Origin: Pelobacter seleniigenes DSM 18267
GTDB lineage: Bacteria > Desulfobacterota > Desulfuromonadia > Desulfuromonadales > Geopsychrobacteraceae
Assembly: GCF_000711225.1 (NCBI RefSeq)
Contig: NZ_JOMG01000002.1
Location: 2,554,501 to 2,618,500 of the forward strand
Length of the DNA: 64,000 bases
Direction of reading: 5' to 3'
Shown here: positions 1 through 64,000 of the stretch, one piece after another
How positions within the stretch are numbered: the first letter of the stretch is position 1
Layout: each line of letters starts with the position of its first letter
The notes under the pieces: generated by a model
What the model was told of the DNA's origin: nothing
The model's database searches: none
What the model saw: the letters and a program-made list of their open reading frames with translations, nothing else
Translations under genes and position numbers: made by a program

Positions 1-863
1 GCTTTCAGCCGGATGGTGCCGGTGGTCTGATTGACCATATTATCGATAAAGGAGATTCGGCCGGTCCGGGTCTGCTCTTTTGCTGCGACGTCGCTGAGGC
101 TGACTTGCACTTGGGTCGAAGGCAGATGGCTTCTGAGTTGGGCGAGATTCTGTTCCGGCAGGGTAAAGCTGACCTTGATCGGTGAAACCTGATTGATGGT
201 GACCAGCGGCCGGTCCGCGGCAGCCCTGACCAGGTTGCCCCGGTCCACCAGGAGGGCTCCGGTGAAACCTGAAATGGGCGCCCGGATAACACAGTTGTCA
301 AGGTCGAGCTGGGCGTTGGCCAAGGCGGCCTCATCAGCCTCCAGCACTGCTGCCAGCGTGGCGACGCTGGTTTGCGCTTCATCTGCCTGCTCGGCCGAGA
401 CATAGCCGTTGGCTGCGGCTGCAGAATAGCGGGCTGCTTGCTTGCGGGCGTTGTCCAGCGCAGCCTGGTCTTTGACCAGATCGGCCCGGGCCTGGGCGAC
501 CTTGGCGGCAAACGGGCGGGGGTCGATCTTGAACAGGATGGCGCCGCTGTTGACCTGATCACCTTCTTTGAAGCCGACTTTTTCAAGAACGCCATCGACC
601 TGGGATTTGATGGCGACCGAGGCAAAGGGCTCCACCGAGCCGATGGTTTTGAGTTCGATGGGGACATCGTCCAGGCGGACCTGGGCCATGCTGACCGGGA
701 CCGGTTTGGCGGTATTTTTGCCCCCCTTGTTATCGGTTGCACCGAGATCGGAACAGGCGGCCAGCAGGGTCAGGCAGAGCAGCAACGCCACCCCTTTAAA
801 AAGTTGGCAAAACATGGAGAAGCAGGATCTGGAACAACCGGATGTGGCAAAGGTCTGGTTCAT
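1..863 (-). CDS. RND efflux periplasmic adaptor (membrane fusion) lipoprotein, C-terminus cut by window edge
   Basis: Periplasmic adaptor that would link an inner-membrane RND pump to the outer-membrane channel encoded just upstream. The reverse-strand reading frame is open to base 1. It shows a lipobox ending LLAAC, a biotinyl-lipoyl-like half (SQVDGVLEKV, then FKIDPRPF), an alpha-hairpin rich in Ala/Gln, and the typical TGRISFIDN..TGTIRLK stretch near the left edge. Start choice is open. An ATG at 890 overlaps the stop of the preceding gene (ATGA), an in-frame ATG at 863 has GGAAAAG upstream, and an ATG at 815 would give the most usual lipoprotein signal length. I chose 863. The RND pump gene is expected beyond the left edge. 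Confidence 0.85.
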   Translation of the reverse strand, partial: MNQTFATSGCSRSCFSMFCQLFKGVALLLCLTLLAACSDLGATDNKGGKNTAKPVPVSMAQVRLDDVPIELKTIGSVEPFASVAIKSQVDGVLEKVGFKEGDQVNSGAILFKIDPRPFAAKVAQARADLVKDQAALDNARKQAARYSAAAANGYVSAEQADEAQTSVATLAAVLEADEAALANAQLDLDNCVIRAPISGFTGALLVDRGNLVRAAADRPLVTINQVSPIKVSFTLPEQNLAQLRSHLPSTQVQVSLSDVAAKEQTRTGRISFIDNMVNQTTGTIRLK

Positions 864-886
864 GGCAAAGTCTTTTCCGCTGGTTG

Positions 887-2392
887 TCATGGCGTTGCTG
901 TCACTGCGGGGGCTGGTTCGGTGTCGAGGGGCCAACCGCCGCCTAAGGCTTTAAACAGGGCAACCATGTTGACGGCGGTCTGTTGTTGGCTGAGGAGCAG
1001 TTGATCCTGGAGTTGAAAAAGGGTTCGTTCGCTCAGGAGAACTTCCAGGAAATCGGTCAGACCGCTACGGTAACGGCCGCTGGCGAGTTCGACCGCGCGC
1101 TGGCTCGTAGTCACTGCGGTGACCAGGGCGGCCCGGGTCTGCGCTTCGCTGACCAGGGCAAGGATAGCGCTTTCCGTTTCATTGAGAGCGGTCAGCACCG
1201 TTTTTTTGTAGGCCGCTTGAATTTCTTCCCGCCGGCCCTGCTGCAGATCGATATTGGCCCGGACCTGGCCGCCGTTGAACAAAGACCAGCGAACTGCCGG
1301 CCCGGTGCTCCAGTAACGGCTGCCGGTGCTGAGCAGGTTGTCCAGGTGGTTGCTCTGCAGGCCGATCAGCGCAGTCAGGGAAAAATGGGGAAACAGCTCT
1401 GCGGTGGCCACGCCGACGGCCGCGGTGGCGGCCGCCAGTTCGCGTTCCGCCTGGCGGATGTCGGGGCGGCGGCGCAGCAGCTCAGACGGCAGGGTCTGCG
1501 GCAGCAATAGAGGTAGCTGCGGCAGGGGCTGGCTGGCCGTCAGCTCGCTGGTTAAGCCTTGCGGTGGCAGACCCAGCAACAGGGCGAGACGCTGGATGGT
1601 CTGACCGATGGTATTCTGCAATGACGGTAATTGCGCCTTGCTCAGGTTCAATTGGGTTTCCGCCTGGGTAACTTCCAGGCGATTGCCCAGGCCGCTGGCG
1701 AAACGTCCCTGTGCCAATTCCAGAGTCTGTTGCAGAATATCGATATTTTTCAGGCTGGTTGCCAGGCGTTCCTGACTGCCGCGCAAGGTCAGGTAATTGC
1801 GGGCGACTTCAGCCTCCAGGGAGATCCGAATGGCGCTGCCGTTTTCCAAGGCGGCGCCGAAGCGTGCCTCCGCTTCTTCCCGGGCCCGTCTGATCCCGCC
1901 GAAAACATCCACTTCCCAGGTTGCATCAAAGTTGACCTGAAACAAATCCTGGGTTGAGCCGCTGGAGCTGCTGGGGACGTTTGCGCTTTTTCTGCTTGAG
2001 GAATAATCCCCTTGAGCGGTCACCCCGGGAAGCTGTGCCGCGCTGGTTACCCGGTACTGGGCACGGGCCTGGACAATCCGCGCTGCGGCGATTCTCATAT
2101 CAGGGTTGGCACGGTTGGCCCGTTCGATCAGGGAGGTGAGGGTGGGATCGTCAAACAAAGTCCACCAGCGATCCAGTTTTTCCGCAGGCAGGGGCTGAGC
2201 TGATGCCGTGTCACTGTGGCTCCAGGACGCAGGCAATTCCTGCTGTGGTGGCTGGTAGTCCGGACCGACCGGAGCACAGGCCGCAAGAGTGACCAGCAGT
2301 GCAGATGCACCTCCGGCGAGAATCCACCGCCAAAATGTTGGTCTGGCAGGGCGGGGAGGACGCTCATGAATAAAATGATCCAGAACTGTCAT
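887..2392 (-). CDS. Outer-membrane efflux lipoprotein, NodT/OprM (TolC) family
   Basis: Outer-membrane channel of a tripartite efflux system, 501 residues, usual for the family. The N-terminal hydrophobic stretch ends in LVTLAAC, a lipobox at about Cys39, followed by the VGPDYQPP signature of NodT-type factors. Two repeated outer-membrane efflux protein domains follow, including RPDIRQAERELAAA in the second half. Its stop overlaps a possible ATG of the adaptor gene (ATGA at 887-890), so the two are probably translationally coupled. The substrate cannot be read from the sequence. Confidence 0.93.
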   Translation of the reverse strand: MTVLDHFIHERPPRPARPTFWRWILAGGASALLVTLAACAPVGPDYQPPQQELPASWSHSDTASAQPLPAEKLDRWWTLFDDPTLTSLIERANRANPDMRIAAARIVQARAQYRVTSAAQLPGVTAQGDYSSSRKSANVPSSSSGSTQDLFQVNFDATWEVDVFGGIRRAREEAEARFGAALENGSAIRISLEAEVARNYLTLRGSQERLATSLKNIDILQQTLELAQGRFASGLGNRLEVTQAETQLNLSKAQLPSLQNTIGQTIQRLALLLGLPPQGLTSELTASQPLPQLPLLLPQTLPSELLRRRPDIRQAERELAAATAAVGVATAELFPHFSLTALIGLQSNHLDNLLSTGSRYWSTGPAVRWSLFNGGQVRANIDLQQGRREEIQAAYKKTVLTALNETESAILALVSEAQTRAALVTAVTTSQRAVELASGRYRSGLTDFLEVLLSERTLFQLQDQLLLSQQQTAVNMVALFKALGGGWPLDTEPAPAVTATP

Positions 2393-2489
2393 CTCGGTTT
2401 CGCTGTGGGGGAATGGGCCTGCGAAAGAGTAGGATAAGTTCCTGATTTTGACAATATTAATAATTGTTGGCGCTGATTTTTATGGTTGG

Positions 2490-4331
2490 CTAGCGGTAAC
2501 CTTTGGCCTGTAATGAAAACAGCTGAGCATAGCGGCCGTTCAAGCTCATGAGCTGGTCATGGTTGCCCTGTTCGATGATGCGGCCCTTGTCCAGCACGAT
2601 GATCTGGTCGGCCATGCGCACGGTGGAAAAGCGGTGGGAAATCAGGATGGTCATCTTGCCCCGACTCAATTCCCGGAAATGCTCGAAAATGGTCGCTTCA
2701 GCGGCGGCGTCCATGGTTGCGGTCGGTTCGTCAAGGACCAACAGGTCGGCCCGGGTGCGCATGAAGGCACGGGCCAGGGCGATTTTCTGCCATTGTCCAC
2801 CGGAAAGTTCCCGGCCGCCCTTGAACCATTTGCCCAACTGGGTTTCGTAGCGATTCGGCAGCTTGTCGATAAAATCCGTGGCCATCCCTTTTTCAGCCGC
2901 CTGCTGCCAATGATCGCGATCTTCAAAATGGTCGACATCGCCGGCGCCGATATTCTCCCCGACCAGGAACTGGTACCGTCCGAAATCCTGGAAAATCACC
3001 CCGATCCGGCGTTGCAGGGCGGCGGCGTCCCATTGCTGCAGGTCAAGCCCGTCGAGCAGGATGCGCCCGGAATTAGGGGGATAGAGACGGGTGAGCAATT
3101 TGATCAGGGTGGTTTTTCCGGAGCCGTTTTCCCCCACCAGGGCCAGGCTGGTTCCCGGCTGCAGGTGCAGGCTGACTTCTGTCAATGCCGCCTGGTCGCT
3201 GTCCGGATAGCGAAAACAGACCTTCTCGAAACGCAGGCCGTCGCCAGGACGTGGCCCTTGCGGTAAGGCGCCGTTAACGGCGGGCACCGGCTGCTCAAGG
3301 TATTCGTAGAGGTTGGACAGGTAGAGATTGTCTTCGTACATTCCACTGATGGCTTTGAGGCTGGCTGAAACCGCGGATTGCCCCTGTTTGAAGAGCAGCA
3401 GATACATGGTCATCTGGCCAAGGCTGATCACGCCGTGGATGGCGGCCAGGGCAATCCAGGCATAGGCTCCATAGAAAGCGGCGGTCCCCAGCAGCCCGAG
3501 CAGAAATCCCCACAGGTCGCGGCGCAGGGTCAATTGGCGGTCTTCGGCAAACAGCTTGGCGAAGATTTCGCGATAGCGCCGCAGCAGGCGGGGGGCGAGC
3601 TGGAACAGTTTGACTTCCTTGACATAGTCTTCGCGGGCGAGGACCGTTTCCAGGTACATCTGCATGCGGGTTTCCGGTGAACGGAAGCGAAACAGGCGGA
3701 ATTTATCCCCGGAAAATTTCGCTTCGGCGAGGAATTCCGGAATTCCGCCCAGGATCAGAATCAGCACGGTCAGCGGGGAAAACTGAATCAGCAGGACGCC
3801 GTAACTGACCAGGGAAATGCCATTCTGAACCAGACCGAAGGTCCCGGTAACCAGACTCAGCGGCCGGGTCGAGGCTTCCCGCCGAGCCCGGGTCAGCTTG
3901 TCGTAAAATTCCGAGTCTTCAAACTGACTCAGGCTCAGCTGTTGGGCTTTTTCCAGGATCAGCAGGTTGATCTTCTGCCCCATCAGCGCGCGCAGCAGCG
4001 CCTGACAGGTGGAGATACCACGCTGCCCCCCGGCGATGACCGTGACAATGCCCGCTTCACAGCCGACCAGGAGCAAAATGAAGGTCGTTGCGGCGCTGCC
4101 GGTCTGCTGATACTGGGCGATGGCCGCAACCACGCCGTCGACAATTAACTGGCCGATCCAGGCCACCGCGGCCGGCAACACCCCGACCACCAGGGTCAGC
4201 AGGGCAAAAATGAGCGTCAGCCGGTGGCTGGTCGACCAGACCAGCTCCAGCGCCCGGCGGCTGTAACGGAAAATATCCAGAAAACGCTTCGGCGGTCGGT
4301 TGCTGTCACTGGGCAAGGGCGGATATTTCAA
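2490..4331 (-). CDS. ABC transporter, fused permease and ATPase (exporter type)
   Basis: Half-size ABC exporter of 613 residues. A transmembrane domain (about residues 30-330, several hydrophobic segments) precedes a nucleotide-binding domain with Walker A GENGSGKTT, Q-loop region, signature LSGGQWQKIALARA, Walker B LLVLDEPTATMDA and the switch histidine in ILISHRFST. The start is a TTG with AGGA six bases upstream. It lies 97 bp upstream of the efflux channel gene on the same strand and may share its transcript. Substrate unknown: the family includes lipid, peptide and drug exporters. Confidence 0.92.
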   Translation of the reverse strand: MKYPPLPSDSNRPPKRFLDIFRYSRRALELVWSTSHRLTLIFALLTLVVGVLPAAVAWIGQLIVDGVVAAIAQYQQTGSAATTFILLLVGCEAGIVTVIAGGQRGISTCQALLRALMGQKINLLILEKAQQLSLSQFEDSEFYDKLTRARREASTRPLSLVTGTFGLVQNGISLVSYGVLLIQFSPLTVLILILGGIPEFLAEAKFSGDKFRLFRFRSPETRMQMYLETVLAREDYVKEVKLFQLAPRLLRRYREIFAKLFAEDRQLTLRRDLWGFLLGLLGTAAFYGAYAWIALAAIHGVISLGQMTMYLLLFKQGQSAVSASLKAISGMYEDNLYLSNLYEYLEQPVPAVNGALPQGPRPGDGLRFEKVCFRYPDSDQAALTEVSLHLQPGTSLALVGENGSGKTTLIKLLTRLYPPNSGRILLDGLDLQQWDAAALQRRIGVIFQDFGRYQFLVGENIGAGDVDHFEDRDHWQQAAEKGMATDFIDKLPNRYETQLGKWFKGGRELSGGQWQKIALARAFMRTRADLLVLDEPTATMDAAAEATIFEHFRELSRGKMTILISHRFSTVRMADQIIVLDKGRIIEQGNHDQLMSLNGRYAQLFSLQAKGYR

Positions 4332-4551
4332 CGGCGGTCCTGTGGCTGGGCTGGAGAGTGTGTGGTTTCTGGCATTTTAACAGAGAATGACTCAATTCTC
4401 AGTATGAACTGAGCGTTTGGCTCTGGGAGCTTTTTATGATGGGCAGATATTTCGGAAATATATCTTTCCCGGGAAGGAAGCTTCCGGGAATAATTCGCTT
4501 AAATAAAAGCAAGCCTGTTTAACTAACTCGATCCCAGCCCACAGGGGCGGA
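4332..4551. other. Intergenic space between the ABC exporter and the pilin operon end
   Basis: 220 bp with no convincing gene. It holds short inverted repeats (CTCAG TATGAA CTGAG near 4401, and TTCCCGG..CCGGGAA near 4468-4492). Neither has a T-run, so a terminator is not supported. Confidence 0.5.
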
Positions 4552-4980
4552 TTACATTCTTGCAATTCCGTTCAGGCCGAGTTGAATGGTCAGGTCCGGA
4601 TCCTCATTGACACGGATGAACATGACGGTGTCGGCACTCCCCTGGGGATCAAAGGTGATGGTTCGGGTGCCGCTGGCGGACAGGCTGGTGATGTCAGCGT
4701 CCGCGGCAATTTTGGTGCGGTCGGAAAAGTTCAGATTAACGCCGTCATAGCTCAAAGCACGACCGCTCATATCGATTGTAACCGCAATGGGAGTGTTCTT
4801 GGAAATCGCCGTACTGCGAGCATTTCTTAATCCATAGAGAATGTCCCGCGCGGCGCTTTTGCTTTCGGAGCCTTCCCGCCAGCCGGAAAGGGACGGCAAA
4901 GCGATTGCGGCAACAAGACCAAACAAAACAAGGACAATCATTGCTTCCAGGAGGGTGAAGCCGCGCTGGTTATTTTTCAA
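4552..4980 (-). CDS. fimT: Type IV pilus minor pilin, FimT/GspH type
   Basis: Small pseudopilin-like protein with prepilin motif RG|FTLLEAMIVLVLFG (Glu5 present), then the GspH/FimT fold with its final strands near LTIQLGLNGIARM. I prefer the TTG at 4980: it has GAGGAGAG 6-7 bases upstream and gives a six-residue basic leader before the Gly. A TTG at 5001 would add seven residues and lacks a ribosome site. It is the last gene of the minor-pilin operon and overlaps the preceding lipoprotein gene by 11 bp. Expected role: priming or tip component of the type IV pilus. Confidence 0.85.
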   Translation of the reverse strand: MKNNQRGFTLLEAMIVLVLFGLVAAIALPSLSGWREGSESKSAARDILYGLRNARSTAISKNTPIAVTIDMSGRALSYDGVNLNFSDRTKIAADADITSLSASGTRTITFDPQGSADTVMFIRVNEDPDLTIQLGLNGIARM

Positions 4981-5737
4981 TGCTTCTCTCCTCGATGTCA
5001 AAATTCACCATGGTCTGTCCGCCATCATGATCATCCAGCAGGATCTGCACATGGTACGGGCCTTGGCTGAGCTGGGCCTCCTTGGGGGCCCAATAAAGCT
5101 TGCCGCTCTGGGCATCGATACTCATCCCTTCCAGAGCTCCGCTCAGGGAAAAGGCGATCTCGTCACCATCGGGGTCGGTCGCCGGAATGACAAAATCGAG
5201 GATATTGTCTTGAAAGACCGGCTGAAGATCTGTGGTGAGCTGGGGTGGTGCATTTGGAATAACGAATTCTGAGCCGTAAAAAGTTTTTCCGGGACCATAT
5301 TCGTCCGCAGGAATCAGCCATAAAGCGATGCGATCCCCCTTCACAAAACGGTCGCCGGGGAGAATCGGGCCAAGTTCTTCCTGTAATTCCTGGCCGTTGA
5401 GAAACCAACGGTAGGTCACAGAGACATCGTCGCCATCCGGGTCTTCGACCTCCGGAATAGCTTCGATGTCGACCCCGCGGTGAACATACGGATTGGCAAA
5501 GGCAACCGAGTTGATCAGGGGTGGCTGGTTGGTCGGCTGCAGGCTGGACGTTTCGGTTTCCGACGTTGTTTCCGTTGGCTCTTCGCTTGCAGTTGGGGCC
5601 TTTGCGGGAGTTATCTCAGACTCCTCGGCAACCGCCTGGGTGGTTGCCGAGGGCTTTTCCGATTCTGATGTTTGCTGGCTACAGCCGAATAAGATCAGTA
5701 GACAGAAGAAGAGAAGTACAAACCGTAGCAGCATCAT
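4970..5737 (-). CDS. Secreted lipoprotein with cadherin/Ig-like repeats
   Basis: 255 residues. The N-terminal signal has a lipobox LILFGC (Cys19), followed by a Thr/Glu/Ser-rich linker (about 20-70) and two beta-sandwich-like repeats, each with an acidic calcium-type motif (EDPDGDDVSVTYRW and TDPDGDEIAFSLSG). The second repeat carries the putative-Ig pattern ending GKLYWAP. It sits between pilY1 and fimT on the same strand, 19 bp after pilY1, so a role in pilus or surface assembly is inferred from context. No enzyme motif is visible. Confidence 0.8.
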   Translation of the reverse strand: MMLLRFVLLFFCLLILFGCSQQTSESEKPSATTQAVAEESEITPAKAPTASEEPTETTSETETSSLQPTNQPPLINSVAFANPYVHRGVDIEAIPEVEDPDGDDVSVTYRWFLNGQELQEELGPILPGDRFVKGDRIALWLIPADEYGPGKTFYGSEFVIPNAPPQLTTDLQPVFQDNILDFVIPATDPDGDEIAFSLSGALEGMSIDAQSGKLYWAPKEAQLSQGPYHVQILLDDHDGGQTMVNFDIEERSIEK

Positions 5738-5756
5738 TCATCCTTAACTATCCAGG

Positions 5757-8700
5757 TTAATAGGTCCGCCAGTAGATCGGGTATACGGTTCCACCCGGAA
5801 CGGGATCTTCCGAACAGAGTCCGCCACCGCAGCCGATCAGCAGTTTGGCATCGCCCGAAGGCGGCAGCAGCACGACAATCCCTGAAGGAATCCCGACCCC
5901 TAGATCAACCGATCGGTCTGCCTTGCGCAGGACATTGCCCGAATCACTCTCCGCGCGGGAGTTGTTGGCGGTGGATTCGCTGTCATTGTTGGACGAGCCG
6001 TTGTTTTCTTCGTTATTAAAGTTCAGGACGGCTTCTCCGGTCAAGTAATCAACGGCATACAATCGGGAAATTCCAAGATTTCCCGGGTCGCATGGCGATG
6101 TATTGAGGGTGCCGGGAGCATAGGTCGTATAATAGGCCACCTTGTTGAAAGCCAACGCCGGAGAGAGGACTTTCTCTCCTTCATGGTCGGTTTCATCCAG
6201 CTTGATCAGAAAACCGAAGTTGCCGGTGACTGAACCGCTTCCCGTCAACAGCGGGCCGGGGGCGAGAGCGGTGAGCAGAGCGGAAATATCGTCGGCGCTG
6301 GTGGAATTGTCCTGCAGCAGGTTCTCGGTCACGTCAACCAGGTTATCTTCATCAATGTCTTCTATGGTGACCTGATTGCGATCAAACAGGGCATACATGC
6401 GATCAACGACATCTTTATTCAGGGGGTGGGCGCGGTCACCCGTTCCAAAGTAGAGGTTGACAATGCCGCCGAGCTGCTGGGTCACGGAAGGACGGTAAAA
6501 TATTTTCCGGCCGACCGTGCCGTCGCCGCCGACATTGGCGGAAAAAATCCGCTTACCGAACCAGGTGCTGATCTCAGGATCGGCCAATGGTCTGAGACCG
6601 TCACTCCCGCCGCCATACCTGCTGAAGCGCCACATATGGCCGCCGGTGTCGCCTGCATAGAGCCGGTCAACAAAACCGTCGTAATCCGTGTCCAGGACAG
6701 TGATATCGGTCGGGAAGGAATAGGTCAGCCGGGCAGAATTGTAAGAATTGCTGCTCTCCCCATAGACAAAGTCCCAGACCTTGGTTGCGCTGCTGGCAAT
6801 GGTGGGGATCCCGCCGCTGCCGATTGTCGCCACCTCGAAGGCATAGACACCGCGTCCTTTCGGGTTGTTGGTCACCGGATTAGAGCCGTTTTCCCCCGGG
6901 GTGACGGTTGCATCCGAGGTTTGATAATCGGCATCGTCCGTGGGCGGCGAGACATCACTGTTGGTGAAACCCTGGGTTGCGCCAAAGCGACCGTCTTCGT
7001 TCAGGTTGTCGTAGCCCGCGCCGATAAAGGCGGCCAGCACCACATCTCCGGAATCATTTTTAACCAGCCCCAGGTTCGGGGTGCTCCAGGACTGCCCCAG
7101 TTCAGCAAAAGCCGCGTTGCTGCCGTCGATCTTCCAGAGGTAAACCGGTGCATTCGGATCGGTGACGTCAAGGGCGTAATAGGCATCGCCGCCGCGCCGC
7201 AGGCCGAACAGCAGAATGACTTTATCGTGGTTGCCGTCCTGGTCCGTTGCTTCGATATTACCGTCATGATCGGCATCGTAGACATAGGTGACCGGAGATC
7301 CATCGACAAAATATGGGTGGGTGTTATTGCGCACCTCTTTCAGTCTGGGCAGCAGGTCCGGCGGGATGAAGGCCCAGCGTTCCTGGCCGTCGCAGTCCCT
7401 GAACGCATGCATCATACCGTCGTTGGCACCGACAAAGATGGTGGTTTTGTTGACGCTGCAGTTGGTCTCATTGCTGGCGACGCTGAAGTCATATTGGGTG
7501 TAGTTGACGACATTCGGGCGCGAATGCAGGATGTCTCCGAGGATCCAGGGGCGGGTGCTGTCGACATATTCGTCGTAACTGTCATAGCCATGGATAAAGT
7601 TGATCAGCTTGTCCTTTTCCGTATCGTCCGCAACATCCATGAGCGCCGCGGTCAGGTTGGAATTTGCGGTGGAGAAGGCGTTGGAGGAATTGGTCAAATT
7701 GGTGTCAGAGAAATAGGTGTAAATATGCCTTGACCCGATCTGGGTCAAGAGTACGGCCCCGACCCCCCCTTCGGAAACCCGCCCAGAATCACCGCTGCTC
7801 CAATAGGAACTGGCGGTATAGGTATTGCTGCTGGGGTTGTAAGCATCCTGGACATCTTTAAAACTGCCGTCGTTGTTAGTGGCGGTATTCCCAGCCACAT
7901 CGACGATTCGGCCTAATGAGTCGATGCCGAATTTTTTCAGGTTGCCGTGCCAGGGTTCGTCATTCTGCGGGTAGAAAAAGCCGAGATAGACCCGCTCACC
8001 GCTGTAGGTCCGGTTGTCCGGGCTGGTCGGCACCACCGGGGCGATGAAGGCGGTGTCGGTTTCCAGCAGAATATCCGTCAGCGCGTCTTCCAAGGCCGAG
8101 AGGAGTTCAGCGTTATCCGTGACCTGATAGTAGTTGCCGTCGCCGTAGGTTTGGGCGGCTGTTTCCAGGCGGGCCACCTTGGCGGTCATCAGCTGGATAA
8201 TGTGGGTCTGCACTCCCTGGTTATTGCTGACCAGGCCGTTGACCAGGTCGCCGATGCCATTGGCCCCGGTTTGGTCCGGTGAATTGAGATATTTGGCGAC
8301 ATCATCGACATAAATGCCGTCCGGATCCGCCGGATCGTCAGGGTCTTTGGCAACGATGTTGTTGATATCCCGACTCTTGATATTGGTGTCGTCATCCTGG
8401 CTCCCGGTGGTGAGCAGAACCACGAAGTTTTTCTGGCAGCTTTCTTCAATTGGACTGGTATAGGAGGAATCCCCTGCGGCAATGGTGCCGAGCCGCTCGT
8501 GGGTGTCGGTAAAGTCTGAAGGGCCCTTAAAATAGAGCCCTGCATCCCAGAGAATCTCGTTGACCGGTTGGGTTGAATTGCCGGGGATCAGCGTAAGCGC
8601 ATCGATGGCCGCTTTGAAGGCATCCAGTTTGGTAGTGTCGATGGCATCAGGGTCATTCGGGTCGGGGTGTTTCGTCACGTTAGCAATGGATATCTCCAGC

Positions 8701-9497
8701 TGCCCGCCCTTGCCATTGTCACTGAAGGTCATCAGCCCGATATTAACGCTTTCGCTGACCGCATCGGCAACCTGCTTGACCGTTGACTGCACCATGCTGA
8801 GCAGGTCCGCCGTCATGGTCCAGGTGACCTCGTTATCGGTGACGGTCGCCCCCGGGGTGGTCGGCCAGGTCGGTTGTGACGCTCCTGACAGGCCGCTGCC
8901 GGTAATTCCTACCACTTCATAGATTGTTCCGCTGACATCGACAGCGTCTCCAGCCGTGTAGGCGGTCGAGGCAGCCCAGCTGCCGACGCCTTCCGGCGGA
9001 GTGACAATATAATTGAGCTGGTTACCGAGGAAAAAACTGTCGTTCTGAGACGATGAACAGTCCCCTTTGTTTGCTTTGAGCGGTCCGAAGAAGGAACCGT
9101 TTTCGATCAGTGAAGTGTAGGCGGTATTGCAGCCGTCGATGTCCTCAACGCTGTCCATGACCTTGGAATAATTGATGGTTCCTCCGGTTGCTGCAACCAT
9201 CTGATAGACTGCCAGTGGATCGTATGGCCCCGGAGACCCGGCAGAGCCTGTTCCTGGATAAAATTTGCTGGTATCAGTGTCTGGCAGAGAAGGATCATAG
9301 GTGTAAAGCTCCCTGGAACCCTGCTGCTGCATCGGCTGGGTGTTGTCGATGATGAACATGATGTTGGGTTTTGGCGAGGTGGCAGATGTGGTGCTGTAAA
9401 TGGCCGTATCACCGATATAGGTATCGGCGCTCGCAACTTGTAACATCAGGAACAGGGCCAGGACGGCGGTATTGATAACAACAAGGCACTTTGACAT
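5757..9497 (-). CDS. pilY1: PilY1-like type IV pilus tip/adhesin protein
   Basis: About 1246 residues. The start at 9497 has AGGAG seven bases upstream and a clear signal peptide (MSKCLVVIN..VASA). A von Willebrand A-like region begins at PNIMFIID (residue 44 on). It is interrupted at about 171-227 by a small W/Y-rich module (SWAASTAYTAGDAV..VTW) and resumes at ISIANVT. The C-terminal half is the PilY1 beta-propeller, with GANDGMMHAF, WSTPNLGLV, GAGYD and a calcium loop DTDYDGFVD followed by GDTGGHMWRF. The canonical MIDAS motif DxSxS is replaced by DNTQPM. Known role of the family: pilus biogenesis, calcium-dependent retraction control and adhesion. Confidence 0.92.
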   Translation of the reverse strand: MSKCLVVINTAVLALFLMLQVASADTYIGDTAIYSTTSATSPKPNIMFIIDNTQPMQQQGSRELYTYDPSLPDTDTSKFYPGTGSAGSPGPYDPLAVYQMVAATGGTINYSKVMDSVEDIDGCNTAYTSLIENGSFFGPLKANKGDCSSSQNDSFFLGNQLNYIVTPPEGVGSWAASTAYTAGDAVDVSGTIYEVVGITGSGLSGASQPTWPTTPGATVTDNEVTWTMTADLLSMVQSTVKQVADAVSESVNIGLMTFSDNGKGGQLEISIANVTKHPDPNDPDAIDTTKLDAFKAAIDALTLIPGNSTQPVNEILWDAGLYFKGPSDFTDTHERLGTIAAGDSSYTSPIEESCQKNFVVLLTTGSQDDDTNIKSRDINNIVAKDPDDPADPDGIYVDDVAKYLNSPDQTGANGIGDLVNGLVSNNQGVQTHIIQLMTAKVARLETAAQTYGDGNYYQVTDNAELLSALEDALTDILLETDTAFIAPVVPTSPDNRTYSGERVYLGFFYPQNDEPWHGNLKKFGIDSLGRIVDVAGNTATNNDGSFKDVQDAYNPSSNTYTASSYWSSGDSGRVSEGGVGAVLLTQIGSRHIYTYFSDTNLTNSSNAFSTANSNLTAALMDVADDTEKDKLINFIHGYDSYDEYVDSTRPWILGDILHSRPNVVNYTQYDFSVASNETNCSVNKTTIFVGANDGMMHAFRDCDGQERWAFIPPDLLPRLKEVRNNTHPYFVDGSPVTYVYDADHDGNIEATDQDGNHDKVILLFGLRRGGDAYYALDVTDPNAPVYLWKIDGSNAAFAELGQSWSTPNLGLVKNDSGDVVLAAFIGAGYDNLNEDGRFGATQGFTNSDVSPPTDDADYQTSDATVTPGENGSNPVTNNPKGRGVYAFEVATIGSGGIPTIASSATKVWDFVYGESSNSYNSARLTYSFPTDITVLDTDYDGFVDRLYAGDTGGHMWRFSRYGGGSDGLRPLADPEISTWFGKRIFSANVGGDGTVGRKIFYRPSVTQQLGGIVNLYFGTGDRAHPLNKDVVDRMYALFDRNQVTIEDIDEDNLVDVTENLLQDNSTSADDISALLTALAPGPLLTGSGSVTGNFGFLIKLDETDHEGEKVLSPALAFNKVAYYTTYAPGTLNTSPCDPGNLGISRLYAVDYLTGEAVLNFNNEENNGSSNNDSESTANNSRAESDSGNVLRKADRSVDLGVGIPSGIVVLLPPSGDAKLLIGCGGGLCSEDPVPGGTVYPIYWRTY

Positions 9498-9507
9498 TTT
9501 TTTGCTC

Positions 9508-10005
9508 CTATTTCGGGACAATCCTTCCGTACTGGGCCTCGATCCGTTTTTTCGAATCGTTCGGTCCTTGCCCGGTAGCGTTGACAATATAGTAGCGGGC
9601 TTCAAAGTAGGTGGGGTCGGAGCCGCTTCCCGGAGGCAAATTGGTGGTCAATTGAAATTCGACATAATTATCGTTGCCTTCCAGGCCAAAGCCGGTACCG
9701 GCTTCAATGTTGGCCTGGTCGGTCGTGTTGTCCAGATCGTAGGGCACCGAACCCGGTCCCAGGCTGGCATAGATGGCTTGTCTGGTCGAGGCGTACTCAA
9801 CCGCCCTCTCAGCGGTTTCGAAGGCCATCTGTGCGGTCCGGTAGTTGCCGGAAATGCTGGTTTCCGTGGTTGCGGTGTTCAGGGCCATGACTCCGAGAAT
9901 GCTCATGATGAGCAGCATGGACAGGGCCAGGATCAGGGCAAACCCGCGCTCATTGTTGAGGGTTTGCAACGCTTTCCGGAAAAATAACTGTTCTTTGCTT
10001 TTCAT
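9508..10005 (-). CDS. pilX: Type IV pilus minor pilin-like protein, PilX family
   Basis: 165 residues with leader ending ERG|FALILALSMLLIMSILGVMAL and a PilX-type N-terminal region (TTETSISGNYRTAQMAFETAE). Residue 5 after the cleavage site is not Glu, as in PilX/GspK-like subunits. It lies between pilW and pilY1 with short gaps (18 and 10 bp). Expected to form part of the minor-pilin tip complex with PilV, PilW and PilY1. Confidence 0.88.
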   Translation of the reverse strand: MKSKEQLFFRKALQTLNNERGFALILALSMLLIMSILGVMALNTATTETSISGNYRTAQMAFETAERAVEYASTRQAIYASLGPGSVPYDLDNTTDQANIEAGTGFGLEGNDNYVEFQLTTNLPPGSGSDPTYFEARYYIVNATGQGPNDSKKRIEAQYGRIVPK

Positions 10006-10023
10006 TTTGTCATGTCCTTAAGC

Positions 10024-10839
10024 TCAATTGTTTTTCAAGGTAATCAGCTTAACGAGCTGTCTGGTTTTGTTGGTCTTCGCTTTCAGATCGAAAGCCGTGC
10101 CGGTCAGAGTCACGCGGACAGCGCTGGTCTGGCCGGAAGTTGTCAAATATTCAAATTCAACCGCTGAAATATTGTCGGCAATGATGTCAGGGGTGCCGCC
10201 GTTGATGGTTCTACGCAGTTGATTATTGTTCAGGTCATAATCGATCTGATACGGGTGAGGAGACGCACTGCTGTCGACTTTGACCAGCAAATCTGCCTGA
10301 TTGTAATTGGCGACGGCATTGAAGCCTTTGATGGCCAGGCTGGTACTGGTGGGAGCGGAATCGATGGTGAAAACAAGATCAATGCGCTGGTCGTGGTCCG
10401 GCGTCTTGAGCAGGCGAACTTTGTCTCCGGCCGCGAACAGGTTGACCATTTCTGCCGTGGCAATGGGGAAGACATAGGCTGTCGCTGGCGCATTGGCAAC
10501 GGAGACCGTGCCGGTCAGCCGGGCGATGTCGGTATCGGTCGATGCGGTCCGCAAAGTCAGTAGCTGACCGCCGGACAAATCGGCAGGGGCCGCTTCGATT
10601 GCTGAATTTGTCGTCGGAATCAGAAACCCGGCCATCTGGATGTCCCGGGTTAAAAAATTCATGGCAATGCGCAGGTTCTGCTGCGTTTCAGCCACCTCTT
10701 CCTGGGTGCCGGCTTCCTGCTCGGTCTGGATAAAGAGGCTATACATGGCTGTTGCGGCCAGACCCATAATGACGATAACAACCAAAACCTCGACCAGGGT
10801 GAAAGCTTTGGTGCTGATTATTCTATTTGGAATGCTCAT
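10024..10839 (-). CDS. pilW: Type IV pilus minor pilin, PilW family
   Basis: 271 residues. The class III signal KA|FTLVEVLVVIVIMGLAA has Ala rather than Gly at -1, which prepilin peptidases can accept. It is followed by the PilW helix (QQNLRIAMNFLTRDIQMAGF) and a long beta-rich C-terminal part. The start ATG overlaps the pilV stop (ATGA at 10836-10839), indicating coupled translation. Confidence 0.9.
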   Translation of the reverse strand: MSIPNRIISTKAFTLVEVLVVIVIMGLAATAMYSLFIQTEQEAGTQEEVAETQQNLRIAMNFLTRDIQMAGFLIPTTNSAIEAAPADLSGGQLLTLRTASTDTDIARLTGTVSVANAPATAYVFPIATAEMVNLFAAGDKVRLLKTPDHDQRIDLVFTIDSAPTSTSLAIKGFNAVANYNQADLLVKVDSSASPHPYQIDYDLNNNQLRRTINGGTPDIIADNISAVEFEYLTTSGQTSAVRVTLTGTAFDLKAKTNKTRQLVKLITLKNN

Positions 10840-11285
10840 ATTGCTCTCTTGAACCCGGTCACCGAATAGGTCCGTTGCAGACCGTTGGTTTGTTGAACGT
10901 TCACCTGAATAAACACCAGGTTGGCAACGCCGTTGTAGTCAACGGCAATGGTATAATCAGCGGCGTAGGTACCTCCACCCATCACCGTTTCATCGCCTGA
11001 ATTGAAGACCCACGGGACATTGACCGCATCGGCAAAACTGCTGACCGGCCAGGTTGTTATTTCGTTGAGAATGCTGGTGGCAATATCCGTCTCGACCGCC
11101 CTGGTGTTGGCGGACGAATTGGTTTTGATGGCGGTGATCTGCATCCCTGCAATGGCCAACAGGCCGATGGCAAAAATGGTTAGTGCGATCAGAACCTCAA
11201 CTAAGGAAAAACCTTGTTGAGTGCAGCAATATTTGCCAAACGGAACGTTCATGGTCGTTTTTTGAGGGTCACTATTGTTTGTCAT
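10836..11285 (-). CDS. pilV: Type IV pilus minor pilin, PilV family
   Basis: 149 residues with prepilin motif QG|FSLVEVLIALTIFAIGLLAIAGMQ, typical of PilV/GspI. First gene of the minus-strand minor-pilin operon. The ATG at 11285 has a GGGGAA-like site about nine bases upstream. The internal ATG at residue 12 lacks a ribosome site. Confidence 0.9.
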   Translation of the reverse strand: MTNNSDPQKTTMNVPFGKYCCTQQGFSLVEVLIALTIFAIGLLAIAGMQITAIKTNSSANTRAVETDIATSILNEITTWPVSSFADAVNVPWVFNSGDETVMGGGTYAADYTIAVDYNGVANLVFIQVNVQQTNGLQRTYSVTGFKRAI

Positions 11286-11737
11286 TTGAATTGATTCCCC
11301 ACCTTGCTATCGTTTTTTACGATACTATATCGTACAATTGTGACTTTCGCTAACACTCATCGGCGCTGTTCGCAGGTCGCTTTCAGCGACCGACATCCCG
11401 AGGAAACGTTACATTTATATTCCTGTATACTATGCAAGATAAATGCCTGCTAAGATTTCTGCTAACATCTTGAAATATCTGCAATTGAAAACGAATCACA
11501 AGAAAAGGGTTGCAAGAAAAGTTGAGGCATTTATTTGCCTGACGATGTAACAGGTTGTTGTTTAGACGAAAAATGGAATTGAGATAAATTGCAGGTGAAA
11601 AAAAAATTGCAAGGGTTTGTTGCTGGAATAAATGGACAATTTTGACCCCGGGACAGGTTTTTTCAGCGTGGTTGGATATTCTCCGCGCGGCAAGGTAAAA
11701 TGTACTGGAAACGATATTTTTTTACGGGGGATGTATT
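11286..11737. other. Divergent intergenic region between pilV and trxC
   Basis: 452 bp, AT-rich, no convincing gene. Going leftward toward pilV it holds a direct repeat CTGCTAA (11447-11453 and 11459-11465), a perfect inverted repeat GGTCGCT-TTC-AGCGACC (11375-11391) and a second one TACGATA-CTA-TATCGTA (11318-11334). Promoters for pilV and trxC must lie here, but I could not place a strong -35/-10 pair or a sigma-54 -24/-12 motif. Confidence 0.5.
11318..11334 (-). promoter_or_regulatory. Perfect 7-3-7 inverted repeat upstream of pilV
   Basis: TACGATA-CTA-TATCGTA, 33 bp before the pilV start. It is a plausible operator or short 5'-leader hairpin. Its function is not shown by the sequence. 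Confidence 0.4.
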
Positions 11738-12175
11738 GTGTCAGAATCATTCCACTTGATCTGTCCTCATTGTCAGGCTATCAACCGGGTTCCCGAAAAC
11801 AAACTTTCCGTTCATCCGAACTGCGGACGCTGCAAAGAAGCCTTGTTTAGCGGTCGTCCGGTTGAGTTGACTTCAGCAACCTTTGACCGCTATCTGCAAC
11901 AGAATGATATTCCGCTACTGGTCGATTTTTGGGCACCTTGGTGTGGGCCCTGCAAGATGATGTCACCCGCCTTCAGCGAGGCGGCCAAGGATTTGGAACC
12001 GCGTGTGCGCCTGGCCAAATTTAATACCGAAAGCGATGCCGGCATTGGTGGGCGGCTCAATATCCGCTCCATTCCGACCCTGGTGCTGTTTCATAAAGGG
12101 GTTGAGCTGGCCAGGCAATCCGGCGCCATGGAGCGCAGGATGATTGTACAATGGACCAAAGCAAAACTGGGCTAA
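11738..12175 (+). CDS. trxC: Thioredoxin 2 (zinc-ribbon thioredoxin)
   Basis: 145 residues. The N-terminal zinc ribbon CPHC..CGRC (about residues 9-31) is followed by a thioredoxin fold with active site WCGPC and the cis-proline region IRSIPTL. This two-part layout is diagnostic of TrxC. The start is GTG with GGGGGA about six bases upstream. Cytosolic disulfide reductase, often linked to oxidative stress. No thioredoxin reductase gene is adjacent. Confidence 0.95.
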   Translation: MSESFHLICPHCQAINRVPENKLSVHPNCGRCKEALFSGRPVELTSATFDRYLQQNDIPLLVDFWAPWCGPCKMMSPAFSEAAKDLEPRVRLAKFNTESDAGIGGRLNIRSIPTLVLFHKGVELARQSGAMERRMIVQWTKAKLG

Positions 12176-12394
12176 CAGGTCACGGGCCTTTATCTTTTTG
12201 ACCGCTGAACTTGCTTTGGAGAGGCAGAGCGCCCTTCGGTTAAAACGGGGGAATAGCGGAATTTACTGTACTCTGTGGGCCTTTTGCTGTTTCCTCTCTG
12301 TCTGTGCTGAGGTTGTCCGAACTGTTGCTGCGGCAACCTCCCTTCTTTCCCAATTATCGCCTCCAGCGAGGATGTTCAGGAATAAATCACTATC

Positions 12395-14494
12395 ATGGTT
12401 ATGAACAGTCTGGAACAGCAAATCATCAGCCTGCTCAGTCAGCGGCGCAAAAAGTCACTGACCCGCAGGGAAATCGCGGATCACCTCGGATTGCGCGGCG
12501 GCGAGCGCAAGGTGCTGACCAAGGTCTTGGAGCAATTGCTGCGTAGCGGGCAGCTTGGCGAACGCAAAGGGCAGTATCGACTGGCCGAGCAGCAACGGAC
12601 TCTGGAGGGAACCTTTGCCCAGGCGGAACAGGGCTATGGTTTCCTGCGCGTGGACACCCAGGACCAGGAGGACCTGTTCATTCCGGCCCGTCATGTCGGC
12701 AGCGCCATGGACGGCGACCGGGTGTTGGTGCAATGGCGAGTCTCCAGCCGTGACCGGCGTCCTTTCGGGCAGGTGCTGCAGGTTCTGGAACGGGCACACA
12801 GCCAGTTGCTCGGCACTTATCAGCGTCGTTCCGGCAAGGGGCTGGTCTGGCCGCTGGAGCAGAAGTTGCCCGGGCCGGTCCTGGTCGGGAAGCAGTCGGA
12901 TATCGAGCCGGGTACGGTTGTGGAAGTCAGTTTGGAGCGTTTTGCGACACAGGAATTGCCGGCAACAGGGAAAATCAGCGAGATTCTTGGTCCGGCCGGT
13001 GACCCCCAGGTGGATATTGAAACGGTTATTCGCAGCCACGGCTTGCCACGGACATTTTCTCCGGCGGCTCTGGCCCAGGCCGAGACCGCAGCCCGGCCGG
13101 TCAGTCGTGAAGAAACCGCCACGCGGGTCGATCTGCGTTCCCTGCCCCTGGTGACCATCGACGGTGAGACCGCCCGTGACTTTGATGATGCCGTGGCGCT
13201 GAAGAAGAAGCAGGACGGCTCTTTTCGGCTCTGGGTCTGTATTGCCGATGTCGCCCACTATGTCACTCCTGGCAGCGCCGTTGATATTGACGCCCTGGAA
13301 CGTGGCACCAGTGTCTACTTTCCCGGCTTTTGTCTGCCGATGCTGCCCGAAGCGCTGAGCAACGGGATCTGTTCGCTGAACCCGGCCGAGGATCGTCTGG
13401 TCATGACCGCCGAGTTATGCATCGATCAGCACGGCGTGACCACTGCTGCTGAATTCTATCCGGCGGTGATGCGCAGCCGGGCGCGGCTCACCTATACCCA
13501 GGTCGCTGCCTGGCTGGAGACCCCGGACAGCTGTCCGCTGGAGCCTGAGGTTCAGGAACAGTTGCCGCAGATGGCGGATCTGGCGCAGATTTTGACCCGG
13601 ATGCGGGCAGACCGCGGCAGCCTTGATCTCGATGTCCCAGAAGTTGAAATCCTCCTTGCGGAGGACGGTCAGCCCCGCGACCTGATACGGATCGAGCGCA
13701 ACCAGGCCCACCGCCTGATCGAAGAGTTCATGCTCGCTGCCAACGAGGCGGTTGCGGCCTTTTTGCAGAAGCGGCAGTGGCCGTTCTTATACCGGATTCA
13801 CGAACGGCCGGATCTGCTCAAATTGCAGGAATTGCAACAGCTGGCAGCGGAATGTGGGGTCGGCCTGGTGTTGGGGAAACAGCTGCATCAGGCATTGCAG
13901 GGCTTGTTGGCCGAGGTAGCCGAGCGTCCGGAGGGGCGGCTGATCAATCAGCAGCTTTTGCGCAGTCTCCAGCAGGCCTGCTATGCGCCGGATAACCAGG
14001 GGCATTTCGGCCTGGCCGCGGACTGTTATTGTCACTTCACATCGCCGATCCGGCGTTATCCGGACCTGGTGGTGCATCGGGTGCTCAAACAGGTTCTGGC
14101 GGCGGCTCCCAAATCGGCATCCTATTCCCATGCCGAGCTGGAAACCCTGGGGCGCGACTGTTCGGCCCGGGAACGCCGTGCGGTGCAGGCGGAGCGGGAT
14201 CTGATCGATCTGCGTTGCTGTCAACTGATGGCGGGGCGGGTCGGCGAGGAGTTTTCCGGAACCATTTCCTCGGTGACGGAGTTCGGTTTTTTTGTCGAGT
14301 TGGATGAACTGCTGATTGACGGCCTGGTCCACATCCGGACCCTGCGTGGGGATTATTACCACTTCGACCCGCTGAGCCGATCTTTAACGGGTGAGCACCG
14401 CCGCCGACAGTTCCGCATCGGCATGCGGGTGCAGGTGCGGGTCAAAAAAGTCGAAGCCTGGCGGCGGCGGATCGATTTCGAGCTGGTTGAATAA
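12395..14494 (+). CDS. rnr: Ribonuclease R (RNB-family 3'-5' exoribonuclease)
   Basis: 699 residues, somewhat shorter than E. coli RNase R. It has an N-terminal winged-helix segment (about 1-70), cold-shock-like domains (GTFAQAEQGYGFLRVD), the RNB catalytic domain with the acidic cluster DGETARDFDDAVAL and later RIHERPD and HFTSPIRRYPD, and a C-terminal S1 domain (GTISSVTEFGFFVELD). Degrades structured RNA. The start may be the ATG at 12395 or the next one at 12401, and the ribosome site is weak for both. Confidence 0.95.
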   Translation: MVMNSLEQQIISLLSQRRKKSLTRREIADHLGLRGGERKVLTKVLEQLLRSGQLGERKGQYRLAEQQRTLEGTFAQAEQGYGFLRVDTQDQEDLFIPARHVGSAMDGDRVLVQWRVSSRDRRPFGQVLQVLERAHSQLLGTYQRRSGKGLVWPLEQKLPGPVLVGKQSDIEPGTVVEVSLERFATQELPATGKISEILGPAGDPQVDIETVIRSHGLPRTFSPAALAQAETAARPVSREETATRVDLRSLPLVTIDGETARDFDDAVALKKKQDGSFRLWVCIADVAHYVTPGSAVDIDALERGTSVYFPGFCLPMLPEALSNGICSLNPAEDRLVMTAELCIDQHGVTTAAEFYPAVMRSRARLTYTQVAAWLETPDSCPLEPEVQEQLPQMADLAQILTRMRADRGSLDLDVPEVEILLAEDGQPRDLIRIERNQAHRLIEEFMLAANEAVAAFLQKRQWPFLYRIHERPDLLKLQELQQLAAECGVGLVLGKQLHQALQGLLAEVAERPEGRLINQQLLRSLQQACYAPDNQGHFGLAADCYCHFTSPIRRYPDLVVHRVLKQVLAAAPKSASYSHAELETLGRDCSARERRAVQAERDLIDLRCCQLMAGRVGEEFSGTISSVTEFGFFVELDELLIDGLVHIRTLRGDYYHFDPLSRSLTGEHRRRQFRIGMRVQVRVKKVEAWRRRIDFELVE

Positions 14495-14532
14495 GGAGTG
14501 CCCTGTGTGGTAGCCGGTTTGCAGGATGCCTG

Positions 14533-15189
14533 TTATTGCGGAATCACGTAGTAAAAAACCGCAAAAAAATGAAAGCAGCTGCCGGCCAGCACAAACAGGT
14601 GCCAGATCGCGTGTCCGTAGGGGAGACGTTTCCAGGCGTAGAAAATGACCCCGAAGGTATAGGCCAGTCCGCCCAGCAGCAGCAGGGTGAAGCCGGTCGG
14701 GGCCAGGACCGAGAGCATTGGTTTAATGGCGATAATGACGGTCCAGCCCATAATTAGATAAAGGGTGGTCGAGACCCCGCGCAACTGGGCGTAGCGGGTT
14801 GTCTTCAGCAGAATGCCGAGCAGGGCAATGCCCCAGACGATGCCGAACAGCGACCAGCCCCAGGGGCCGCGCAGGTTGACCAGGGTGAACGGGGTATAGG
14901 TTCCGGCAATCAGCAGATAAATGGCCGAATGGTCGAAGACCCGCAGCAGGCGTTTGACCCGGGGGGAGGGGATGCTGTGGTAAAGGGTTGACGACAGATA
15001 CAACAACAGCAGGGTCCCGCCGAAAATACTGCAGGAAACAATGTGCCAGGCATTCCCATGCAGACTGGCAAAGACCACCAGCATGACCAACCCCAAGATC
15101 GCCAGCAGGGTTCCAATCCCATGGGTCACACTGTTGGCAATCTCTTCTCCCACACTGTAGCCGGTTATTTCGTTGCGTTTCATGGTCAT
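14533..15189 (-). CDS. Hemolysin III family (YqfA/PAQR-like) membrane protein
   Basis: About 218 residues with seven hydrophobic segments and the family's conserved sites: EEIANSVTHGIGT, YHSIPSP, DHSAIYLLIAGTYTP and HLFVLAGSCFHFFAV. The metal-site histidines and Asp are in place. The start at 15189 is chosen because GGGAG lies six to seven bases upstream; a longer frame to 15219 lacks a site. The physiological role of the family is uncertain, and haemolytic activity should not be assumed. Convergent with rnr. Confidence 0.88.
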   Translation of the reverse strand: MTMKRNEITGYSVGEEIANSVTHGIGTLLAILGLVMLVVFASLHGNAWHIVSCSIFGGTLLLLYLSSTLYHSIPSPRVKRLLRVFDHSAIYLLIAGTYTPFTLVNLRGPWGWSLFGIVWGIALLGILLKTTRYAQLRGVSTTLYLIMGWTVIIAIKPMLSVLAPTGFTLLLLGGLAYTFGVIFYAWKRLPYGHAIWHLFVLAGSCFHFFAVFYYVIPQ

Positions 15190-15307
15190 TCTTTGCTCCC
15201 TTTGAAGGCTGAATATCACCCTCTCAATTTAGCACGAGTGACCATGGGAAAGAGCTGTAGGCAGTTGTTTTTACAAAACTATTACCAAAGGAGTAAAAGT
15301 AGGTGCT

Positions 15308-16531
15308 TCATTGGTCAGCGGCCGGACCGTTGCGCTGTTGATAAGCGCGGGCGATGCCACCGGTCGAGGTTTCCCGGTAGAGCAGGGGCAGGGCGTGGCC
15401 GGTCTCGCGCATGACCGCGGTGATTTCATCAAAGCTGATTTTATGTTCACCGCCGGCCAGCAGGGCAAAATGACAGCAGCTTAAGGCCCGGGTGGCGGCG
15501 TGGGCATTGCGTTCGATGCAGGGGATCTGGACCAGCCCGGCGACCGGATCACAGGTCAGGCCAAGGTGATGCTCCAGCCCCATCTCGGCAGCGTATTCGA
15601 TCTGCCTGATGCTGCCGCCCTGGAGCTGGGTCGCCGCCGCCGCGGCCATGGCGCAGGCGGTGCCGATTTCCCCCTGGCAGCCGACCTCGGCTCCGGAAAT
15701 GGAGGCGTTTTGCTTGACCAGGTTGCCGATCAGCCCGGCGGTCGCCAGGGCATGCAGAATGTCCTCATAACGGCAGGCCAGGGTTTCGTTCAGATAGCGC
15801 AAAACCGCCGGCAGAACGCCGCCGGCCCCGCAGGTCGGCGCCGTGGCGATCATGCCGCCGGAGGCATTTTCTTCGGCCACGGCCAGAGCATAGGACCAGA
15901 GCCGGGCATTGTTCTGCAGATGGGTGCTATAGAGGGTGGCTTTGCGATAAAAATCGGCCGCTTTGCGGGCCAGGCCGAGACCTCCGGGGAGCACTCCGGC
16001 ATGACTCAGTCCATTGCGGATAGACGAAGTCATGACATCCCAGACATTATCCAGGTAATCGAGGAAGGGGCGCTCCTCATGGTTGATCACGAATTCCCAG
16101 AGGGATTCCCCGCTCTGCTCCAGGGCGCTGATAATTGCGGCCATGGTGGTCAGCGGGTAGCGTGACAGCTCGGTCGGCCGCCCCTCCTGGTCACTGAGCA
16201 GGGCGCCACCGCCGCTACTGTATTCGTCCCGGTTGGCCAGCAGAGCCCCCTCTTCGTCGAGGGCCTCAAAACGCATGCCGTTGGGATGGCGTGGGAGCTG
16301 TTCCTGTGGCCGCCAGAGCAGCTCAAGCTGGGATGGCGGAATGACCTGAGACAGCGCCTGGTCGGTCAGGTGGCCGCGGCCGGTGGCGGCAAGGCTGCCG
16401 AACAGGGTCACCCGATAACGGGCGGCGCCGGGGTAAGCGGCGACAAAATTGCGCGCGGCCCGCTGCGGAGCCATGGTGTGGCTACTGGACGGTCCGGTTC
16501 CAATGCGATAAATATTGCAGATCGATTCCAT
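15308..16531 (-). CDS. sdaA: L-serine dehydratase (L-serine ammonia-lyase), iron-sulfur type, single chain
   Basis: Deaminates L-serine to pyruvate and ammonia with a [4Fe-4S] cluster. The beta-type domain comes first (IGTGPSSSHTMAP), then the alpha-type domain with TAPTCGAGG, GAEVGCQGEIGTAC and CDPVAGLVQIPCIERN, which hold the cluster cysteines. At 407 residues it is shorter than the usual ~455, mainly in the beta part. The start is supported by AAGGAG eight bases upstream. No serine transporter is adjacent. Confidence 0.93.
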   Translation of the reverse strand: MESICNIYRIGTGPSSSHTMAPQRAARNFVAAYPGAARYRVTLFGSLAATGRGHLTDQALSQVIPPSQLELLWRPQEQLPRHPNGMRFEALDEEGALLANRDEYSSGGGALLSDQEGRPTELSRYPLTTMAAIISALEQSGESLWEFVINHEERPFLDYLDNVWDVMTSSIRNGLSHAGVLPGGLGLARKAADFYRKATLYSTHLQNNARLWSYALAVAEENASGGMIATAPTCGAGGVLPAVLRYLNETLACRYEDILHALATAGLIGNLVKQNASISGAEVGCQGEIGTACAMAAAAATQLQGGSIRQIEYAAEMGLEHHLGLTCDPVAGLVQIPCIERNAHAATRALSCCHFALLAGGEHKISFDEITAVMRETGHALPLLYRETSTGGIARAYQQRNGPAADQ

Positions 16532-16750
16532 AGCCAGATCTCCTTGCCTGCTGAACCCACGGATGGCCGAGCGAAATCAATGACGGTCGTTGAACTGATT
16601 GATTTTGCCAACTGGGGAAAAGTGCATTTTTCTGCGTTGCGCTTGAGCCATCAGCCCTAACCATGCCGATAAACGCCAGCCGGCGCAAGGGGCAATTGCG
16701 GAGACATCCGGCGACAACGCCGTCGGTTGCGTTTGGCAACCCCCTTGTTG

Positions 16751-16779
16751 ATGATCATTGGTCGCAATGATCTTGTCAA
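16751..16779 (-). promoter_or_regulatory. Candidate sigma-70 promoter for sdaA with overlapping palindrome
   Basis: On the minus strand TTGACA (16779-16774), 17 bases, then GATCAT (16756-16751). The inverted repeat GATCATT-GGTCGC-AATGATC (16753-16772) covers the spacer and -10, as expected for a repressor site. The -10 match is only moderate. Confidence 0.35.
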
Positions 16780-16860
16780 AATGAATAGATTGTTCGGGCT
16801 TTCTGTTTTCTTTAATTGATTGAAATCGTTAGATAATTTTCTAAGGAAGGATATTTTTTG

Positions 16861-16885
16861 AAATATAACAAAAAAAGTTATATTT
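16861..16885 (+). repeat. 9-bp perfect inverted repeat next to the small-RNA promoter
   Basis: AAATATAAC, seven A, GTTATATTT. It ends six bases before the -35 box, a position compatible with an activator or repressor site. Confidence 0.5.
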
Positions 16886-16890
16886 TTTGT

Positions 16891-16919
16891 TTGACAAAGG
16901 TGACTTATTTGGTTATAAA
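16891..16919 (+). promoter_or_regulatory. Near-consensus sigma-70 promoter
   Basis: TTGACA at 16891-16896, a 17-base spacer, then TATAAA at 16914-16919. Transcription would begin near 16926. No start codon with a ribosome site follows; a terminator does. Confidence 0.75.
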
Positions 16920-16925
16920 TTAACC

Positions 16926-17037
16926 ATCGACGCTTTGTTGTGGCAGGCGAAGCGGCGATAGCCAAAGTAGATATCTTTCGAGAAACCTCTCAAAATCTTA
17001 CCCCGTGGTCCCCCTCCTGGCCACGGGGCTTTTTTTT
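16926..17037 (+). ncRNA. Candidate small RNA, about 110 nt
   Basis: Defined by a near-perfect promoter at its left end and a strong intrinsic terminator at its right end, with no open frame of note between. Three stems can be drawn: ATCGaCGCTT paired with AAGCGgCGAT (about 16925-16960, one internal mismatch), a small GAGA-AACC-TCTC hairpin, and the terminator stem. The terminator loop contains CCCCCTCCT, complementary to Shine-Dalgarno sequences, so pairing with mRNA leaders is a possible mode of action (inference). I do not recognise it as 6S, SRP, tmRNA, RNase P or a known riboswitch class. Confidence 0.65.
17001..17037 (+). terminator. Rho-independent terminator of the small-RNA candidate
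   Basis: CCCCGTGG (17001-17008) pairs with CCACGGGG (17021-17028), followed by eight T residues (17030-17037). Confidence 0.85.
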
Positions 17038-17373
17038 GCCCCGCCTGCATCAATTCTGGTGGACTTTCCCAGAAGTCGCTGTCCCGACTCCTCTTTGTCG
17101 TATTGCTTCCTCTTTGCAATCATCTGGTTGGACAGGAGCAATGCCAATTCGGGGAATAGCAGGCGGTAGGGGCTGCGGGTGCGGCGTTTGGCCAGTATCG
17201 TGACTTCGGTAGCCGGCTAACGAAGGCTGTGTTTTCGGCGGATTATGAATGTTCAGCTGGCGATATAGTATTTGCTGTTTCCGCCAAGTTTGTTTTTGCC
17301 CCATGGTTTTTGCTTGATCTGATCGCGTTCATCATGGTAACTGGGCACGGATTTTTATGAAAGAGAGTTATCG
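17038..17373. other. Intergenic space before the ABC-F gene
   Basis: About 335 bp with no recognisable gene, repeat or strong promoter. Short frames here have no ribosome sites or family resemblance. Confidence 0.4.
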
Positions 17374-19008
<1,635 letters not shown>

Positions 19009-19060
19009 CCTGGTGAGCGCGACCGCGCAGAGCAAATAGCGAAATTTCTTGGCTGGTGAC

Positions 19061-19528
19061 TTACAGTTTCCGGCCGAGTTTTTTTTCGACCTGTTTTTTC
19101 TCCCATTCCGGGCCGAAAAAATTGAAGACTTCGAAGACATTGAGGCCATGAGAAATAATACCAATGCCCCAGCCCAACGCTACCCACCAAGCCCAGAAAT
19201 AACCGGGATTGGTAAGGAAATTGATGATGAACAGCAGCACCAGCACGACCAAGTATTTAATCAGATGTGAATAAAATCCTTTGATGTCACGAACCTGTTC
19301 AATCGCTTTCTGTTCCGTTTCGATCTGTTCCTGAGTGATTGTCATAGTGTTCTCCTGTCGTAGTTCGTCCAGATCGATCTCAAAAACCGCCGCCAGGCAT
19401 TTCAGTGTTTCCAATGAGGGCGTTTGCCCGCGTTCGATGCGCTGAACGGTCCTGACACTCAGCCCACTCAGTTGGGCCAGCTGTTCCTGAGACCAGCCTT
19501 TTTTTAATCGTAATTTTCTGAGTTGCAT
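19061..19528 (-). CDS. XRE-type regulator fused to a two-helix membrane domain (2TM)
   Basis: 155 residues. Residues 3-57 form a Cro/C1 helix-turn-helix (LRKLRLKKGWSQEQLAQLSG, SVRTVQRIERG). After a linker, a C-terminal 2TM domain has two hydrophobic helices (LIKYLVVLVLLFIINFL and WAWWVALGWGIGIISHG) and the FNFFGPEWEKKQ ending typical of that domain. The regulator is therefore probably held at the cytoplasmic membrane. GAGG lies seven bases before the ATG. Its target cannot be inferred. Confidence 0.88.
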   Translation of the reverse strand: MQLRKLRLKKGWSQEQLAQLSGLSVRTVQRIERGQTPSLETLKCLAAVFEIDLDELRQENTMTITQEQIETEQKAIEQVRDIKGFYSHLIKYLVVLVLLFIINFLTNPGYFWAWWVALGWGIGIISHGLNVFEVFNFFGPEWEKKQVEKKLGRKL

Positions 19529-19932
19529 TCCAGACCTCGTTGTTTTGAGTCGACACTAGCAGATGTCCTGGACGAAGGTAACGACAGGAGGGCGACAGGC
19601 CCCCGACAGCAGCCCGTCATGGGGATTTATCTTCGATGATTCGGGGCGGAAGAGTCAAATTTTTCTTGGTAGATCGTTGCTGCCGTTCAGACGGCAGTCC
19701 TGATTTTACAGGTCTTCGCTAGGCCACGAGCCGAATGGCCGCTGGCCACGCTGAGGTGGGTGATCTGCTCATCACTGGGGCCTGTGTTTGTGGTGGCGGT
19801 CAGGGCAGGACGCCGTTGACGACGCGATTTTGCTGGTTTGCGCCCGGATGCAACTGTTTCGACGGCTGATTCGGAAATGCTTATTGCTGATCGGTAACGA
19901 CAGATCACAACCGGTCGGGGGTTGGTTTTTCC
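19529..19932. other. Intergenic space left of the EF-G operon end
   Basis: 404 bp with no convincing gene. It contains a perfect hairpin CTGCCGT-TCAG-ACGGCAG (19680-19697) followed by only a short T-rich stretch, so a weak plus-strand terminator at best. Confidence 0.4.
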
Positions 19933-20883
19933 TTAGCCTTGGCTGTCGTGGTCAGGTTTGCCGGGAGGGAAGGACGGCCTTTGAGCGATGACCGTCGTTG
20001 CCGAGGAAAGCAACGACTTGAACAATTTGAAGATGGCCCAGAGAAAAGCCAGTGGCAGGATGACGGTATTGAGTAAAAAAATGACCAGCAGGGAGACAAA
20101 TTTATCGATCATCTGTCCGCTCCGCTGGCTCAGCCAGCCGCGTAAGCGGTCAAAATCGATGGCTCGCTCGGCCTGGCCGAGACGCGTCCGGAACTGCTGC
20201 CACCAGCTCTCTTCTCCTGCCCCGGTCGCAGGGCTGCTCAATTGTTGCAGCTCTTCGTTGCCGGAGGCAATGACCGCCGTTGCCCGGGTGTAGTCCGCCG
20301 CGAGGAAGGACTGGTAAACCGCTTCATTCAAGCTGGCTGCGAGGGGGACGGCAAAGCGGACCACCACGGCCAGCAGGACCATTTTCCGTGCCAAGGGGAG
20401 CAGTTGCAACGGCTGCTTGCCGGCCGGCAACCAGAGGCCGATCAGCCAGAGCAGCAACGCCAGCGCCCCCAGGATCTCGACCGCAAACCAGGGGCCTATC
20501 GCGATGAGAAACCGCTGGATGCCGAGGGAGGTGACCGCGGCCAGCATCACCCAGGAAAAGCGTTCGACCAGATCGTTGAGGGGATCGAGGATCTGCCCCA
20601 GGGCCAGGTTCAGGCCCAGCCCGGCCGGCGCCAGCTCCAGTTGCGACTCCTGAATGACGGAAATGACCCCATTGGTGAGACGGGCCATGGCAAAGACCGC
20701 AACCGCGCGGGTCAGGGACTCTTCTACCCGCTCGCTGGTGGCCTGATCGACCCGCTGCAACAGGGAATTATCAAAGACCAAGCTGCGGGTTGCGGGGAGC
20801 ATGATCACCGCCAGCAGCACCAGCAGGATCAGGCTGCTGCCCAGCCGGCGTCGGGCAGCTAAGGAGAGGCGAGTCCAAATCAT
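19933..20883 (-). CDS. Uncharacterised inner-membrane protein
   Basis: 316 residues with a cleavable-looking or anchoring N-terminal helix ([21 protein letters not shown]), a central pair of hydrophobic helices (around 95-185) and a C-terminal helix ([24 protein letters not shown]). The long region between is polar and may be periplasmic. I do not recognise a named family. Its ATG overlaps the stop of the EF-G gene (ATGA at 20880-20883), so the two are translated in step. Confidence 0.8.
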
Positions 20884-22949
20884 CGTGGCAGGCCGAAGGT
20901 CTTCAACGTTTCCGGGGGCGCCTGGGCAAAGTGGGAAAATTCCATGGTGAAGCTGCCTTGTCCTTTGGTTGCACTGCGCAGTTCGGTCATATAGCCGAAC
21001 ATCTCCAGCAACGGCACTGTGGCCCGGATCACATCTTGGCCGGGGCGCGAGACAATTCCTTCCACCTGCCCCCGTTTCTGATTAAGGCTGCTCATGACCC
21101 GGCCGGTATAATCGGAAGGGGCGACCAGCTCAAGGGCCATGACCGGCTCGAGCAGGGTTGGTTTTCCCTTGCTCAAGGCTTGGGGAACCGCTCGGCTGAT
21201 GGCCGCGAAAATCCCCAGATCGGTGGTCTTGTTACTTTCATACGGTAGCTCGATAATCGTCAGTCGCAGGTCGGTCAGCGGATAGCCCGCGGCCGGACCG
21301 GACTGACAGGCTGCGGCCAGTTTTTGGCGGATCAGATCCGCCAGCAGCGGTGGCCAGGGCGCGAGGCGTTCCTCCGCCACCACAATGTCCAGACCGCTTT
21401 TGCGGGCTGTTGGCGTGACTTCGAGGGTGACGGCACCGTAATGCAATTTGCCGTCGATGTCGCGTTCGAAGATTTCTTTCTGGCGGGCGGCGGTGAGGAT
21501 GGTTTCTCGATAAACGACCTGTGGCCGACCGGTCACCACCGCAACGCCAAAATCGGTATGCAACCGCTGTACAATGACTTCCAGGTGCAGCTCGCCCATT
21601 CCGGTCAGTAAGGTCTGGCCGGTTTCCGGATCTTCCTTGACGCGAAAGGTGGGGTCTTCCCATTGCAGCTTTTCCAGGGCCAGGGGCAGTTTGTCCCGAT
21701 CCTCGACGGTCTTCGCTTCCACAGCCAGGGACACTACCGGCTCCGGGTATTCCAAGCCGCGCAGCTGCAGCGGCTCGGCGGCGGCGCTGATGGTGTCTCC
21801 GGTAAGGACATTTTTGAGGCCGGTCGCCGCGACAATGTCGCCGGCTTCAGCCAGGTCGATTCTTTCCCGCTTGTGGGCATGCATGCGGAACAGCCGGGCG
21901 ACTTTTTCGACCCCTTCGGTCCTGCTGTTGTAGACGTTCTCACCAGGTTTGAGTCGGCCCGAATAAATGCGCAGATAGGTCAGCTTTCGCCCCTCGTCAG
22001 CGATGACTTTAAAGGCCAGGGCGCAGAGACTGCGGTCCGGATCGGTGGGCAGCGCGACTTTTTCCCGCGTGTCGAGACGCACTGCCGGGGCCGGAGGCGT
22101 ATCCAGGGGGGAGGGGAGCAGGGCGCAGATCATATCGAGAAGCGGCTGAATGCCTTTGTTGCGCAGGGCCGAGCCGAGCAGGACCGGGAAGATCTCACCG
22201 CGGATAACCCCATTGCGTAGCGCGGCCAGCAGCCGCTGCGAGTCAATGGCATTTCCCTCCAGGATATCGTTGAGAATGCTGTCATCGAAATCGGCGGCGG
22301 CCTCTAGCAGTTTCTCGCGCGCTGCGGCGACCTGCTCCTGCAGTTCCGCCGGGATCCGGTCGGTGCTGACCGTTTTTCCCTGATCGTCGGCACTGAAAGT
22401 GATGGTCTGTTCATTGACCAGGTCGATGACGCCGCGGAAATTTTCTTCACTGCCCACTGGCAACTGCAGCAGCACCGGCGTGGCTTGCAGCTTTTCGCTG
22501 ATGTCGGTCAGGACCTGCTGGTAATCCGCACCAATACGGTCCATTTTGTTGATCAGGCAGATCCGTGGGACCTGATAACGGGCTGCTTGGCGCCAGACCG
22601 ATTCGCTTTGCGGCTGCACCCCTTCGACCGCACTGAAAATAGCGACCGCGCCGTCGAGCGCTCGCAGGGAACGTTCCACTTCGATGGTAAAATCGATATG
22701 GCCGGGGGTGTCGATGAGATTGAAGGTATGTCCCAGCCAACTGCAGGTGGTGGCTGTCGCGGTAATGGTGATGCCGCGTTGCTGCTCCTGCTCCATCCAG
22801 TCCATCACCGCCAGACCGTCATGGACCTCGCCCATTTTATGGATTGCTCCGGTATAGAACAGTATCCGTTCGGAAACCGTCGTTTTCCCGGCATCGATAT
22901 GTGAGATAATGCCGAAATTGCGGATTTTGCCGAGTTCTGGGTGTGTCAT
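20880..22949 (-). CDS. fusA: Elongation factor G paralogue
   Basis: 689 residues with all GTPase motifs: [13 protein letters not shown] (G1), [10 protein letters not shown] (G2), DTPGH (G3), NKMD (G4). Domains II-V follow, ending in a normal EF-G domain IV/V ([29 protein letters not shown]). It is not next to rpsL/rpsG or tuf, so it is likely a second EF-G copy with a translocation or ribosome-recycling role rather than the main one (inference). GAGG lies before the ATG. It stands in an operon of unusual partners. Confidence 0.93.
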
Positions 22950-22964
22950 GGAGACCTCAGTCGA

Positions 22965-24767
22965 TTATCTGGAATTGAGCTGCTGTAAAAGCTCCTGGTC
23001 AAGGCCGTTCAATTGGAGGTATTCCCGCTCCAGTTCTTCGATATGGAAATAGTCCAGGCCGCTATTGGCGATAAAGTCGTCGCGCAGGGCCAGATTTTCG
23101 CAGGCTACAACCTCCGGCAACAGTTGCCGCAGGTAGAGGACCTCTTTCTGAATATCGAAAATGACTGCCTGAAACAGTTCCGCGCTGAGTGGCTGCTCAA
23201 GCTGGCCACGGACAGTCAGTTCATCGTTGAGTTCCTGGAAAATCTGTTCCTGCTCGGTTCTGGTGTCGTAGCGGTAATAATGCCGGCGGACCCGTTCGCG
23301 GACCCCCTTGAACATGGTTTTGTAGAGATGCTCCTCATGCTCGATCATTTTCAGGTTGGCCTGCAGGCGTTGCACGGACGACACTCCGGCGCCGAGTTCT
23401 TCCAGCCCTTTTTGCAGACACTCAAGCTTGCGGCGGCCGTAACGGCCAAGGTAGCGGCTTTGCATGATGTCGTCAAAAAACAACCGGTTGAACAGGTTCT
23501 TGTCCAGTTTGTTGAATTCCTGTCGATTCTGGAACAGACTGCTGAGCCAGTCCGGGCTGGAATGGAAATTGTCCATAAAAGCGATCCGGCTGAGCTGGGT
23601 CAGGGTGGTGTCGTAACGGTCAAAAAAGGTAATAATGCTGGAAAAATCTTCCAGCAAAGAGAGTGGCGCCCCATCTCGAATATGCTCGTCAAACAACTGT
23701 CCGGTTTCCAGCAACATCTGTTCAAAGCCATTGTCGTGGCGGCGGCGTGCTTTCTGTTTGGCAAACAGGATCTGCGCCATATCCTGATTGTGAAGGCCTT
23801 TTTCCTGCAGCAAATCATGAAGGATATCCCGAGTGATCGCCATGTACTCCGGCTCACGAGCAATCCGGCCACTCTCTGGTTGCAGTTTGCGGTCCAGGGC
23901 GTCGAGCAGGTCGAGAGGAATTTCCCGGCGCAGGGCCAGGGTCTTGAGGCGGAGCAAACGGGCATGCTGCGCCTGGTCGATGCGGCCCTGGCGGTAGGCT
24001 TCGATCAACACCCTTTTATAATCATCGATGATGCGATAATTGTCCCGGTGGCGATATCTGACATCAATGGCGATGCGTTCCTGCTGGTAGGGGTCCAGGC
24101 GGAGGTTTTCCGCCAGCTCCTCCAGCAGCTCATGCTGGCTGGCGCTGATTTTGCGGCTGCGGTAGTAGACGTTCTGGAACTCTTGCTGAAAATGGCGGCC
24201 TTTGCTATTGGTCAGCCGGATCAGAAAGACGGCGCAGCCCTCCGGCAGCAGGGTGCGCAAGGTTTCTGCCAGCAGGGAGTCGTCGCGCTGATTCAGTTTG
24301 CTGAGGCGTTTGAGAGGTTTGCCAAGCTTGCGCAGAATCTGTTGCTGTTTGTGGATGTTATTGTTGCCGCTCAGACCGTCGACAAAGAAAAAGAAGTTAT
24401 CGACCGCATGCCCCTGGCGGAAAATTTCGTCGTAAGGCTGCTGGAACCGCGGGTGATCGCTGATGGTCAACTGCCCGTCTTGGTCGTAACCGGCGCCGAG
24501 CAGGATCAGACGGTTGTGAATCGCCGGTTTGGTCAGATCGGCAAGGGGCTGCTCCACCCCGAACATGTATGCGCAGAAGGTTCCGCCGATGCCGGTCTGG
24601 ATAACTTCGTCCGCGGTCAGAGTCAATTCGCTGCCCGGCGCGAAAAAACGCAACTCATTTTCGGCCACCTGGAAGAAGTGCTGGTGAGCCGATCGGCAAC
24701 CGGCGGCGGTCGCATAATACTCTACCGAGTCGTTGATCTGCCCGTGCAGCCGTAATTCAGGGCTCAT
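22965..24767 (-). CDS. Conserved protein of unknown function (possibly TIGR04442 family)
   Basis: 600 residues, mostly charged alpha-helix in the C-terminal two thirds, no signal peptide or membrane segment. The N-terminal part contains strands such as NRLILLGAGYDQDG and NFFFFVDGLSGNNN. I recall a Geobacter-associated family of this length (TIGR04442) but cannot confirm membership. Its start overlaps the stop of the MBL-fold gene (ATGA, 24764-24767), and the EF-G gene follows 15 bp later, pointing to a shared function around translation or RNA. No catalytic motif seen. Confidence 0.8.
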   Translation of the reverse strand: MSPELRLHGQINDSVEYYATAAGCRSAHQHFFQVAENELRFFAPGSELTLTADEVIQTGIGGTFCAYMFGVEQPLADLTKPAIHNRLILLGAGYDQDGQLTISDHPRFQQPYDEIFRQGHAVDNFFFFVDGLSGNNNIHKQQQILRKLGKPLKRLSKLNQRDDSLLAETLRTLLPEGCAVFLIRLTNSKGRHFQQEFQNVYYRSRKISASQHELLEELAENLRLDPYQQERIAIDVRYRHRDNYRIIDDYKRVLIEAYRQGRIDQAQHARLLRLKTLALRREIPLDLLDALDRKLQPESGRIAREPEYMAITRDILHDLLQEKGLHNQDMAQILFAKQKARRRHDNGFEQMLLETGQLFDEHIRDGAPLSLLEDFSSIITFFDRYDTTLTQLSRIAFMDNFHSSPDWLSSLFQNRQEFNKLDKNLFNRLFFDDIMQSRYLGRYGRRKLECLQKGLEELGAGVSSVQRLQANLKMIEHEEHLYKTMFKGVRERVRRHYYRYDTRTEQEQIFQELNDELTVRGQLEQPLSAELFQAVIFDIQKEVLYLRQLLPEVVACENLALRDDFIANSGLDYFHIEELEREYLQLNGLDQELLQQLNSR

Positions 24768-25573
24768 GGTTCGACCTGTTCCGCGACTTCGGTGGCAACC
24801 TCAAGACAGAGGTGCTGGCCGTCGTAAGCGAGATTGATCCCGTCAGGCAGTTCGGCATCATCGCGCAGATGTTCGACATCGTGGCTGAGATGGGTGAGCA
24901 GGGTCTGCCGGGCACCGATGGTTTTGGCCATGGCAACAGCCTGGGGAATGTTGAAGTGACTGGCATGCGGTTTGAAACGGAGCCCGTCCAGAATCAGCAG
25001 GTCGAGTCCTTTCAGCAGTTCCAGCGAATGTTGCGGGATGGCATTGCAGTCGGTCAGATAGGCGAAGGGCCCGCAGCGATAGCCGGTACTGACCCCGTAA
25101 CCGTGTTGCAGGGGGAGCGGGGTTATCTCCAGTCCGCCCAGGGTGACGCTGCCGGCAATCGGGCATAACCGCAGGTTGGGGATATAGCCACTGTGCTCGG
25201 CCGGGTCGAAAATATAGCAGAAGCTACGTCTGATCCGGGCCAGGGTTTCTTCGCTGCCGTAAAGCGGGATCGGTTCGGGGGAGAACAGGCTGAAGCTGCG
25301 CAGATCGTCAATTCCGTGCAGATGATCGGCGTGACTGTGAGTGTAGAGGACCGCATCGACATGACGCATGCCTTCGCGCAGGGCCTGCTGGCGAAGATCG
25401 GTTGAGGTATCGATCAGGATGTTGTATTTTCCATAGCTGAGGAGAATACTGCAGCGGGTTCGCTGATTGTACGGGTGGCTGGACGAGCAGACCGCGCAAT
25501 TGCAGCCGATGACCGGGACTCCGGTACTGGTCCCTGTCCCCAGAACGGTGATTTTTAATTTTTGAGACTGCAT
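24764..25573 (-). CDS. MBL-fold metallohydrolase (PhnP/lipoate-type phosphodiesterase family)
   Basis: About 269 residues. Starts with the GTGTSTGVPVIGC segment and CNCAVC cysteine pair seen in PhnP-like proteins, followed by the metal-binding motif THSHADHLHGIDDL, further histidines (LPLQHG, THLSHD) and DCNAIP. Expected to hydrolyse phosphodiester or related bonds; the substrate is not clear, and PhnP-like cyclic phosphodiesterase is one option. The ATG at 25573 is preferred; a TTG at 25591 is possible. Neither has a good ribosome site. First gene of the coupled four-gene operon. Confidence 0.9.
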   Translation of the reverse strand: MQSQKLKITVLGTGTSTGVPVIGCNCAVCSSSHPYNQRTRCSILLSYGKYNILIDTSTDLRQQALREGMRHVDAVLYTHSHADHLHGIDDLRSFSLFSPEPIPLYGSEETLARIRRSFCYIFDPAEHSGYIPNLRLCPIAGSVTLGGLEITPLPLQHGYGVSTGYRCGPFAYLTDCNAIPQHSLELLKGLDLLILDGLRFKPHASHFNIPQAVAMAKTIGARQTLLTHLSHDVEHLRDDAELPDGINLAYDGQHLCLEVATEVAEQVEP

Positions 25574-25863
25574 AAGCGGGCCGCTGGTCAATGAAGATGG
25601 CGTCGCAATAGATTTTCACAACTGCGTTACGTTGGTTTCTCGGGACCCCGACCACCCCTGCGGGTCGACACCTCCACTCCCCTGTCAGGCTTGGTCGGCC
25701 GAAATTGTGACTTGGCCATCGAATTCTATTTTACGTGTGTCCATTCCAGAAAAGGCTGGTAATTCTTCGAGTAATCTAGCATTTTGCCACTATGGCAGAC
25801 AATAGCTGATTGTGGTTCACGCTTCATATGCCGGCTGCAGGCTTTCGCAGAGGAAATCGAAAA

Positions 25864-26028
25864 ATGGAAAATAAATCGCAGGGCATCTGTAAACTTTGCC
25901 GGCGTTGTATCCGGCACTGCAAACAGCCCCTCAGCATCGTGATGCTTGATTGTCCCCGCTTCCAGCCGCGCCCCTTTAAATCGGAAGAGTTCCGCTTTGC
26001 CCAGCTGGATCTGTTCGGTGACGACTGA
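25864..26028 (+). CDS. Small Cys-rich protein, 54 residues
   Basis: Begins with GAGGAAA about nine bases upstream of the ATG. The sequence carries CKLCRRCIRHC and a later Cys before PRFQPRPF, enough for a small zinc or iron-sulfur site, and ends in acidic DLFGDD. No signal peptide. It lies alone between the MBL and metX genes, convergent with metX. Function unknown. Confidence 0.65.
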   Translation: MENKSQGICKLCRRCIRHCKQPLSIVMLDCPRFQPRPFKSEEFRFAQLDLFGDD

Positions 26029-26059
26029 ATCGGCCCTTCTTTTTACTCGTCCAACAGCA

Positions 26060-27178
26060 TCAGGCCGGGGCCAGTTTATCGAGAAATTTTTTGAGATAGG
26101 GGATGAACTTCTCCGGTTCCACCAGAAACGAATCGTGACCATAGTCTGACTCGATCAGGTGGTATTCGACCGGCTTGTTGAGTCGTTCGAGTTCATGGAC
26201 CAGTTCTTCGGTCTGGCGGGGGGGATAAAGCCAGTCCGAGGTGAACGCGAACCAGAGGGAGGGGCAGCTCAGCCGGCCCAGGGCTTCGGTCAGGGAGTCG
26301 AAATTCCAGGACACATCGTATAAATCAAGGGCTTTGGCCAGATAGAGAAAAGCGTTGGTGTCAAACCGATCGATGAAATTCCCGCCGTTGTAGTCCAGAT
26401 AGCGTTCAATCTCGAATTTCCCGAAAAAATCGAACATTCCGTCGCGAACGGAAAAGCGCCGGCCGAATTTCAGCAGCATGGAAGCGTCGGACAAAAAGGA
26501 GATGTGGCCGACTGCCCTGGCCAGGGACAGGCCGTCCGCAGGGGGGTGTTCGGGTTGATAGTTCCCCTTTTTCCAGAGCGGATCGTTATAAATTGCCTGG
26601 CGGGCAAGGGCATTCAAGGCAATGGCCATGGGCGAGGTCCGGCCGGTCCCGGCAATGGGCACGATGGCACGGACCATCTCGGGGAAATTGATTCCCCATT
26701 CCAGCGCTTGCATGGCGCCCATGGAACCCCCGACCACGGCCAGCAGCGAGGTGATGCCCAGCCGATCAAGCAGCAGTTTCTGCGCCCTGACCATGTCACG
26801 AACCATGATCACCGGAAAACTGAGGCGATAGGGACGCCCGGTGCGCGGATTGGTGCTGGTCGGCCCGGTCGATCCCTTGCAGGAGCCGATGGTGTTACTG
26901 CAGATGACAAAGAAGCGGTTGGTGTCGAGGACTTTGCCGGGGCCGATCATGTTGTCCCACCAGCCGGGCTTGCGTTCGTCCTGAGTGTGGAAGCCAGCCG
27001 CATGGGCGTCACCGGTCCAGGCGTGGGTCGCCAGGATAACATTCGATTTATCCGGGTTCAGAACCCCGTAGGTCTCGTAGGCCAGGGTCAAGGGGCCGAG
27101 CAGACGGCCGCTTTCCAGCTGCAGCTCAGTGTCAAACTCTGCGTATTCGGTTTTTACCAGTCCAACACTGTTTTCCAA
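26060..27178 (-). CDS. metX: Homoserine O-acetyltransferase
   Basis: Acetylates homoserine in methionine synthesis. 372 residues, alpha/beta hydrolase fold with nucleophile elbow [25 protein letters not shown], and the catalytic Asp and His near FTSDWLYPP and YGHDSF. The start is TTG at 27178, supported by AAAGGA six bases upstream. A SAM-I riboswitch on the same strand at 27413-27556 explains its regulation by S-adenosylmethionine. Confidence 0.96.
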
Positions 27179-27357
27179 TCTTCATCCTTTTACAAGGCAG
27201 TCGCCGCTAACCGTTATTGAAAAATCCTGCTGCGGGCTTCTGCAAACAGGGGTGGGGCGATTTCTCCAATCCAACAGGTCTGTATCCCCAGCCTTGATTT
27301 TGCTCGCCTCTTCCTGGCCTTTGCAGACTCAGTTCAGTCGGTCTGCTGAGCAAATAA

Positions 27358-27392
27358 CAAAGGCCCCTCCCGGAAGTCGGGAGGGGCCTTTG
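27358..27392 (-). terminator. Riboswitch-controlled intrinsic terminator before metX
   Basis: A perfect 15-bp stem, CAAAGGCCCCTCCCG (27358-27372) with CGGGAGGGGCCTTTG (27378-27392), loop of five. On the minus strand it is followed by TTATTT. It sits directly downstream of the SAM-I aptamer and is its likely expression platform. Confidence 0.8.
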
Positions 27393-27412
27393 CGGGATAC
27401 TGTGGAAATAAT

Positions 27413-27556
27413 CGTCTCGCAGGCTCCGTCCCCATCTGTCCCAGGCTGGTGTTCCAGCAGGGCAGGAATTGGCACCGGACAGTCTGGTTGCTCACAGAGA
27501 ACCCCGGTTGCCGTGGCTTCAAAGGGCCTTTCCCTCCACCACTCTTGATAAAGACG
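27413..27556 (-). promoter_or_regulatory. SAM-I (S-box) riboswitch aptamer upstream of metX
   Basis: Read on the minus strand, the S-box core is clear: TTTATCAAGAG, GGTGGAGGGA, GGCCC, TGAAGCC, CGGCAACC, then GGTGCCAATTCC. The P1 helix closes with CGTCT at the 5' side and AGACG at the 3' side. It is followed by a terminator and then metX, so high SAM should switch metX off. Confidence 0.93.
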
Positions 27557-27842
27557 TCTGAATTTGATGCTCGTGGAGTGTGACTCTAGCTTTCCGGGGT
27601 AGATTTGTCAATCGTCCGCATGCGGGAGGGCCATTTTCTCGGTCCGAACAATTGCAGGTATTTGCTCAAAAAATAGCCAGTAGTGATTAAAAAGTAGGCA
27701 ATGTGGGCGGCTTCCAGGGGCGAACTTCTAAAAAAGCAGTCGGTTATAAAGCGGCATGACAATTGAATGTGGACAGCGGTTTCAGAATTGATCGGGCTCG
27801 ACGATGACGTCGGGCGTTTACATGAGACGAGGAGGTCTGGTT

Positions 27843-29057
27843 ATGGAAGTGTCGCTTCTGGCGTTACGACACAGTGGGGACGTATTGTTCCTTTTGCTTG
27901 GTGCGGTCATGGTTTTTGCCATGCACGCGGGTTTCGCGTTTCTTGAAGTCGGTTCTGTCCGCGAAAAAAACCAGGTGAACGCATTTGTCAAAATCCTTTC
28001 TGATTGGTCTGTTTCCACGGTCGTTTATTTTCTGATCGGTTACCCCATTTCCTACGGAATCAATTTCTTCACTTCGGCAAGCGGCCTGCTTGGCCAGAAT
28101 CAGGGCTATGAGTTGGTGCGGTTTTTTTTCCTGCTCTGTTTTGCCGCTTGTATTCCCGCCATTATCTCCGGCGGTATCGCCGAACGTGCCAAATTTTGGC
28201 CCCAGGTCTGTGCCGGGGCAATTTTCGCCGGAATTTCCTACCCGCTTTTTGAATCGCTGATCTGGGGACAGAACAGTGCCGGGCTGCAGGGCTTTTTCAA
28301 GGCGACGCTGGGCGCCCCTTTTCATGATTTCGCCGGTAGTGTCGTGGTCCATTCCATCGGCGGCTGGTTGGCGCTGCCGGCTATTGTCGTGCTCGGACCG
28401 CGCCTGGGGCGCTATGTGCGCGGGCGCAGCCAGGCCATCCCGATCAGTAATATCCCCTTTCTGGCCCTGGGGAGTTGGATTCTTGCGGTCGGCTGGTTTG
28501 GCTTTAATGTGATGAGTGCCCAGTCCCTGGAAGGAGTTTCCGGGCTGGTGGCGGTCAATTCGCTGATGGCCATGGTCGGCGGGGTCTTGTTTGCCCTGAT
28601 CGCGGGTCGGAACGATCCGGGCTTTGTGCATAACGGTGCTTTGGCCGGCTTGATCGCCATCTGTGCCGGCTCCGACCTGATACACCCGATCGGAGCCTTC
28701 CTGGTTGGCGGTATCGGATCCCTGATCTTCGTGTTCGGTTTCAAGTATGAACAGGAAAAACTCCGCATCGATGATGTTCTGGGGGTTTGGCCGCTGCACG
28801 GAGTGGTCGGCAGCTGGGGCGGGACCGCCGCCGGTATCTTCGGATCGCAGGCCCTGGGTGGCCTGGGTGGGGTGTCCTTCCTGGCCCAGTTGGCCGGCAG
28901 CCTGCTGGCCGTCGTTTACGCATTGGTGACGGGCTTTGTGGTGTACCGGATTATTCATCGGGTCAGCGGCTTCCGGTTGGATGAGGAGAAGGAATTTGCC
29001 GGCGCTGATTTAAGCATTCATCAGATCAATGCGTATCCCGAGGAAAATCTTAAGTGA
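27843..29057 (+). CDS. amt: Ammonium transporter (Amt/MEP/Rh family)
   Basis: 404 residues with eleven hydrophobic segments. Family landmarks: AFLEVGSVREKNQ, FDFAG-type HDFAGSVVVHSIGGW (first pore His), FGFNVMSAQS, and LHGVVGSWGG (second pore His). The ATG at 27843 has GAGGAGG seven bases before it. No glnK/glnB gene follows, unlike many amt operons; a terminator comes instead. Confidence 0.95.
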   Translation: MEVSLLALRHSGDVLFLLLGAVMVFAMHAGFAFLEVGSVREKNQVNAFVKILSDWSVSTVVYFLIGYPISYGINFFTSASGLLGQNQGYELVRFFFLLCFAACIPAIISGGIAERAKFWPQVCAGAIFAGISYPLFESLIWGQNSAGLQGFFKATLGAPFHDFAGSVVVHSIGGWLALPAIVVLGPRLGRYVRGRSQAIPISNIPFLALGSWILAVGWFGFNVMSAQSLEGVSGLVAVNSLMAMVGGVLFALIAGRNDPGFVHNGALAGLIAICAGSDLIHPIGAFLVGGIGSLIFVFGFKYEQEKLRIDDVLGVWPLHGVVGSWGGTAAGIFGSQALGGLGGVSFLAQLAGSLLAVVYALVTGFVVYRIIHRVSGFRLDEEKEFAGADLSIHQINAYPEENLK

Positions 29058-29152
29058 AAACTAATTTCTGCTGTGATTTGACGCATTGAAATGACGTAGT
29101 AAAATAAAGAAAAAAGTCACTTTACGGAAGGCCGTGGCAGCCTTCTGTCTTG

Positions 29153-29193
29153 CCCTGGACGTCCTTTTCCCTCCTGGACGCCAGGGTTTTTTT
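29153..29193 (+). terminator. Terminator after the ammonium transporter gene
   Basis: CCCTGG-A-CGTCC pairs with GGACG-CCAGGG (one bulged A) and is followed by seven T residues. Confidence 0.75.
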
Positions 29194-29211
29194 ATCTTAT
29201 TTCGGTGCTTC

Positions 29212-29249
29212 AAAAAAACGAGGCAACCGCTTTGGTGGCGGCGCCTCGT
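29212..29249 (-). terminator. Terminator of the Rrf2-family gene
   Basis: On the minus strand ACGAGGC.. pairs with ..GCCTCGT around a GC-rich inner stem, followed by a run of seven T residues. Confidence 0.75.
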
Positions 29250-29279
29250 CAGAATTGATCGGTCTGTGGTGGCCTGGCG

Positions 29280-29720
29280 TCAGCCGGCCTGCTGTCTGGC
29301 TTTCTCCAGCTTGACCTGCTGTTGCCTGACCAGGTCGGCAACGGTATAGCGTTTCAGCACTTTGGCCATTTCGGTCTGCGCTTCGGTCCAGACGTCATGG
29401 GCCGAACAAAAAATGTCGCGTGCACAGCTTTCGGAATCAAGCAGGCAGTGATTGAGTTTCAGCTGTCCTTCTTCTGCCTGAAGGACATCCAACATGGTGA
29501 TCTCTTCCGGCCCCCTGGCCAGGAGGAAACCTCCGCCAACGCCACGTTGAGAACTGACAATCCCGGCTTTGATCAGTGGCTGGAGGATTTTGGTTAGAAA
29601 CGCCGGGGTGACGTCCTGGGTGCGGCAGATATCCTTTTTAAGGACAATTTCATCTTTCGGCTGTTGCGCCAGATAGATGACAGTTCTGACAGCATATTCA
29701 GTTGCACGTGTAATAACCAC
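29280..29720 (-). CDS. Rrf2-family transcriptional regulator
   Basis: 146 residues. An N-terminal winged helix (TRATEYAVRTVIYLAQQP, FLTKILQPLIKAGIV, SQRGVGGGFLLAR) precedes three cysteines spaced C-x6-C-x5-C (NHCLLDSESCARDIFC), consistent with an iron-sulfur sensor such as IscR, NsrR or RsrR types. GTG start with GGGAGG seven bases upstream. No isc or suf genes are adjacent, so its targets lie elsewhere. It has its own terminator. Confidence 0.9.
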   Translation of the reverse strand: MVITRATEYAVRTVIYLAQQPKDEIVLKKDICRTQDVTPAFLTKILQPLIKAGIVSSQRGVGGGFLLARGPEEITMLDVLQAEEGQLKLNHCLLDSESCARDIFCSAHDVWTEAQTEMAKVLKRYTVADLVRQQQVKLEKARQQAG

Positions 29721-29926
29721 TAGTCGAGCCTCCCAAAGGTAACTTTTTCAGTTATGAATACACTGAAGATAATTCTTTGTCAATCATCTCTTAAACCCGC
29801 ATGCTACTGAACTGTTTTGGCCGCGGAGCAAGCCGTGGCTGACCAGTTACGGTGCGCCGCTTGGCGTATTCACAGCTGGGTATTGACAGCGGCGTTGGGC
29901 CACAGCATGATTCCCGGGTCGAAAGG

Positions 29927-30862
29927 ATGGTTGCCGCACAGATGGATGATATTCAGGAAAATCACAAGATTGTAGGTCGGTTTGCACCCAGTCCGACCGG
30001 ACCGTTGCATTTCGGCTCGCTGGTCGCGGCGCTGGGAAGTTATCTTGCGGCCCGATCCTGCGGCGGCGAATGGCTGGTCAGAATAGAGGATCTCGATCCG
30101 CCCCGGGTGGTTCCCGGCTCTGCGGCCGCGTTGTTGGAACTGCTGGAAACCCTCGGTTTTGAATGGGATGGGGCGGTTGTTCAGCAGAGTACCCGACTGG
30201 AGCGTTATCGGGACGTGCTCAATGAATTGCAGGGCGCCGGGCTGCTCTACGATTGCACCTGCTCGCGGCGGGAGGTCCTGGCCAGCGCGCCTCATGTTGG
30301 CGAGGATGGGCCGGTTTATCCCGGAACCTGCCGCCATGGGGCCAAGGGGAGTCGTGCTGAGAAGGCGGTCAGGCTGCGGGTCCCGGATCAGACCGTGAAG
30401 TATTGCGACGGGGTCTATGGCTGGCAGGGGCAGAATCTGGAGAGGCAGGTCGGAGATTTTGTCCTCTACCGGGCTGACGGTCAATTTGCCTACCAGCTGG
30501 CCGTGGTTGTGGATGATATCGACTCCGGGGTCACCCAGGTGGTGCGCGGGGCCGATCTGCTCTCTTCAACGCCCCGCCAGATTTACCTGTATCGCTGTCT
30601 GCGGGCAGCTCTGCCGGATTATTATCATTTGCCCCTGGCGCTGGGGGAGGATGGCGAAAAGCTGAGCAAGCGCCATGGCCGGGCCGGGCTGGTCAATGCT
30701 GCAAACGGCGCGACCATGCTATGGCAGGCTCTTGATTTTCTCGGTCAGCAACCACCGGTTGAGTTGCAAGCCGGGACTGCGCAGGATCTCTTAAGCTGGG
30801 GGCGAAAACATTTTTCACCGGCGCGGATTCCAACGGTGAGCCGCCGAGTGGTTTTTTCTTGA
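29927..30862 (+). CDS. gluQ: Glutamyl-Q tRNA(Asp) synthetase
   Basis: Glutamylates queuosine in tRNA(Asp). Catalytic core of a class I GluRS without the anticodon domain, about 311 residues. It has the HIGH-like PSPTGPLHFGS, RIEDLDPPR, a zinc site CTCSRREV..YPGTCRHG, VVDDIDSGVTQVVRGADL and the KMSKS-like KLSKRH. The start at 29927 or 29942 is uncertain because ribosome sites are poor; longer starts add residues outside the family. Confidence 0.92.
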   Translation: MVAAQMDDIQENHKIVGRFAPSPTGPLHFGSLVAALGSYLAARSCGGEWLVRIEDLDPPRVVPGSAAALLELLETLGFEWDGAVVQQSTRLERYRDVLNELQGAGLLYDCTCSRREVLASAPHVGEDGPVYPGTCRHGAKGSRAEKAVRLRVPDQTVKYCDGVYGWQGQNLERQVGDFVLYRADGQFAYQLAVVVDDIDSGVTQVVRGADLLSSTPRQIYLYRCLRAALPDYYHLPLALGEDGEKLSKRHGRAGLVNAANGATMLWQALDFLGQQPPVELQAGTAQDLLSWGRKHFSPARIPTVSRRVVFS

Positions 30863-31013
30863 CGGGTCTCTTTTCCGGGAAGGTGTCTTCTGCTACCTTT
30901 GACAAGAGCCTTCCTGCCGTTCATGGCGCGGCGGGTGCCGTTGTCGGCAGGCGGTGTTTCATGCCGAATGAGAGTGAATATTTCTATTTGTCGATGCAAG
31001 GGAGATGTTGCAA

Positions 31014-31787
31014 ATGAAAAAGATGATTTTCAGCTTAGTGTTGACTGTTTTGCTGGCGGGTTGCGGTAGCGGCACGTTCCATGTGCCGAAACAGGAATAC
31101 CAGAGCAGGGTTCAGGTGCTGGGGGTACTGCCACTGCTGGTGGACCGCAATACCACCATGAACTATCCTTACAGCGATGCCCTTTTCGATATCCTCAGCC
31201 GTTCTGCGGTAGACAAGCATCAGGCCCTGGCGGATGAGCTGCGCAAGAAAAAAGGCTACTTTGATGTCCGCACCTTGCAGGTTGACCCACAGCTGACAGC
31301 ATTGTCTCTGCTCGGCCCGGCGGCTCATGATAAGAACGGTTATCCCCTCGGCTATTCCTTTGATCTGGCCACTGTCTCTGAGCTGACCAAGCGCAATGTC
31401 GTCGATGCTCTGTTGGTGGTGGTCTTCTCTGGAGAACAGGTCAAGGAAACCCGGCGGTCGCGTACCAAGCTTGAGACCCTGAATACCGACTTCAGTGATC
31501 TGCTGGCCACCGCTGCGGTGGTCGATCGCAATGGCCAGGTGCTCTGGCAATTGGCGGGCGAGGACAGCTTCCAGGCCCTGCTCCTGCAGTATGCGGATTT
31601 TGACGAGGCTTATTATAATCGGACTGATGTGGTGAAAGTGAAAAATATCAGTATCTCCGGCATAGAGCGGGCTCTTGATGAAGATCCTGAGCACAAGGGG
31701 ACCAAGGTGTTGCCGGAAATGTACGAGGACTTGTTCTCCGAAATAGCTTCCGGGATCAGCCCGGGCTTGCTTGATTCCCTGAGATGA
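31014..31787 (+). CDS. Lipoprotein of unknown function
   Basis: 257 residues. Signal MKKMIFSLVLTVLLAGC carries a lipobox (Cys17). The mature part (VQVLGVLPLLVDRN, VVDALLVVVFSGEQV, VVDRNGQVLWQLAGE) resembles the alternating strand/helix layout of periplasmic lipoproteins related to CsgG/LpoB-like folds, but I cannot name the family. GGGAG lies nine bases before the ATG. It stands alone ahead of rho. Confidence 0.75.
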   Translation: MKKMIFSLVLTVLLAGCGSGTFHVPKQEYQSRVQVLGVLPLLVDRNTTMNYPYSDALFDILSRSAVDKHQALADELRKKKGYFDVRTLQVDPQLTALSLLGPAAHDKNGYPLGYSFDLATVSELTKRNVVDALLVVVFSGEQVKETRRSRTKLETLNTDFSDLLATAAVVDRNGQVLWQLAGEDSFQALLLQYADFDEAYYNRTDVVKVKNISISGIERALDEDPEHKGTKVLPEMYEDLFSEIASGISPGLLDSLR

Positions 31788-32182
31788 TTAAAAAATAAAC
31801 AGTTGTTTTGAAAAATATATAAAAAGAGGGTTTTTTTTACGCTTCAAGGTTGACATGGCGGGATAAAGCGGGTACAAGCTCTTTTAAAGCAATGAAAATA
31901 AAAGCGCCTGCCCGCTCTATTCCCTGCCGTTGCAGGTTGGATTGAATATAAAACCCTTCAGGTAAAAAATTCCGATTGAACCATTCAAAGAATAAAATAA
32001 AAGAGCTGATCTGGCCCGGAATCTATATTCTTTACATTTAGAATTATTTATATCAATTCAATTTATTTATAAGACTTGTCAACTACGTAACTCAATGTCG
32101 AAAATCCACTCATTCATATGTATTGTGCGGACATCCGTCGATATTCCTGTGTAACCCCTGAGTACAGGGCTGGAGAACCTTT
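31788..32182. other. AT-rich leader region upstream of rho
   Basis: 395 bp with no gene. A candidate promoter lies at 31850-31878 and would give a leader of about 300 nt; long leaders upstream of rho are known in other bacteria, where Rho regulates itself. No strong hairpin with a T-run was seen. Confidence 0.45.
31850..31878 (+). promoter_or_regulatory. Candidate promoter for rho
   Basis: TTGACA (31850-31855), a 17-base spacer, TACAAG (31873-31878). The -35 box is perfect; the -10 matches four of six. Confidence 0.4.
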
Positions 32183-33430
32183 ATGAATCTGAAAGAATTG
32201 AAGCAGACAAAAATCTCTGAACTGATTGCTTTAGGAAAAGACCTGGGGCTGGAAGAAATCGGCGGAATGCGCCGGCAGGACCTGATTTTTAACATCCTAA
32301 AAGCAACAGCAGCCAAAAAGAAGGCTATTTTCGGAGAGGGGGTTCTCGAAATCCTGCCGGACGGGTTCGGTTTTTTACGTGCTCCGGATGCCAACTATCT
32401 GCCGGGGCCGGACGATATTTACATTTCGCCTTCGCAGATTCGCCGTTTCGCCCTGCGCACCGGTGATACGGTCGCCGGACAGATTCGTCCGCCCAAAGAG
32501 GGGGAGCGCTATTTTGCCCTGTTAAAGGTTTCCGAGGTCAACTTTGAGGACCCTGCGAAGATGCGGGAAAAGACCTTCTTCGACAACCTGACCCCGCTCT
32601 ACCCTGAAGAGCAACTGGTTCTGGAAACCTCTCCTGACAACTATTCAACCCGGGTCATGGACCTGGTCGCTCCCATCGGCAAAGGGCAGCGCGGATTGAT
32701 CGTGGCTCCGCCGCGAACCGGTAAAACGGTGCTGCTGCAGAATATCGCCAATTCCATTTCGCAAAATCACCCCGAGGTGTATCTGATTGTTCTGCTCATT
32801 GATGAACGCCCCGAGGAAGTGACCGATATGCAGCGCAACGTCAACGGTGAGGTTATTTCGTCAACCTTTGACGAGCCGGCCAACCGCCACGTCCAAGTCG
32901 CCGAGATGGTCATCGAGAAAGCCCGCCGGTTGGTGGAGCATAAGCGTGACGTGGTCATTCTCCTCGATTCGATCACCCGGTTGGCCCGTGCCTACAATAC
33001 CATTATCCCGTCCAGCGGCAAGATCCTCTCCGGTGGTGTCGATGCTCACGCGCTGCATAAGCCGAAGCGCTTTTTCGGTGCGGCCCGGAATATCGAGGAG
33101 GGCGGCAGCCTGACCATCATTGCCACCGCCCTGATCGATACCGGCAGCAAGATGGATGAGGTTATCTTCGAAGAATTCAAGGGGACCGGTAACATGGAGC
33201 TGCATCTGGACCGCCGGTTGGCTGACAAACGGGCTTTCCCGGCCATGGATATCAACCGCTCCGGGACCCGGAAGGAAGATCTGCTGGTCGATGCGACCCA
33301 GTTGCAGAGAACCTGGCTGTTGCGCAAGGTCCTGTCGTCGATGAACACCGTCGACAGCATGGAGTTCCTGCTGGAAAAACTGACCGAGACCGAAACCAAT
33401 CAGCAGTTCCTGGATTCCATGAATCAGTAG
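32183..33430 (+). CDS. rho: Transcription termination factor Rho
   Basis: 415 residues. It has the N-terminal helical domain ([14 protein letters not shown]), an RNA-binding cold-shock-like domain ([15 protein letters not shown]), Walker A in [12 protein letters not shown], Walker B in [14 protein letters not shown], and the Q and R loops. GGAG seven bases upstream of the ATG. Confidence 0.98.
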
Positions 33431-33549
33431 GCCGGCTCAAGAAACCACAGATAGGGCTTGCCCCTGGCTGTGAAAAGTGCTATCTAATCGGTTTGTCCGA
33501 TATTAAAAATCAGGCCTGTACTTACGCCAGGTCGCCAAGGAGAAGAATC

Positions 33550-33753
33550 ATGAAAGAAGGCATCCATCCCAAGTATGAAGTAACGACCGTGCGTTGTGAT
33601 TGCGGTAACAGCTTTGAAACCCGCTCCACCATCGCCGGCGAAATTCACACGGAGATTTGTTCCGCGTGCCACCCTTTTTATACCGGTAAGCAGAAACTGA
33701 TCGATACCGCCGGCCGGATCGAGCGCTTCCGCAAAAAGTACGCCCAGAAGTAA
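33550..33753 (+). CDS. rpmE: Ribosomal protein L31 (zinc-binding type)
   Basis: 67 residues beginning [19 protein letters not shown], with CDC and CSAC forming the zinc site, HPFYTGKQK and the basic tail. AAGGAG lies before the ATG. Follows rho and precedes prfA, separated from prfA by a terminator. Confidence 0.97.
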
Positions 33754-33770
33754 TCGGGTAGATATTGAAA

Positions 33771-33799
33771 AAAGGCGGCCCGTTGAGGCCGCCTTTTTT
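33771..33799 (+). terminator. Intrinsic terminator between rpmE and prfA
   Basis: AAAGGCGGCC (33771-33780) pairs with GGCCGCCTTT around CGTTGA, followed by T residues to 33799. Confidence 0.85.
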
Positions 33800-33854
33800 C
33801 GTTCAGGAGGCCGGGGCAGCCCTCGGCCGCAACCATCTGGATCGAAAGAAAATT

Positions 33855-34922
33855 ATGTTCGCAAATCTCGAAGATGTGGTCGATCGTTTTCGTGAAGTTG
33901 AAGGACTGCTGTCCGACCCCGCGGTTATGGGGGACCAGAAACGCTATCGTGAACTGACCAAGGAACACTCTGACCTGTCTGAAGTCGTAGCGGTCTACAG
34001 CAGCTACAAACAGGTCTGTAACGACATCGAGGGGAATCGTGAACTGCTCCAGGACAGCGATCCGGACATGAAAGAACTGGCCCGGGCGGAACTGCCGGAA
34101 CTGGAAGCGCAGCGGACCCAGCTCGAAGAGCAGTTGCGGATCCTGCTGCTGCCCAAAGACCCCAACGACGACAAGAATATCATTCTGGAAATCCGTGCCG
34201 GCACCGGCGGTGATGAAGCGGCTCTGTTTGCCGCCGACCTGTTCCGCATGTACTCCCGCTATGCCGACCGCAATCGCTGGAAAGTCGAGATCATGAGTGT
34301 CTCCGAAACCGACGGCGGCGGGTTCAAGGAGATCATCGCCCTGATCAGCGGTGAACGGGTCTATTCCAGGTTGAAATTCGAAAGTGGTACGCACCGCGTG
34401 CAGCGGGTTCCGGATACCGAAACCCAGGGGCGCATTCATACCTCGGCCTGCACCGTTGCGGTGTTGCCGGAAGCCGAAGATGTCGACATCGATATCAACC
34501 CGGCGGATTTGCGGATCGATCTTTATCGCGCCTCGGGTTCCGGGGGGCAGCATGTCAACAAAACCGAATCCGCAGTCCGGCTGACCCATATCCCGACCGG
34601 GGTGGTGGTGGCCTGCCAGGACGAAAAATCCCAGCATAAAAATAAGGCCAAGGCTCTCAAGGTGCTGAAATCCAGGATCTATGACCAGATGCTGGCCGCA
34701 CAGCAGGCCGAAATGGCCGCCGATCGTAAGAATCAGGTTGGCAGCGGCGATCGCAGCGAACGGATCCGCACCTACAACTTTCCTCAGGGGCGTTGTACCG
34801 ATCACCGCATCGGCCTGACCCTGTACCGGCTGGACGCGATCATGCAGGGGGATATCGACGAAGTGCTCGATGCGTTGATTGCAGACCAACAGGCGGCTCA
34901 GATGAGCCGGCAGGAGTCCTGA
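33855..34922 (+). CDS. prfA: Peptide chain release factor 1
   Basis: 355 residues. Carries the GGQ loop ([14 protein letters not shown]) and the stop-codon recognition region typical of RF1 ([18 protein letters not shown], containing the P-x-T-like tripeptide region). Start ATG at 33855 with a weak GAAAGAA site. Next gene prmC methylates the GGQ glutamine. Confidence 0.97.
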
Positions 34923-34925
34923 TCC

Positions 34926-35774
34926 TTGGCTGAATCCTGGACGCTGCTCAAAATGTTGCGCTGGATGACCGGTTTCTTTGAAGAGAAGGGGATCGCCTCA
35001 CCGCGGCTCGAGGCCGAACTGCTGCTGGCGCACACGCTCCAACTCGACCGGGTCGGCCTGTATATGAATTATGATCGGCCGTTGAGCGCCGGGGAGCTGG
35101 ATCAAATCCGGCCGTTGGTTAAAAAACGCGGCCAGCGCGAGCCGCTCCAGTATCTGCTCGGCTATACTGAATTCTGGTCACGCCGTTTCAACGTCAGTCC
35201 GGCGGTGCTGATCCCGCGTCAGGATACGGAAATCCTCGTCGAAGAGGCGCTACGTCTGGCCTCTCCCGCGGGGTCCCTGCTGGATGTCGGCACCGGCAGC
35301 GGAGCGATTGTGATCAGTCTGGCCGGAGAACTGCCCGGCTGGACTCTGACCGGCATCGATATCTCGGCGGACGCGCTGGCCGTGGCCAGGGACAATGCCA
35401 TTCTTAATCAGCTGGCCGATCGGGTTGAGCTGGTTCCTGGCGATCTGGCTCGGCTGCCGGAGCAGCGCTACGATCTGATTGTGTCCAATCCGCCCTATAT
35501 CGCCAGGCAAGAGTGGGTCGAGCTGATGCCCGAAGTGCGCTGTCATGAGCCGGAAATAGCGTTGCTGGCCGAAAATGACGGCCTGTATTGTTACCAGGAG
35601 TTGGCCCGACAAGCCTCAACCCGGCTGCAGCCGGGCGGGTGGCTGGTGGTCGAAACCGGAGCGACCCAGACTGAAGCCGTATGTCGCTTGTTTATTGAAG
35701 CCGGCTTGAGCGACACTTTTGTTCGTAAAGATTATTCCGGTCTGCCGCGGGTTGTCGGCGGTCAGCTGAAATAG
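34926..35774 (+). CDS. prmC: Release factor glutamine methyltransferase
   Basis: 282 residues. It has an N-terminal helical substrate-binding domain, SAM-binding LLDVGTGSGAIVISL, and the catalytic NPPY (IVSNPPYIA). TTG start three bases after the prfA stop. Methylates the GGQ glutamine of release factors. Confidence 0.96.
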   Translation: MAESWTLLKMLRWMTGFFEEKGIASPRLEAELLLAHTLQLDRVGLYMNYDRPLSAGELDQIRPLVKKRGQREPLQYLLGYTEFWSRRFNVSPAVLIPRQDTEILVEEALRLASPAGSLLDVGTGSGAIVISLAGELPGWTLTGIDISADALAVARDNAILNQLADRVELVPGDLARLPEQRYDLIVSNPPYIARQEWVELMPEVRCHEPEIALLAENDGLYCYQELARQASTRLQPGGWLVVETGATQTEAVCRLFIEAGLSDTFVRKDYSGLPRVVGGQLK

Positions 35775-35790
35775 AAAGTAGGAATATCCT

Positions 35791-37044
35791 GTGGAAAAAA
35801 TAGTTATCAAAGGGGGCGTTGCGCTCAATGGCGAGGTCCAGGTCGGCGGTGCCAAGAATTCCGCCTTGCCTCTGTTGTTTGCGACGCTGCTGGCGGACGG
35901 AACCAGCGAATTGTGCAATATTCCCGCATTGCGCGATATTACCACGGCCGAAAAGCTGCTGAAAATCCTCGGTGCCGAGGTGAAGGCAGCTGATCATTGC
36001 TATCGGATCGACGCTTCCCGGATTGAAAGTGTTGAAGCGCCTTACGAACTGGTGAAGACCATGCGCGCCTCGGTGCTGGTGCTGGGGCCGTTGTTGGCCC
36101 GCTGCGGCCATGCCCGGGTCAGCCTCCCCGGCGGCTGTGCCATCGGCGCCCGGCCGATCAATCTGCATCTGAAAGGGCTCGAACAACTCGGCGCCAAAAT
36201 CAAGCTTGACCACGGTTACGTCGAAGCGACCGCCGATCGCCTTAAGGGGGCGAAGATATCGTTTGATATGCCCACGGTCGGAGGGACGGAAAACCTGCTG
36301 ATGGCGGCTGCTCTGGCGAAAGGGGAGACCGTCCTCGAAAATGCGGCCCGCGAGCCGGAGATTGTGCAGTTGGCCGAGGCCCTCAATAGCATGGGCGCAC
36401 AGATTGAAGGGGCCGGGACCGCTATCATCCAGATTCAGGGGGTCGACAAGCTCATGCCGCTGCAGTGCCGGGTGATTCCTGATCGCATCGAAGCCGGGAC
36501 CTTTATGATCGCGGCCGCGATCACCGGTGGCAATGTCCTGGTCAGGGAAGCCCTGCGCGAAGATCTGGAGGCATTGATCAGTAAACTGAAGGAAGCTGGT
36601 GTCAGTGTGGAAGAAGAAGCCGATGGCCTGCGGGTGCAGGGACCGCGGCGACCGCTGGCCGTCGATATCAGGACCAGCGTCTTTCCGGGGTTCCCGACCG
36701 ACATGCAGGCGCAGTTCATGGCGCTGATGTCTTTTGCGGAAGGGACCAGCCGAATTTCCGAGACGGTTTTTGAGAACCGCTTCATGCATGTCTGTGAGCT
36801 GCAGCGGATGGGTGCCGATATCCAGATCGATGGGCACAGCGCCATCATCCGGGGCACAGCGCAGATGACCGGAGCGCCGGTCATGGCCACCGACCTGAGG
36901 GCCAGCGCTTCGTTGATCCTGGCCGGGTTGGCGGCGCATAACACCACCGAGGTTTCGCGCATCTACCACCTGGATCGCGGTTATGAGAAGATTGAACAGA
37001 AACTGGCGGCGCTGGGAGCTCGCATCTGGCGCGAACAGGAGTGA
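35791..37044 (+). CDS. murA: UDP-N-acetylglucosamine 1-carboxyvinyltransferase
   Basis: First committed step of peptidoglycan synthesis. 417 residues with [11 protein letters not shown], the active-site Cys in [12 protein letters not shown] (so fosfomycin-sensitive type), and [18 protein letters not shown] start with AGGA seven bases upstream. Its end overlaps the spacer of hisG. Confidence 0.97.
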
Positions 37045-37049
37045 TACGA

Positions 37050-37712
37050 ATGAGTGACTGGATCACCTTCGCCCTGCCGAAAGGGCGGATTATGCAGGAT
37101 TCCATGGAATTGTTCAGCCGTATCGGCATTACCTGCCCGGAAATGGAAGGGGAGAGCCGTAAGCTGGTTTTTGAAAATCCTGAGCAGAAGTTCCGTTTCA
37201 TGGCGGTGCGGGCGACGGATGTTCCGACCTATGTCGAATATGGCTGCGCCGATCTCGGGGTGGTCGGCAAGGATACCCTGCTGGAGCAGGGGAAGAATCT
37301 TTACGAGCCCCTGGATCTCAAGTTCGGCTACTGCCGCCTGGTGGTCGCCGAACCGAAAGCCCTGCAGGACTCGGATAACCCGCTGAATTGGTCGAACATT
37401 CGGGTGGCAACCAAGTATCCGAATATTACCGAGCGCTATTTTGCCGGCAAAGGGGTGCAGGTCGAACTGATCAAGCTCTATGGTTCCATTGAGCTGGCGC
37501 CCCTGGTCGGTCTGTCCGAGCGGATTGTCGACCTGGTCTCCACCGGCGGTACGCTCAAAGCGAACAACCTGGTCGAGGTCGAAACCATCGCCGAAGTGAC
37601 CAGCCGACTGATTGTCAATCGGGCCAGCCTGAAGACCAAGTATCAGCGCATCAGCCAGATTATCGAAGGCCTGGAAGAGGTCATCGGTGACGAGGTGAAG
37701 ATCTCCCTCTGA
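37050..37712 (+). CDS. hisG: ATP phosphoribosyltransferase, short form (HisG_S)
   Basis: 220 residues; starts ITFALPKGRIMQDS and contains EYGCADLGVVGKD and the PRPP loop DLVSTGGTLKANNL. It lacks the C-terminal histidine-binding domain, so by family rule it needs the regulatory partner HisZ, which is not in this window. GGAG eight bases before the ATG at 37050. Confidence 0.95.
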   Translation: MSDWITFALPKGRIMQDSMELFSRIGITCPEMEGESRKLVFENPEQKFRFMAVRATDVPTYVEYGCADLGVVGKDTLLEQGKNLYEPLDLKFGYCRLVVAEPKALQDSDNPLNWSNIRVATKYPNITERYFAGKGVQVELIKLYGSIELAPLVGLSERIVDLVSTGGTLKANNLVEVETIAEVTSRLIVNRASLKTKYQRISQIIEGLEEVIGDEVKISL

Positions 37713-37761
37713 GCGCTATGACGGCAGTGATGAGTTCTTTTGAGATGAAAACGGATCAACT

Positions 37762-39054
37762 ATGATACGGATATTGAAATTTGACGATGCTGATTTTGCC
37801 GACCAGTTCCGGCGTATTGAACAACGCGCCGAAGCGGTTCCCGCCGGGGTGCTGGAGACGGTCAAAACGATAATCGACGAGGTGCGGCAGCGCGGCGACG
37901 CGGCGCTGTGTGAACTGACCGCCCGTTTCGACCGCCTGGAGCTGACCGCAGCGACCCTTGAAGTCAGCGCGGCGGAGATCGCTGCGGCCTGTGCCGCGGT
38001 CGATGAAAGATCGCTGCAGGCGCTGCAGCTGGCAGCCGACCGGATCGCCCGCTATCACGCCAAGCAGAAGCAGGAGACCTGGCTGTCAACGGATGAAAGC
38101 GATATCCTCCTCGGGCAGATGGTGCGTCCGCTGGACCGGGTCGGGATTTATGTTCCGGGCGGTAAGGCCGCTTATCCTTCATCCGTCCTGATGAACGCGG
38201 TGCCGGCCAAGGTGGCCGGGGTTGGCGAGGTGATCATGGTGGTGCCGATGCCGGGCGGCGAGGTCAATCCCCATGTTCTGGCCGCCGCCAAAATTGCCGG
38301 GGTCGACCGGATCTTCAAAGTCGGCGGTGCTCAGGCCGTGGCGGCCCTGGCTTACGGCACCGAGACCATTCCGCGGGTCGACAAGATCACCGGGCCGGGC
38401 AACATCTACGTGGCAACCGCTAAACAGCTGGTTTTTGGCCGGGTCGATATCGACATGATCGCCGGGCCGAGTGAAATCCTCATCATCAACGACGGCAGCG
38501 GCAATGCGGCGCATATTGCGGCCGACCTGCTCTCCCAGGCGGAACACGACGAACTGGCTTCGGCAGTGCTGGTGACCAGTAGTGAAAAGATGGCCCGGGC
38601 CGTCCAGGAAGAAGTTGAAAGACAGCTGGCTCAGCTGAGCCGGAAAGCAATTGCGCGCAAATCCATCGATGATTTCAGCGCCGTGATTGTTGCCAAAACC
38701 CTTGCGGAAGCCATCGAGTTCTCCAACCGCATCGCTCCGGAACACCTCGAGCTGGCGGTGGACAACCCCTTTGCGATTCTGTCCGGGATCAAACACGCCG
38801 GGGCCATTTTCATGGGCCATCATACCCCGGAAGCCGCCGGCGATTACCTGGCCGGACCGAACCATACCCTGCCGACCGGTGGGACGGCGCGGTTCTTCTC
38901 CCCCTTGTCGCTGGATGATTTCGTCAAGAAATCCAGTTTGCTCTCCTTTTCGGAAGCGGGCCTGCAGCGGCTGGGAGAGGATATTGTGCATATTGCCGAA
39001 CTGGAAGGGCTGGAAGCCCACGCCAAGTCGGTTGCCATCCGCCTGAAAAAATAA
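37762..39054 (+). CDS. hisD: Histidinol dehydrogenase
   Basis: 430 residues. Last two steps of histidine synthesis, zinc- and NAD-dependent. Landmarks: [51 protein letters not shown] and [14 protein letters not shown]. Confidence 0.97.
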
Positions 39055-39113
39055 CCCCGGGCGCTCCTCGCGCTCGGCTGGAACCAACACCAATGCCCCA
39101 AGGGGAGATGACC

Positions 39114-39704
39114 ATGGCACGTATCGCTGCAATCGCGCGTGAAACCAAGGAAACCGACATCCGCATCGAACTGAACCTGGACGGTTCAGGCCAACAGCAG
39201 ATCGAAAGTCCGGTGCCGTTCTTCAATCATATGCTTTCGGCAGTGGCCCGCCACGGCTTCTTTGACCTGCAGGTGCAGGCCACGGGTGATATCGAGATCG
39301 ATGCGCACCATACCGTGGAAGATCTGGGTATCGTCCTTGGCGAAGCCTTCAAAAAGGCCCTTGGCGACAAGGCCGGGGTGCGCCGTTTCGGTCGTTCCGT
39401 GATGCCCATGCATGAAGCCCTGGCCTCGGTGGTCATCGATTTCTCCGGCCGGCCGTTCCTGGTCTTCAATGTGGAGTTGCCCAAAGCCAAGGTCGGGGAG
39501 TTTGATGTCGAGCTGGTGGAGGAATTCTTCGTCGCTTTCTGCAACCACGCCGGGGCGAATATTCACGTCAACCTGGCTTACGGCGATAATCTGCACCACA
39601 TCATTGAAGGGATCTTCAAAGCCTTTGGTCGTGCTCTTGATGAGGCGACCAGTATCGACCCCCGCATTGACGGGGTTCTCTCGACCAAAGGAAAACTGGA
39701 ATAA
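39114..39704 (+). CDS. hisB: Imidazoleglycerol-phosphate dehydratase
   Basis: 196 residues, single-function form. Metal-site motifs [38 protein letters not shown] and the [13 protein letters not shown] histidines are present. ATG at 39114 is preceded by GGGAGATGACC. A histidinol-phosphate aminotransferase (hisC), often found between hisD and hisB, is absent. Confidence 0.96.
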
Positions 39705-40327
39705 TGATCAATATTATCGATTATGAAATGGGGAACCTGCGCAGTGTGGCCAAGGCTTTTGAAAGCCTCGGCTACTCGGTGCGGGTCAGCGCGGACCCGA
39801 AGGATATCGCAACTGCCGATAAGGTTGTTCTGCCCGGAGTGGGGGCGTTTCGTGACTGCATTGCCAACCTGCGTAACGGCGGATTTGTGGACCCGCTGCT
39901 GAAGCATATCGAGGCGGCAAAACCGATGCTCGGCATCTGTGTCGGCATGCAGATGCTGTTCGAACAGAGTGAAGAGTTCGGCCTCCACCAGGGGCTGGGA
40001 CTTTTTCCCGGCAAAGTGGTCCGTTTCCCGGCCGGGATGGTGGAAGGGGGGCAGCGTCTGAAAGTCCCGCACATGGGCTGGAACAATTTGCAGCTCGGCA
40101 CCGGTTCACCACTGTTCCAGGGGATTGAGGACGGCAGCTTCGTCTATTTTGTCCATTCCTATTACTGCGCCGCGGAGAATGCCGCCGATGTGGCGGCCAG
40201 CTGTCGCTACGGGGATGTCGAGTTCTGCGCTTCGGTGTGGCGCAACAATATCATGGCCACCCAGTTCCACCCGGAAAAGAGCCAGGCCGTCGGCCTGCGG
40301 ATTTTCCGTAATTTTGGAGAGTTATAA
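39704..40327 (+). CDS. hisH: Imidazole glycerol phosphate synthase, glutaminase subunit
   Basis: 207 residues; class I amidotransferase with Cys in LGICVGMQMLFE and His/Glu in TQFHPEKSQ. Supplies ammonia to HisF. Starts one base into the hisB stop (TAATG). Confidence 0.97.
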   Translation: MINIIDYEMGNLRSVAKAFESLGYSVRVSADPKDIATADKVVLPGVGAFRDCIANLRNGGFVDPLLKHIEAAKPMLGICVGMQMLFEQSEEFGLHQGLGLFPGKVVRFPAGMVEGGQRLKVPHMGWNNLQLGTGSPLFQGIEDGSFVYFVHSYYCAAENAADVAASCRYGDVEFCASVWRNNIMATQFHPEKSQAVGLRIFRNFGEL

Positions 40328-41059
40328 GTGATTATTCTGCCCGCAATCGATTTGAAGGAAGGCTGCTGCGTCCGCCTGGAACAGGGGCTGATGGAGAAAG
40401 ATACCGTTTATCATGATGACCCGGCCGCCCAGGCGCTGATCTGGCAGGAGCAGGGCGGTGAATTTCTACATATCGTCGATCTGGACGGCGCTTTCGCCGG
40501 GGTGCCGAAAAACCGCGAGGCGATCAAGGCGATTGTCGCAGCCATCGATATCCCCTGCGAACTGGGCGGCGGCGTGCGTGACCTGGACACCATTGAGGCG
40601 TATCTGGCCCTGGGGGTCGATCGGGTCATTCTCGGCACCGTGGCCAAAGAGAACCCGGCCCTGGTCGAGGAAGCCTGCCGTAAATTTCCCGGTCGGATCG
40701 TGGTCGGCATCGATGCCAAGGATGGGCTGGTCGCGGTGCGTGGCTGGGCCGATGTGACCGAAAAACAGGCTACCGAGTTGGCCCGGGAGATGGAGGGGTT
40801 CGGCGTCGAAGCGATCATCTATACCGATATTGCTCGCGACGGCATGATGCAGGGGCCGAACATCAAAGCGACCAAGGCTCTGGCTGAAGCCATCAGTATT
40901 CCGGTGATCGCCTCGGGCGGAGTCTCTTCTCTCAACGACATCCGTAATCTCATGGAGATCGAAGCGTCTGGGGTGACCGGAGTCATTACCGGCAAAGCGA
41001 TCTATTCCGGGGCCATCGACCTGCGTAAGGCGGTCGCCCTGACCAAAGGGGGGCTGTGA
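40328..41059 (+). CDS. hisA: Phosphoribosylformimino-AICAR ribotide isomerase
   Basis: 243 residues, TIM barrel: [16 protein letters not shown] (catalytic Asp), [25 protein letters not shown] (second catalytic Asp) and [14 protein letters not shown] start directly after the hisH stop, with GGAG eight bases upstream. Confidence 0.97.
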
Positions 41060-41826
41060 TGCTCACCAAACGAATCATTCCCTGCTTGGACGTCAAGGAC
41101 GGCCGGGTGGTTAAAGGGGTTAACTTTGTCGGTCTGCGCGATGCCGGCGACCCTGTCGAAGCGGCCGAGGCCTATTGCGAACAGGGTGCCGACGAGCTGA
41201 CCTTTCTTGATATCACCGCCAGCAGCGACAACCGCGGCATCATTCTCGACGTGGTTGCCAAAACCGCCGAGCGGGTTTTCATGCCCCTGACCGTCGGCGG
41301 CGGGGTTCGGGAAATCAGCGATATCCGCAACCTGCTCAATGCCGGGGCCGATAAGGTCTCCATCAATACCGCGGCTGTCCACCATCCTGAATTTGTTCGC
41401 GAAGCGGCCGAACGTTTTGGCAGCCAGTGTATCGTGGTCGCCATCGACGCGCGCCGGGTACCCGGGTCCGAGCCGCAGGCCTGGGAGGTCTATACCCACG
41501 GTGGACGGAACCCGACCGGGATCGACGCCATTGAATGGGCCAAAAAGATGGAAGCCTTCGGTTGTGGCGAGATCCTGCTGACCTCCATGGACTGTGACGG
41601 CACCAAGGATGGCTATGACATCGAGCTGACCCGGGCGATCAGCGATGCGGTCGGTATCCCGGTGATCGCCTCCGGCGGGGTTGGTAACCTAGAGCATATT
41701 CGTGAAGGCCTGGTGGAAGGCGGTGCCGATGCTGCGCTGGCTGCATCAATTTTTCACTTCAAGGAATATACCATCGCCGAATGTAAAGAGTATCTACAGC
41801 AGCACGGCGTTGCGGCGCGAATCTGA
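41059..41826 (+). CDS. hisF: Imidazole glycerol phosphate synthase, cyclase subunit
   Basis: 255 residues, TIM barrel paralogue of His[49 protein letters not shown] and [14 protein letters not shown] overlaps the hisA stop (TGATG), so the ATG at 41059 is preferred. Confidence 0.97.
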
Positions 41827-41837
41827 TGGAGAACGGA

Positions 41838-42191
41838 ATGACCAATAAAGACAACCAACCTGCGGTCGCAACAGATATTCTTGATGCGGTCTACCGGATT
41901 ATTCTGGAACGCAAACAATTGGGTGACGGAGAAAAATCCTACGTCAAATCCCTGTTCGACAAGGGGCTTGACAAGATTCTCAGCAAAATCGGCGAAGAGG
42001 CCACCGAGACTGCCGTGGCAGGCAAGGGGGGCGAGGCTGACGACATCGTCTACGAAACCGCCGACCTGTTTTTTCATGTTTTGGTGCTGCTCGGTTATTA
42101 TGAAATCCCACCAGAGCGGATTTATGCCGAATTGCGGCGCCGGTTCGGGATGTCGGGGATTGAGGAGAAGGCGGCACGCGGGGATAAGTAG
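41838..42191 (+). CDS. hisE: Phosphoribosyl-ATP pyrophosphatase
   Basis: 117 residues, stand-alone HisE with the MazG-like motif KIGEEATETAVAGKGG and DDIVYETADLFFHVLVLL. The ATG at 41838 has GGAG six bases upstream; an ATG at 41826 overlapping the hisF stop is possible. The partner cyclohydrolase HisI is neither fused nor adjacent. Last gene of the his run. Confidence 0.94.
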   Translation: MTNKDNQPAVATDILDAVYRIILERKQLGDGEKSYVKSLFDKGLDKILSKIGEEATETAVAGKGGEADDIVYETADLFFHVLVLLGYYEIPPERIYAELRRRFGMSGIEEKAARGDK

Positions 42192-42616
42192 GTGCCGGGA
42201 CAATGCCGATTTGGCTGTGCCGTTCAGAAAGTCAAAACCGTGAATTTCTGAAATTGCTACAATCGCAGCAAAGAAAGCCTTCCCACCTGTCCCTTCCTAG
42301 CGTGAGAAAAGGGAAATTCAGCACCGGTTGTTCTCCTTCCCGAAGGCCGGGAAGGTCAAACAGGCAACCTCTCTCCCCCTTTGAAAAGGGGGGACGGGGG
42401 GGGATTTATAAGGTTTTGGTCTGGCAGTCAAATCTCAAAGGCAAGGCCGCAGCGTCGGCGAATGCGTCCGGCGAGAAGCGTTGCTTCTCATACTGGCGGA
42501 CTCAGGGGCTGCGGGATTGGGAGGACTTGCTTCACTCACTTGACAAAAATGAGGGATGATTTTATTCTAAGCTTGGCTTAATAAATAAAAACAAAGCTTG
42601 CTCCCCGGAGACTTGT
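42192..42616. other. Intergenic region with dispersed-repeat-like hairpins
   Basis: 425 bp without a credible gene. It holds two G/C-tract hairpins (42335-42355 and 42374-42393, described separately) and otherwise nothing recognisable. The kinase promoter is probably in the last 80 bases. Confidence 0.45.
42335..42415. repeat. REP-like hairpin pair
   Basis: CCTTCCCG-AAGGC-CGGGAAGG (42335-42355), then CCCCCTT-TGAA-AAGGGGG leading into a G-rich tract and GGATTTATAAGG. The second hairpin matches a type of C-tract/G-tract dispersed repeat commonly seen between genes in many bacteria (recalled from general knowledge). Copy number in this genome cannot be judged here. Confidence 0.45.
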
Positions 42617-44344
42617 ATGGCGAGTCATCGATCACAACATCTCACAGAGCTTATTCGTGACAATGAAGAATGGTTGATGGAGCGCATTCTTCATTATGCC
42701 TCTCTGCACAACTATACCGCTTATACTTCAACCCTGATGGAAGCATGGCGTGCTTCCATCTCCGGGTTGTCAGAGGCTTTGATTCAGGCTTTGGCTAGTT
42801 ATGACAATCCTCCCGAATTTGGCCCGACCGAGGATTGGTTCGGCGATCCTTGCGGGATCTTTGGGCGTCACGAAGCTGATCTGCATCGCAGTCGCGGCAT
42901 CACCCTGTCCATGTTTCTCAGTCTGATGAAGTACTATCGGCAGACCTATCTCGATCTGTTGCAGGCTCGCTATCCAACAACCTGCGACTGGGAAACCCTC
43001 TTTGTGCAGCGTTTTTTTGACCGGGTTGAGATCAGTTTCGTGGAAAGCTGGGCCAATGTCGATATGACCCAGAACAATGTCGAGCTGCAAAGAGCCAATC
43101 GTAACCTTGCCAACGAAAAGAACAAGTTTCTGACCCTGTTTGAAAGTTCCAGCCTGCCCTGTTTCTTGGTCACCAGGGATGGCCGTGTCGATGTCATGAA
43201 CCTTGCAGCTGTACGATTTTTCGGCCAGGGAACGCGGCCGGGTGAAGCCTATTATTTTGGTCGGCAGAATCTCACTGTACCCGAATGGCTGGCCGATGAT
43301 ATTGGCGGGTTTTGCAGCAGCGATAAGAGTGAATTTGAGTTTGAAAAGATCTTTTGCTCCGCAGGGCAGGAATATTATTTCGATATCCTTTTCAAACGGA
43401 TGCTGGACGTCAGTCAAAAGTTCTCCGGGGTGGTCGTGACTCTCAAGGATACGACCGCCCGAGTCTGCGCACAGAAAAAACTGGAACAGTTGCACAGCAA
43501 CCTCAAGGCGACCCAGGCGCAACTGCTGCAGCGCGAAAAGATGGCCTCCATCGGTCAGCTGGCCACCGGAGTTGCTCATGAGATCAACAACCCGATCGGG
43601 TTTGTGCAGAGCAATCTGTCCAGTTTGCAGAGATATGGTGAGAAGCTTGGCCTCGTGTTGCAACAGACCGAGGCCCTGCTGGGAGAAGGACAGGATACCA
43701 CCCTTGCTACTCGGTATGCCGAAATTTTGGGCAAGAATCGCATCGGGCAGGTTCTGGAAGATATGCCTTCGTTGATTAAGGAATCCCTGGAGGGAACGGC
43801 ACGAGTTGCCACGATTGTCCGGAATTTGAAAACCTTTTCCAGGGTGGACAGCGACAGCTGGGGGCTTTGCGACCTGAATGAAAGCTTGGAAAGCACCCTC
43901 AGTATCGTCTGGAATGAATTGAAATATAAGGCCGAGATTCGCAGGCATTACGGCCGTCTGGAAGCGGTTTATTGTAATCCACAGTTGATCAGCCAGGTCT
44001 TCCTAAACCTGCTCATCAATGCCGGGCAAGCCCTGGGTGACAAAGGAACAATCAGCTTAACAACCTGGCAGGATGACGCTGACAGCTATATCACCATTGC
44101 CGATACCGGTTGCGGGATGACCGAGGAGACCAAGCGGAGGCTGTTCGAACCGTTTTATACAACCAAGGAGGTCGGCCAGGGGACCGGACTGGGGATGAGT
44201 ATCGTCTATGATATCGTTTCCACACATCATGGCAGTATCATCGTTGACAGTACCCTTGGTCAGGGCAGTTCTTTTACCATCCGCCTGCCGAAGCGGGCCG
44301 CGCAGCCACAGGAGGGTCTTTTGCAGGGAGCAGAGCCCGGCTAA
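42617..44344 (+). CDS. Sensor histidine kinase with N-terminal helical domain and PAS
   Basis: 575 residues, no transmembrane segment, so cytosolic. An N-terminal alpha-helical region (1-150) has RsbRD/globin-sensor-like size and contains two Cys. A PAS-like domain (about 168-285) follows, then a coiled linker, a HisKA domain with the phospho-acceptor His321 in GVAHEINNPIGF, and an ATPase domain with NLLINAGQAL, DTGCGMTEE, FEPFYTTK and GTGLGMSIV. No response regulator lies beside it. Ends overlapping the convergent TPR-like gene by four bases. Confidence 0.9.
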   Translation: MASHRSQHLTELIRDNEEWLMERILHYASLHNYTAYTSTLMEAWRASISGLSEALIQALASYDNPPEFGPTEDWFGDPCGIFGRHEADLHRSRGITLSMFLSLMKYYRQTYLDLLQARYPTTCDWETLFVQRFFDRVEISFVESWANVDMTQNNVELQRANRNLANEKNKFLTLFESSSLPCFLVTRDGRVDVMNLAAVRFFGQGTRPGEAYYFGRQNLTVPEWLADDIGGFCSSDKSEFEFEKIFCSAGQEYYFDILFKRMLDVSQKFSGVVVTLKDTTARVCAQKKLEQLHSNLKATQAQLLQREKMASIGQLATGVAHEINNPIGFVQSNLSSLQRYGEKLGLVLQQTEALLGEGQDTTLATRYAEILGKNRIGQVLEDMPSLIKESLEGTARVATIVRNLKTFSRVDSDSWGLCDLNESLESTLSIVWNELKYKAEIRRHYGRLEAVYCNPQLISQVFLNLLINAGQALGDKGTISLTTWQDDADSYITIADTGCGMTEETKRRLFEPFYTTKEVGQGTGLGMSIVYDIVSTHHGSIIVDSTLGQGSSFTIRLPKRAAQPQEGLLQGAEPG

Positions 44345-44790
44345 CGCAGGCCGATTCTCCTGAACAGGCGACCGGTGAAGATGTTGACCATGTTTTTTCG
44401 GTCGAGAAAGCCGAACACCGGTGACTTGCGAATCCCGATACTGCTCAGGAGCCGGTAGATCTCTCGATTGTTGTCGATTTCGAGTCCGCGTTGCAGAACC
44501 CGAATGGCCGCAGACCTGTGGCCGGCCAGCAGATAAATTCTACCGAGAGCGAGGCAGATCTCCGAGCTGTCAGGTTTTTTCTCCCAGGCGTCCTGACAGG
44601 AGGCAATCGCTTGCCGAAAGTCCCTTTTTTCTTTGGCGAGGCAGTAGCTGAACCAGGCTTTTGCCTCGTAAAAACGATGATGAGGGGAATCCTCCTGCAA
44701 ACCGTTTAATAGTTGCATTCCCAGCAGTGTGTTTCCCCGTTTCGCTTCTTCGATGCCGATGAACAATTGGCTGATATGGTCATGTGACAT
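44341..44790 (-). CDS. TPR-like protein
   Basis: 149 residues with two or three tetratricopeptide-like helical pairs (YEAKAWFSYCLAKEKRDF, SEICLALGRIYLLAGHRSAAIRVLQRGLEID). The ATG at 44790 has GAGG seven bases upstream; longer frames lack a site. A basic C-terminus (GRLFRRIGLR). Probably a protein-protein scaffold; partner unknown. Confidence 0.75.
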   Translation of the reverse strand: MSHDHISQLFIGIEEAKRGNTLLGMQLLNGLQEDSPHHRFYEAKAWFSYCLAKEKRDFRQAIASCQDAWEKKPDSSEICLALGRIYLLAGHRSAAIRVLQRGLEIDNNREIYRLLSSIGIRKSPVFGFLDRKNMVNIFTGRLFRRIGLR

Positions 44791-45244
44791 AGGTCTTCCT
44801 CTGGTGTATCCACAAACGGAGTAAGCTAACAATATAAAAATCTGGTCAGACTGTCTAAATTATAACCGGCATGGTAATAATTGGCAAGCCGAGAGCAGTG
44901 CGGCGTTAATTTGTGCGATGGTTTGGTGAGAAAGGGGTTCTCCTATAGGGCTGTGAAAGCTGTCGAGAAGTTTCTGTCGCCGAATAGACCAGCAACGCCA
45001 AGATAACGGATCACTGGGAGCTTCATAATGGCCGATGCCGAGCCGCAATAGCGGATCATGTTTGAAACGATGACACAAGGGGCCTATTTTTTCGATGCCC
45101 GTGGCCTGGCTGCAATCATTGCTTTTCTTGCCGGCGGAGTTCTGTTAGTGTCGCCGAAACACAGTGCAACTCGCCCCGCAGTGCTGCACGGCGGTGGCGG
45201 GGCAAAGCGATTTTCTCTCATTTTTGAAAAGGAAGATTCAGCCA
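44791..45244. other. Intergenic region before the FKBP gene
   Basis: 454 bp. Short frames here lack ribosome sites. A GCCCCGC/GCGGGGC inverted pair near 45174-45206 precedes the FKBP gene. Nothing else recognised. Confidence 0.4.
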
Positions 45245-45718
45245 ATGGCAAAGGCGAAAGAGGCAGACAAAGTCTCCATTCATTTTATCGGGAAGTTAGC
45301 CGACGGCACCATTATCGACAGTACCTATCCGGATCCTGAGCACGAAGCATGTCATGACGAGGATTGTTGCCACGAGCACGGCCCCATGGAATTGACTATC
45401 GGCGCGGGAGAGTTTTATATCCCCATCGAAACAGCTCTGGTCGGCATGCAGGTCGGCGAAAAGAAAACTCTGGTCATTACCCCTGATGATGCTTTTGGTG
45501 ATTATGATCCGGAATGCGTTTTCAGCGTCAAGCGTACCGAACTGCCGGAAGAGATCGATCCTGAAGTGGGTATGGAACTGGAAGTGACCAACGAAGATGA
45601 CGAGGCCTTCATGGTGACCATCGTTGAGGTCAATGACGAAGAGGTGACCCTTGACCCCAATCATCCGCTGGCCGGTGAAGAACTGACCTACGAGTTCGAA
45701 CTGCTGGAGATCCTCTGA
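45245..45718 (+). CDS. slyD: FKBP-type peptidyl-prolyl isomerase, SlyD-like, with metal-binding loop
   Basis: 157 residues. The FKBP fold is split by an insert-in-flap domain (about 80-135) as in SlyD. Residues 33-45 form a loop with four His and three Cys (HEACHDEDCCHEH) between the first strands and the MELTIG segment, where ordinary SlyD has no such loop; SlyD usually carries its metal site at the C-terminus, which is missing here. Cytosolic foldase, possibly nickel- or zinc-binding and so useful for the nearby [NiFe] hydrogenase (inference). Confidence 0.92.
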   Translation: MAKAKEADKVSIHFIGKLADGTIIDSTYPDPEHEACHDEDCCHEHGPMELTIGAGEFYIPIETALVGMQVGEKKTLVITPDDAFGDYDPECVFSVKRTELPEEIDPEVGMELEVTNEDDEAFMVTIVEVNDEEVTLDPNHPLAGEELTYEFELLEIL

Positions 45719-45760
45719 TCCCCGGCACTTGTTTTCGTTCTCATAACAGCTGGCAGTATC

Positions 45761-45797
45761 AACGCCCCTGCGCTTTTTCAGCAGGGGCGTTTTATTT
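45761..45797 (+). terminator. Terminator after the FKBP gene
   Basis: AACGCCCCTGC (45761-45771) pairs with GCAGGGGCGTT (45781-45791), followed by TTATTT. Confidence 0.8.
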
Positions 45798-45856
45798 GCG
45801 GCAGCGCAGGGTCCCATTGCTAAGCGAACGCCGGTCAGCAGGTGTTGGAAGATCTA

Positions 45857-46147
45857 TTACCGATTTGAAAAATGTTGCAGCAGGATTTCCAGGATGCGCT
45901 CTTCTTCCTGACGGGTCACTTTGAGCCCGACGGCTTTCATGCCGTGCAGGACCTGCTGCCAGCGTTGCTGGCTGAAGCGTTGCTGATAAACAACCTCGGC
46001 ACTGTGACAGGTTCCGCATTTTTGCTCAATGAGCGGGTATTCGGTTTTCTGGCAGCCCGTCGTCAGCAGGCCGAGTCCACCAGTCAGCAAGAGCAGGAAC
46101 AACCCGGTCGGGCCGGTGGGGCGATGGTTGGGGGATGGCAGAGGCAT
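45857..46147 (-). CDS. Monoheme c-type cytochrome lipoprotein
   Basis: 96 residues. Signal ends LLTTGC (lipobox), then one heme-binding site CGTCH and a helix-rich tail containing a Met (LHGMKAVGLKV) that could be the distal ligand. AAAGGAGG lies just before the ATG at 46147. Small periplasmic electron carrier anchored by lipid; partner unknown. Confidence 0.85.
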   Translation of the reverse strand: MPLPSPNHRPTGPTGLFLLLLTGGLGLLTTGCQKTEYPLIEQKCGTCHSAEVVYQQRFSQQRWQQVLHGMKAVGLKVTRQEEERILEILLQHFSNR

Positions 46148-46559
46148 ACAACCTCCTTTAAGAAAAGTTGATAACATTGTTTTATAGTATTGTGGACGGT
46201 GTGGCTGCGATGCCTTTATTTTAACATCGTTGCCGAAGCTTGCAGCCCTCAAGCCGGTTTTTGTCGACGCTTTTCTCCTATAACCGTTCTATCCCAATAT
46301 GACTGGTCTGTTGGCTCGGTAGCGTAAGAAAAGTAGCTGTTATCCAAATATCTATGTGCTGGTTTTCTGGTGCGTCGTTTCATCCGCCGGACAGCGCTTG
46401 GCCTTGACAGCGAGTTGGATGGTCATATCGAATGAGGCTGGATCTGCAGCCGGCCGGCCCTGGTGATTAATAAAACGTAGGTTGACTAAATACGAATATT
46501 TGATCTAATTAAATTATCTGCCACGTTTCAATAGTCCCATGTCGGATGGAGGTGTAAAA
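46148..46559. other. Divergent region between the cytochrome and the hydrogenase operon
   Basis: 412 bp, no gene seen. Candidate hydrogenase promoter at 46482-46511 within an AT-rich stretch. Confidence 0.45.
46482..46511 (+). promoter_or_regulatory. Candidate promoter for the hydrogenase operon
   Basis: TTGACT (46482-46487), 18 bases, TAATTA (46506-46511). Moderate match; the first gene starts about 50 bp downstream with GGAGG in front. Confidence 0.35.
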
Positions 46560-47678
46560 ATGGGTGACTTTAATGACCTGTTGACCAGCCACGGCATCTC
46601 GCGGCGTGATTTTCTGAAATACTGCTCAACCCTTGGCGCTGCCCTGGCGCTGCCCCTCTCCCTGACGGCCAGAATCGCTGCGGCGCTAGAGAGCGATACC
46701 CGCCCCCCGGTGATCTGGCTGGAGTTCCAGGACTGTGCCGGCGACTCGGAATCATTGCTACGGGCGAACCGCCCCGGTGTCGCCGAACTGATTCTCAAAC
46801 ATATCTCCCTGGACTATCATGAAACCATTATGGCCGCGGCCGGACAGCAAGCCGAGGCCAGTAAAAAAGCCACCCTGGAGAAATATAAAGGGCAATATCT
46901 CTGTGTCGTCGAAGGGGCTATTCCAGTCGGTGCGAATGGCGCTTTCTGCACCATCGGCGGACAGTCAGCCGTCAATATCCTGCATGAGGTCGGCGGCAAT
47001 GCCGCGGCCATTATTGCGGTCGGCACCTGTTCGTCCTTTGGCGGGATTCAGGCGGCCTATCCAAATCCCACCGATGCCCGCTCGGTTCGCGACCTGTTGC
47101 CCGGCAAGACCATTATCAATCTGCCCGGTTGTCCCATGAATGTCGATAACCTGACCGGGACCATTGTCCATCTGCTGACCTTCGGTCATCCACCCGCTCT
47201 TGATCGGCACTTAAGGCCGCTGTTTGCCTATGGCAAGCGCATCCACGATAACTGCGAGCGGCGCGCTCATTTCGATGCCGGGCAGTATGTCGAAAGTTTT
47301 GGCGACTATGGCCATCGGCAAGGCTGGTGCCTGTATAAAATGGGCTGCAAGGGGCCGGAGACCTTCCATAACTGTCCGACGCTGAGGTGGAATGAAGGGA
47401 CCAGTTGGCCGGTCATGGCCGGCCACGGGTGTGCTGGCTGCAGTGAGCCGGGCTTTTTCGACACCATGATGCCGATGTATTCGCGGTTACCGAATGTGCC
47501 GGGGTTCGGGGTCGAAGCCTCGGCCCTAAAGGTCGGTGCCGCCATCGTCGGGGTTTCGGCGGCGGTGTTTGGCACCCATGGCGCGGTCACCCTGGCTCGC
47601 AACTGGAAGCATATCAGAGCGGCCAAACAGGAAACCGACCAGGAACTCGAAGCGGATGTCTCCGACGGCGACAAATAA
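46560..47678 (+). CDS. hyaA: [NiFe] hydrogenase small subunit, Tat-exported
   Basis: 372 residues. The Tat signal is SRRDFLKYC. Cluster ligands can be traced. Proximal: Cys59 and Asp62 in DCAGDSES, then GTC and PGCP. Distal: IHDNC, WCLYKMGC. Medial: HNCP and GHGCAGC. The second proximal cysteine of the usual CxxC is Asp. A C-terminal hydrophobic helix (VGAAIVGVSAAVFG) anchors it to the membrane on the periplasmic side. The ATG at 46560 has GGAGG seven bases before it. Confidence 0.95.
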   Translation: MGDFNDLLTSHGISRRDFLKYCSTLGAALALPLSLTARIAAALESDTRPPVIWLEFQDCAGDSESLLRANRPGVAELILKHISLDYHETIMAAAGQQAEASKKATLEKYKGQYLCVVEGAIPVGANGAFCTIGGQSAVNILHEVGGNAAAIIAVGTCSSFGGIQAAYPNPTDARSVRDLLPGKTIINLPGCPMNVDNLTGTIVHLLTFGHPPALDRHLRPLFAYGKRIHDNCERRAHFDAGQYVESFGDYGHRQGWCLYKMGCKGPETFHNCPTLRWNEGTSWPVMAGHGCAGCSEPGFFDTMMPMYSRLPNVPGFGVEASALKVGAAIVGVSAAVFGTHGAVTLARNWKHIRAAKQETDQELEADVSDGDK

Positions 47679-47693
47679 AGGGAGGGACCGGCA

Positions 47694-49406
47694 ATGGCTC
47701 AGAAAATAGTGGTAGATCCGATCACCCGCATTGAAGGCCACCTGCGCATCGAAGCACAGATCGAAAACGGCCGGATCGTCGATGCCTGGTCCAGTTCGAC
47801 CATGTTCAGAGGGATTGAACGGATCCTGCAGGATCGCGACCCGCGCGACGCCTGGTATTTCACCCAGCGTTTCTGCGGCGTCTGCACCACGGTGCATTCG
47901 CTGGCGTCGATCAGGGCGGTGGAGAACGCCTTGAATATCAAGGTGCCGTTCAATGCCGAACTGATCCGTAACCTGATCATGGCCATTCAGAATGTTCAGG
48001 ACCATGTGATCCATTTCTACCATCTGCACGCCCTGGACTGGGTCGATGTGGTCTCGGCCCTGGACGCCGATCCGACACGGACGGCTTCACTGCAGCAGAG
48101 TATTTCCAGCTGGAAGTATTGCGGAGCCGATTATTTCGCGGGCGTCCAGAAAAAGATCGGTGCTTTCGTCAAGACCGGCCGGCTGGGTCCGTTTACCAAC
48201 GGCTACTGGGGGCATCCGGCCATGAAGCTGCCGCCGGAAGCCAACCTGATGGCCGTGGCCCATTATCTGGAGGCGTTGCAGCTGCAGAAGGAGATCATCA
48301 AGATTCATGCGATTCTGGGCTCGAAAAATCCCCACCCACAGACCTTCCTGGTCGGCGGTATGGCGATTCCCGTTGATCCCAACAGCCAAAACGCCCTCAA
48401 TGCCGACCGAATTGCCGAGATCAGCCAATATATCGCCATGGCCCGGGAATTTGTCGAGCAGGTTTACATCCCGGATGTCCTGGCGGTAGCACCGTTTTAC
48501 CTGGATTGGACAACCATCGGCGGCGGTCATCGCAACTATCTGTCCTACGGCGAATTCCCGGATGATCAGCGTGGTTATCCGCAGGGATTCTGGTTGCCAG
48601 CCGGGGTCATTCTGGATGGCGACCTCAGCCGGGTCCTGCCCGTCGATCAGCAGAAAATCACCGAATATGTCACCCACTCCTGGTACGAATATGGGGCCGG
48701 CGATGCGGTCGGCAAGCATCCCTGGGAAGGGGAGACCAACTGGAAATATACCGGGCCGAATCCACCCTATGAGTTTCTTGATACCGCCAACAAGTATTCC
48801 TGGGTGAAATCACCCCGCTATGATGATCGGCCGATGGAGGTCGGGCCGCTCTCGCGGATGCTCATCGGTTATGCCTCAAAGCATAAAGAAATCACCGCGA
48901 CCGTCGACTATGTGCTCGGCCAGCTCAATGCCGGTCCAGAAGTCCTCTTCTCCACCCTGGGACGCACCGCGGCCAGGGCTGTGGAAACCCTGATCACCGT
49001 CCAGAAGATGTCGCACTGGCTCGACCTTCTGGTCGCTAATATCAAGACCGGGGATTACCAGATTCACAACGGTGAAAAGTGGGATCCGGAGACCTGGCCG
49101 GCTTCAGCCCGGGGTTATGGATTCCATGAAGCGCCGCGGGGTTCCCTGGGGCATTGGATTGTCATCGAGAACAAGAACATTCGCAATTACCAGGCCGTGG
49201 TGCCGTCCACCTGGAACGCCGGGCCGCGTGACCCGGCCGGCAATCGGGGGCAGTACGAGGAAGCGTTGATCGGGACTCCTGTCGCTGATCCGGAACGGCC
49301 CCTGGAGATTCTCAGAACCATGCATTCCTTCGATCCGTGCCTGGCCTGCGCGGTTCATCTGTATGACGAAAAGGGCGATCTGCGCGGCAAAGCCAAAATT
49401 TTATAG
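47694..49406 (+). CDS. hyaB: [NiFe] hydrogenase large subunit
   Basis: 570 residues. Nickel ligands: RFCGVCTTVH near the N-terminus and DPCLACAVH near the C-terminus. Fifteen residues follow that His and are expected to be cut off by the maturation protease encoded two genes downstream. Membrane-bound uptake type with the small subunit and cytochrome b. Confidence 0.97.
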   Translation: MAQKIVVDPITRIEGHLRIEAQIENGRIVDAWSSSTMFRGIERILQDRDPRDAWYFTQRFCGVCTTVHSLASIRAVENALNIKVPFNAELIRNLIMAIQNVQDHVIHFYHLHALDWVDVVSALDADPTRTASLQQSISSWKYCGADYFAGVQKKIGAFVKTGRLGPFTNGYWGHPAMKLPPEANLMAVAHYLEALQLQKEIIKIHAILGSKNPHPQTFLVGGMAIPVDPNSQNALNADRIAEISQYIAMAREFVEQVYIPDVLAVAPFYLDWTTIGGGHRNYLSYGEFPDDQRGYPQGFWLPAGVILDGDLSRVLPVDQQKITEYVTHSWYEYGAGDAVGKHPWEGETNWKYTGPNPPYEFLDTANKYSWVKSPRYDDRPMEVGPLSRMLIGYASKHKEITATVDYVLGQLNAGPEVLFSTLGRTAARAVETLITVQKMSHWLDLLVANIKTGDYQIHNGEKWDPETWPASARGYGFHEAPRGSLGHWIVIENKNIRNYQAVVPSTWNAGPRDPAGNRGQYEEALIGTPVADPERPLEILRTMHSFDPCLACAVHLYDEKGDLRGKAKIL

Positions 49407-49415
49407 TGAGGCGTT

Positions 49416-50117
49416 ATGGCTGAGAGCAAAGTGCATAACAGCGAAATGGCGCAGCCGCAGTACGAGCAGTGCGCGGCGCGGAATTTCCTGTATATCTGGG
49501 AAGGGCCGGTGCGGATCATCCACTGGCTGAACTTTTTCTGCATCCTGATCCTGTCCGCAACCGGCTACTATATCCATGATCCGTTCCTGGATGCGAGTCA
49601 TCATCCTTACCTGATGGGGGATGTCCGCTTTCTGCATTACCTGTTCGGGGTGATCTTTTCCATCAGCCTGCTGGCGCGGATTTATTGGCTGTTTACCGGG
49701 ACCTATTTTTCGACCTGGCGGGCCTTTCCCAATCCGTTCAACCCCAAGGATCGGCAGACTTTTTGGGCTTTTATCCGCTTTTATACCTTCCTGGGCAAGG
49801 ACACCCCGCATATCCTCGGCCATAACCCGGTGGCGTTTCTGGCTTATACTTTTTTGTTTTTCCTGTTTGCACTGCAACTGTTGTCCGGATTTGCCCTCTG
49901 GGGCCAGGCCGACCCCGGCAGCGCTCTGGCCGCGGTGACCGGCTGGGTATTCGGGCTGGTCAGCAATCAGTGGGTGCGCTGGTTTCATTTCATGGTCATG
50001 TTCCTGATCGCCGGCTTTTTCATCAACCACATCTACAGTGTGGTGCTGTTCGATTTTAAATCCAAATCCGGCGAGGTCAGCTCAATCTTCTCCGGCTGGA
50101 AACCGGATCGGCGCTGA
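49416..50117 (+). CDS. hyaC: Ni/Fe-hydrogenase b-type cytochrome subunit
   Basis: 233 residues, four or five hydrophobic helices with heme-ligand histidines (IIHWLNFF, LHYLFG, RWFHFMVMF). Passes electrons from the periplasmic hydrogenase to the quinone pool. GAGG four bases before the ATG. Confidence 0.95.
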   Translation: MAESKVHNSEMAQPQYEQCAARNFLYIWEGPVRIIHWLNFFCILILSATGYYIHDPFLDASHHPYLMGDVRFLHYLFGVIFSISLLARIYWLFTGTYFSTWRAFPNPFNPKDRQTFWAFIRFYTFLGKDTPHILGHNPVAFLAYTFLFFLFALQLLSGFALWGQADPGSALAAVTGWVFGLVSNQWVRWFHFMVMFLIAGFFINHIYSVVLFDFKSKSGEVSSIFSGWKPDRR

Positions 50118-50146
50118 CCAGTGCCTGGGGCGGGATGGTGTAAACA

Positions 50147-50653
50147 ATGAGAAATTTCCTGGTCCTGGGGTTGGGCAATCTGCTGATGAGCGACGATGCC
50201 GCTGGTCTGCATGCCGTCTATGCCCTGCAGAAAACCTATCCTGATGCAGCGAATTTCAGGATTCTCGATGGCGGGACCTTGGGGCTTGATCTGCTGGGTC
50301 CCATTGCCTGGGCCGATCAGCTGCTGATCCTCGATGCGGTGGATGTCGATGCCGCTCCCGGCGCTGTGGTCCGTGTGGAAGGGGCGGATATCGATAGCGT
50401 CTTCGCCAGTAAACTTTCCCCGCATCAGATGGGCCTCAGGGACATTCTGGCCGCAGCTGAGCTCTGTGGTGACCGACCAGCCGAGCTGGTTCTGCTGGGG
50501 ATTCAGGCGGAAAACATCAGCATGTCCATGGATCTTTCCCCGGCCGTCCACACCGGCCTGGAGCGGTTGGTTGCGGTTGCCGCCGGGATGATCGATGATT
50601 TCCTCTCCTCCTCGCAGGTCCCTCCTGAACAAGGCTCTGTCCAGAGCTGCTGA
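50147..50653 (+). CDS. hyaD: Hydrogenase maturation endopeptidase
   Basis: 168 residues, HybD/HyaD fold. Metal (nickel-sensing) residues are expected at the acidic LMSDDAAGLHAV, the Asp in LLILDAVDVDA and the His in LSPHQMGL. Clips the C-terminal tail of the large subunit after nickel insertion. The hyp insertion genes are not in this window. Confidence 0.93.
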   Translation: MRNFLVLGLGNLLMSDDAAGLHAVYALQKTYPDAANFRILDGGTLGLDLLGPIAWADQLLILDAVDVDAAPGAVVRVEGADIDSVFASKLSPHQMGLRDILAAAELCGDRPAELVLLGIQAENISMSMDLSPAVHTGLERLVAVAAGMIDDFLSSSQVPPEQGSVQSC

Positions 50654-50685
50654 AATTTGGAACTCCGGATCGGCGGGTTCGTCAA

Positions 50686-51273
50686 TCAGCGCCGGTGACG
50701 ACGATGATCCCAGCCGCGATCAAAGTGTCGCTGGTGTGGCCAATGATGCCGGTTGTCGCGGTAATGGGGGTAATGGCGATGATCATCATAATCGAAATAC
50801 CTGACCAGGCCGAAACCGATCACCAGACTGGCGGGATAATACCAATAGTCCGGCTGAACACGTGAATACCGGTAGACTGGTGGAGCGGGCTGCAGCGGGC
50901 GAACCACCTGGCTGGGCGGTTGTAAGGTCCTGGGGTTGACGATCCGCCACTGTCCGTCGGGTTGGCGGCAGGCGGTTCCATAGGCCTGTTGCTCCCGGCC
51001 GGCGATGATGACTGATTGCTGGAATTCACGACAAGCCTGGCCGTTATCCGCCTGCCAGGTTCTGGTCGGCACCGTGGTGCCGGAGATCGCTGCATCCGGA
51101 TTGTGCCAGGTCAACGGAGTTCCCGTGGTGTTGTATTCGAGGGCGGCCTGGAAGTTTTGGTTGGCGGCGCGCTGGTCGATGCCGGAAAGCGGCTGCAGGA
51201 TATCCTGCCCTAGGGCGGGGGTACAGATCATGAGCAGGCAGGTGGCGATGAACAGGCAAAAATTGCGTTTCAT
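50686..51273 (-). CDS. Surface-antigen-like secreted protein with His-rich tail
   Basis: 195 residues. Signal peptide (LCLFI..ALG), then a domain matching the RT0821/Lpp0805-type surface antigen pattern (ALEYNTTGTPLTWHNPD, GTACRQPDGQWRI), a Pro-rich linker, a hydrophobic short segment, and a C-terminal tail of about 35 residues rich in His, Arg and Asp. The tail suggests metal or polyanion binding. GGGAGG six bases upstream of the ATG. Confidence 0.8.
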   Translation of the reverse strand: MKRNFCLFIATCLLMICTPALGQDILQPLSGIDQRAANQNFQAALEYNTTGTPLTWHNPDAAISGTTVPTRTWQADNGQACREFQQSVIIAGREQQAYGTACRQPDGQWRIVNPRTLQPPSQVVRPLQPAPPVYRYSRVQPDYWYYPASLVIGFGLVRYFDYDDHRHYPHYRDNRHHWPHQRHFDRGWDHRRHRR

Positions 51274-51367
51274 GTGAGCCTCCCTGGGTTGTACGGTTTG
51301 TTATCAATTATAACAGATCATGACTGCACAGAGGCCGCCGGCAGGATTTGCCAGCGCCCGGCGACAG

Positions 51368-51694
51368 TCAGCGGTTCTTTTTTTTGTCGGCCCGCAGATG
51401 AAGACCGCAGTGAAAGCATTTGCGCACCGGGCGGAACAGGAAGCCATTCATATGGAAACATTCGCCGCATTGCGGGCACCGGACCAGGGCGAGGAGGGCG
51501 ACGGCGATAATCAGCAGGATCAGCCAGATACAGAACACCACGACAACCGTTTGACCGGACTGCGGTGTCCTCAGCGCTACCATCATGGCGGGAAGATAGG
51601 CGATGATCAGCAACCATAAAAACCAGCGGCGGCGGCGGATTTTCTGCAACCCTGCATGCAGGTCGCGGGGAGTCGGTTGAGCGGTTGTTGCCAT
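51368..51694 (-). CDS. Small membrane protein with C-terminal zinc ribbon (paralogue A)
   Basis: 108 residues: basic N-terminus, two hydrophobic helices (WFLWLLIIAYLPAMMVAL and VVVVFCIWLILLIIAVALL), then a zinc ribbon CPQCGECFH..CFHCGLHL. ATG at 51694 has GGGAG six bases upstream. Clearly related to the gene at 52012. Function unknown. Confidence 0.78.
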   Translation of the reverse strand: MATTAQPTPRDLHAGLQKIRRRRWFLWLLIIAYLPAMMVALRTPQSGQTVVVVFCIWLILLIIAVALLALVRCPQCGECFHMNGFLFRPVRKCFHCGLHLRADKKKNR

Positions 51695-52011
51695 GGTCAT
51701 CTCCCGATTTCACTGAATAAAAATAGATTGTTGTAGAAGGCAGCCATACCCTTGCTGCTCGCGAACTACGCGAAAACAGCCCGCTGCTCCAGGGCAGAGC
51801 GAGCAAAACCAAGCGTGGCCAACTGATTGATTCAGTCAGCCGGGGGCGATCACACCGTCCTTGGCTGGTTGAAAAAGTTCCCGGAGGGCTGTTCAACCCG
51901 TTAGTGAGAGTACTTGGTTTGTCAAAGCAGGGCAAGAGTAATCAAGCTGTTGAAAAAAAAGGAGAATGCCTGCTGTTCAGCAAGTGGCTGCGGCCTTTGC
52001 AGCTGGAGAAC
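51695..52011. other. Spacer between the two membrane zinc-ribbon paralogues
   Basis: 317 bp without a gene. No strong promoter or terminator recognised. Confidence 0.4.
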
Positions 52012-52374
52012 CTATTGGTCGCGCCCGGGATCGGTCGGCGGAGGTTCTGCTTCCGGAGCTCTTTTATCGGCGTTGACATGCAGTGCACAGTGCAGGCAGC
52101 GGCGAAACGGCAAAAAGGTCGGTCCATGGGTATGGAAGTATTCGCCGCAACGCGGACAGCGGACCAAACAGGCAAAGCCGACCGCAATGATCAGCGCAAT
52201 GAGCCAGGTAAAAAAAACCGCAATCGCCCGGGTTTTATAATCAGGAGAATCCAGCGCCCACATCATCGCCGGCAGGTAGGCACCGATGACCAGCCATAGC
52301 CACCGTCGCCGCGAGCGTACCTTGCTCAGTCCGCTGTGATAGCTGTTCTGATCCTGCTCATGTTCTGCATTCAT
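52012..52374 (-). CDS. Small membrane protein with C-terminal zinc ribbon (paralogue B)
   Basis: 120 residues with the same plan as its neighbour: basic segment SKVRSRRRW, two membrane helices (AYLPAMMWAL; FFTWLIALIIAVGFACL), then CPRCGEYFHTHG..CLHCALHV and a longer acidic-Pro tail. Shared positions are strongest in the AYLPAMM helix and the ribbon. A tandem duplication is likely. It lies on the same strand downstream of the PrkA/SpoVR module. Confidence 0.78.
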   Translation of the reverse strand: MNAEHEQDQNSYHSGLSKVRSRRRWLWLVIGAYLPAMMWALDSPDYKTRAIAVFFTWLIALIIAVGFACLVRCPRCGEYFHTHGPTFLPFRRCLHCALHVNADKRAPEAEPPPTDPGRDQ

Positions 52375-52494
52375 CCGTCCTGCCGTCCTTGATCTGTTCC
52401 GTTGGCTGCTGAAATCGGCTGGAACTGATGCTACAGATTTTTGGCGGCAAGATCAATCCCGGTAACCCGGCGCCCACCCTTGACGGCAGAAGGA

Positions 52495-54846
52495 TCAGGG
52501 CGCGTACTCGGTCCGGGTGTCCTCATCAGCATCGACCGGCGGTGCTGGTTTGACCGGTTGGTTATCGATCAGGTAAAGGCAGACTTCTTTTGCTCCCAAT
52601 TTTGAATAGTTGAACTTTGTCCCCAGGTTCTGCATTAAAAAGGAGACGTCAGTGCGGATCCGGGTGTCGTAGGTCTTGAACTCTTCGCTGCCGAAATCCT
52701 TGATCGCCCGCCGGAAGTTGTCATTCTTGAGAAATGGCTCAAGGACCCGCTCTTTCAGGAAATGAACATAACGCTCATGCAGGGATGCGTACAGCCGGGT
52801 CTGTTCAATGGACTTTTTCTCAAGGCGCAATTCCTGGGTCAGGGTGCGGCTGGTGTATTCTTTCTGGACCTCCATACGGAATGCATAAGCTTTCTCCGGG
52901 TTCTCCGCATCGGCAAACAGGCGTGTTTCGATGGGGGTGTAAAAGTCGGGTCCGACCCTGATTTTTTCCCCTGTGTAAAGACAATCGACCACCGCTCCTT
53001 CTTCGAAGTTGACGGCAAACATATAGTTCTTCAGGTCCCGGTCGATCTGCTCCTCATTGTAATAATAAAGGGCTTCCTTGATCTCCTGGGTGATGGTGTA
53101 GTTATACATGTGCATGAGTGAATCCAGGAAACCATCGGGAATCATGCGCATCCAGGCCGGGTTCTGGCGGAAGAAGCGGGCCAGGGTGGTCATGCTGATC
53201 AGGGACTTTTTCTGGGCATGGGTCGAGTAGAGTTCACTGAAGATCCTGATCGAATCCCGGCCGGAGAAACCCTGCTCTCCTTCATATTCCGATTCGGCGA
53301 TGATGTTCTTGCGTCGTCTGGCGGTCAGGGCTTTGCGATCATCCTCATCCAGCCAGGGGGGGATATTGCCGGTATAAATCTCCATTTTCAGCAACTGCAG
53401 GTTGTTGTCGCAATAACTGCTGTATTTGGCCGGGTTCTTGATCCACTCCTGCATGGCCGGCGAATCCTTCTTCATGCGCGTGGCAATAATGATCCGGGCA
53501 AAATTGTGCAGCACCCGGGGGAGGAAATTGTCATCGATATGGCGGTTGAAGGTATTCCGGTAAATCTCGACCTCGGTCCGCAGATCGAGGATATAGGGGA
53601 TTTTGATATATTCGATCCGGTCGGACAGAGACGGCAGGTTTTTTATGCTGTCCTCATCCTCCGGATTCATCAGGGCCAGAAACAGTGAGGTGACCTTTTC
53701 CTCGATATATTCGACCTTGTGCACCCCTTCGCTGATGATGTTGTGCAACTCCAGCAGGCGTTCGACATTGTACCCCTTGACATCCATCAGGGCGTAAATG
53801 CCGTTGTTGGTCTTGGCATAACTGGAAAACAGGTAGTGGACCAGGCCGCTGTCCTTGAGCAGGGCATTGATCCGTTCCTGCAGCATATCGTTATTGAGGA
53901 CGTTTCTTTTCAGGGTGGGGTCACCGGGGTTATAGACGCTGATGCCGGTACCCAGCCGCCGACTGAACTGATAATGGCGGGCAAAGAGCATCTGCAGGAC
54001 CTGCTGGGGGTTTTTCAGCCGGTTGAGCAGGGCCTGGTAGATGGATGAGCAGATGGTGCAGGGGCTGTCCTTGAAGAGCCATTCGTATTGTTTTTCGGTG
54101 AATAGTTTCCACTTGCTTTCGTCGTTGTTAAACAGGTCGTCAAAGAAATCCCGGCGATATTCGCGCGGAATCATCAGGATCGGACTGTCGTGACTGGGGC
54201 AGGGGACTTCGACAAACAATTCACCCCGTTGAATGATCCGCTGGGCCTTTTGCAGATTGTTGTTGCGCAGCTCCTGTTCGTCCATCAACTCGGACACTCG
54301 CATGAGCAAGCGATCCATCTGGACATCATCAAATTGATTCAATAAGCGCCGGTCGAGACGCCAGACGGTTTCGTAGGAACAGCCGGCCGGGCTGTTGGCG
54401 TATTGTTCGAAGACCCGCAGCAGGTTGTCCAAAAAGGTACTTTTCCCGCTGCCGTGCGGGCCTTTGAAAATGTAGATTTTGTTCTGCTGGGCACTGCTGC
54501 GGAAATTGTCCACCAGCTTGACCAGCCGGTTGCTGAACAGGCGGTCGGCAAAGAACGGGTTATCGGCATTTTTGACGAACAGCCTGCTGGTGTCGTAATA
54601 GACATAATTGATCGATTCCGGATCTCCTTCGTACTCGTCCACGCCTTTTTCAACGAAGGATTTGATCATGTCGTGAAAGACCTGGAAAATATTGCGGATC
54701 GCTGTGGTCGGATGAGCGGTGACCTGTTCAAGGTATTGGCTGAACGGGATCGGCTCCGCATGACGGTAGTTGGTCTGGACGTGGGCAAAATGCTGCATGG
54801 CCCGGTCGATGGGTTTAACGGCTGTATGTTTCATCCCGTCGGGCAT
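52495..54846 (-). CDS. Large P-loop protein resembling PrkA (second PrkA-like protein)
   Basis: 783 residues. N-terminal region similar in style to PrkA, with Walker A KGPHGSGKSTFLDN at about 125 and a PrkA-like central AAA region; the C-terminal part is helical and ends acidic. It contains CPSHDSP and CTICSSIY cysteines that could bind metal. It follows spoVR by four bases, the last gene of the module. Its kinase activity is not shown by the sequence, and the relation to PrkA is my reading of overall layout. Confidence 0.78.
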   Translation of the reverse strand: MPDGMKHTAVKPIDRAMQHFAHVQTNYRHAEPIPFSQYLEQVTAHPTTAIRNIFQVFHDMIKSFVEKGVDEYEGDPESINYVYYDTSRLFVKNADNPFFADRLFSNRLVKLVDNFRSSAQQNKIYIFKGPHGSGKSTFLDNLLRVFEQYANSPAGCSYETVWRLDRRLLNQFDDVQMDRLLMRVSELMDEQELRNNNLQKAQRIIQRGELFVEVPCPSHDSPILMIPREYRRDFFDDLFNNDESKWKLFTEKQYEWLFKDSPCTICSSIYQALLNRLKNPQQVLQMLFARHYQFSRRLGTGISVYNPGDPTLKRNVLNNDMLQERINALLKDSGLVHYLFSSYAKTNNGIYALMDVKGYNVERLLELHNIISEGVHKVEYIEEKVTSLFLALMNPEDEDSIKNLPSLSDRIEYIKIPYILDLRTEVEIYRNTFNRHIDDNFLPRVLHNFARIIIATRMKKDSPAMQEWIKNPAKYSSYCDNNLQLLKMEIYTGNIPPWLDEDDRKALTARRRKNIIAESEYEGEQGFSGRDSIRIFSELYSTHAQKKSLISMTTLARFFRQNPAWMRMIPDGFLDSLMHMYNYTITQEIKEALYYYNEEQIDRDLKNYMFAVNFEEGAVVDCLYTGEKIRVGPDFYTPIETRLFADAENPEKAYAFRMEVQKEYTSRTLTQELRLEKKSIEQTRLYASLHERYVHFLKERVLEPFLKNDNFRRAIKDFGSEEFKTYDTRIRTDVSFLMQNLGTKFNYSKLGAKEVCLYLIDNQPVKPAPPVDADEDTRTEYAP

Positions 54847-54850
54847 AAGC

Positions 54851-56473
54851 TTAAAGCCTTTCTTTGGTCAGTTTGCGGTCGTGCATGTTGTAGAGGACCT
54901 TGCTCCAGTTGATATTGACCGGGCGTCCCTCTTCGTCCGTTTCCTGATCGCTGTCGAGTTCGGCGTCTTCGGTTTCGAGTTTGACCGGGCCGCCCCAGAG
55001 GAATTCGATGCCGAGCATGGTGTTGGCGATGTATTCCTGCACCAGCGGCTTGCCTTCGTTGCGATGGCGCAGATAGAGCGCGCCGTCAGTCCCCTGGCCG
55101 CTGACGATCTCTATTTTCGGGGGGTGATAGAGGGAGTCGTAGAGCATGTTGCGGTAGCTGTCCGCTTTACGGCTGCGGACATAGTATTCCCAGACCATCC
55201 TGCCCCTGTTCAGGCGGCGCCCGGCGACAAACAGTTTGTTGTGGTCGATGAACTCCTGATCGACAAAGCTGTTGATGAAGGTGAAGTCGCAGCAATCTTC
55301 CCGGACTTTGAAGATGAAGTCCCGGCCATGAGTCTGATCCGAGTTGTTGCTGAAATGCCGACGTTCTTCAAGCCCCTGCAGCCGCTGGTAATCCATGGAG
55401 TAGCAGCCGCGCTGAGCCTGAGCTTCTATCCAGTTGAACAGGCGCAGACCGAGGGCGTAAGGGTTAAGCCCCATCTTGGGCATGGCGGTGACCGCGGCAT
55501 TGACCCGAGCGAAGTCGACCTCGTGGCCGTTGATCCTATCGTCCTGCAGAAACAGCTGCTCGTGCCAGTAGCTGGCCCAGCCTTCGTTCATGATTTTGGT
55601 ACGGACCTGGGGCTGAAAATAGATCGAGGTGGTGCGGACAATTTCCAGCACCGATTTCATCCATTTGTTTTCGTTGCGATTGAGCACCGGGGAGTGGTCG
55701 ATGAGAAACTGCAGCAGATCGAGGCTGGCCGGGCTGGTATCGCTCTGGTATTTTTCAAAGGCGGCGTCGAATTCCGGATGTTGGGTCAGCAACTCGGCAA
55801 AAAAGGCGTCTTCCCCCAGTTCGCCCCGCTCTTTGAGGCATTCGTTATAGCGGTTCAGCCGTTTGACGTATTCGCTGGTGCTGACCTTTTTCTCCTGCTG
55901 CAGAAAAACATCGAAATAATAATTGACCCTTTTTGAGCAGCCATTGTCGAACTTGTGAAACCTGGAGAGTTCTGAATGATAGGCGACCAGGTTGTCGATG
56001 CCGCGGGCAAATTCGATGACATAATCGACCCAGCGGCCGTGCTCCGAGCGCAGTCGGGTGATCAGCCGTTTATCCGCCAGCGCTTTCCCGGCCAGGTCAT
56101 AGTCCCAAGTGTGCTGGAAGTAGAGGTTGTTCTGGAAAAAATCGATATGGGCCAGGACATGATAAAAGATCATCACGTTGAGCCAGTCGGGATTGTTGTC
56201 GTTGTAAAATGAAATCGCCGGCCGGGTATTGATGACCGTTTCATAAGGGTTGGACGGATAGAGTTCGTATTTGCCTTTTTCCTTCAGAACTTCGACATCA
56301 TGGACCCAGTAATCGTAGAGGGTCGGGATCATGTTCTTCTGCATCAGTTCGATCATATCCCGGTTGCTGACGATATATTCGAGGGTTTCGTCCTGAAAGC
56401 GCAGCCCGGCGCTGCGGGCCCTTTCCTTGCAGCCTTCCATGATGTGCTTGGTTTTTTGATCAATCAGTTGCAT
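54851..56473 (-). CDS. spoVR: SpoVR family protein
   Basis: 540 residues with the SpoVR core (IYDYWVHD-type TLYDYWVHDVEVL, YPSNPYETVINTRP, MIFYHVLAHIDFFQNN, FINSFVDQEFID). In Bacillus it affects spore cortex formation, but in non-spore-formers it is regularly linked to PrkA and DUF444 genes with a stress or stationary-phase role. AAGGAAAGG six bases before the ATG. Confidence 0.95.
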   Translation of the reverse strand: MQLIDQKTKHIMEGCKERARSAGLRFQDETLEYIVSNRDMIELMQKNMIPTLYDYWVHDVEVLKEKGKYELYPSNPYETVINTRPAISFYNDNNPDWLNVMIFYHVLAHIDFFQNNLYFQHTWDYDLAGKALADKRLITRLRSEHGRWVDYVIEFARGIDNLVAYHSELSRFHKFDNGCSKRVNYYFDVFLQQEKKVSTSEYVKRLNRYNECLKERGELGEDAFFAELLTQHPEFDAAFEKYQSDTSPASLDLLQFLIDHSPVLNRNENKWMKSVLEIVRTTSIYFQPQVRTKIMNEGWASYWHEQLFLQDDRINGHEVDFARVNAAVTAMPKMGLNPYALGLRLFNWIEAQAQRGCYSMDYQRLQGLEERRHFSNNSDQTHGRDFIFKVREDCCDFTFINSFVDQEFIDHNKLFVAGRRLNRGRMVWEYYVRSRKADSYRNMLYDSLYHPPKIEIVSGQGTDGALYLRHRNEGKPLVQEYIANTMLGIEFLWGGPVKLETEDAELDSDQETDEEGRPVNINWSKVLYNMHDRKLTKERL

Positions 56474-56500
56474 GGCGAACCTTTCCTTGCCGCAACCCGG

Positions 56501-57853
56501 TTATTCCGAGACCAGGGTGCGGATCCCTTCGATAATCCGCTCTTCGGCAGCGTCGTCCTTCATGGAATCGAGGCGCAGCAAATTGGTGGCCTGTCTGAGC
56601 AGCCCGGAGCGTTTCAGGTACAGTTCCATCAGAGTGGTGCCCGGCGCGACATGGGCGCGTTCGGCCACGGTGATGCCGACCCGATTGGCATAGGCGAGCA
56701 TTTTTTTCAGTTCCAGAATGGCCTGTTGCCCTTCCCGGTCCCAGTCGTCCCCGTCGGTGCCATGGAAAACGTAAATGTTGTAATCGGTGGACAGGCTTTC
56801 TTCGGCGACAATGGAGTTGATCAGACTGTAGCCGGCTGCAACCTGGGTACCGCCGGCAACCCGGGAGTTGTAGTAGGTATAGAAGTCCTCGACTTCCTTG
56901 GCTTCGGTGTCATGGAGGATAAAGCGGGTTTCCACCTGGCCGGCGTACTGGAAGAGCAGCCAACTGTAGATGAGGATATGCTGAGTGACGACCAGTTCCG
57001 TCGGGTTCCCGACCATCGACCCTGAGTAATCGCGGATAAAAAAGACCACGGCCTGGGATTCCAGGTCTTTTTCCCGTGACAGGATCCGGTAAACTTTATC
57101 TTTGGGCGCAATCAGGAATTCACTCGGATCAATGGCATCGATATCCGCGAGGTTGCCGAGGCCGATGTTGGTTTCCAAAATCTGCCGTAAGGTGGCCTTT
57201 TTGTCGAGAATCTGGCCGAAACCGCGGTTTTTGTCGGTCAGGTCATAGGTATAACGGGTCAGCGAACGTTTTTTGCCTTTTTCCTTGAGGTTGGGCAGCT
57301 GGAACTTTTCGGTCAGGATGCGGCCCAAATCATAGGCGCTGGCATCGATTTCATGAGGGCTGCTTGAGCCTTGCCCGGCCCCACTCCCTTCTCCTTCCTC
57401 ATTGGCATGGACCGGTTGCTCGCCGATCACTTCACCTTCCTCGCCATCGCCGTGACCACCGCCCTGCTGGCCCTGTTCGGATTGTTGCAGGAAACGGTTG
57501 TCGTGGAGAAACTTCTCTTCCACCGTGGTCGGCACAACAATGACCTTGTCGCCCTTCTCGCGCACCGGTTTGACCAGCCTGCCCAATTTTATTTTGCGGG
57601 GGAAGCCGTCCAATTCGCGGATCCGGTCGCGCTCCAGCAGATCGTCCAGGCTGCGAATGCTGTGATAAACCGGCCCTTTGCCCGGGCTCATATCCTGAAT
57701 GGCGCTGAAGTCGTCGGTTGCAAAAAGATCATTGATGGGCGGTGGCGGAGCGATTTGCGCGGCAAAGGCGCGCTCCTGCTGCTCCACTCCGGTCGCTGAC
57801 CGGGTCGGCCGCCTGTCGCTTGCCTGTTCTATTGAGGGTGCTGTTTTTTTCAT
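56501..57853 (-). CDS. yeaH: DUF444 (YeaH/YhbH) protein with VWA-like domain
   Basis: 450 residues. A long charged N-terminal region (Gln/Gly/Glu-rich around 130-170) precedes a von Willebrand A-like domain with MIDAS motif DYSGSM (FFIRDYSGSMVGNP) and a later YVFHGTDGDDW. YeaH partners PrkA (YeaG) in E. coli. The ribosome site is weak. It lies between prkA and spoVR. Confidence 0.93.
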   Translation of the reverse strand: MKKTAPSIEQASDRRPTRSATGVEQQERAFAAQIAPPPPINDLFATDDFSAIQDMSPGKGPVYHSIRSLDDLLERDRIRELDGFPRKIKLGRLVKPVREKGDKVIVVPTTVEEKFLHDNRFLQQSEQGQQGGGHGDGEEGEVIGEQPVHANEEGEGSGAGQGSSSPHEIDASAYDLGRILTEKFQLPNLKEKGKKRSLTRYTYDLTDKNRGFGQILDKKATLRQILETNIGLGNLADIDAIDPSEFLIAPKDKVYRILSREKDLESQAVVFFIRDYSGSMVGNPTELVVTQHILIYSWLLFQYAGQVETRFILHDTEAKEVEDFYTYYNSRVAGGTQVAAGYSLINSIVAEESLSTDYNIYVFHGTDGDDWDREGQQAILELKKMLAYANRVGITVAERAHVAPGTTLMELYLKRSGLLRQATNLLRLDSMKDDAAEERIIEGIRTLVSE

Positions 57854-58007
57854 GATGAATCCGTAGCAAGAGGTCGCTGGTTAAGCAAACTCCCCGCCCG
57901 TCCCAGTGAACTGGCGCTGCCCGGGCACCGTCCGGCATAACCCCGACCAGAACCAGGTTTGCGCAGCGCAACGCAGCGGGATGCTTGTTCAGCAGCGTCA
58001 ACGTTCA

Positions 58008-60080
58008 TCAACTTTCATCTTCCTGGGTACAGAAATACTCGATGGTCTTCTGCGCACAGGTTTTACAGTAGCCGAGCTGATTGAGCATGGTATCGACCAT
58101 CCGGTCGTAGAGTTTCTGGTTCTCTTCATTGGTCCGGTTGGCCAGGGCTCCAACCAGGGAACCGGCACCGGCAATATCCGACTTGAGCCGGACATCGGTC
58201 ACCGCCTTGACCAGTTCGAGGTTGTCCATGAAGTTGTAAGAGGAGTCGAGGGAGATCTTCTGGCCGTAAATCTTGCGGATCGAGGTGCGGAAACTCTCCC
58301 GCTGCTCTTCGGTCTTTAGGCCCAGCCGGTCTTCGACGCTCTGGATGAAGCGCTGATCAATCTTCAGGGCCTTGAGTTCATCGGTCTGCGGGTCGCGATA
58401 CTTCCACATCTTGTCCGGGCCCAGGTTGTCCGCGTCCATGCCAATGATCATGTTGACATAGCTCATGACATCCTTGCGGATCGCCTGTGGTTCGTCCATG
58501 TAGGCATTGAACATTTCGGTCATGATCCGTTCGCGGTAGAGTTCCTTGGCCAACTTCAGGTCACCGATATATTTGGCCCGGTCGTTGTTATCAGACACAT
58601 AATCCAGAATGACCCGCTCCACGGCCGGGAAGATGTCATAGGCGAACATGCAGCGACCTTCATTGGTTTCTGACGATTCGACCATCAGCTGAATAGCACG
58701 CCCCAGATTTCTTTGGCCGAGTCCTTTCTGGCCGAACCGTTTGGTGATGTCCGCTTCCTGGTTAAGGATGTCGATCACTTCGGCCAGGGTTTTGATGCTT
58801 TTTTCGCCGGCGACTTCACCGGCGGCAAGTTTCATGGTTTCGATGGCGGTCAGTTTTTCGCTGTGCGGCAAGCGGGTCAGGACCACGGCAACGCTGGCGG
58901 CGTAATTGAGGTTCGGATCCTGGTGGAGGATCTGTCCGGTGAATGTGGTTTTGGTCTCATTGCCGATGGCGTAGTTGGTCAGGTCTTTCTGCATTTTGTA
59001 GTTGGTGTTGTGCGAAACATAGCAGACCCGGCAGCGGTCGATGATGGGAGCCTCCTCCTTTTCCGCCAGGAAGCGGTTGAATTCCGAGTTGTTGCTGGTG
59101 GCGATGATCAGGGTGTCGATGGGCCATTTGTAGCCGTCCATTTCGATGAGGCGGTTCTGGATCACTCCCAGATAAACCTGCACCAGGTCTTTCTTGTTTT
59201 TGTAAATCTCGTCGCTGAAATGGATTCCCCCGCCGGCTACCCGGGCCAGGGCCCCGCGGCGCAGGTCGAAACGATACGGATTGTTGGTGTCGGAAATATG
59301 CAGCAGGCGCTGGATCGACTCTTCCCCGAGCAGGTCGACGGCGCTGGAGGTAATTTTATCCTTGGCCGCGTACTTTCCGGTCACCGTGCCGAGGGATTCA
59401 CTGAGCGGGACCGGAATGATCTCGATATGCTTGAGCAGCTCATCGACCCTGCCATCGGTAAAGGCCCGCAGTTCTTCCAGAATATAACTGCTGCAGGCGC
59501 CCAGGGGACGATAGTTGTCGTAAAAGGTTTCAATTTGCCGGTCGCTGAACCCATAGCGTTCGGCCAGGATCTGCTGGCTCTGCTCACGGCTTGCCCCCAG
59601 GTTCATGGCCAGGATCAGCGGGTCTTCATAGGTCTGTGATTCAACGGTCGAAATGCGCCCATAGCTGCCCAGCTGATCCAGCTTGTTAAAGCAAAAGGTA
59701 TATTTGCGATTCCCGGGCTGCTGCAGAAAATCACGGTATTTGGCGCAGAGGTACTCGACAAAGAAGGTTTTACCGTTCCCCGGTTCGCCAACCAGGACAA
59801 AAGCCATCTCTTTGGATGACCCCCCTTCCGCAGCGTCTTTGACAAAGGAAACGAAGCTGTTGATTTCATCGTACATGCCGATGGCATGCTTGGCTCCGCT
59901 ACGAAAGATTTCAAAGTCATAGGTCGAACGACCATTGACCACGACTTTGTTGACGGGCTGCGAAAGGATCATTCTGGCAACACCTTGGAAGGCATTTTCA
60001 AAGCGTCGCTCACCTTGCAGGACCGCCTGCAGATGGTCATCGAGGGACTGATTGTTTTTGTGTGTTCGCGCTTGTGCCAT
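58008..60080 (-). CDS. prkA: PrkA family serine protein kinase (AAA+ ATPase)
   Basis: 690 residues. AAA domain with Walker A VGEPGNGKTFFVEY and sensor region LIIATSNNSEF; C-terminal PrkA kinase-like domain. E. coli YeaG is a close relative in type. AGGAGG lies seven bases before the ATG. First gene of the minus-strand module prkA-yeaH-spoVR-P-loop protein. The region upstream carries a TATAAT-like element at 60296-60291 but no convincing -35. Confidence 0.95.
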   Translation of the reverse strand: MAQARTHKNNQSLDDHLQAVLQGERRFENAFQGVARMILSQPVNKVVVNGRSTYDFEIFRSGAKHAIGMYDEINSFVSFVKDAAEGGSSKEMAFVLVGEPGNGKTFFVEYLCAKYRDFLQQPGNRKYTFCFNKLDQLGSYGRISTVESQTYEDPLILAMNLGASREQSQQILAERYGFSDRQIETFYDNYRPLGACSSYILEELRAFTDGRVDELLKHIEIIPVPLSESLGTVTGKYAAKDKITSSAVDLLGEESIQRLLHISDTNNPYRFDLRRGALARVAGGGIHFSDEIYKNKKDLVQVYLGVIQNRLIEMDGYKWPIDTLIIATSNNSEFNRFLAEKEEAPIIDRCRVCYVSHNTNYKMQKDLTNYAIGNETKTTFTGQILHQDPNLNYAASVAVVLTRLPHSEKLTAIETMKLAAGEVAGEKSIKTLAEVIDILNQEADITKRFGQKGLGQRNLGRAIQLMVESSETNEGRCMFAYDIFPAVERVILDYVSDNNDRAKYIGDLKLAKELYRERIMTEMFNAYMDEPQAIRKDVMSYVNMIIGMDADNLGPDKMWKYRDPQTDELKALKIDQRFIQSVEDRLGLKTEEQRESFRTSIRKIYGQKISLDSSYNFMDNLELVKAVTDVRLKSDIAGAGSLVGALANRTNEENQKLYDRMVDTMLNQLGYCKTCAQKTIEYFCTQEDES

Positions 60081-60976
60081 AATTCACCCTCCTCTTGGGA
60101 ATTTCCGGCTCTTGCGGGGTTTAAGGAACTAGCGCAGCCTGCTGAAGTTTCATCATGTTCTGAACAATGCCATAAAGATGAGAAAGCAGCGTTTCTCCTG
60201 CTGACGACGACCTCAAGGTGAGCTGCTTTGAAGCAGTGACCACACCTTGCGAGGTTCGGCGGCAGGGTTTCAACAGCCTGTCACAACTAAATTATACATC
60301 GCATAGGGGGCATTTTAAGAGGGCGACGGAAAAAATAACTTATTTGGTTCAGGTTGGCTGGAGCGGTCGCCGATAACCGGAGCAGGCGGATGCCGGCGAG
60401 CAAGACTGGACGCCGCCACCCGGGCGACGGCGGGAGCGGAGTCACCGCTGAACCCTGCGGTGCTGCAGCAAAGGGCAGGGATGTAAGTATGATTGCTTTG
60501 ATTTAATGAGTTTGGTTGCTCTTTCCTGACCGGTTGAGGCAGAGCCGGAAATCGGCGGAAAACTGAGAGGTTTTTTCAACCATACGAATTTAAATGATTC
60601 TTCGTTGTTTCTGTGTGAGGACTACGGATAAAATCTTGACATTTAAATAATTTTTAATTATTTTTTACGAAATATTTTCCATCTCCGGGCGGTCTTTCGG
60701 CGTGGCTCTTTCAGGCGCTTTGAAAAGCATTACAATTGACCGTTTGCTGAGGCTGTTTTGAAATCGGATCAACGTCGGCGTGTTTTTCTCCAGGGGGTCG
60801 TTCTCCCTGAAACGAACGCATTGGTGATGGAAATCGGTTCTAACCGCTGAGCGATCAGCACGGATTGTAAAAAAAATAATTCTGCCAGGTTTCTCTGCGG
60901 TCTCGGCTGGTTGTCAGGGAGCTGTGCAGAACGTCTTTTTGTCCCTTTTGCATGACAACCGAAAAAGGAAACCGAA
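60081..60976. other. Long divergent non-coding region between prkA and the Cache-like gene
   Basis: 896 bp. It holds an AAGGTG..CACCTT hairpin with an inner CTGCTT-TG-AAGCAG (60214-60247), a minus-strand TATAAT at 60296-60291 that may serve prkA, a GC-rich stretch (60350-60480) without a gene, and an AT-rich block with a candidate promoter at 60636. A short minus-strand frame near 60769-61041 is not credible. Confidence 0.45.
60636..60664 (+). promoter_or_regulatory. Candidate promoter overlapped by an AT-rich palindrome
   Basis: TTGACA (60636-60641), 17 bases, TATTTT (60659-60664). The repeat AAATAATT-TTT-AATTATTT (60645-60663) fills the spacer and -10. It would give a leader of about 310 nt before the Cache-like gene. 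Confidence 0.3.
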
Positions 60977-61588
60977 ATGCCAAGGAAAATTGTCACGATG
61001 AAAATCCCCGGCCTGTTTTTGTTTGCATTGCTTTTTTGCATGGTTGTTCCGCGTGCCGATGCCTATGAACTCGATTCGCCGCTGAAATACAAGGCTTTTG
61101 AGTTGGCGAACCAGTGCCGGGATGAGGTGGTTAAGGCTTTTGATGCGCTGATAACGTCCGGACAATTAAGAGAAGGGCAGGTCTTTGACACCTTTTACGT
61201 GCCGATCCCGAATACGGTGCCGCAACGCTATCATACCCAGTATGATACCCTGGCCGATGAAGTGATTCGGCCTATTCTCGATCGCTACCTGGAAAAGGAT
61301 CCGCACTTTGTGTTTGTGATCATTCAGGATATGAACGGCTATATCCCGACCCATAACACCAAGTTCTCGCAGCCTTTGACCGGTAACCCCGATGTCGACC
61401 TCAAGCGTAACCGCGCTAAAAAGATGGCCGCTCACCAGGCCGGTCTGGCCGCTTCACGAAATACTGATGATTACCTGCTGCATGAATATGTCCGCGATAC
61501 CGGGCAGGTGATGCTTGACCTGGCGGTGCCGATTTATATCCACAAGCGCCACTGGGGCGCAGTCCGTATCGGTTTCAAAGAAAAGTGA
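60977..61588 (+). CDS. Secreted single Cache-like sensor domain protein
   Basis: 203 residues. A signal peptide (KIPGLFLFALLFCMVVPRADA) is followed only by a periplasmic sensor domain. The stretch QRYHTQYD, IQDMNGYIPTHNTKFSQPL, TGNPDVDLKRNRAKKM, DTGQVMLDLAVPIYIHKRHW and GAVRIGF strongly resembles the ligand-binding domain of chemoreceptors and kinases of the Cache type, but no transmembrane, HAMP or signalling region follows. GGAAA lies before the ATG. It probably acts as a soluble periplasmic binding protein or partner of another receptor (inference). Confidence 0.82.
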   Translation: MPRKIVTMKIPGLFLFALLFCMVVPRADAYELDSPLKYKAFELANQCRDEVVKAFDALITSGQLREGQVFDTFYVPIPNTVPQRYHTQYDTLADEVIRPILDRYLEKDPHFVFVIIQDMNGYIPTHNTKFSQPLTGNPDVDLKRNRAKKMAAHQAGLAASRNTDDYLLHEYVRDTGQVMLDLAVPIYIHKRHWGAVRIGFKEK

Positions 61589-61908
61589 GCTTCTGACTTA
61601 TTGAGTGTGGCAGGTGCTCCCGCCCGGTTGGGAAACGTCTAAGAGATGGTCTTGTTCAATAACCTGATCGGACGAGATTGGCCGATTCGTTCTTGAAAAG
61701 ATTTTGCAGTCAAAGCACAAGAGCTCAAATGATGCGTTGCGATCATTTGAGCTCTTGTGCTTTGATAAGCAAAGATGCCGCTGGCATCTGCCTCCGGCTG
61801 TGCTATTTTAATTCCCCGCAGCGATAACTTTCTGCTGCCAAAGCCTGCTGCCGCGGCAGGCCGTACTCAGCAACCGGCGGTATTCTTCTCAGCCAGAGTG
61901 ACCACATC
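61589..61908. other. Spacer before rarD
   Basis: 320 bp with no gene. Dominated by the long perfect palindrome at 61710-61765; nothing else recognised. Confidence 0.45.
61710..61765. repeat. 24-bp perfect inverted repeat with 8-nt loop
   Basis: TCAAAGCACAAGAGCTCAAA and four more bases are mirrored by the exact complement around GCGTTGCG (61734-61741). No T-run follows on either strand, so it is not a classical terminator. Confidence 0.85.
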
Positions 61909-62799
61909 ATGAAGCCACAACTCTCCGGTTTTTTCTTTGCCCTCGGGGCATTCTCCCTGTGGGGAGTGATGCCTGTTTATTGGAAACAGTTACAGGTTGT
62001 CCCGCCATTGGAAATTCTTTGCCATCGCGTCGCCTGGTCCTGCGTCTTTCTGGCCCTGATCATCAGCGCTCAGAAACGTTGGGGTGAGGTGCGACGGATC
62101 CTGGTGGCGGCCGGTGAGTGGCAAAAGCTGTGTCTGAGCGGAGCACTGGTCGGTGGTAACTGGCTGGTGTTTATCATCGCTGTCAATAGCGGTCATGTGG
62201 TTGAAAGCAGCCTCGGCTATTATATTACGCCGATGGTCAATGTGCTCATCGGTTTTCTGTTCCTTGGCGAGCGGTTCAATTGGCTCCAGGTGACAGCCGT
62301 GGTTTTTGCAAGCGTCGGAATCGGCTATTCGCTGCTCGCCTTTGGCGATCTGCCGATTTACGGGCTGACGCTGGCGTTCAGTTTTGCTTTCTACGGCTAT
62401 GCCCGCAAAAAAATCAAGGTGGCGCCGATTCCCGGCCTGTTCATTGAGACCATGTTCCTGCTGCTGCCCGCGTTGGCTTATATCGGCTACCGGGCGGTTT
62501 TTTCCGGCAGCCTGTTTTTGCAGCAGGCCGATATCAGCTGCTGGTTGATCGGGGCTGGAGTGGTGACCAGCCTGCCGCTCTTGTGTTTTGCCTCGGCCAC
62601 ACGGTCCCTGCGGCTTTCAACCATCGGCATCCTGCAATATCTTGCACCGACGATTTCTTTCGGCCTTGGTATCCTGGTTTACGCTGAGCCCTTCGACCAG
62701 CATAGCCTGGTCACCTTTGCCCTGATCTGGGCGGGGGTGCTGCTGTATTGTGTCAATGCGCTGCTGCAAATGTCCAGGGCTCCGCACCGGGCCACCTGA
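61909..62799 (+). CDS. rarD: RarD-type EamA family permease
   Basis: 296 residues, ten hydrophobic helices in two EamA halves. It starts GFFFALGAFSLWGVMPVYWK and has HRVAWSCVFL, NWLVFIIAVNSGHVVESSLG and SLGYYITPMVNVLIG, the RarD landmarks. Drug/metabolite transporter superfamily; substrate unknown. Weak ribosome site (GAGTGA). Confidence 0.9.
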   Translation: MKPQLSGFFFALGAFSLWGVMPVYWKQLQVVPPLEILCHRVAWSCVFLALIISAQKRWGEVRRILVAAGEWQKLCLSGALVGGNWLVFIIAVNSGHVVESSLGYYITPMVNVLIGFLFLGERFNWLQVTAVVFASVGIGYSLLAFGDLPIYGLTLAFSFAFYGYARKKIKVAPIPGLFIETMFLLLPALAYIGYRAVFSGSLFLQQADISCWLIGAGVVTSLPLLCFASATRSLRLSTIGILQYLAPTISFGLGILVYAEPFDQHSLVTFALIWAGVLLYCVNALLQMSRAPHRAT

Positions 62800-63644
62800 G
62801 ACCGCAGTTGGGAAGAATCGGCCGGCAATCCCATGGCACTGGCTTTCCGAACCCCTTTTCGACCATGCAGGCGTCCATTGCCGTGCGGTCCGGTTGGCTG
62901 TGGTGGGTTTTTGCCACGCTGGCCGTGATTAGCAGGATACTGACCAGTACTGCTCCTCAAAGCCTCCTCATAGAATTCTCCTTGTCCTGAAAAAATCGAT
63001 ATGGGCGCTTCTACCGGTTGCGAACGACTTGTTTGAGCGTCTCTATAGCCCTCTTCTTGCGCTTATTTCGTCAGCTGCTGTGACACTAACCCCACAGCAG
63101 CGTTTTTTCTGTCACCGAATTGTCGCCATCGTTAAATGATCATCGGGTAAGAACCGGGGGCAAGGCCGAAGGGCGCTAGTTTAAGAGTCGCTGGCAGCAA
63201 AACCGGGACTGTCCCGGCACGGGGGCTGTCCCAGGTCTTTGCGGTGTTAACCGCGACAGTTTCATGGCTCGCAAACTCTTGGGACAGCCCCCGATGACCC
63301 TGGGGACAGTCCCGAGTTTACTGCAAAGTTGCTTAAACCAGCGCCCTTCGGGACAAGGCCTGTTTATGCGTTGTCCGCTTCGGTTGCCAATGTTTTTGTG
63401 TCTTGTCAATCACCCATCCAGGGCGGCAGGCTGTTTTTCAATATCTTGCTAAGGGCTGTAAATGATCCTTGTGCGTAAGTTTCCCGCAGGCAATGAGCCG
63501 TTGGCCGGATAAGATTTGGACAGGTTAATAGCTCTGTGCTACTGTATTTCTGTGCTATAAAGAGGAGCGCTGCTGTTTTTCCGAACACCTTCTGATTCCG
63601 GATTGGGTTATGTCCTCTGGCCGAGAAAGAATGCTGGTTTGGTT
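62800..63644. other. Intergenic region with a palindromic element
   Basis: 845 bp without a credible gene. The element at 63166-63351 is described separately. The rest shows no strong promoter or terminator. Confidence 0.45.
63166..63351. mobile_element. 186-bp imperfect palindromic element (REP/MITE-like)
   Basis: Outer ends CCGAAGGGCGCT..GTTTAAG and CTTAAAC..AGCGCCCTTCGG are inverted copies. Inside lie GGGACTGTCCC and CGGGGGCTGTCCCA on the left, mirrored by TGGGACAGCCCCCG and GGGACAGTCCC on the right. The layout is that of a non-autonomous element mobilised by an IS200/IS605- or RAYT-type transposase. No transposase frame is inside or beside it, and no target duplication was identified. 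Confidence 0.6.
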
Positions 63645-64000
63645 ATGAACAGTTCATTTCATCTCAGAAAATATGTCACCCCGGAAATCATTTTTGGCAG
63701 AGGTGCGCGTCATTATGTGGGACGCTATGCACAGCAATTCATGGCGACCAAAGTCTTGCTGGTCTCTGATGTAAAAGTCTCTCAAACCAGCTGGTTTGAT
63801 GATGTCAAAAAGAGCCTCACCGAGGCCGATATCTGCTTTGAAGTCTTCACCGGGGTGACGCCAAATCCACGGGTGAGTGAAGTGATGACCGGGGCTGAAC
63901 TCTATCGCAGCGGCGGTTGCAATGTGATCGTTGCCCTGGGTGGCGGCAGTCCGATGGACTGTGCCAAGGGGATCGGCATGGTCAGCTCAAACCGGATGAA
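63645..64000 (+). CDS. Iron-containing alcohol dehydrogenase, N-terminal part (cut by window edge)
   Basis: First 118 residues visible. FRKY-like start HLRKYVTPEIIFGRGA, strand KVLLVSDVKV, VTPNPRVSEV and the NAD-binding VIVALGGGSPMDCAKGIG are typical of Fe-dependent alcohol dehydrogenases. The iron ligands lie beyond the right edge. The ribosome site is weak. A 12-codon frame (63610-63648) ends across this ATG (ATGA) and might couple translation. Confidence 0.9.
   Translation, partial: MNSSFHLRKYVTPEIIFGRGARHYVGRYAQQFMATKVLLVSDVKVSQTSWFDDVKKSLTEADICFEVFTGVTPNPRVSEVMTGAELYRSGGCNVIVALGGGSPMDCAKGIGMVSSNRM

Follow-up and report, generated by a model that had tools for sequence, protein, structure and literature searches.

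A predicted small RNA gene beside sdaA in Pelobacter seleniigenes and its multicopy family across the Desulfuromonadales

Locus, promoter and upstream repeat

The analyzed window, a 64 kb stretch of the Pelobacter seleniigenes DSM 18267 genome, contains an intergenic block encoding a predicted sRNA of approximately 112 nt (16926–17037, plus strand), the start of which was placed by means of the −10 element; the sequence-only reading of this DNA had expected an RNA of about 110 bases. Two genes on the minus strand lie to the left. The nearer one, sdaA (15308–16531), encodes an L-serine dehydratase-like protein and is kept as the divergent neighbor in some relatives, and the farther one encodes an HlyIII family membrane protein (14533–15219) and is the divergent neighbor of the sRNA in most relatives. 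Downstream, a gene for an ABC-F type ATPase follows on the plus strand (17374–19008), a neighbor that is not conserved. Genes were named after Pfam or from their reading frames, the latter in the case of sdaA and the ABC-F gene. Elsewhere in the window, a SAM riboswitch (RF00162, 73.5 bits) was located at 27429–27554 on the minus strand.

The promoter proposed earlier was confirmed at 16891–16919 on the plus strand, with TTGACA as the −35 element (16891–16896) and TATAAA as the −10 element (16914–16919), separated by 17 nt. When both strands of the 64 kb were scanned for TTGACA-N16-18-TATAAW, the sRNA promoter was the single match. Together with 12 other copies of the promoter set, it constitutes type A, characterized by TTGACA (found in 13 of 13 copies) and an AT-rich upstream block.

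Within this block lies an inverted repeat, AAATATAAC-N7-GTTATATTT (16861–16885, no strand assigned), with arms at 16861–16869 and 16877–16885 and a spacer of 7 nt. Its nine base pairs were as first described, while the gap to TTGACA measures five bases and not six. The idea that a protein binds here as at an operator found no support, as the repeat is not a family trait: ATAAC-N7-GTTAT is intact in only about 6 of the 13 type A copies and is missing from the source genome's own second copy. Furthermore, when these AT-rich 37 nt were shuffled by dinucleotides, approximately 5% of the shuffled sequences reached a 9-bp repeat as well, and the repeat is thus weak if considered alone. The AT-rich stretch immediately 5' of the −35 element looks like an UP element, which fits better than an operator. 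In three type A-like copies (L013, L014, L018), the promoter is preceded by another inverted repeat, TTTTGAAA...TTTCAAAA.

RNA structure, conservation and distribution

The region 16920–17037 folds with −39.3 kcal/mol (z = −2.85), a value equaled by 2 of 200 shuffles. All structural elements lie on the plus strand. At the 5' end, the single-mismatch stem noted previously was found as a hairpin of 11 bp with strong covariation (16926–16959), its arms (16926–16937 and 16948–16959) being interrupted by one A·G mismatch and its loop UUGUGGCAGG (16938–16947) being near-invariant in the family. The linker holds a single-stranded, anti-Shine-Dalgarno-like motif, ACCUCUC (16985–16991), which reads ACCUCC in many siblings. 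The RNA ends in an intrinsic terminator (17001–17028) with arms at 17001–17010 and 17019–17028, a loop CCCCUCCU (17011–17018) complementary to Shine-Dalgarno sequences, and a U tract of eight T (17030–17037). The GC hairpin, the eight T and the CCUCC loop had been recognized correctly before, whereas the stem comprises 10 bp, 8 of them G-C pairs, and not 8 bp in total. No conserved ORF was found in the RNA, as a common start codon is absent and some indels of the alignment have lengths not divisible by three. The own promoter, the intrinsic terminator with its U tract and the intergenic location are features of Hfq-type sRNAs.

A DNA search of 60 relatives, mostly MAGs, returned near-full-length homologues at 76–87% identity in nine genomes of the taxonomic family. 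A single genome, G014, contributed three remoter copies at 72–73% identity, and the source genome has a paralogue at C2:2836551. The promoter, both hairpins and their loops are retained in at least 12 relatives, and HlyIII or sdaA is the divergent left neighbor in at least 12 loci (tblastn). On the right side, the neighbor varies between the ABC-F ATPase found here and an AAA ATPase or MFS-like protein elsewhere. A role of the RNA in cis, as leader or attenuator for the ABC-F gene, would agree with the common strand and with a terminator approximately 340 nt before that gene, but it is highly improbable, since the RNA is kept in relatives with an AAA ATPase or MFS-like gene downstream, and other copies lie between the genes for GAPDH and malic enzyme or for glutamate-cysteine ligase and transketolase. 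Attenuation of the ABC-F gene is thus contradicted by the non-conserved downstream gene. As the RNA keeps its left flank and not its right one, it is more likely an independent gene than a leader, which agrees with the free-standing sRNA gene of the sequence-only reading. Loss of the block beside kept flanking genes was looked for as well, and the block was retained in the relatives. With regards to the conservation of the whole block with covariation, the promoter and RNA at 16891–17037 are a gene and not a product of chance.

The most conserved element is the loop of the 5' hairpin and not the terminator loop; both this loop and the sibling family had been missed previously. In a gapless alignment of 49 hairpins (typical sequence CATCRAMRNNYTGTTGTGGCAGGCR), 11 of 39 columns are invariant, and UUGUGGCAGG deviates in two outliers only (L011 and L019). 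Eight of the 11 pairs changed on both sides, and the covariation score of 0.45 compares with 0.187 in shuffles, none of which (0/500) matched it. As a control, the partner was slid by one column, upon which covariation fell to 0.18 or less. The full type A alignment supports both helices with 93.6% of cells paired; in the terminator helix, three pairs changed on both sides, and for one of these pairs this is seen in five sequences. Covariation among Desulfuromonadales homologues, suggested earlier as a check, was therefore found in both stems. The window RNA combines what defines the family: the 5' hairpin CATCRA...UGUUGUGGCAGGC with its covarying stem, an own promoter and a CCUCC terminator loop.

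A covariance model of the hairpin (R1) matched 79 of 136 Desulfuromonadales genomes at E 0.01 and 77 at E 0.001, and none of the remaining genomes of the class. Outside the Desulfuromonadales, a 395-genome phylum sample gave no R1 match under a stricter threshold and filters, which weak members may escape. Up to 6 copies per genome are listed; these numbers are lower bounds, since R1 missed the third copy of the source genome at its threshold. A pattern scan of GTDB contigs gave matches in Desulfuromusa kysingii, Malonomonas rubra, Geoalkalibacter and Desulfuromonas, and in several MAGs titled Desulfuromonadales, Desulfuromonadaceae, Geobacteraceae or Deltaproteobacteria. The source genome itself harbors three siblings. 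The window copy adjoins sdaA, the second type A sibling (L031) is located between the genes for GAPDH and malic enzyme, and the third, of type B (L211, G000:C2 ~803487, minus strand), between those for glutamate-cysteine ligase and transketolase; the latter carries the palindrome described below and a GGUGUGGCAGUC hairpin.

Rfam 15 gave no family at gathering score over the RNA in the window and 20 sibling loci, in accordance with the earlier statement that it matches no known RNA class. Hence, the RNA belongs to an order-wide multicopy sRNA family that is absent from Rfam 15, yet is found in over half of the genomes sampled from an order whose cultured members include Desulfuromusa kysingii and Malonomonas rubra. 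Our literature search found no paper describing the RNA. Multicopy conserved elements of Geobacter are listed in PMC2700814, whose element lists sit in its supplements, and the lack of hairpin matches in the rest of the class is to be set against those elements.

Promoter types of the siblings

The second promoter type, B (n = 78), is marked by the palindrome CTGTGC-N4-GCACAG, which precedes the predicted start by approximately 85 bases. With one mismatch at most, it was present in 60 of the 78 promoters, while shuffles never fell below three mismatches. Around −41, TTTACG-N8-CGT was found with up to one mismatch in 63 of 78, followed by a −10 element. The type A copy of the window does not carry the palindrome.

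The palindrome is rare, with 0 matches for a reversed control pattern over ten genomes. In G088 and G089, it also occurs in the intergenic regions preceding degP/htrA and a sensor kinase gene (MRLxLKHQI...). This kinase gene is preceded by the palindrome in G048, G054 and G055 too, and G089 has a further site between dgkA and the gene for a tail-specific protease. A type B hairpin is directly divergent from the kinase gene, at a distance of about 125 bases, in six genomes that belong to one family (G049, G094–G098). The kinase is of the HAMP/HATPase type (HisKA_3 in one copy), and a gene for a receiver-domain protein is adjacent; an NtrC-type regulator as the palindrome-binding protein was dropped on these grounds. 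Being present in 126 of 136 genomes, the kinase makes co-occurrence with the sRNA uninformative. Since degP, the kinase gene and dgkA have the palindrome in common with them, the type B siblings may respond to envelope stress, and the promoter sequences suggest such control for type B, not extended to the type A copy of the window. RybB, MicA and CpxQ are envelope-stress sRNAs. The palindrome at degP, the sensor kinase and dgkA makes the type B siblings similar to them, unlike the palindrome-free copy of the window.

Some further features were observed at these loci. Palindromes at 2197 and 3850 of L203 and at 1890 and 3591 of L204 lie before degP/htrA and the sensor kinase gene and outline a candidate envelope-stress regulon. 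Type B transcripts in which two hairpins follow each other, with a GUGGCAG-like motif in their loops, were seen in L025, L046, L052, L057, L184 and L185, and two to three tandem type B copies, approximately 230–265 bases apart in one intergenic region, in L069, L037, L051, L045 and L021. A c-di-GMP-I riboswitch (55.6 bits; L147, 4732–4807, plus strand) is situated near a type B pair.

Putative anti-Shine-Dalgarno loops and related RNAs

CCUCC is found in the loop of 50 of 56 family terminators and of 10 of 105 other terminators from the same loci, the latter count being inflated because terminator similarity had served to retrieve some of the loci. The terminator stems of types A and B are unrelated and have the CCUCC core in common. 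Many siblings possess a second C-rich segment in the linker (ACCUCC or ACCUCUC). Keeping CCUCC in unpaired loops while the stems vary is typical of anti-Shine-Dalgarno sRNAs that work like NfeR1, and the masking of ribosome sites, as put forward previously for this loop, fits a motif that was kept by selection. An hfq gene was present in 10 of 10 genomes searched, including the source genome. For NfeR1 of Sinorhizobium (S. meliloti), which has loop CCUCCUCCC motifs on variable stems, silencing of mRNA via the ribosome site was demonstrated (PMC10746234). On account of the conserved CCUCC on variable stems, the NfeR1 pattern and the encoded hfq, we consider the window RNA to be probably a trans-acting anti-Shine-Dalgarno sRNA, one of three siblings within the order-wide family.

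According to this mechanism, transcription of the RNA would start at a strong sigma-70 promoter of its own and stop at the intrinsic terminator. Two C-rich segments, ACCUCUC in the linker and CCCCUCCU in the terminator loop, are predicted to stay unpaired, and with the help of Hfq both would pair with ribosome-binding sites in target mRNAs, thereby blocking translation. The 5' hairpin may protect the RNA end, and its loop UUGUGGCAGG could be recognized by a protein or by one further RNA.

For comparison, NfeR1/alpha-r14 and the 'cuckoo' RNAs of the Alphaproteobacteria likewise present CCUCC anti-Shine-Dalgarno motifs in loops on variable stems and occur as homologous copies. However, NfeR1/alpha-r14 RNAs belong to another phylum and consist of three hairpins, each with CCUCCUCCC, and none with UUGUGGCAGG. 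The window RNA has UUGUGGCAGG as its 5' loop and, of its main loops, CCUCC in the terminator loop only, and Rfam gives no NfeR1/alpha-r14 match for it. NmsRA and NmsRB of Neisseria are tandem siblings with predicted anti-Shine-Dalgarno motifs that act directly on TCA-cycle mRNAs (PMC5362039); as siblings with such motifs they resemble the present RNAs, but their sequence is unrelated to the window RNA as far as Rfam shows. By analogy, the best reading is a new family with a mechanism that would be similar to NfeR1 or NmsR.

Some points count against anti-Shine-Dalgarno silencing: the CCUCC core is generic, the linker shows little sequence conservation between the types, and the near-invariant 5' loop is not accounted for by the masking of ribosome sites. 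Genome-wide, the 5' loop sequence or its complement showed no clear excess: one pattern for the complement gave 8 matches, two of them the sRNAs themselves, versus 1, and a near-equivalent pattern 10 versus 8 in the reversed control, so that an enrichment was discarded. Instead, the multicopy UUGUGGCAGG loop could sequester a dedicated RNA-binding protein in a Csr/Rsm-like manner, with CCUCC being secondary. This is conceivable, as conservation is highest in this loop, some transcripts contain two such hairpins, and type B promoters have elements in common with a two-component system, as is the case for Rsm RNAs. Nevertheless, we regard a sponge as unlikely, since there is usually one motif per RNA, a CsrA-type GGA loop is lacking (neither main loop of the window RNA contains the GGA of CsrB/RsmY-type sponges), and CCUCC in the terminator loop is conserved independently.

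A wider scheme can tentatively be drawn as an order-specific global circuit, although we would not bet on it. Here, a two-component envelope-stress system would drive the type B siblings via CTGTGC-N4-GCACAG, constitutive type A copies would provide a basal level, UUGUGGCAGG would bind a dedicated RNA-binding protein, and CCUCC would shut down translation of many envelope or metabolic mRNAs. The work yields a covariance model and a copy map, together with a candidate regulon and two segments whose pairing can be tested. The near-invariant loop UUGUGGCAGG points to a putative partner and is the best reason for more work on the RNA.

The best sub-threshold Rfam match was atoC RNA (RF01733), with 22.7 bits in the window at a gathering cut-off of 50 bits. 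The CCCUCCU-loop terminator hairpin of atoC RNA is present in the window RNA, and both types occur in the same order and genomes with an own promoter, a hairpin and the terminator loop CCCUCCUGG. Despite this top match, the common loop and the likewise free-standing atoC homologues with promoter and terminator, it is very unlikely that the window RNA is a divergent member of atoC RNA and no separate family: every copy remained below the cut-off (28.3 bits or less in every homologue), the 5' hairpin differs from that of atoC, and the source genome encodes both, the better atoC homologue lying at 29096–29193 of the window. By architecture, atoC homologues are a sister type and by score a separate family. 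The homologue at 29096–29193 (plus strand; 38.4 bits, sub-threshold) is located 3' of an amtB-like gene and has its own hairpin and CCCUCCUGG terminator. The atoC RNA was listed as probably cis-regulatory by Weinberg et al. 2010 (PMC2864571). In the genomes studied here, its homologues look free-standing, with promoter, hairpin and CCCUCCUGG-type terminator, and not cis-regulatory, and the label may deserve another look.
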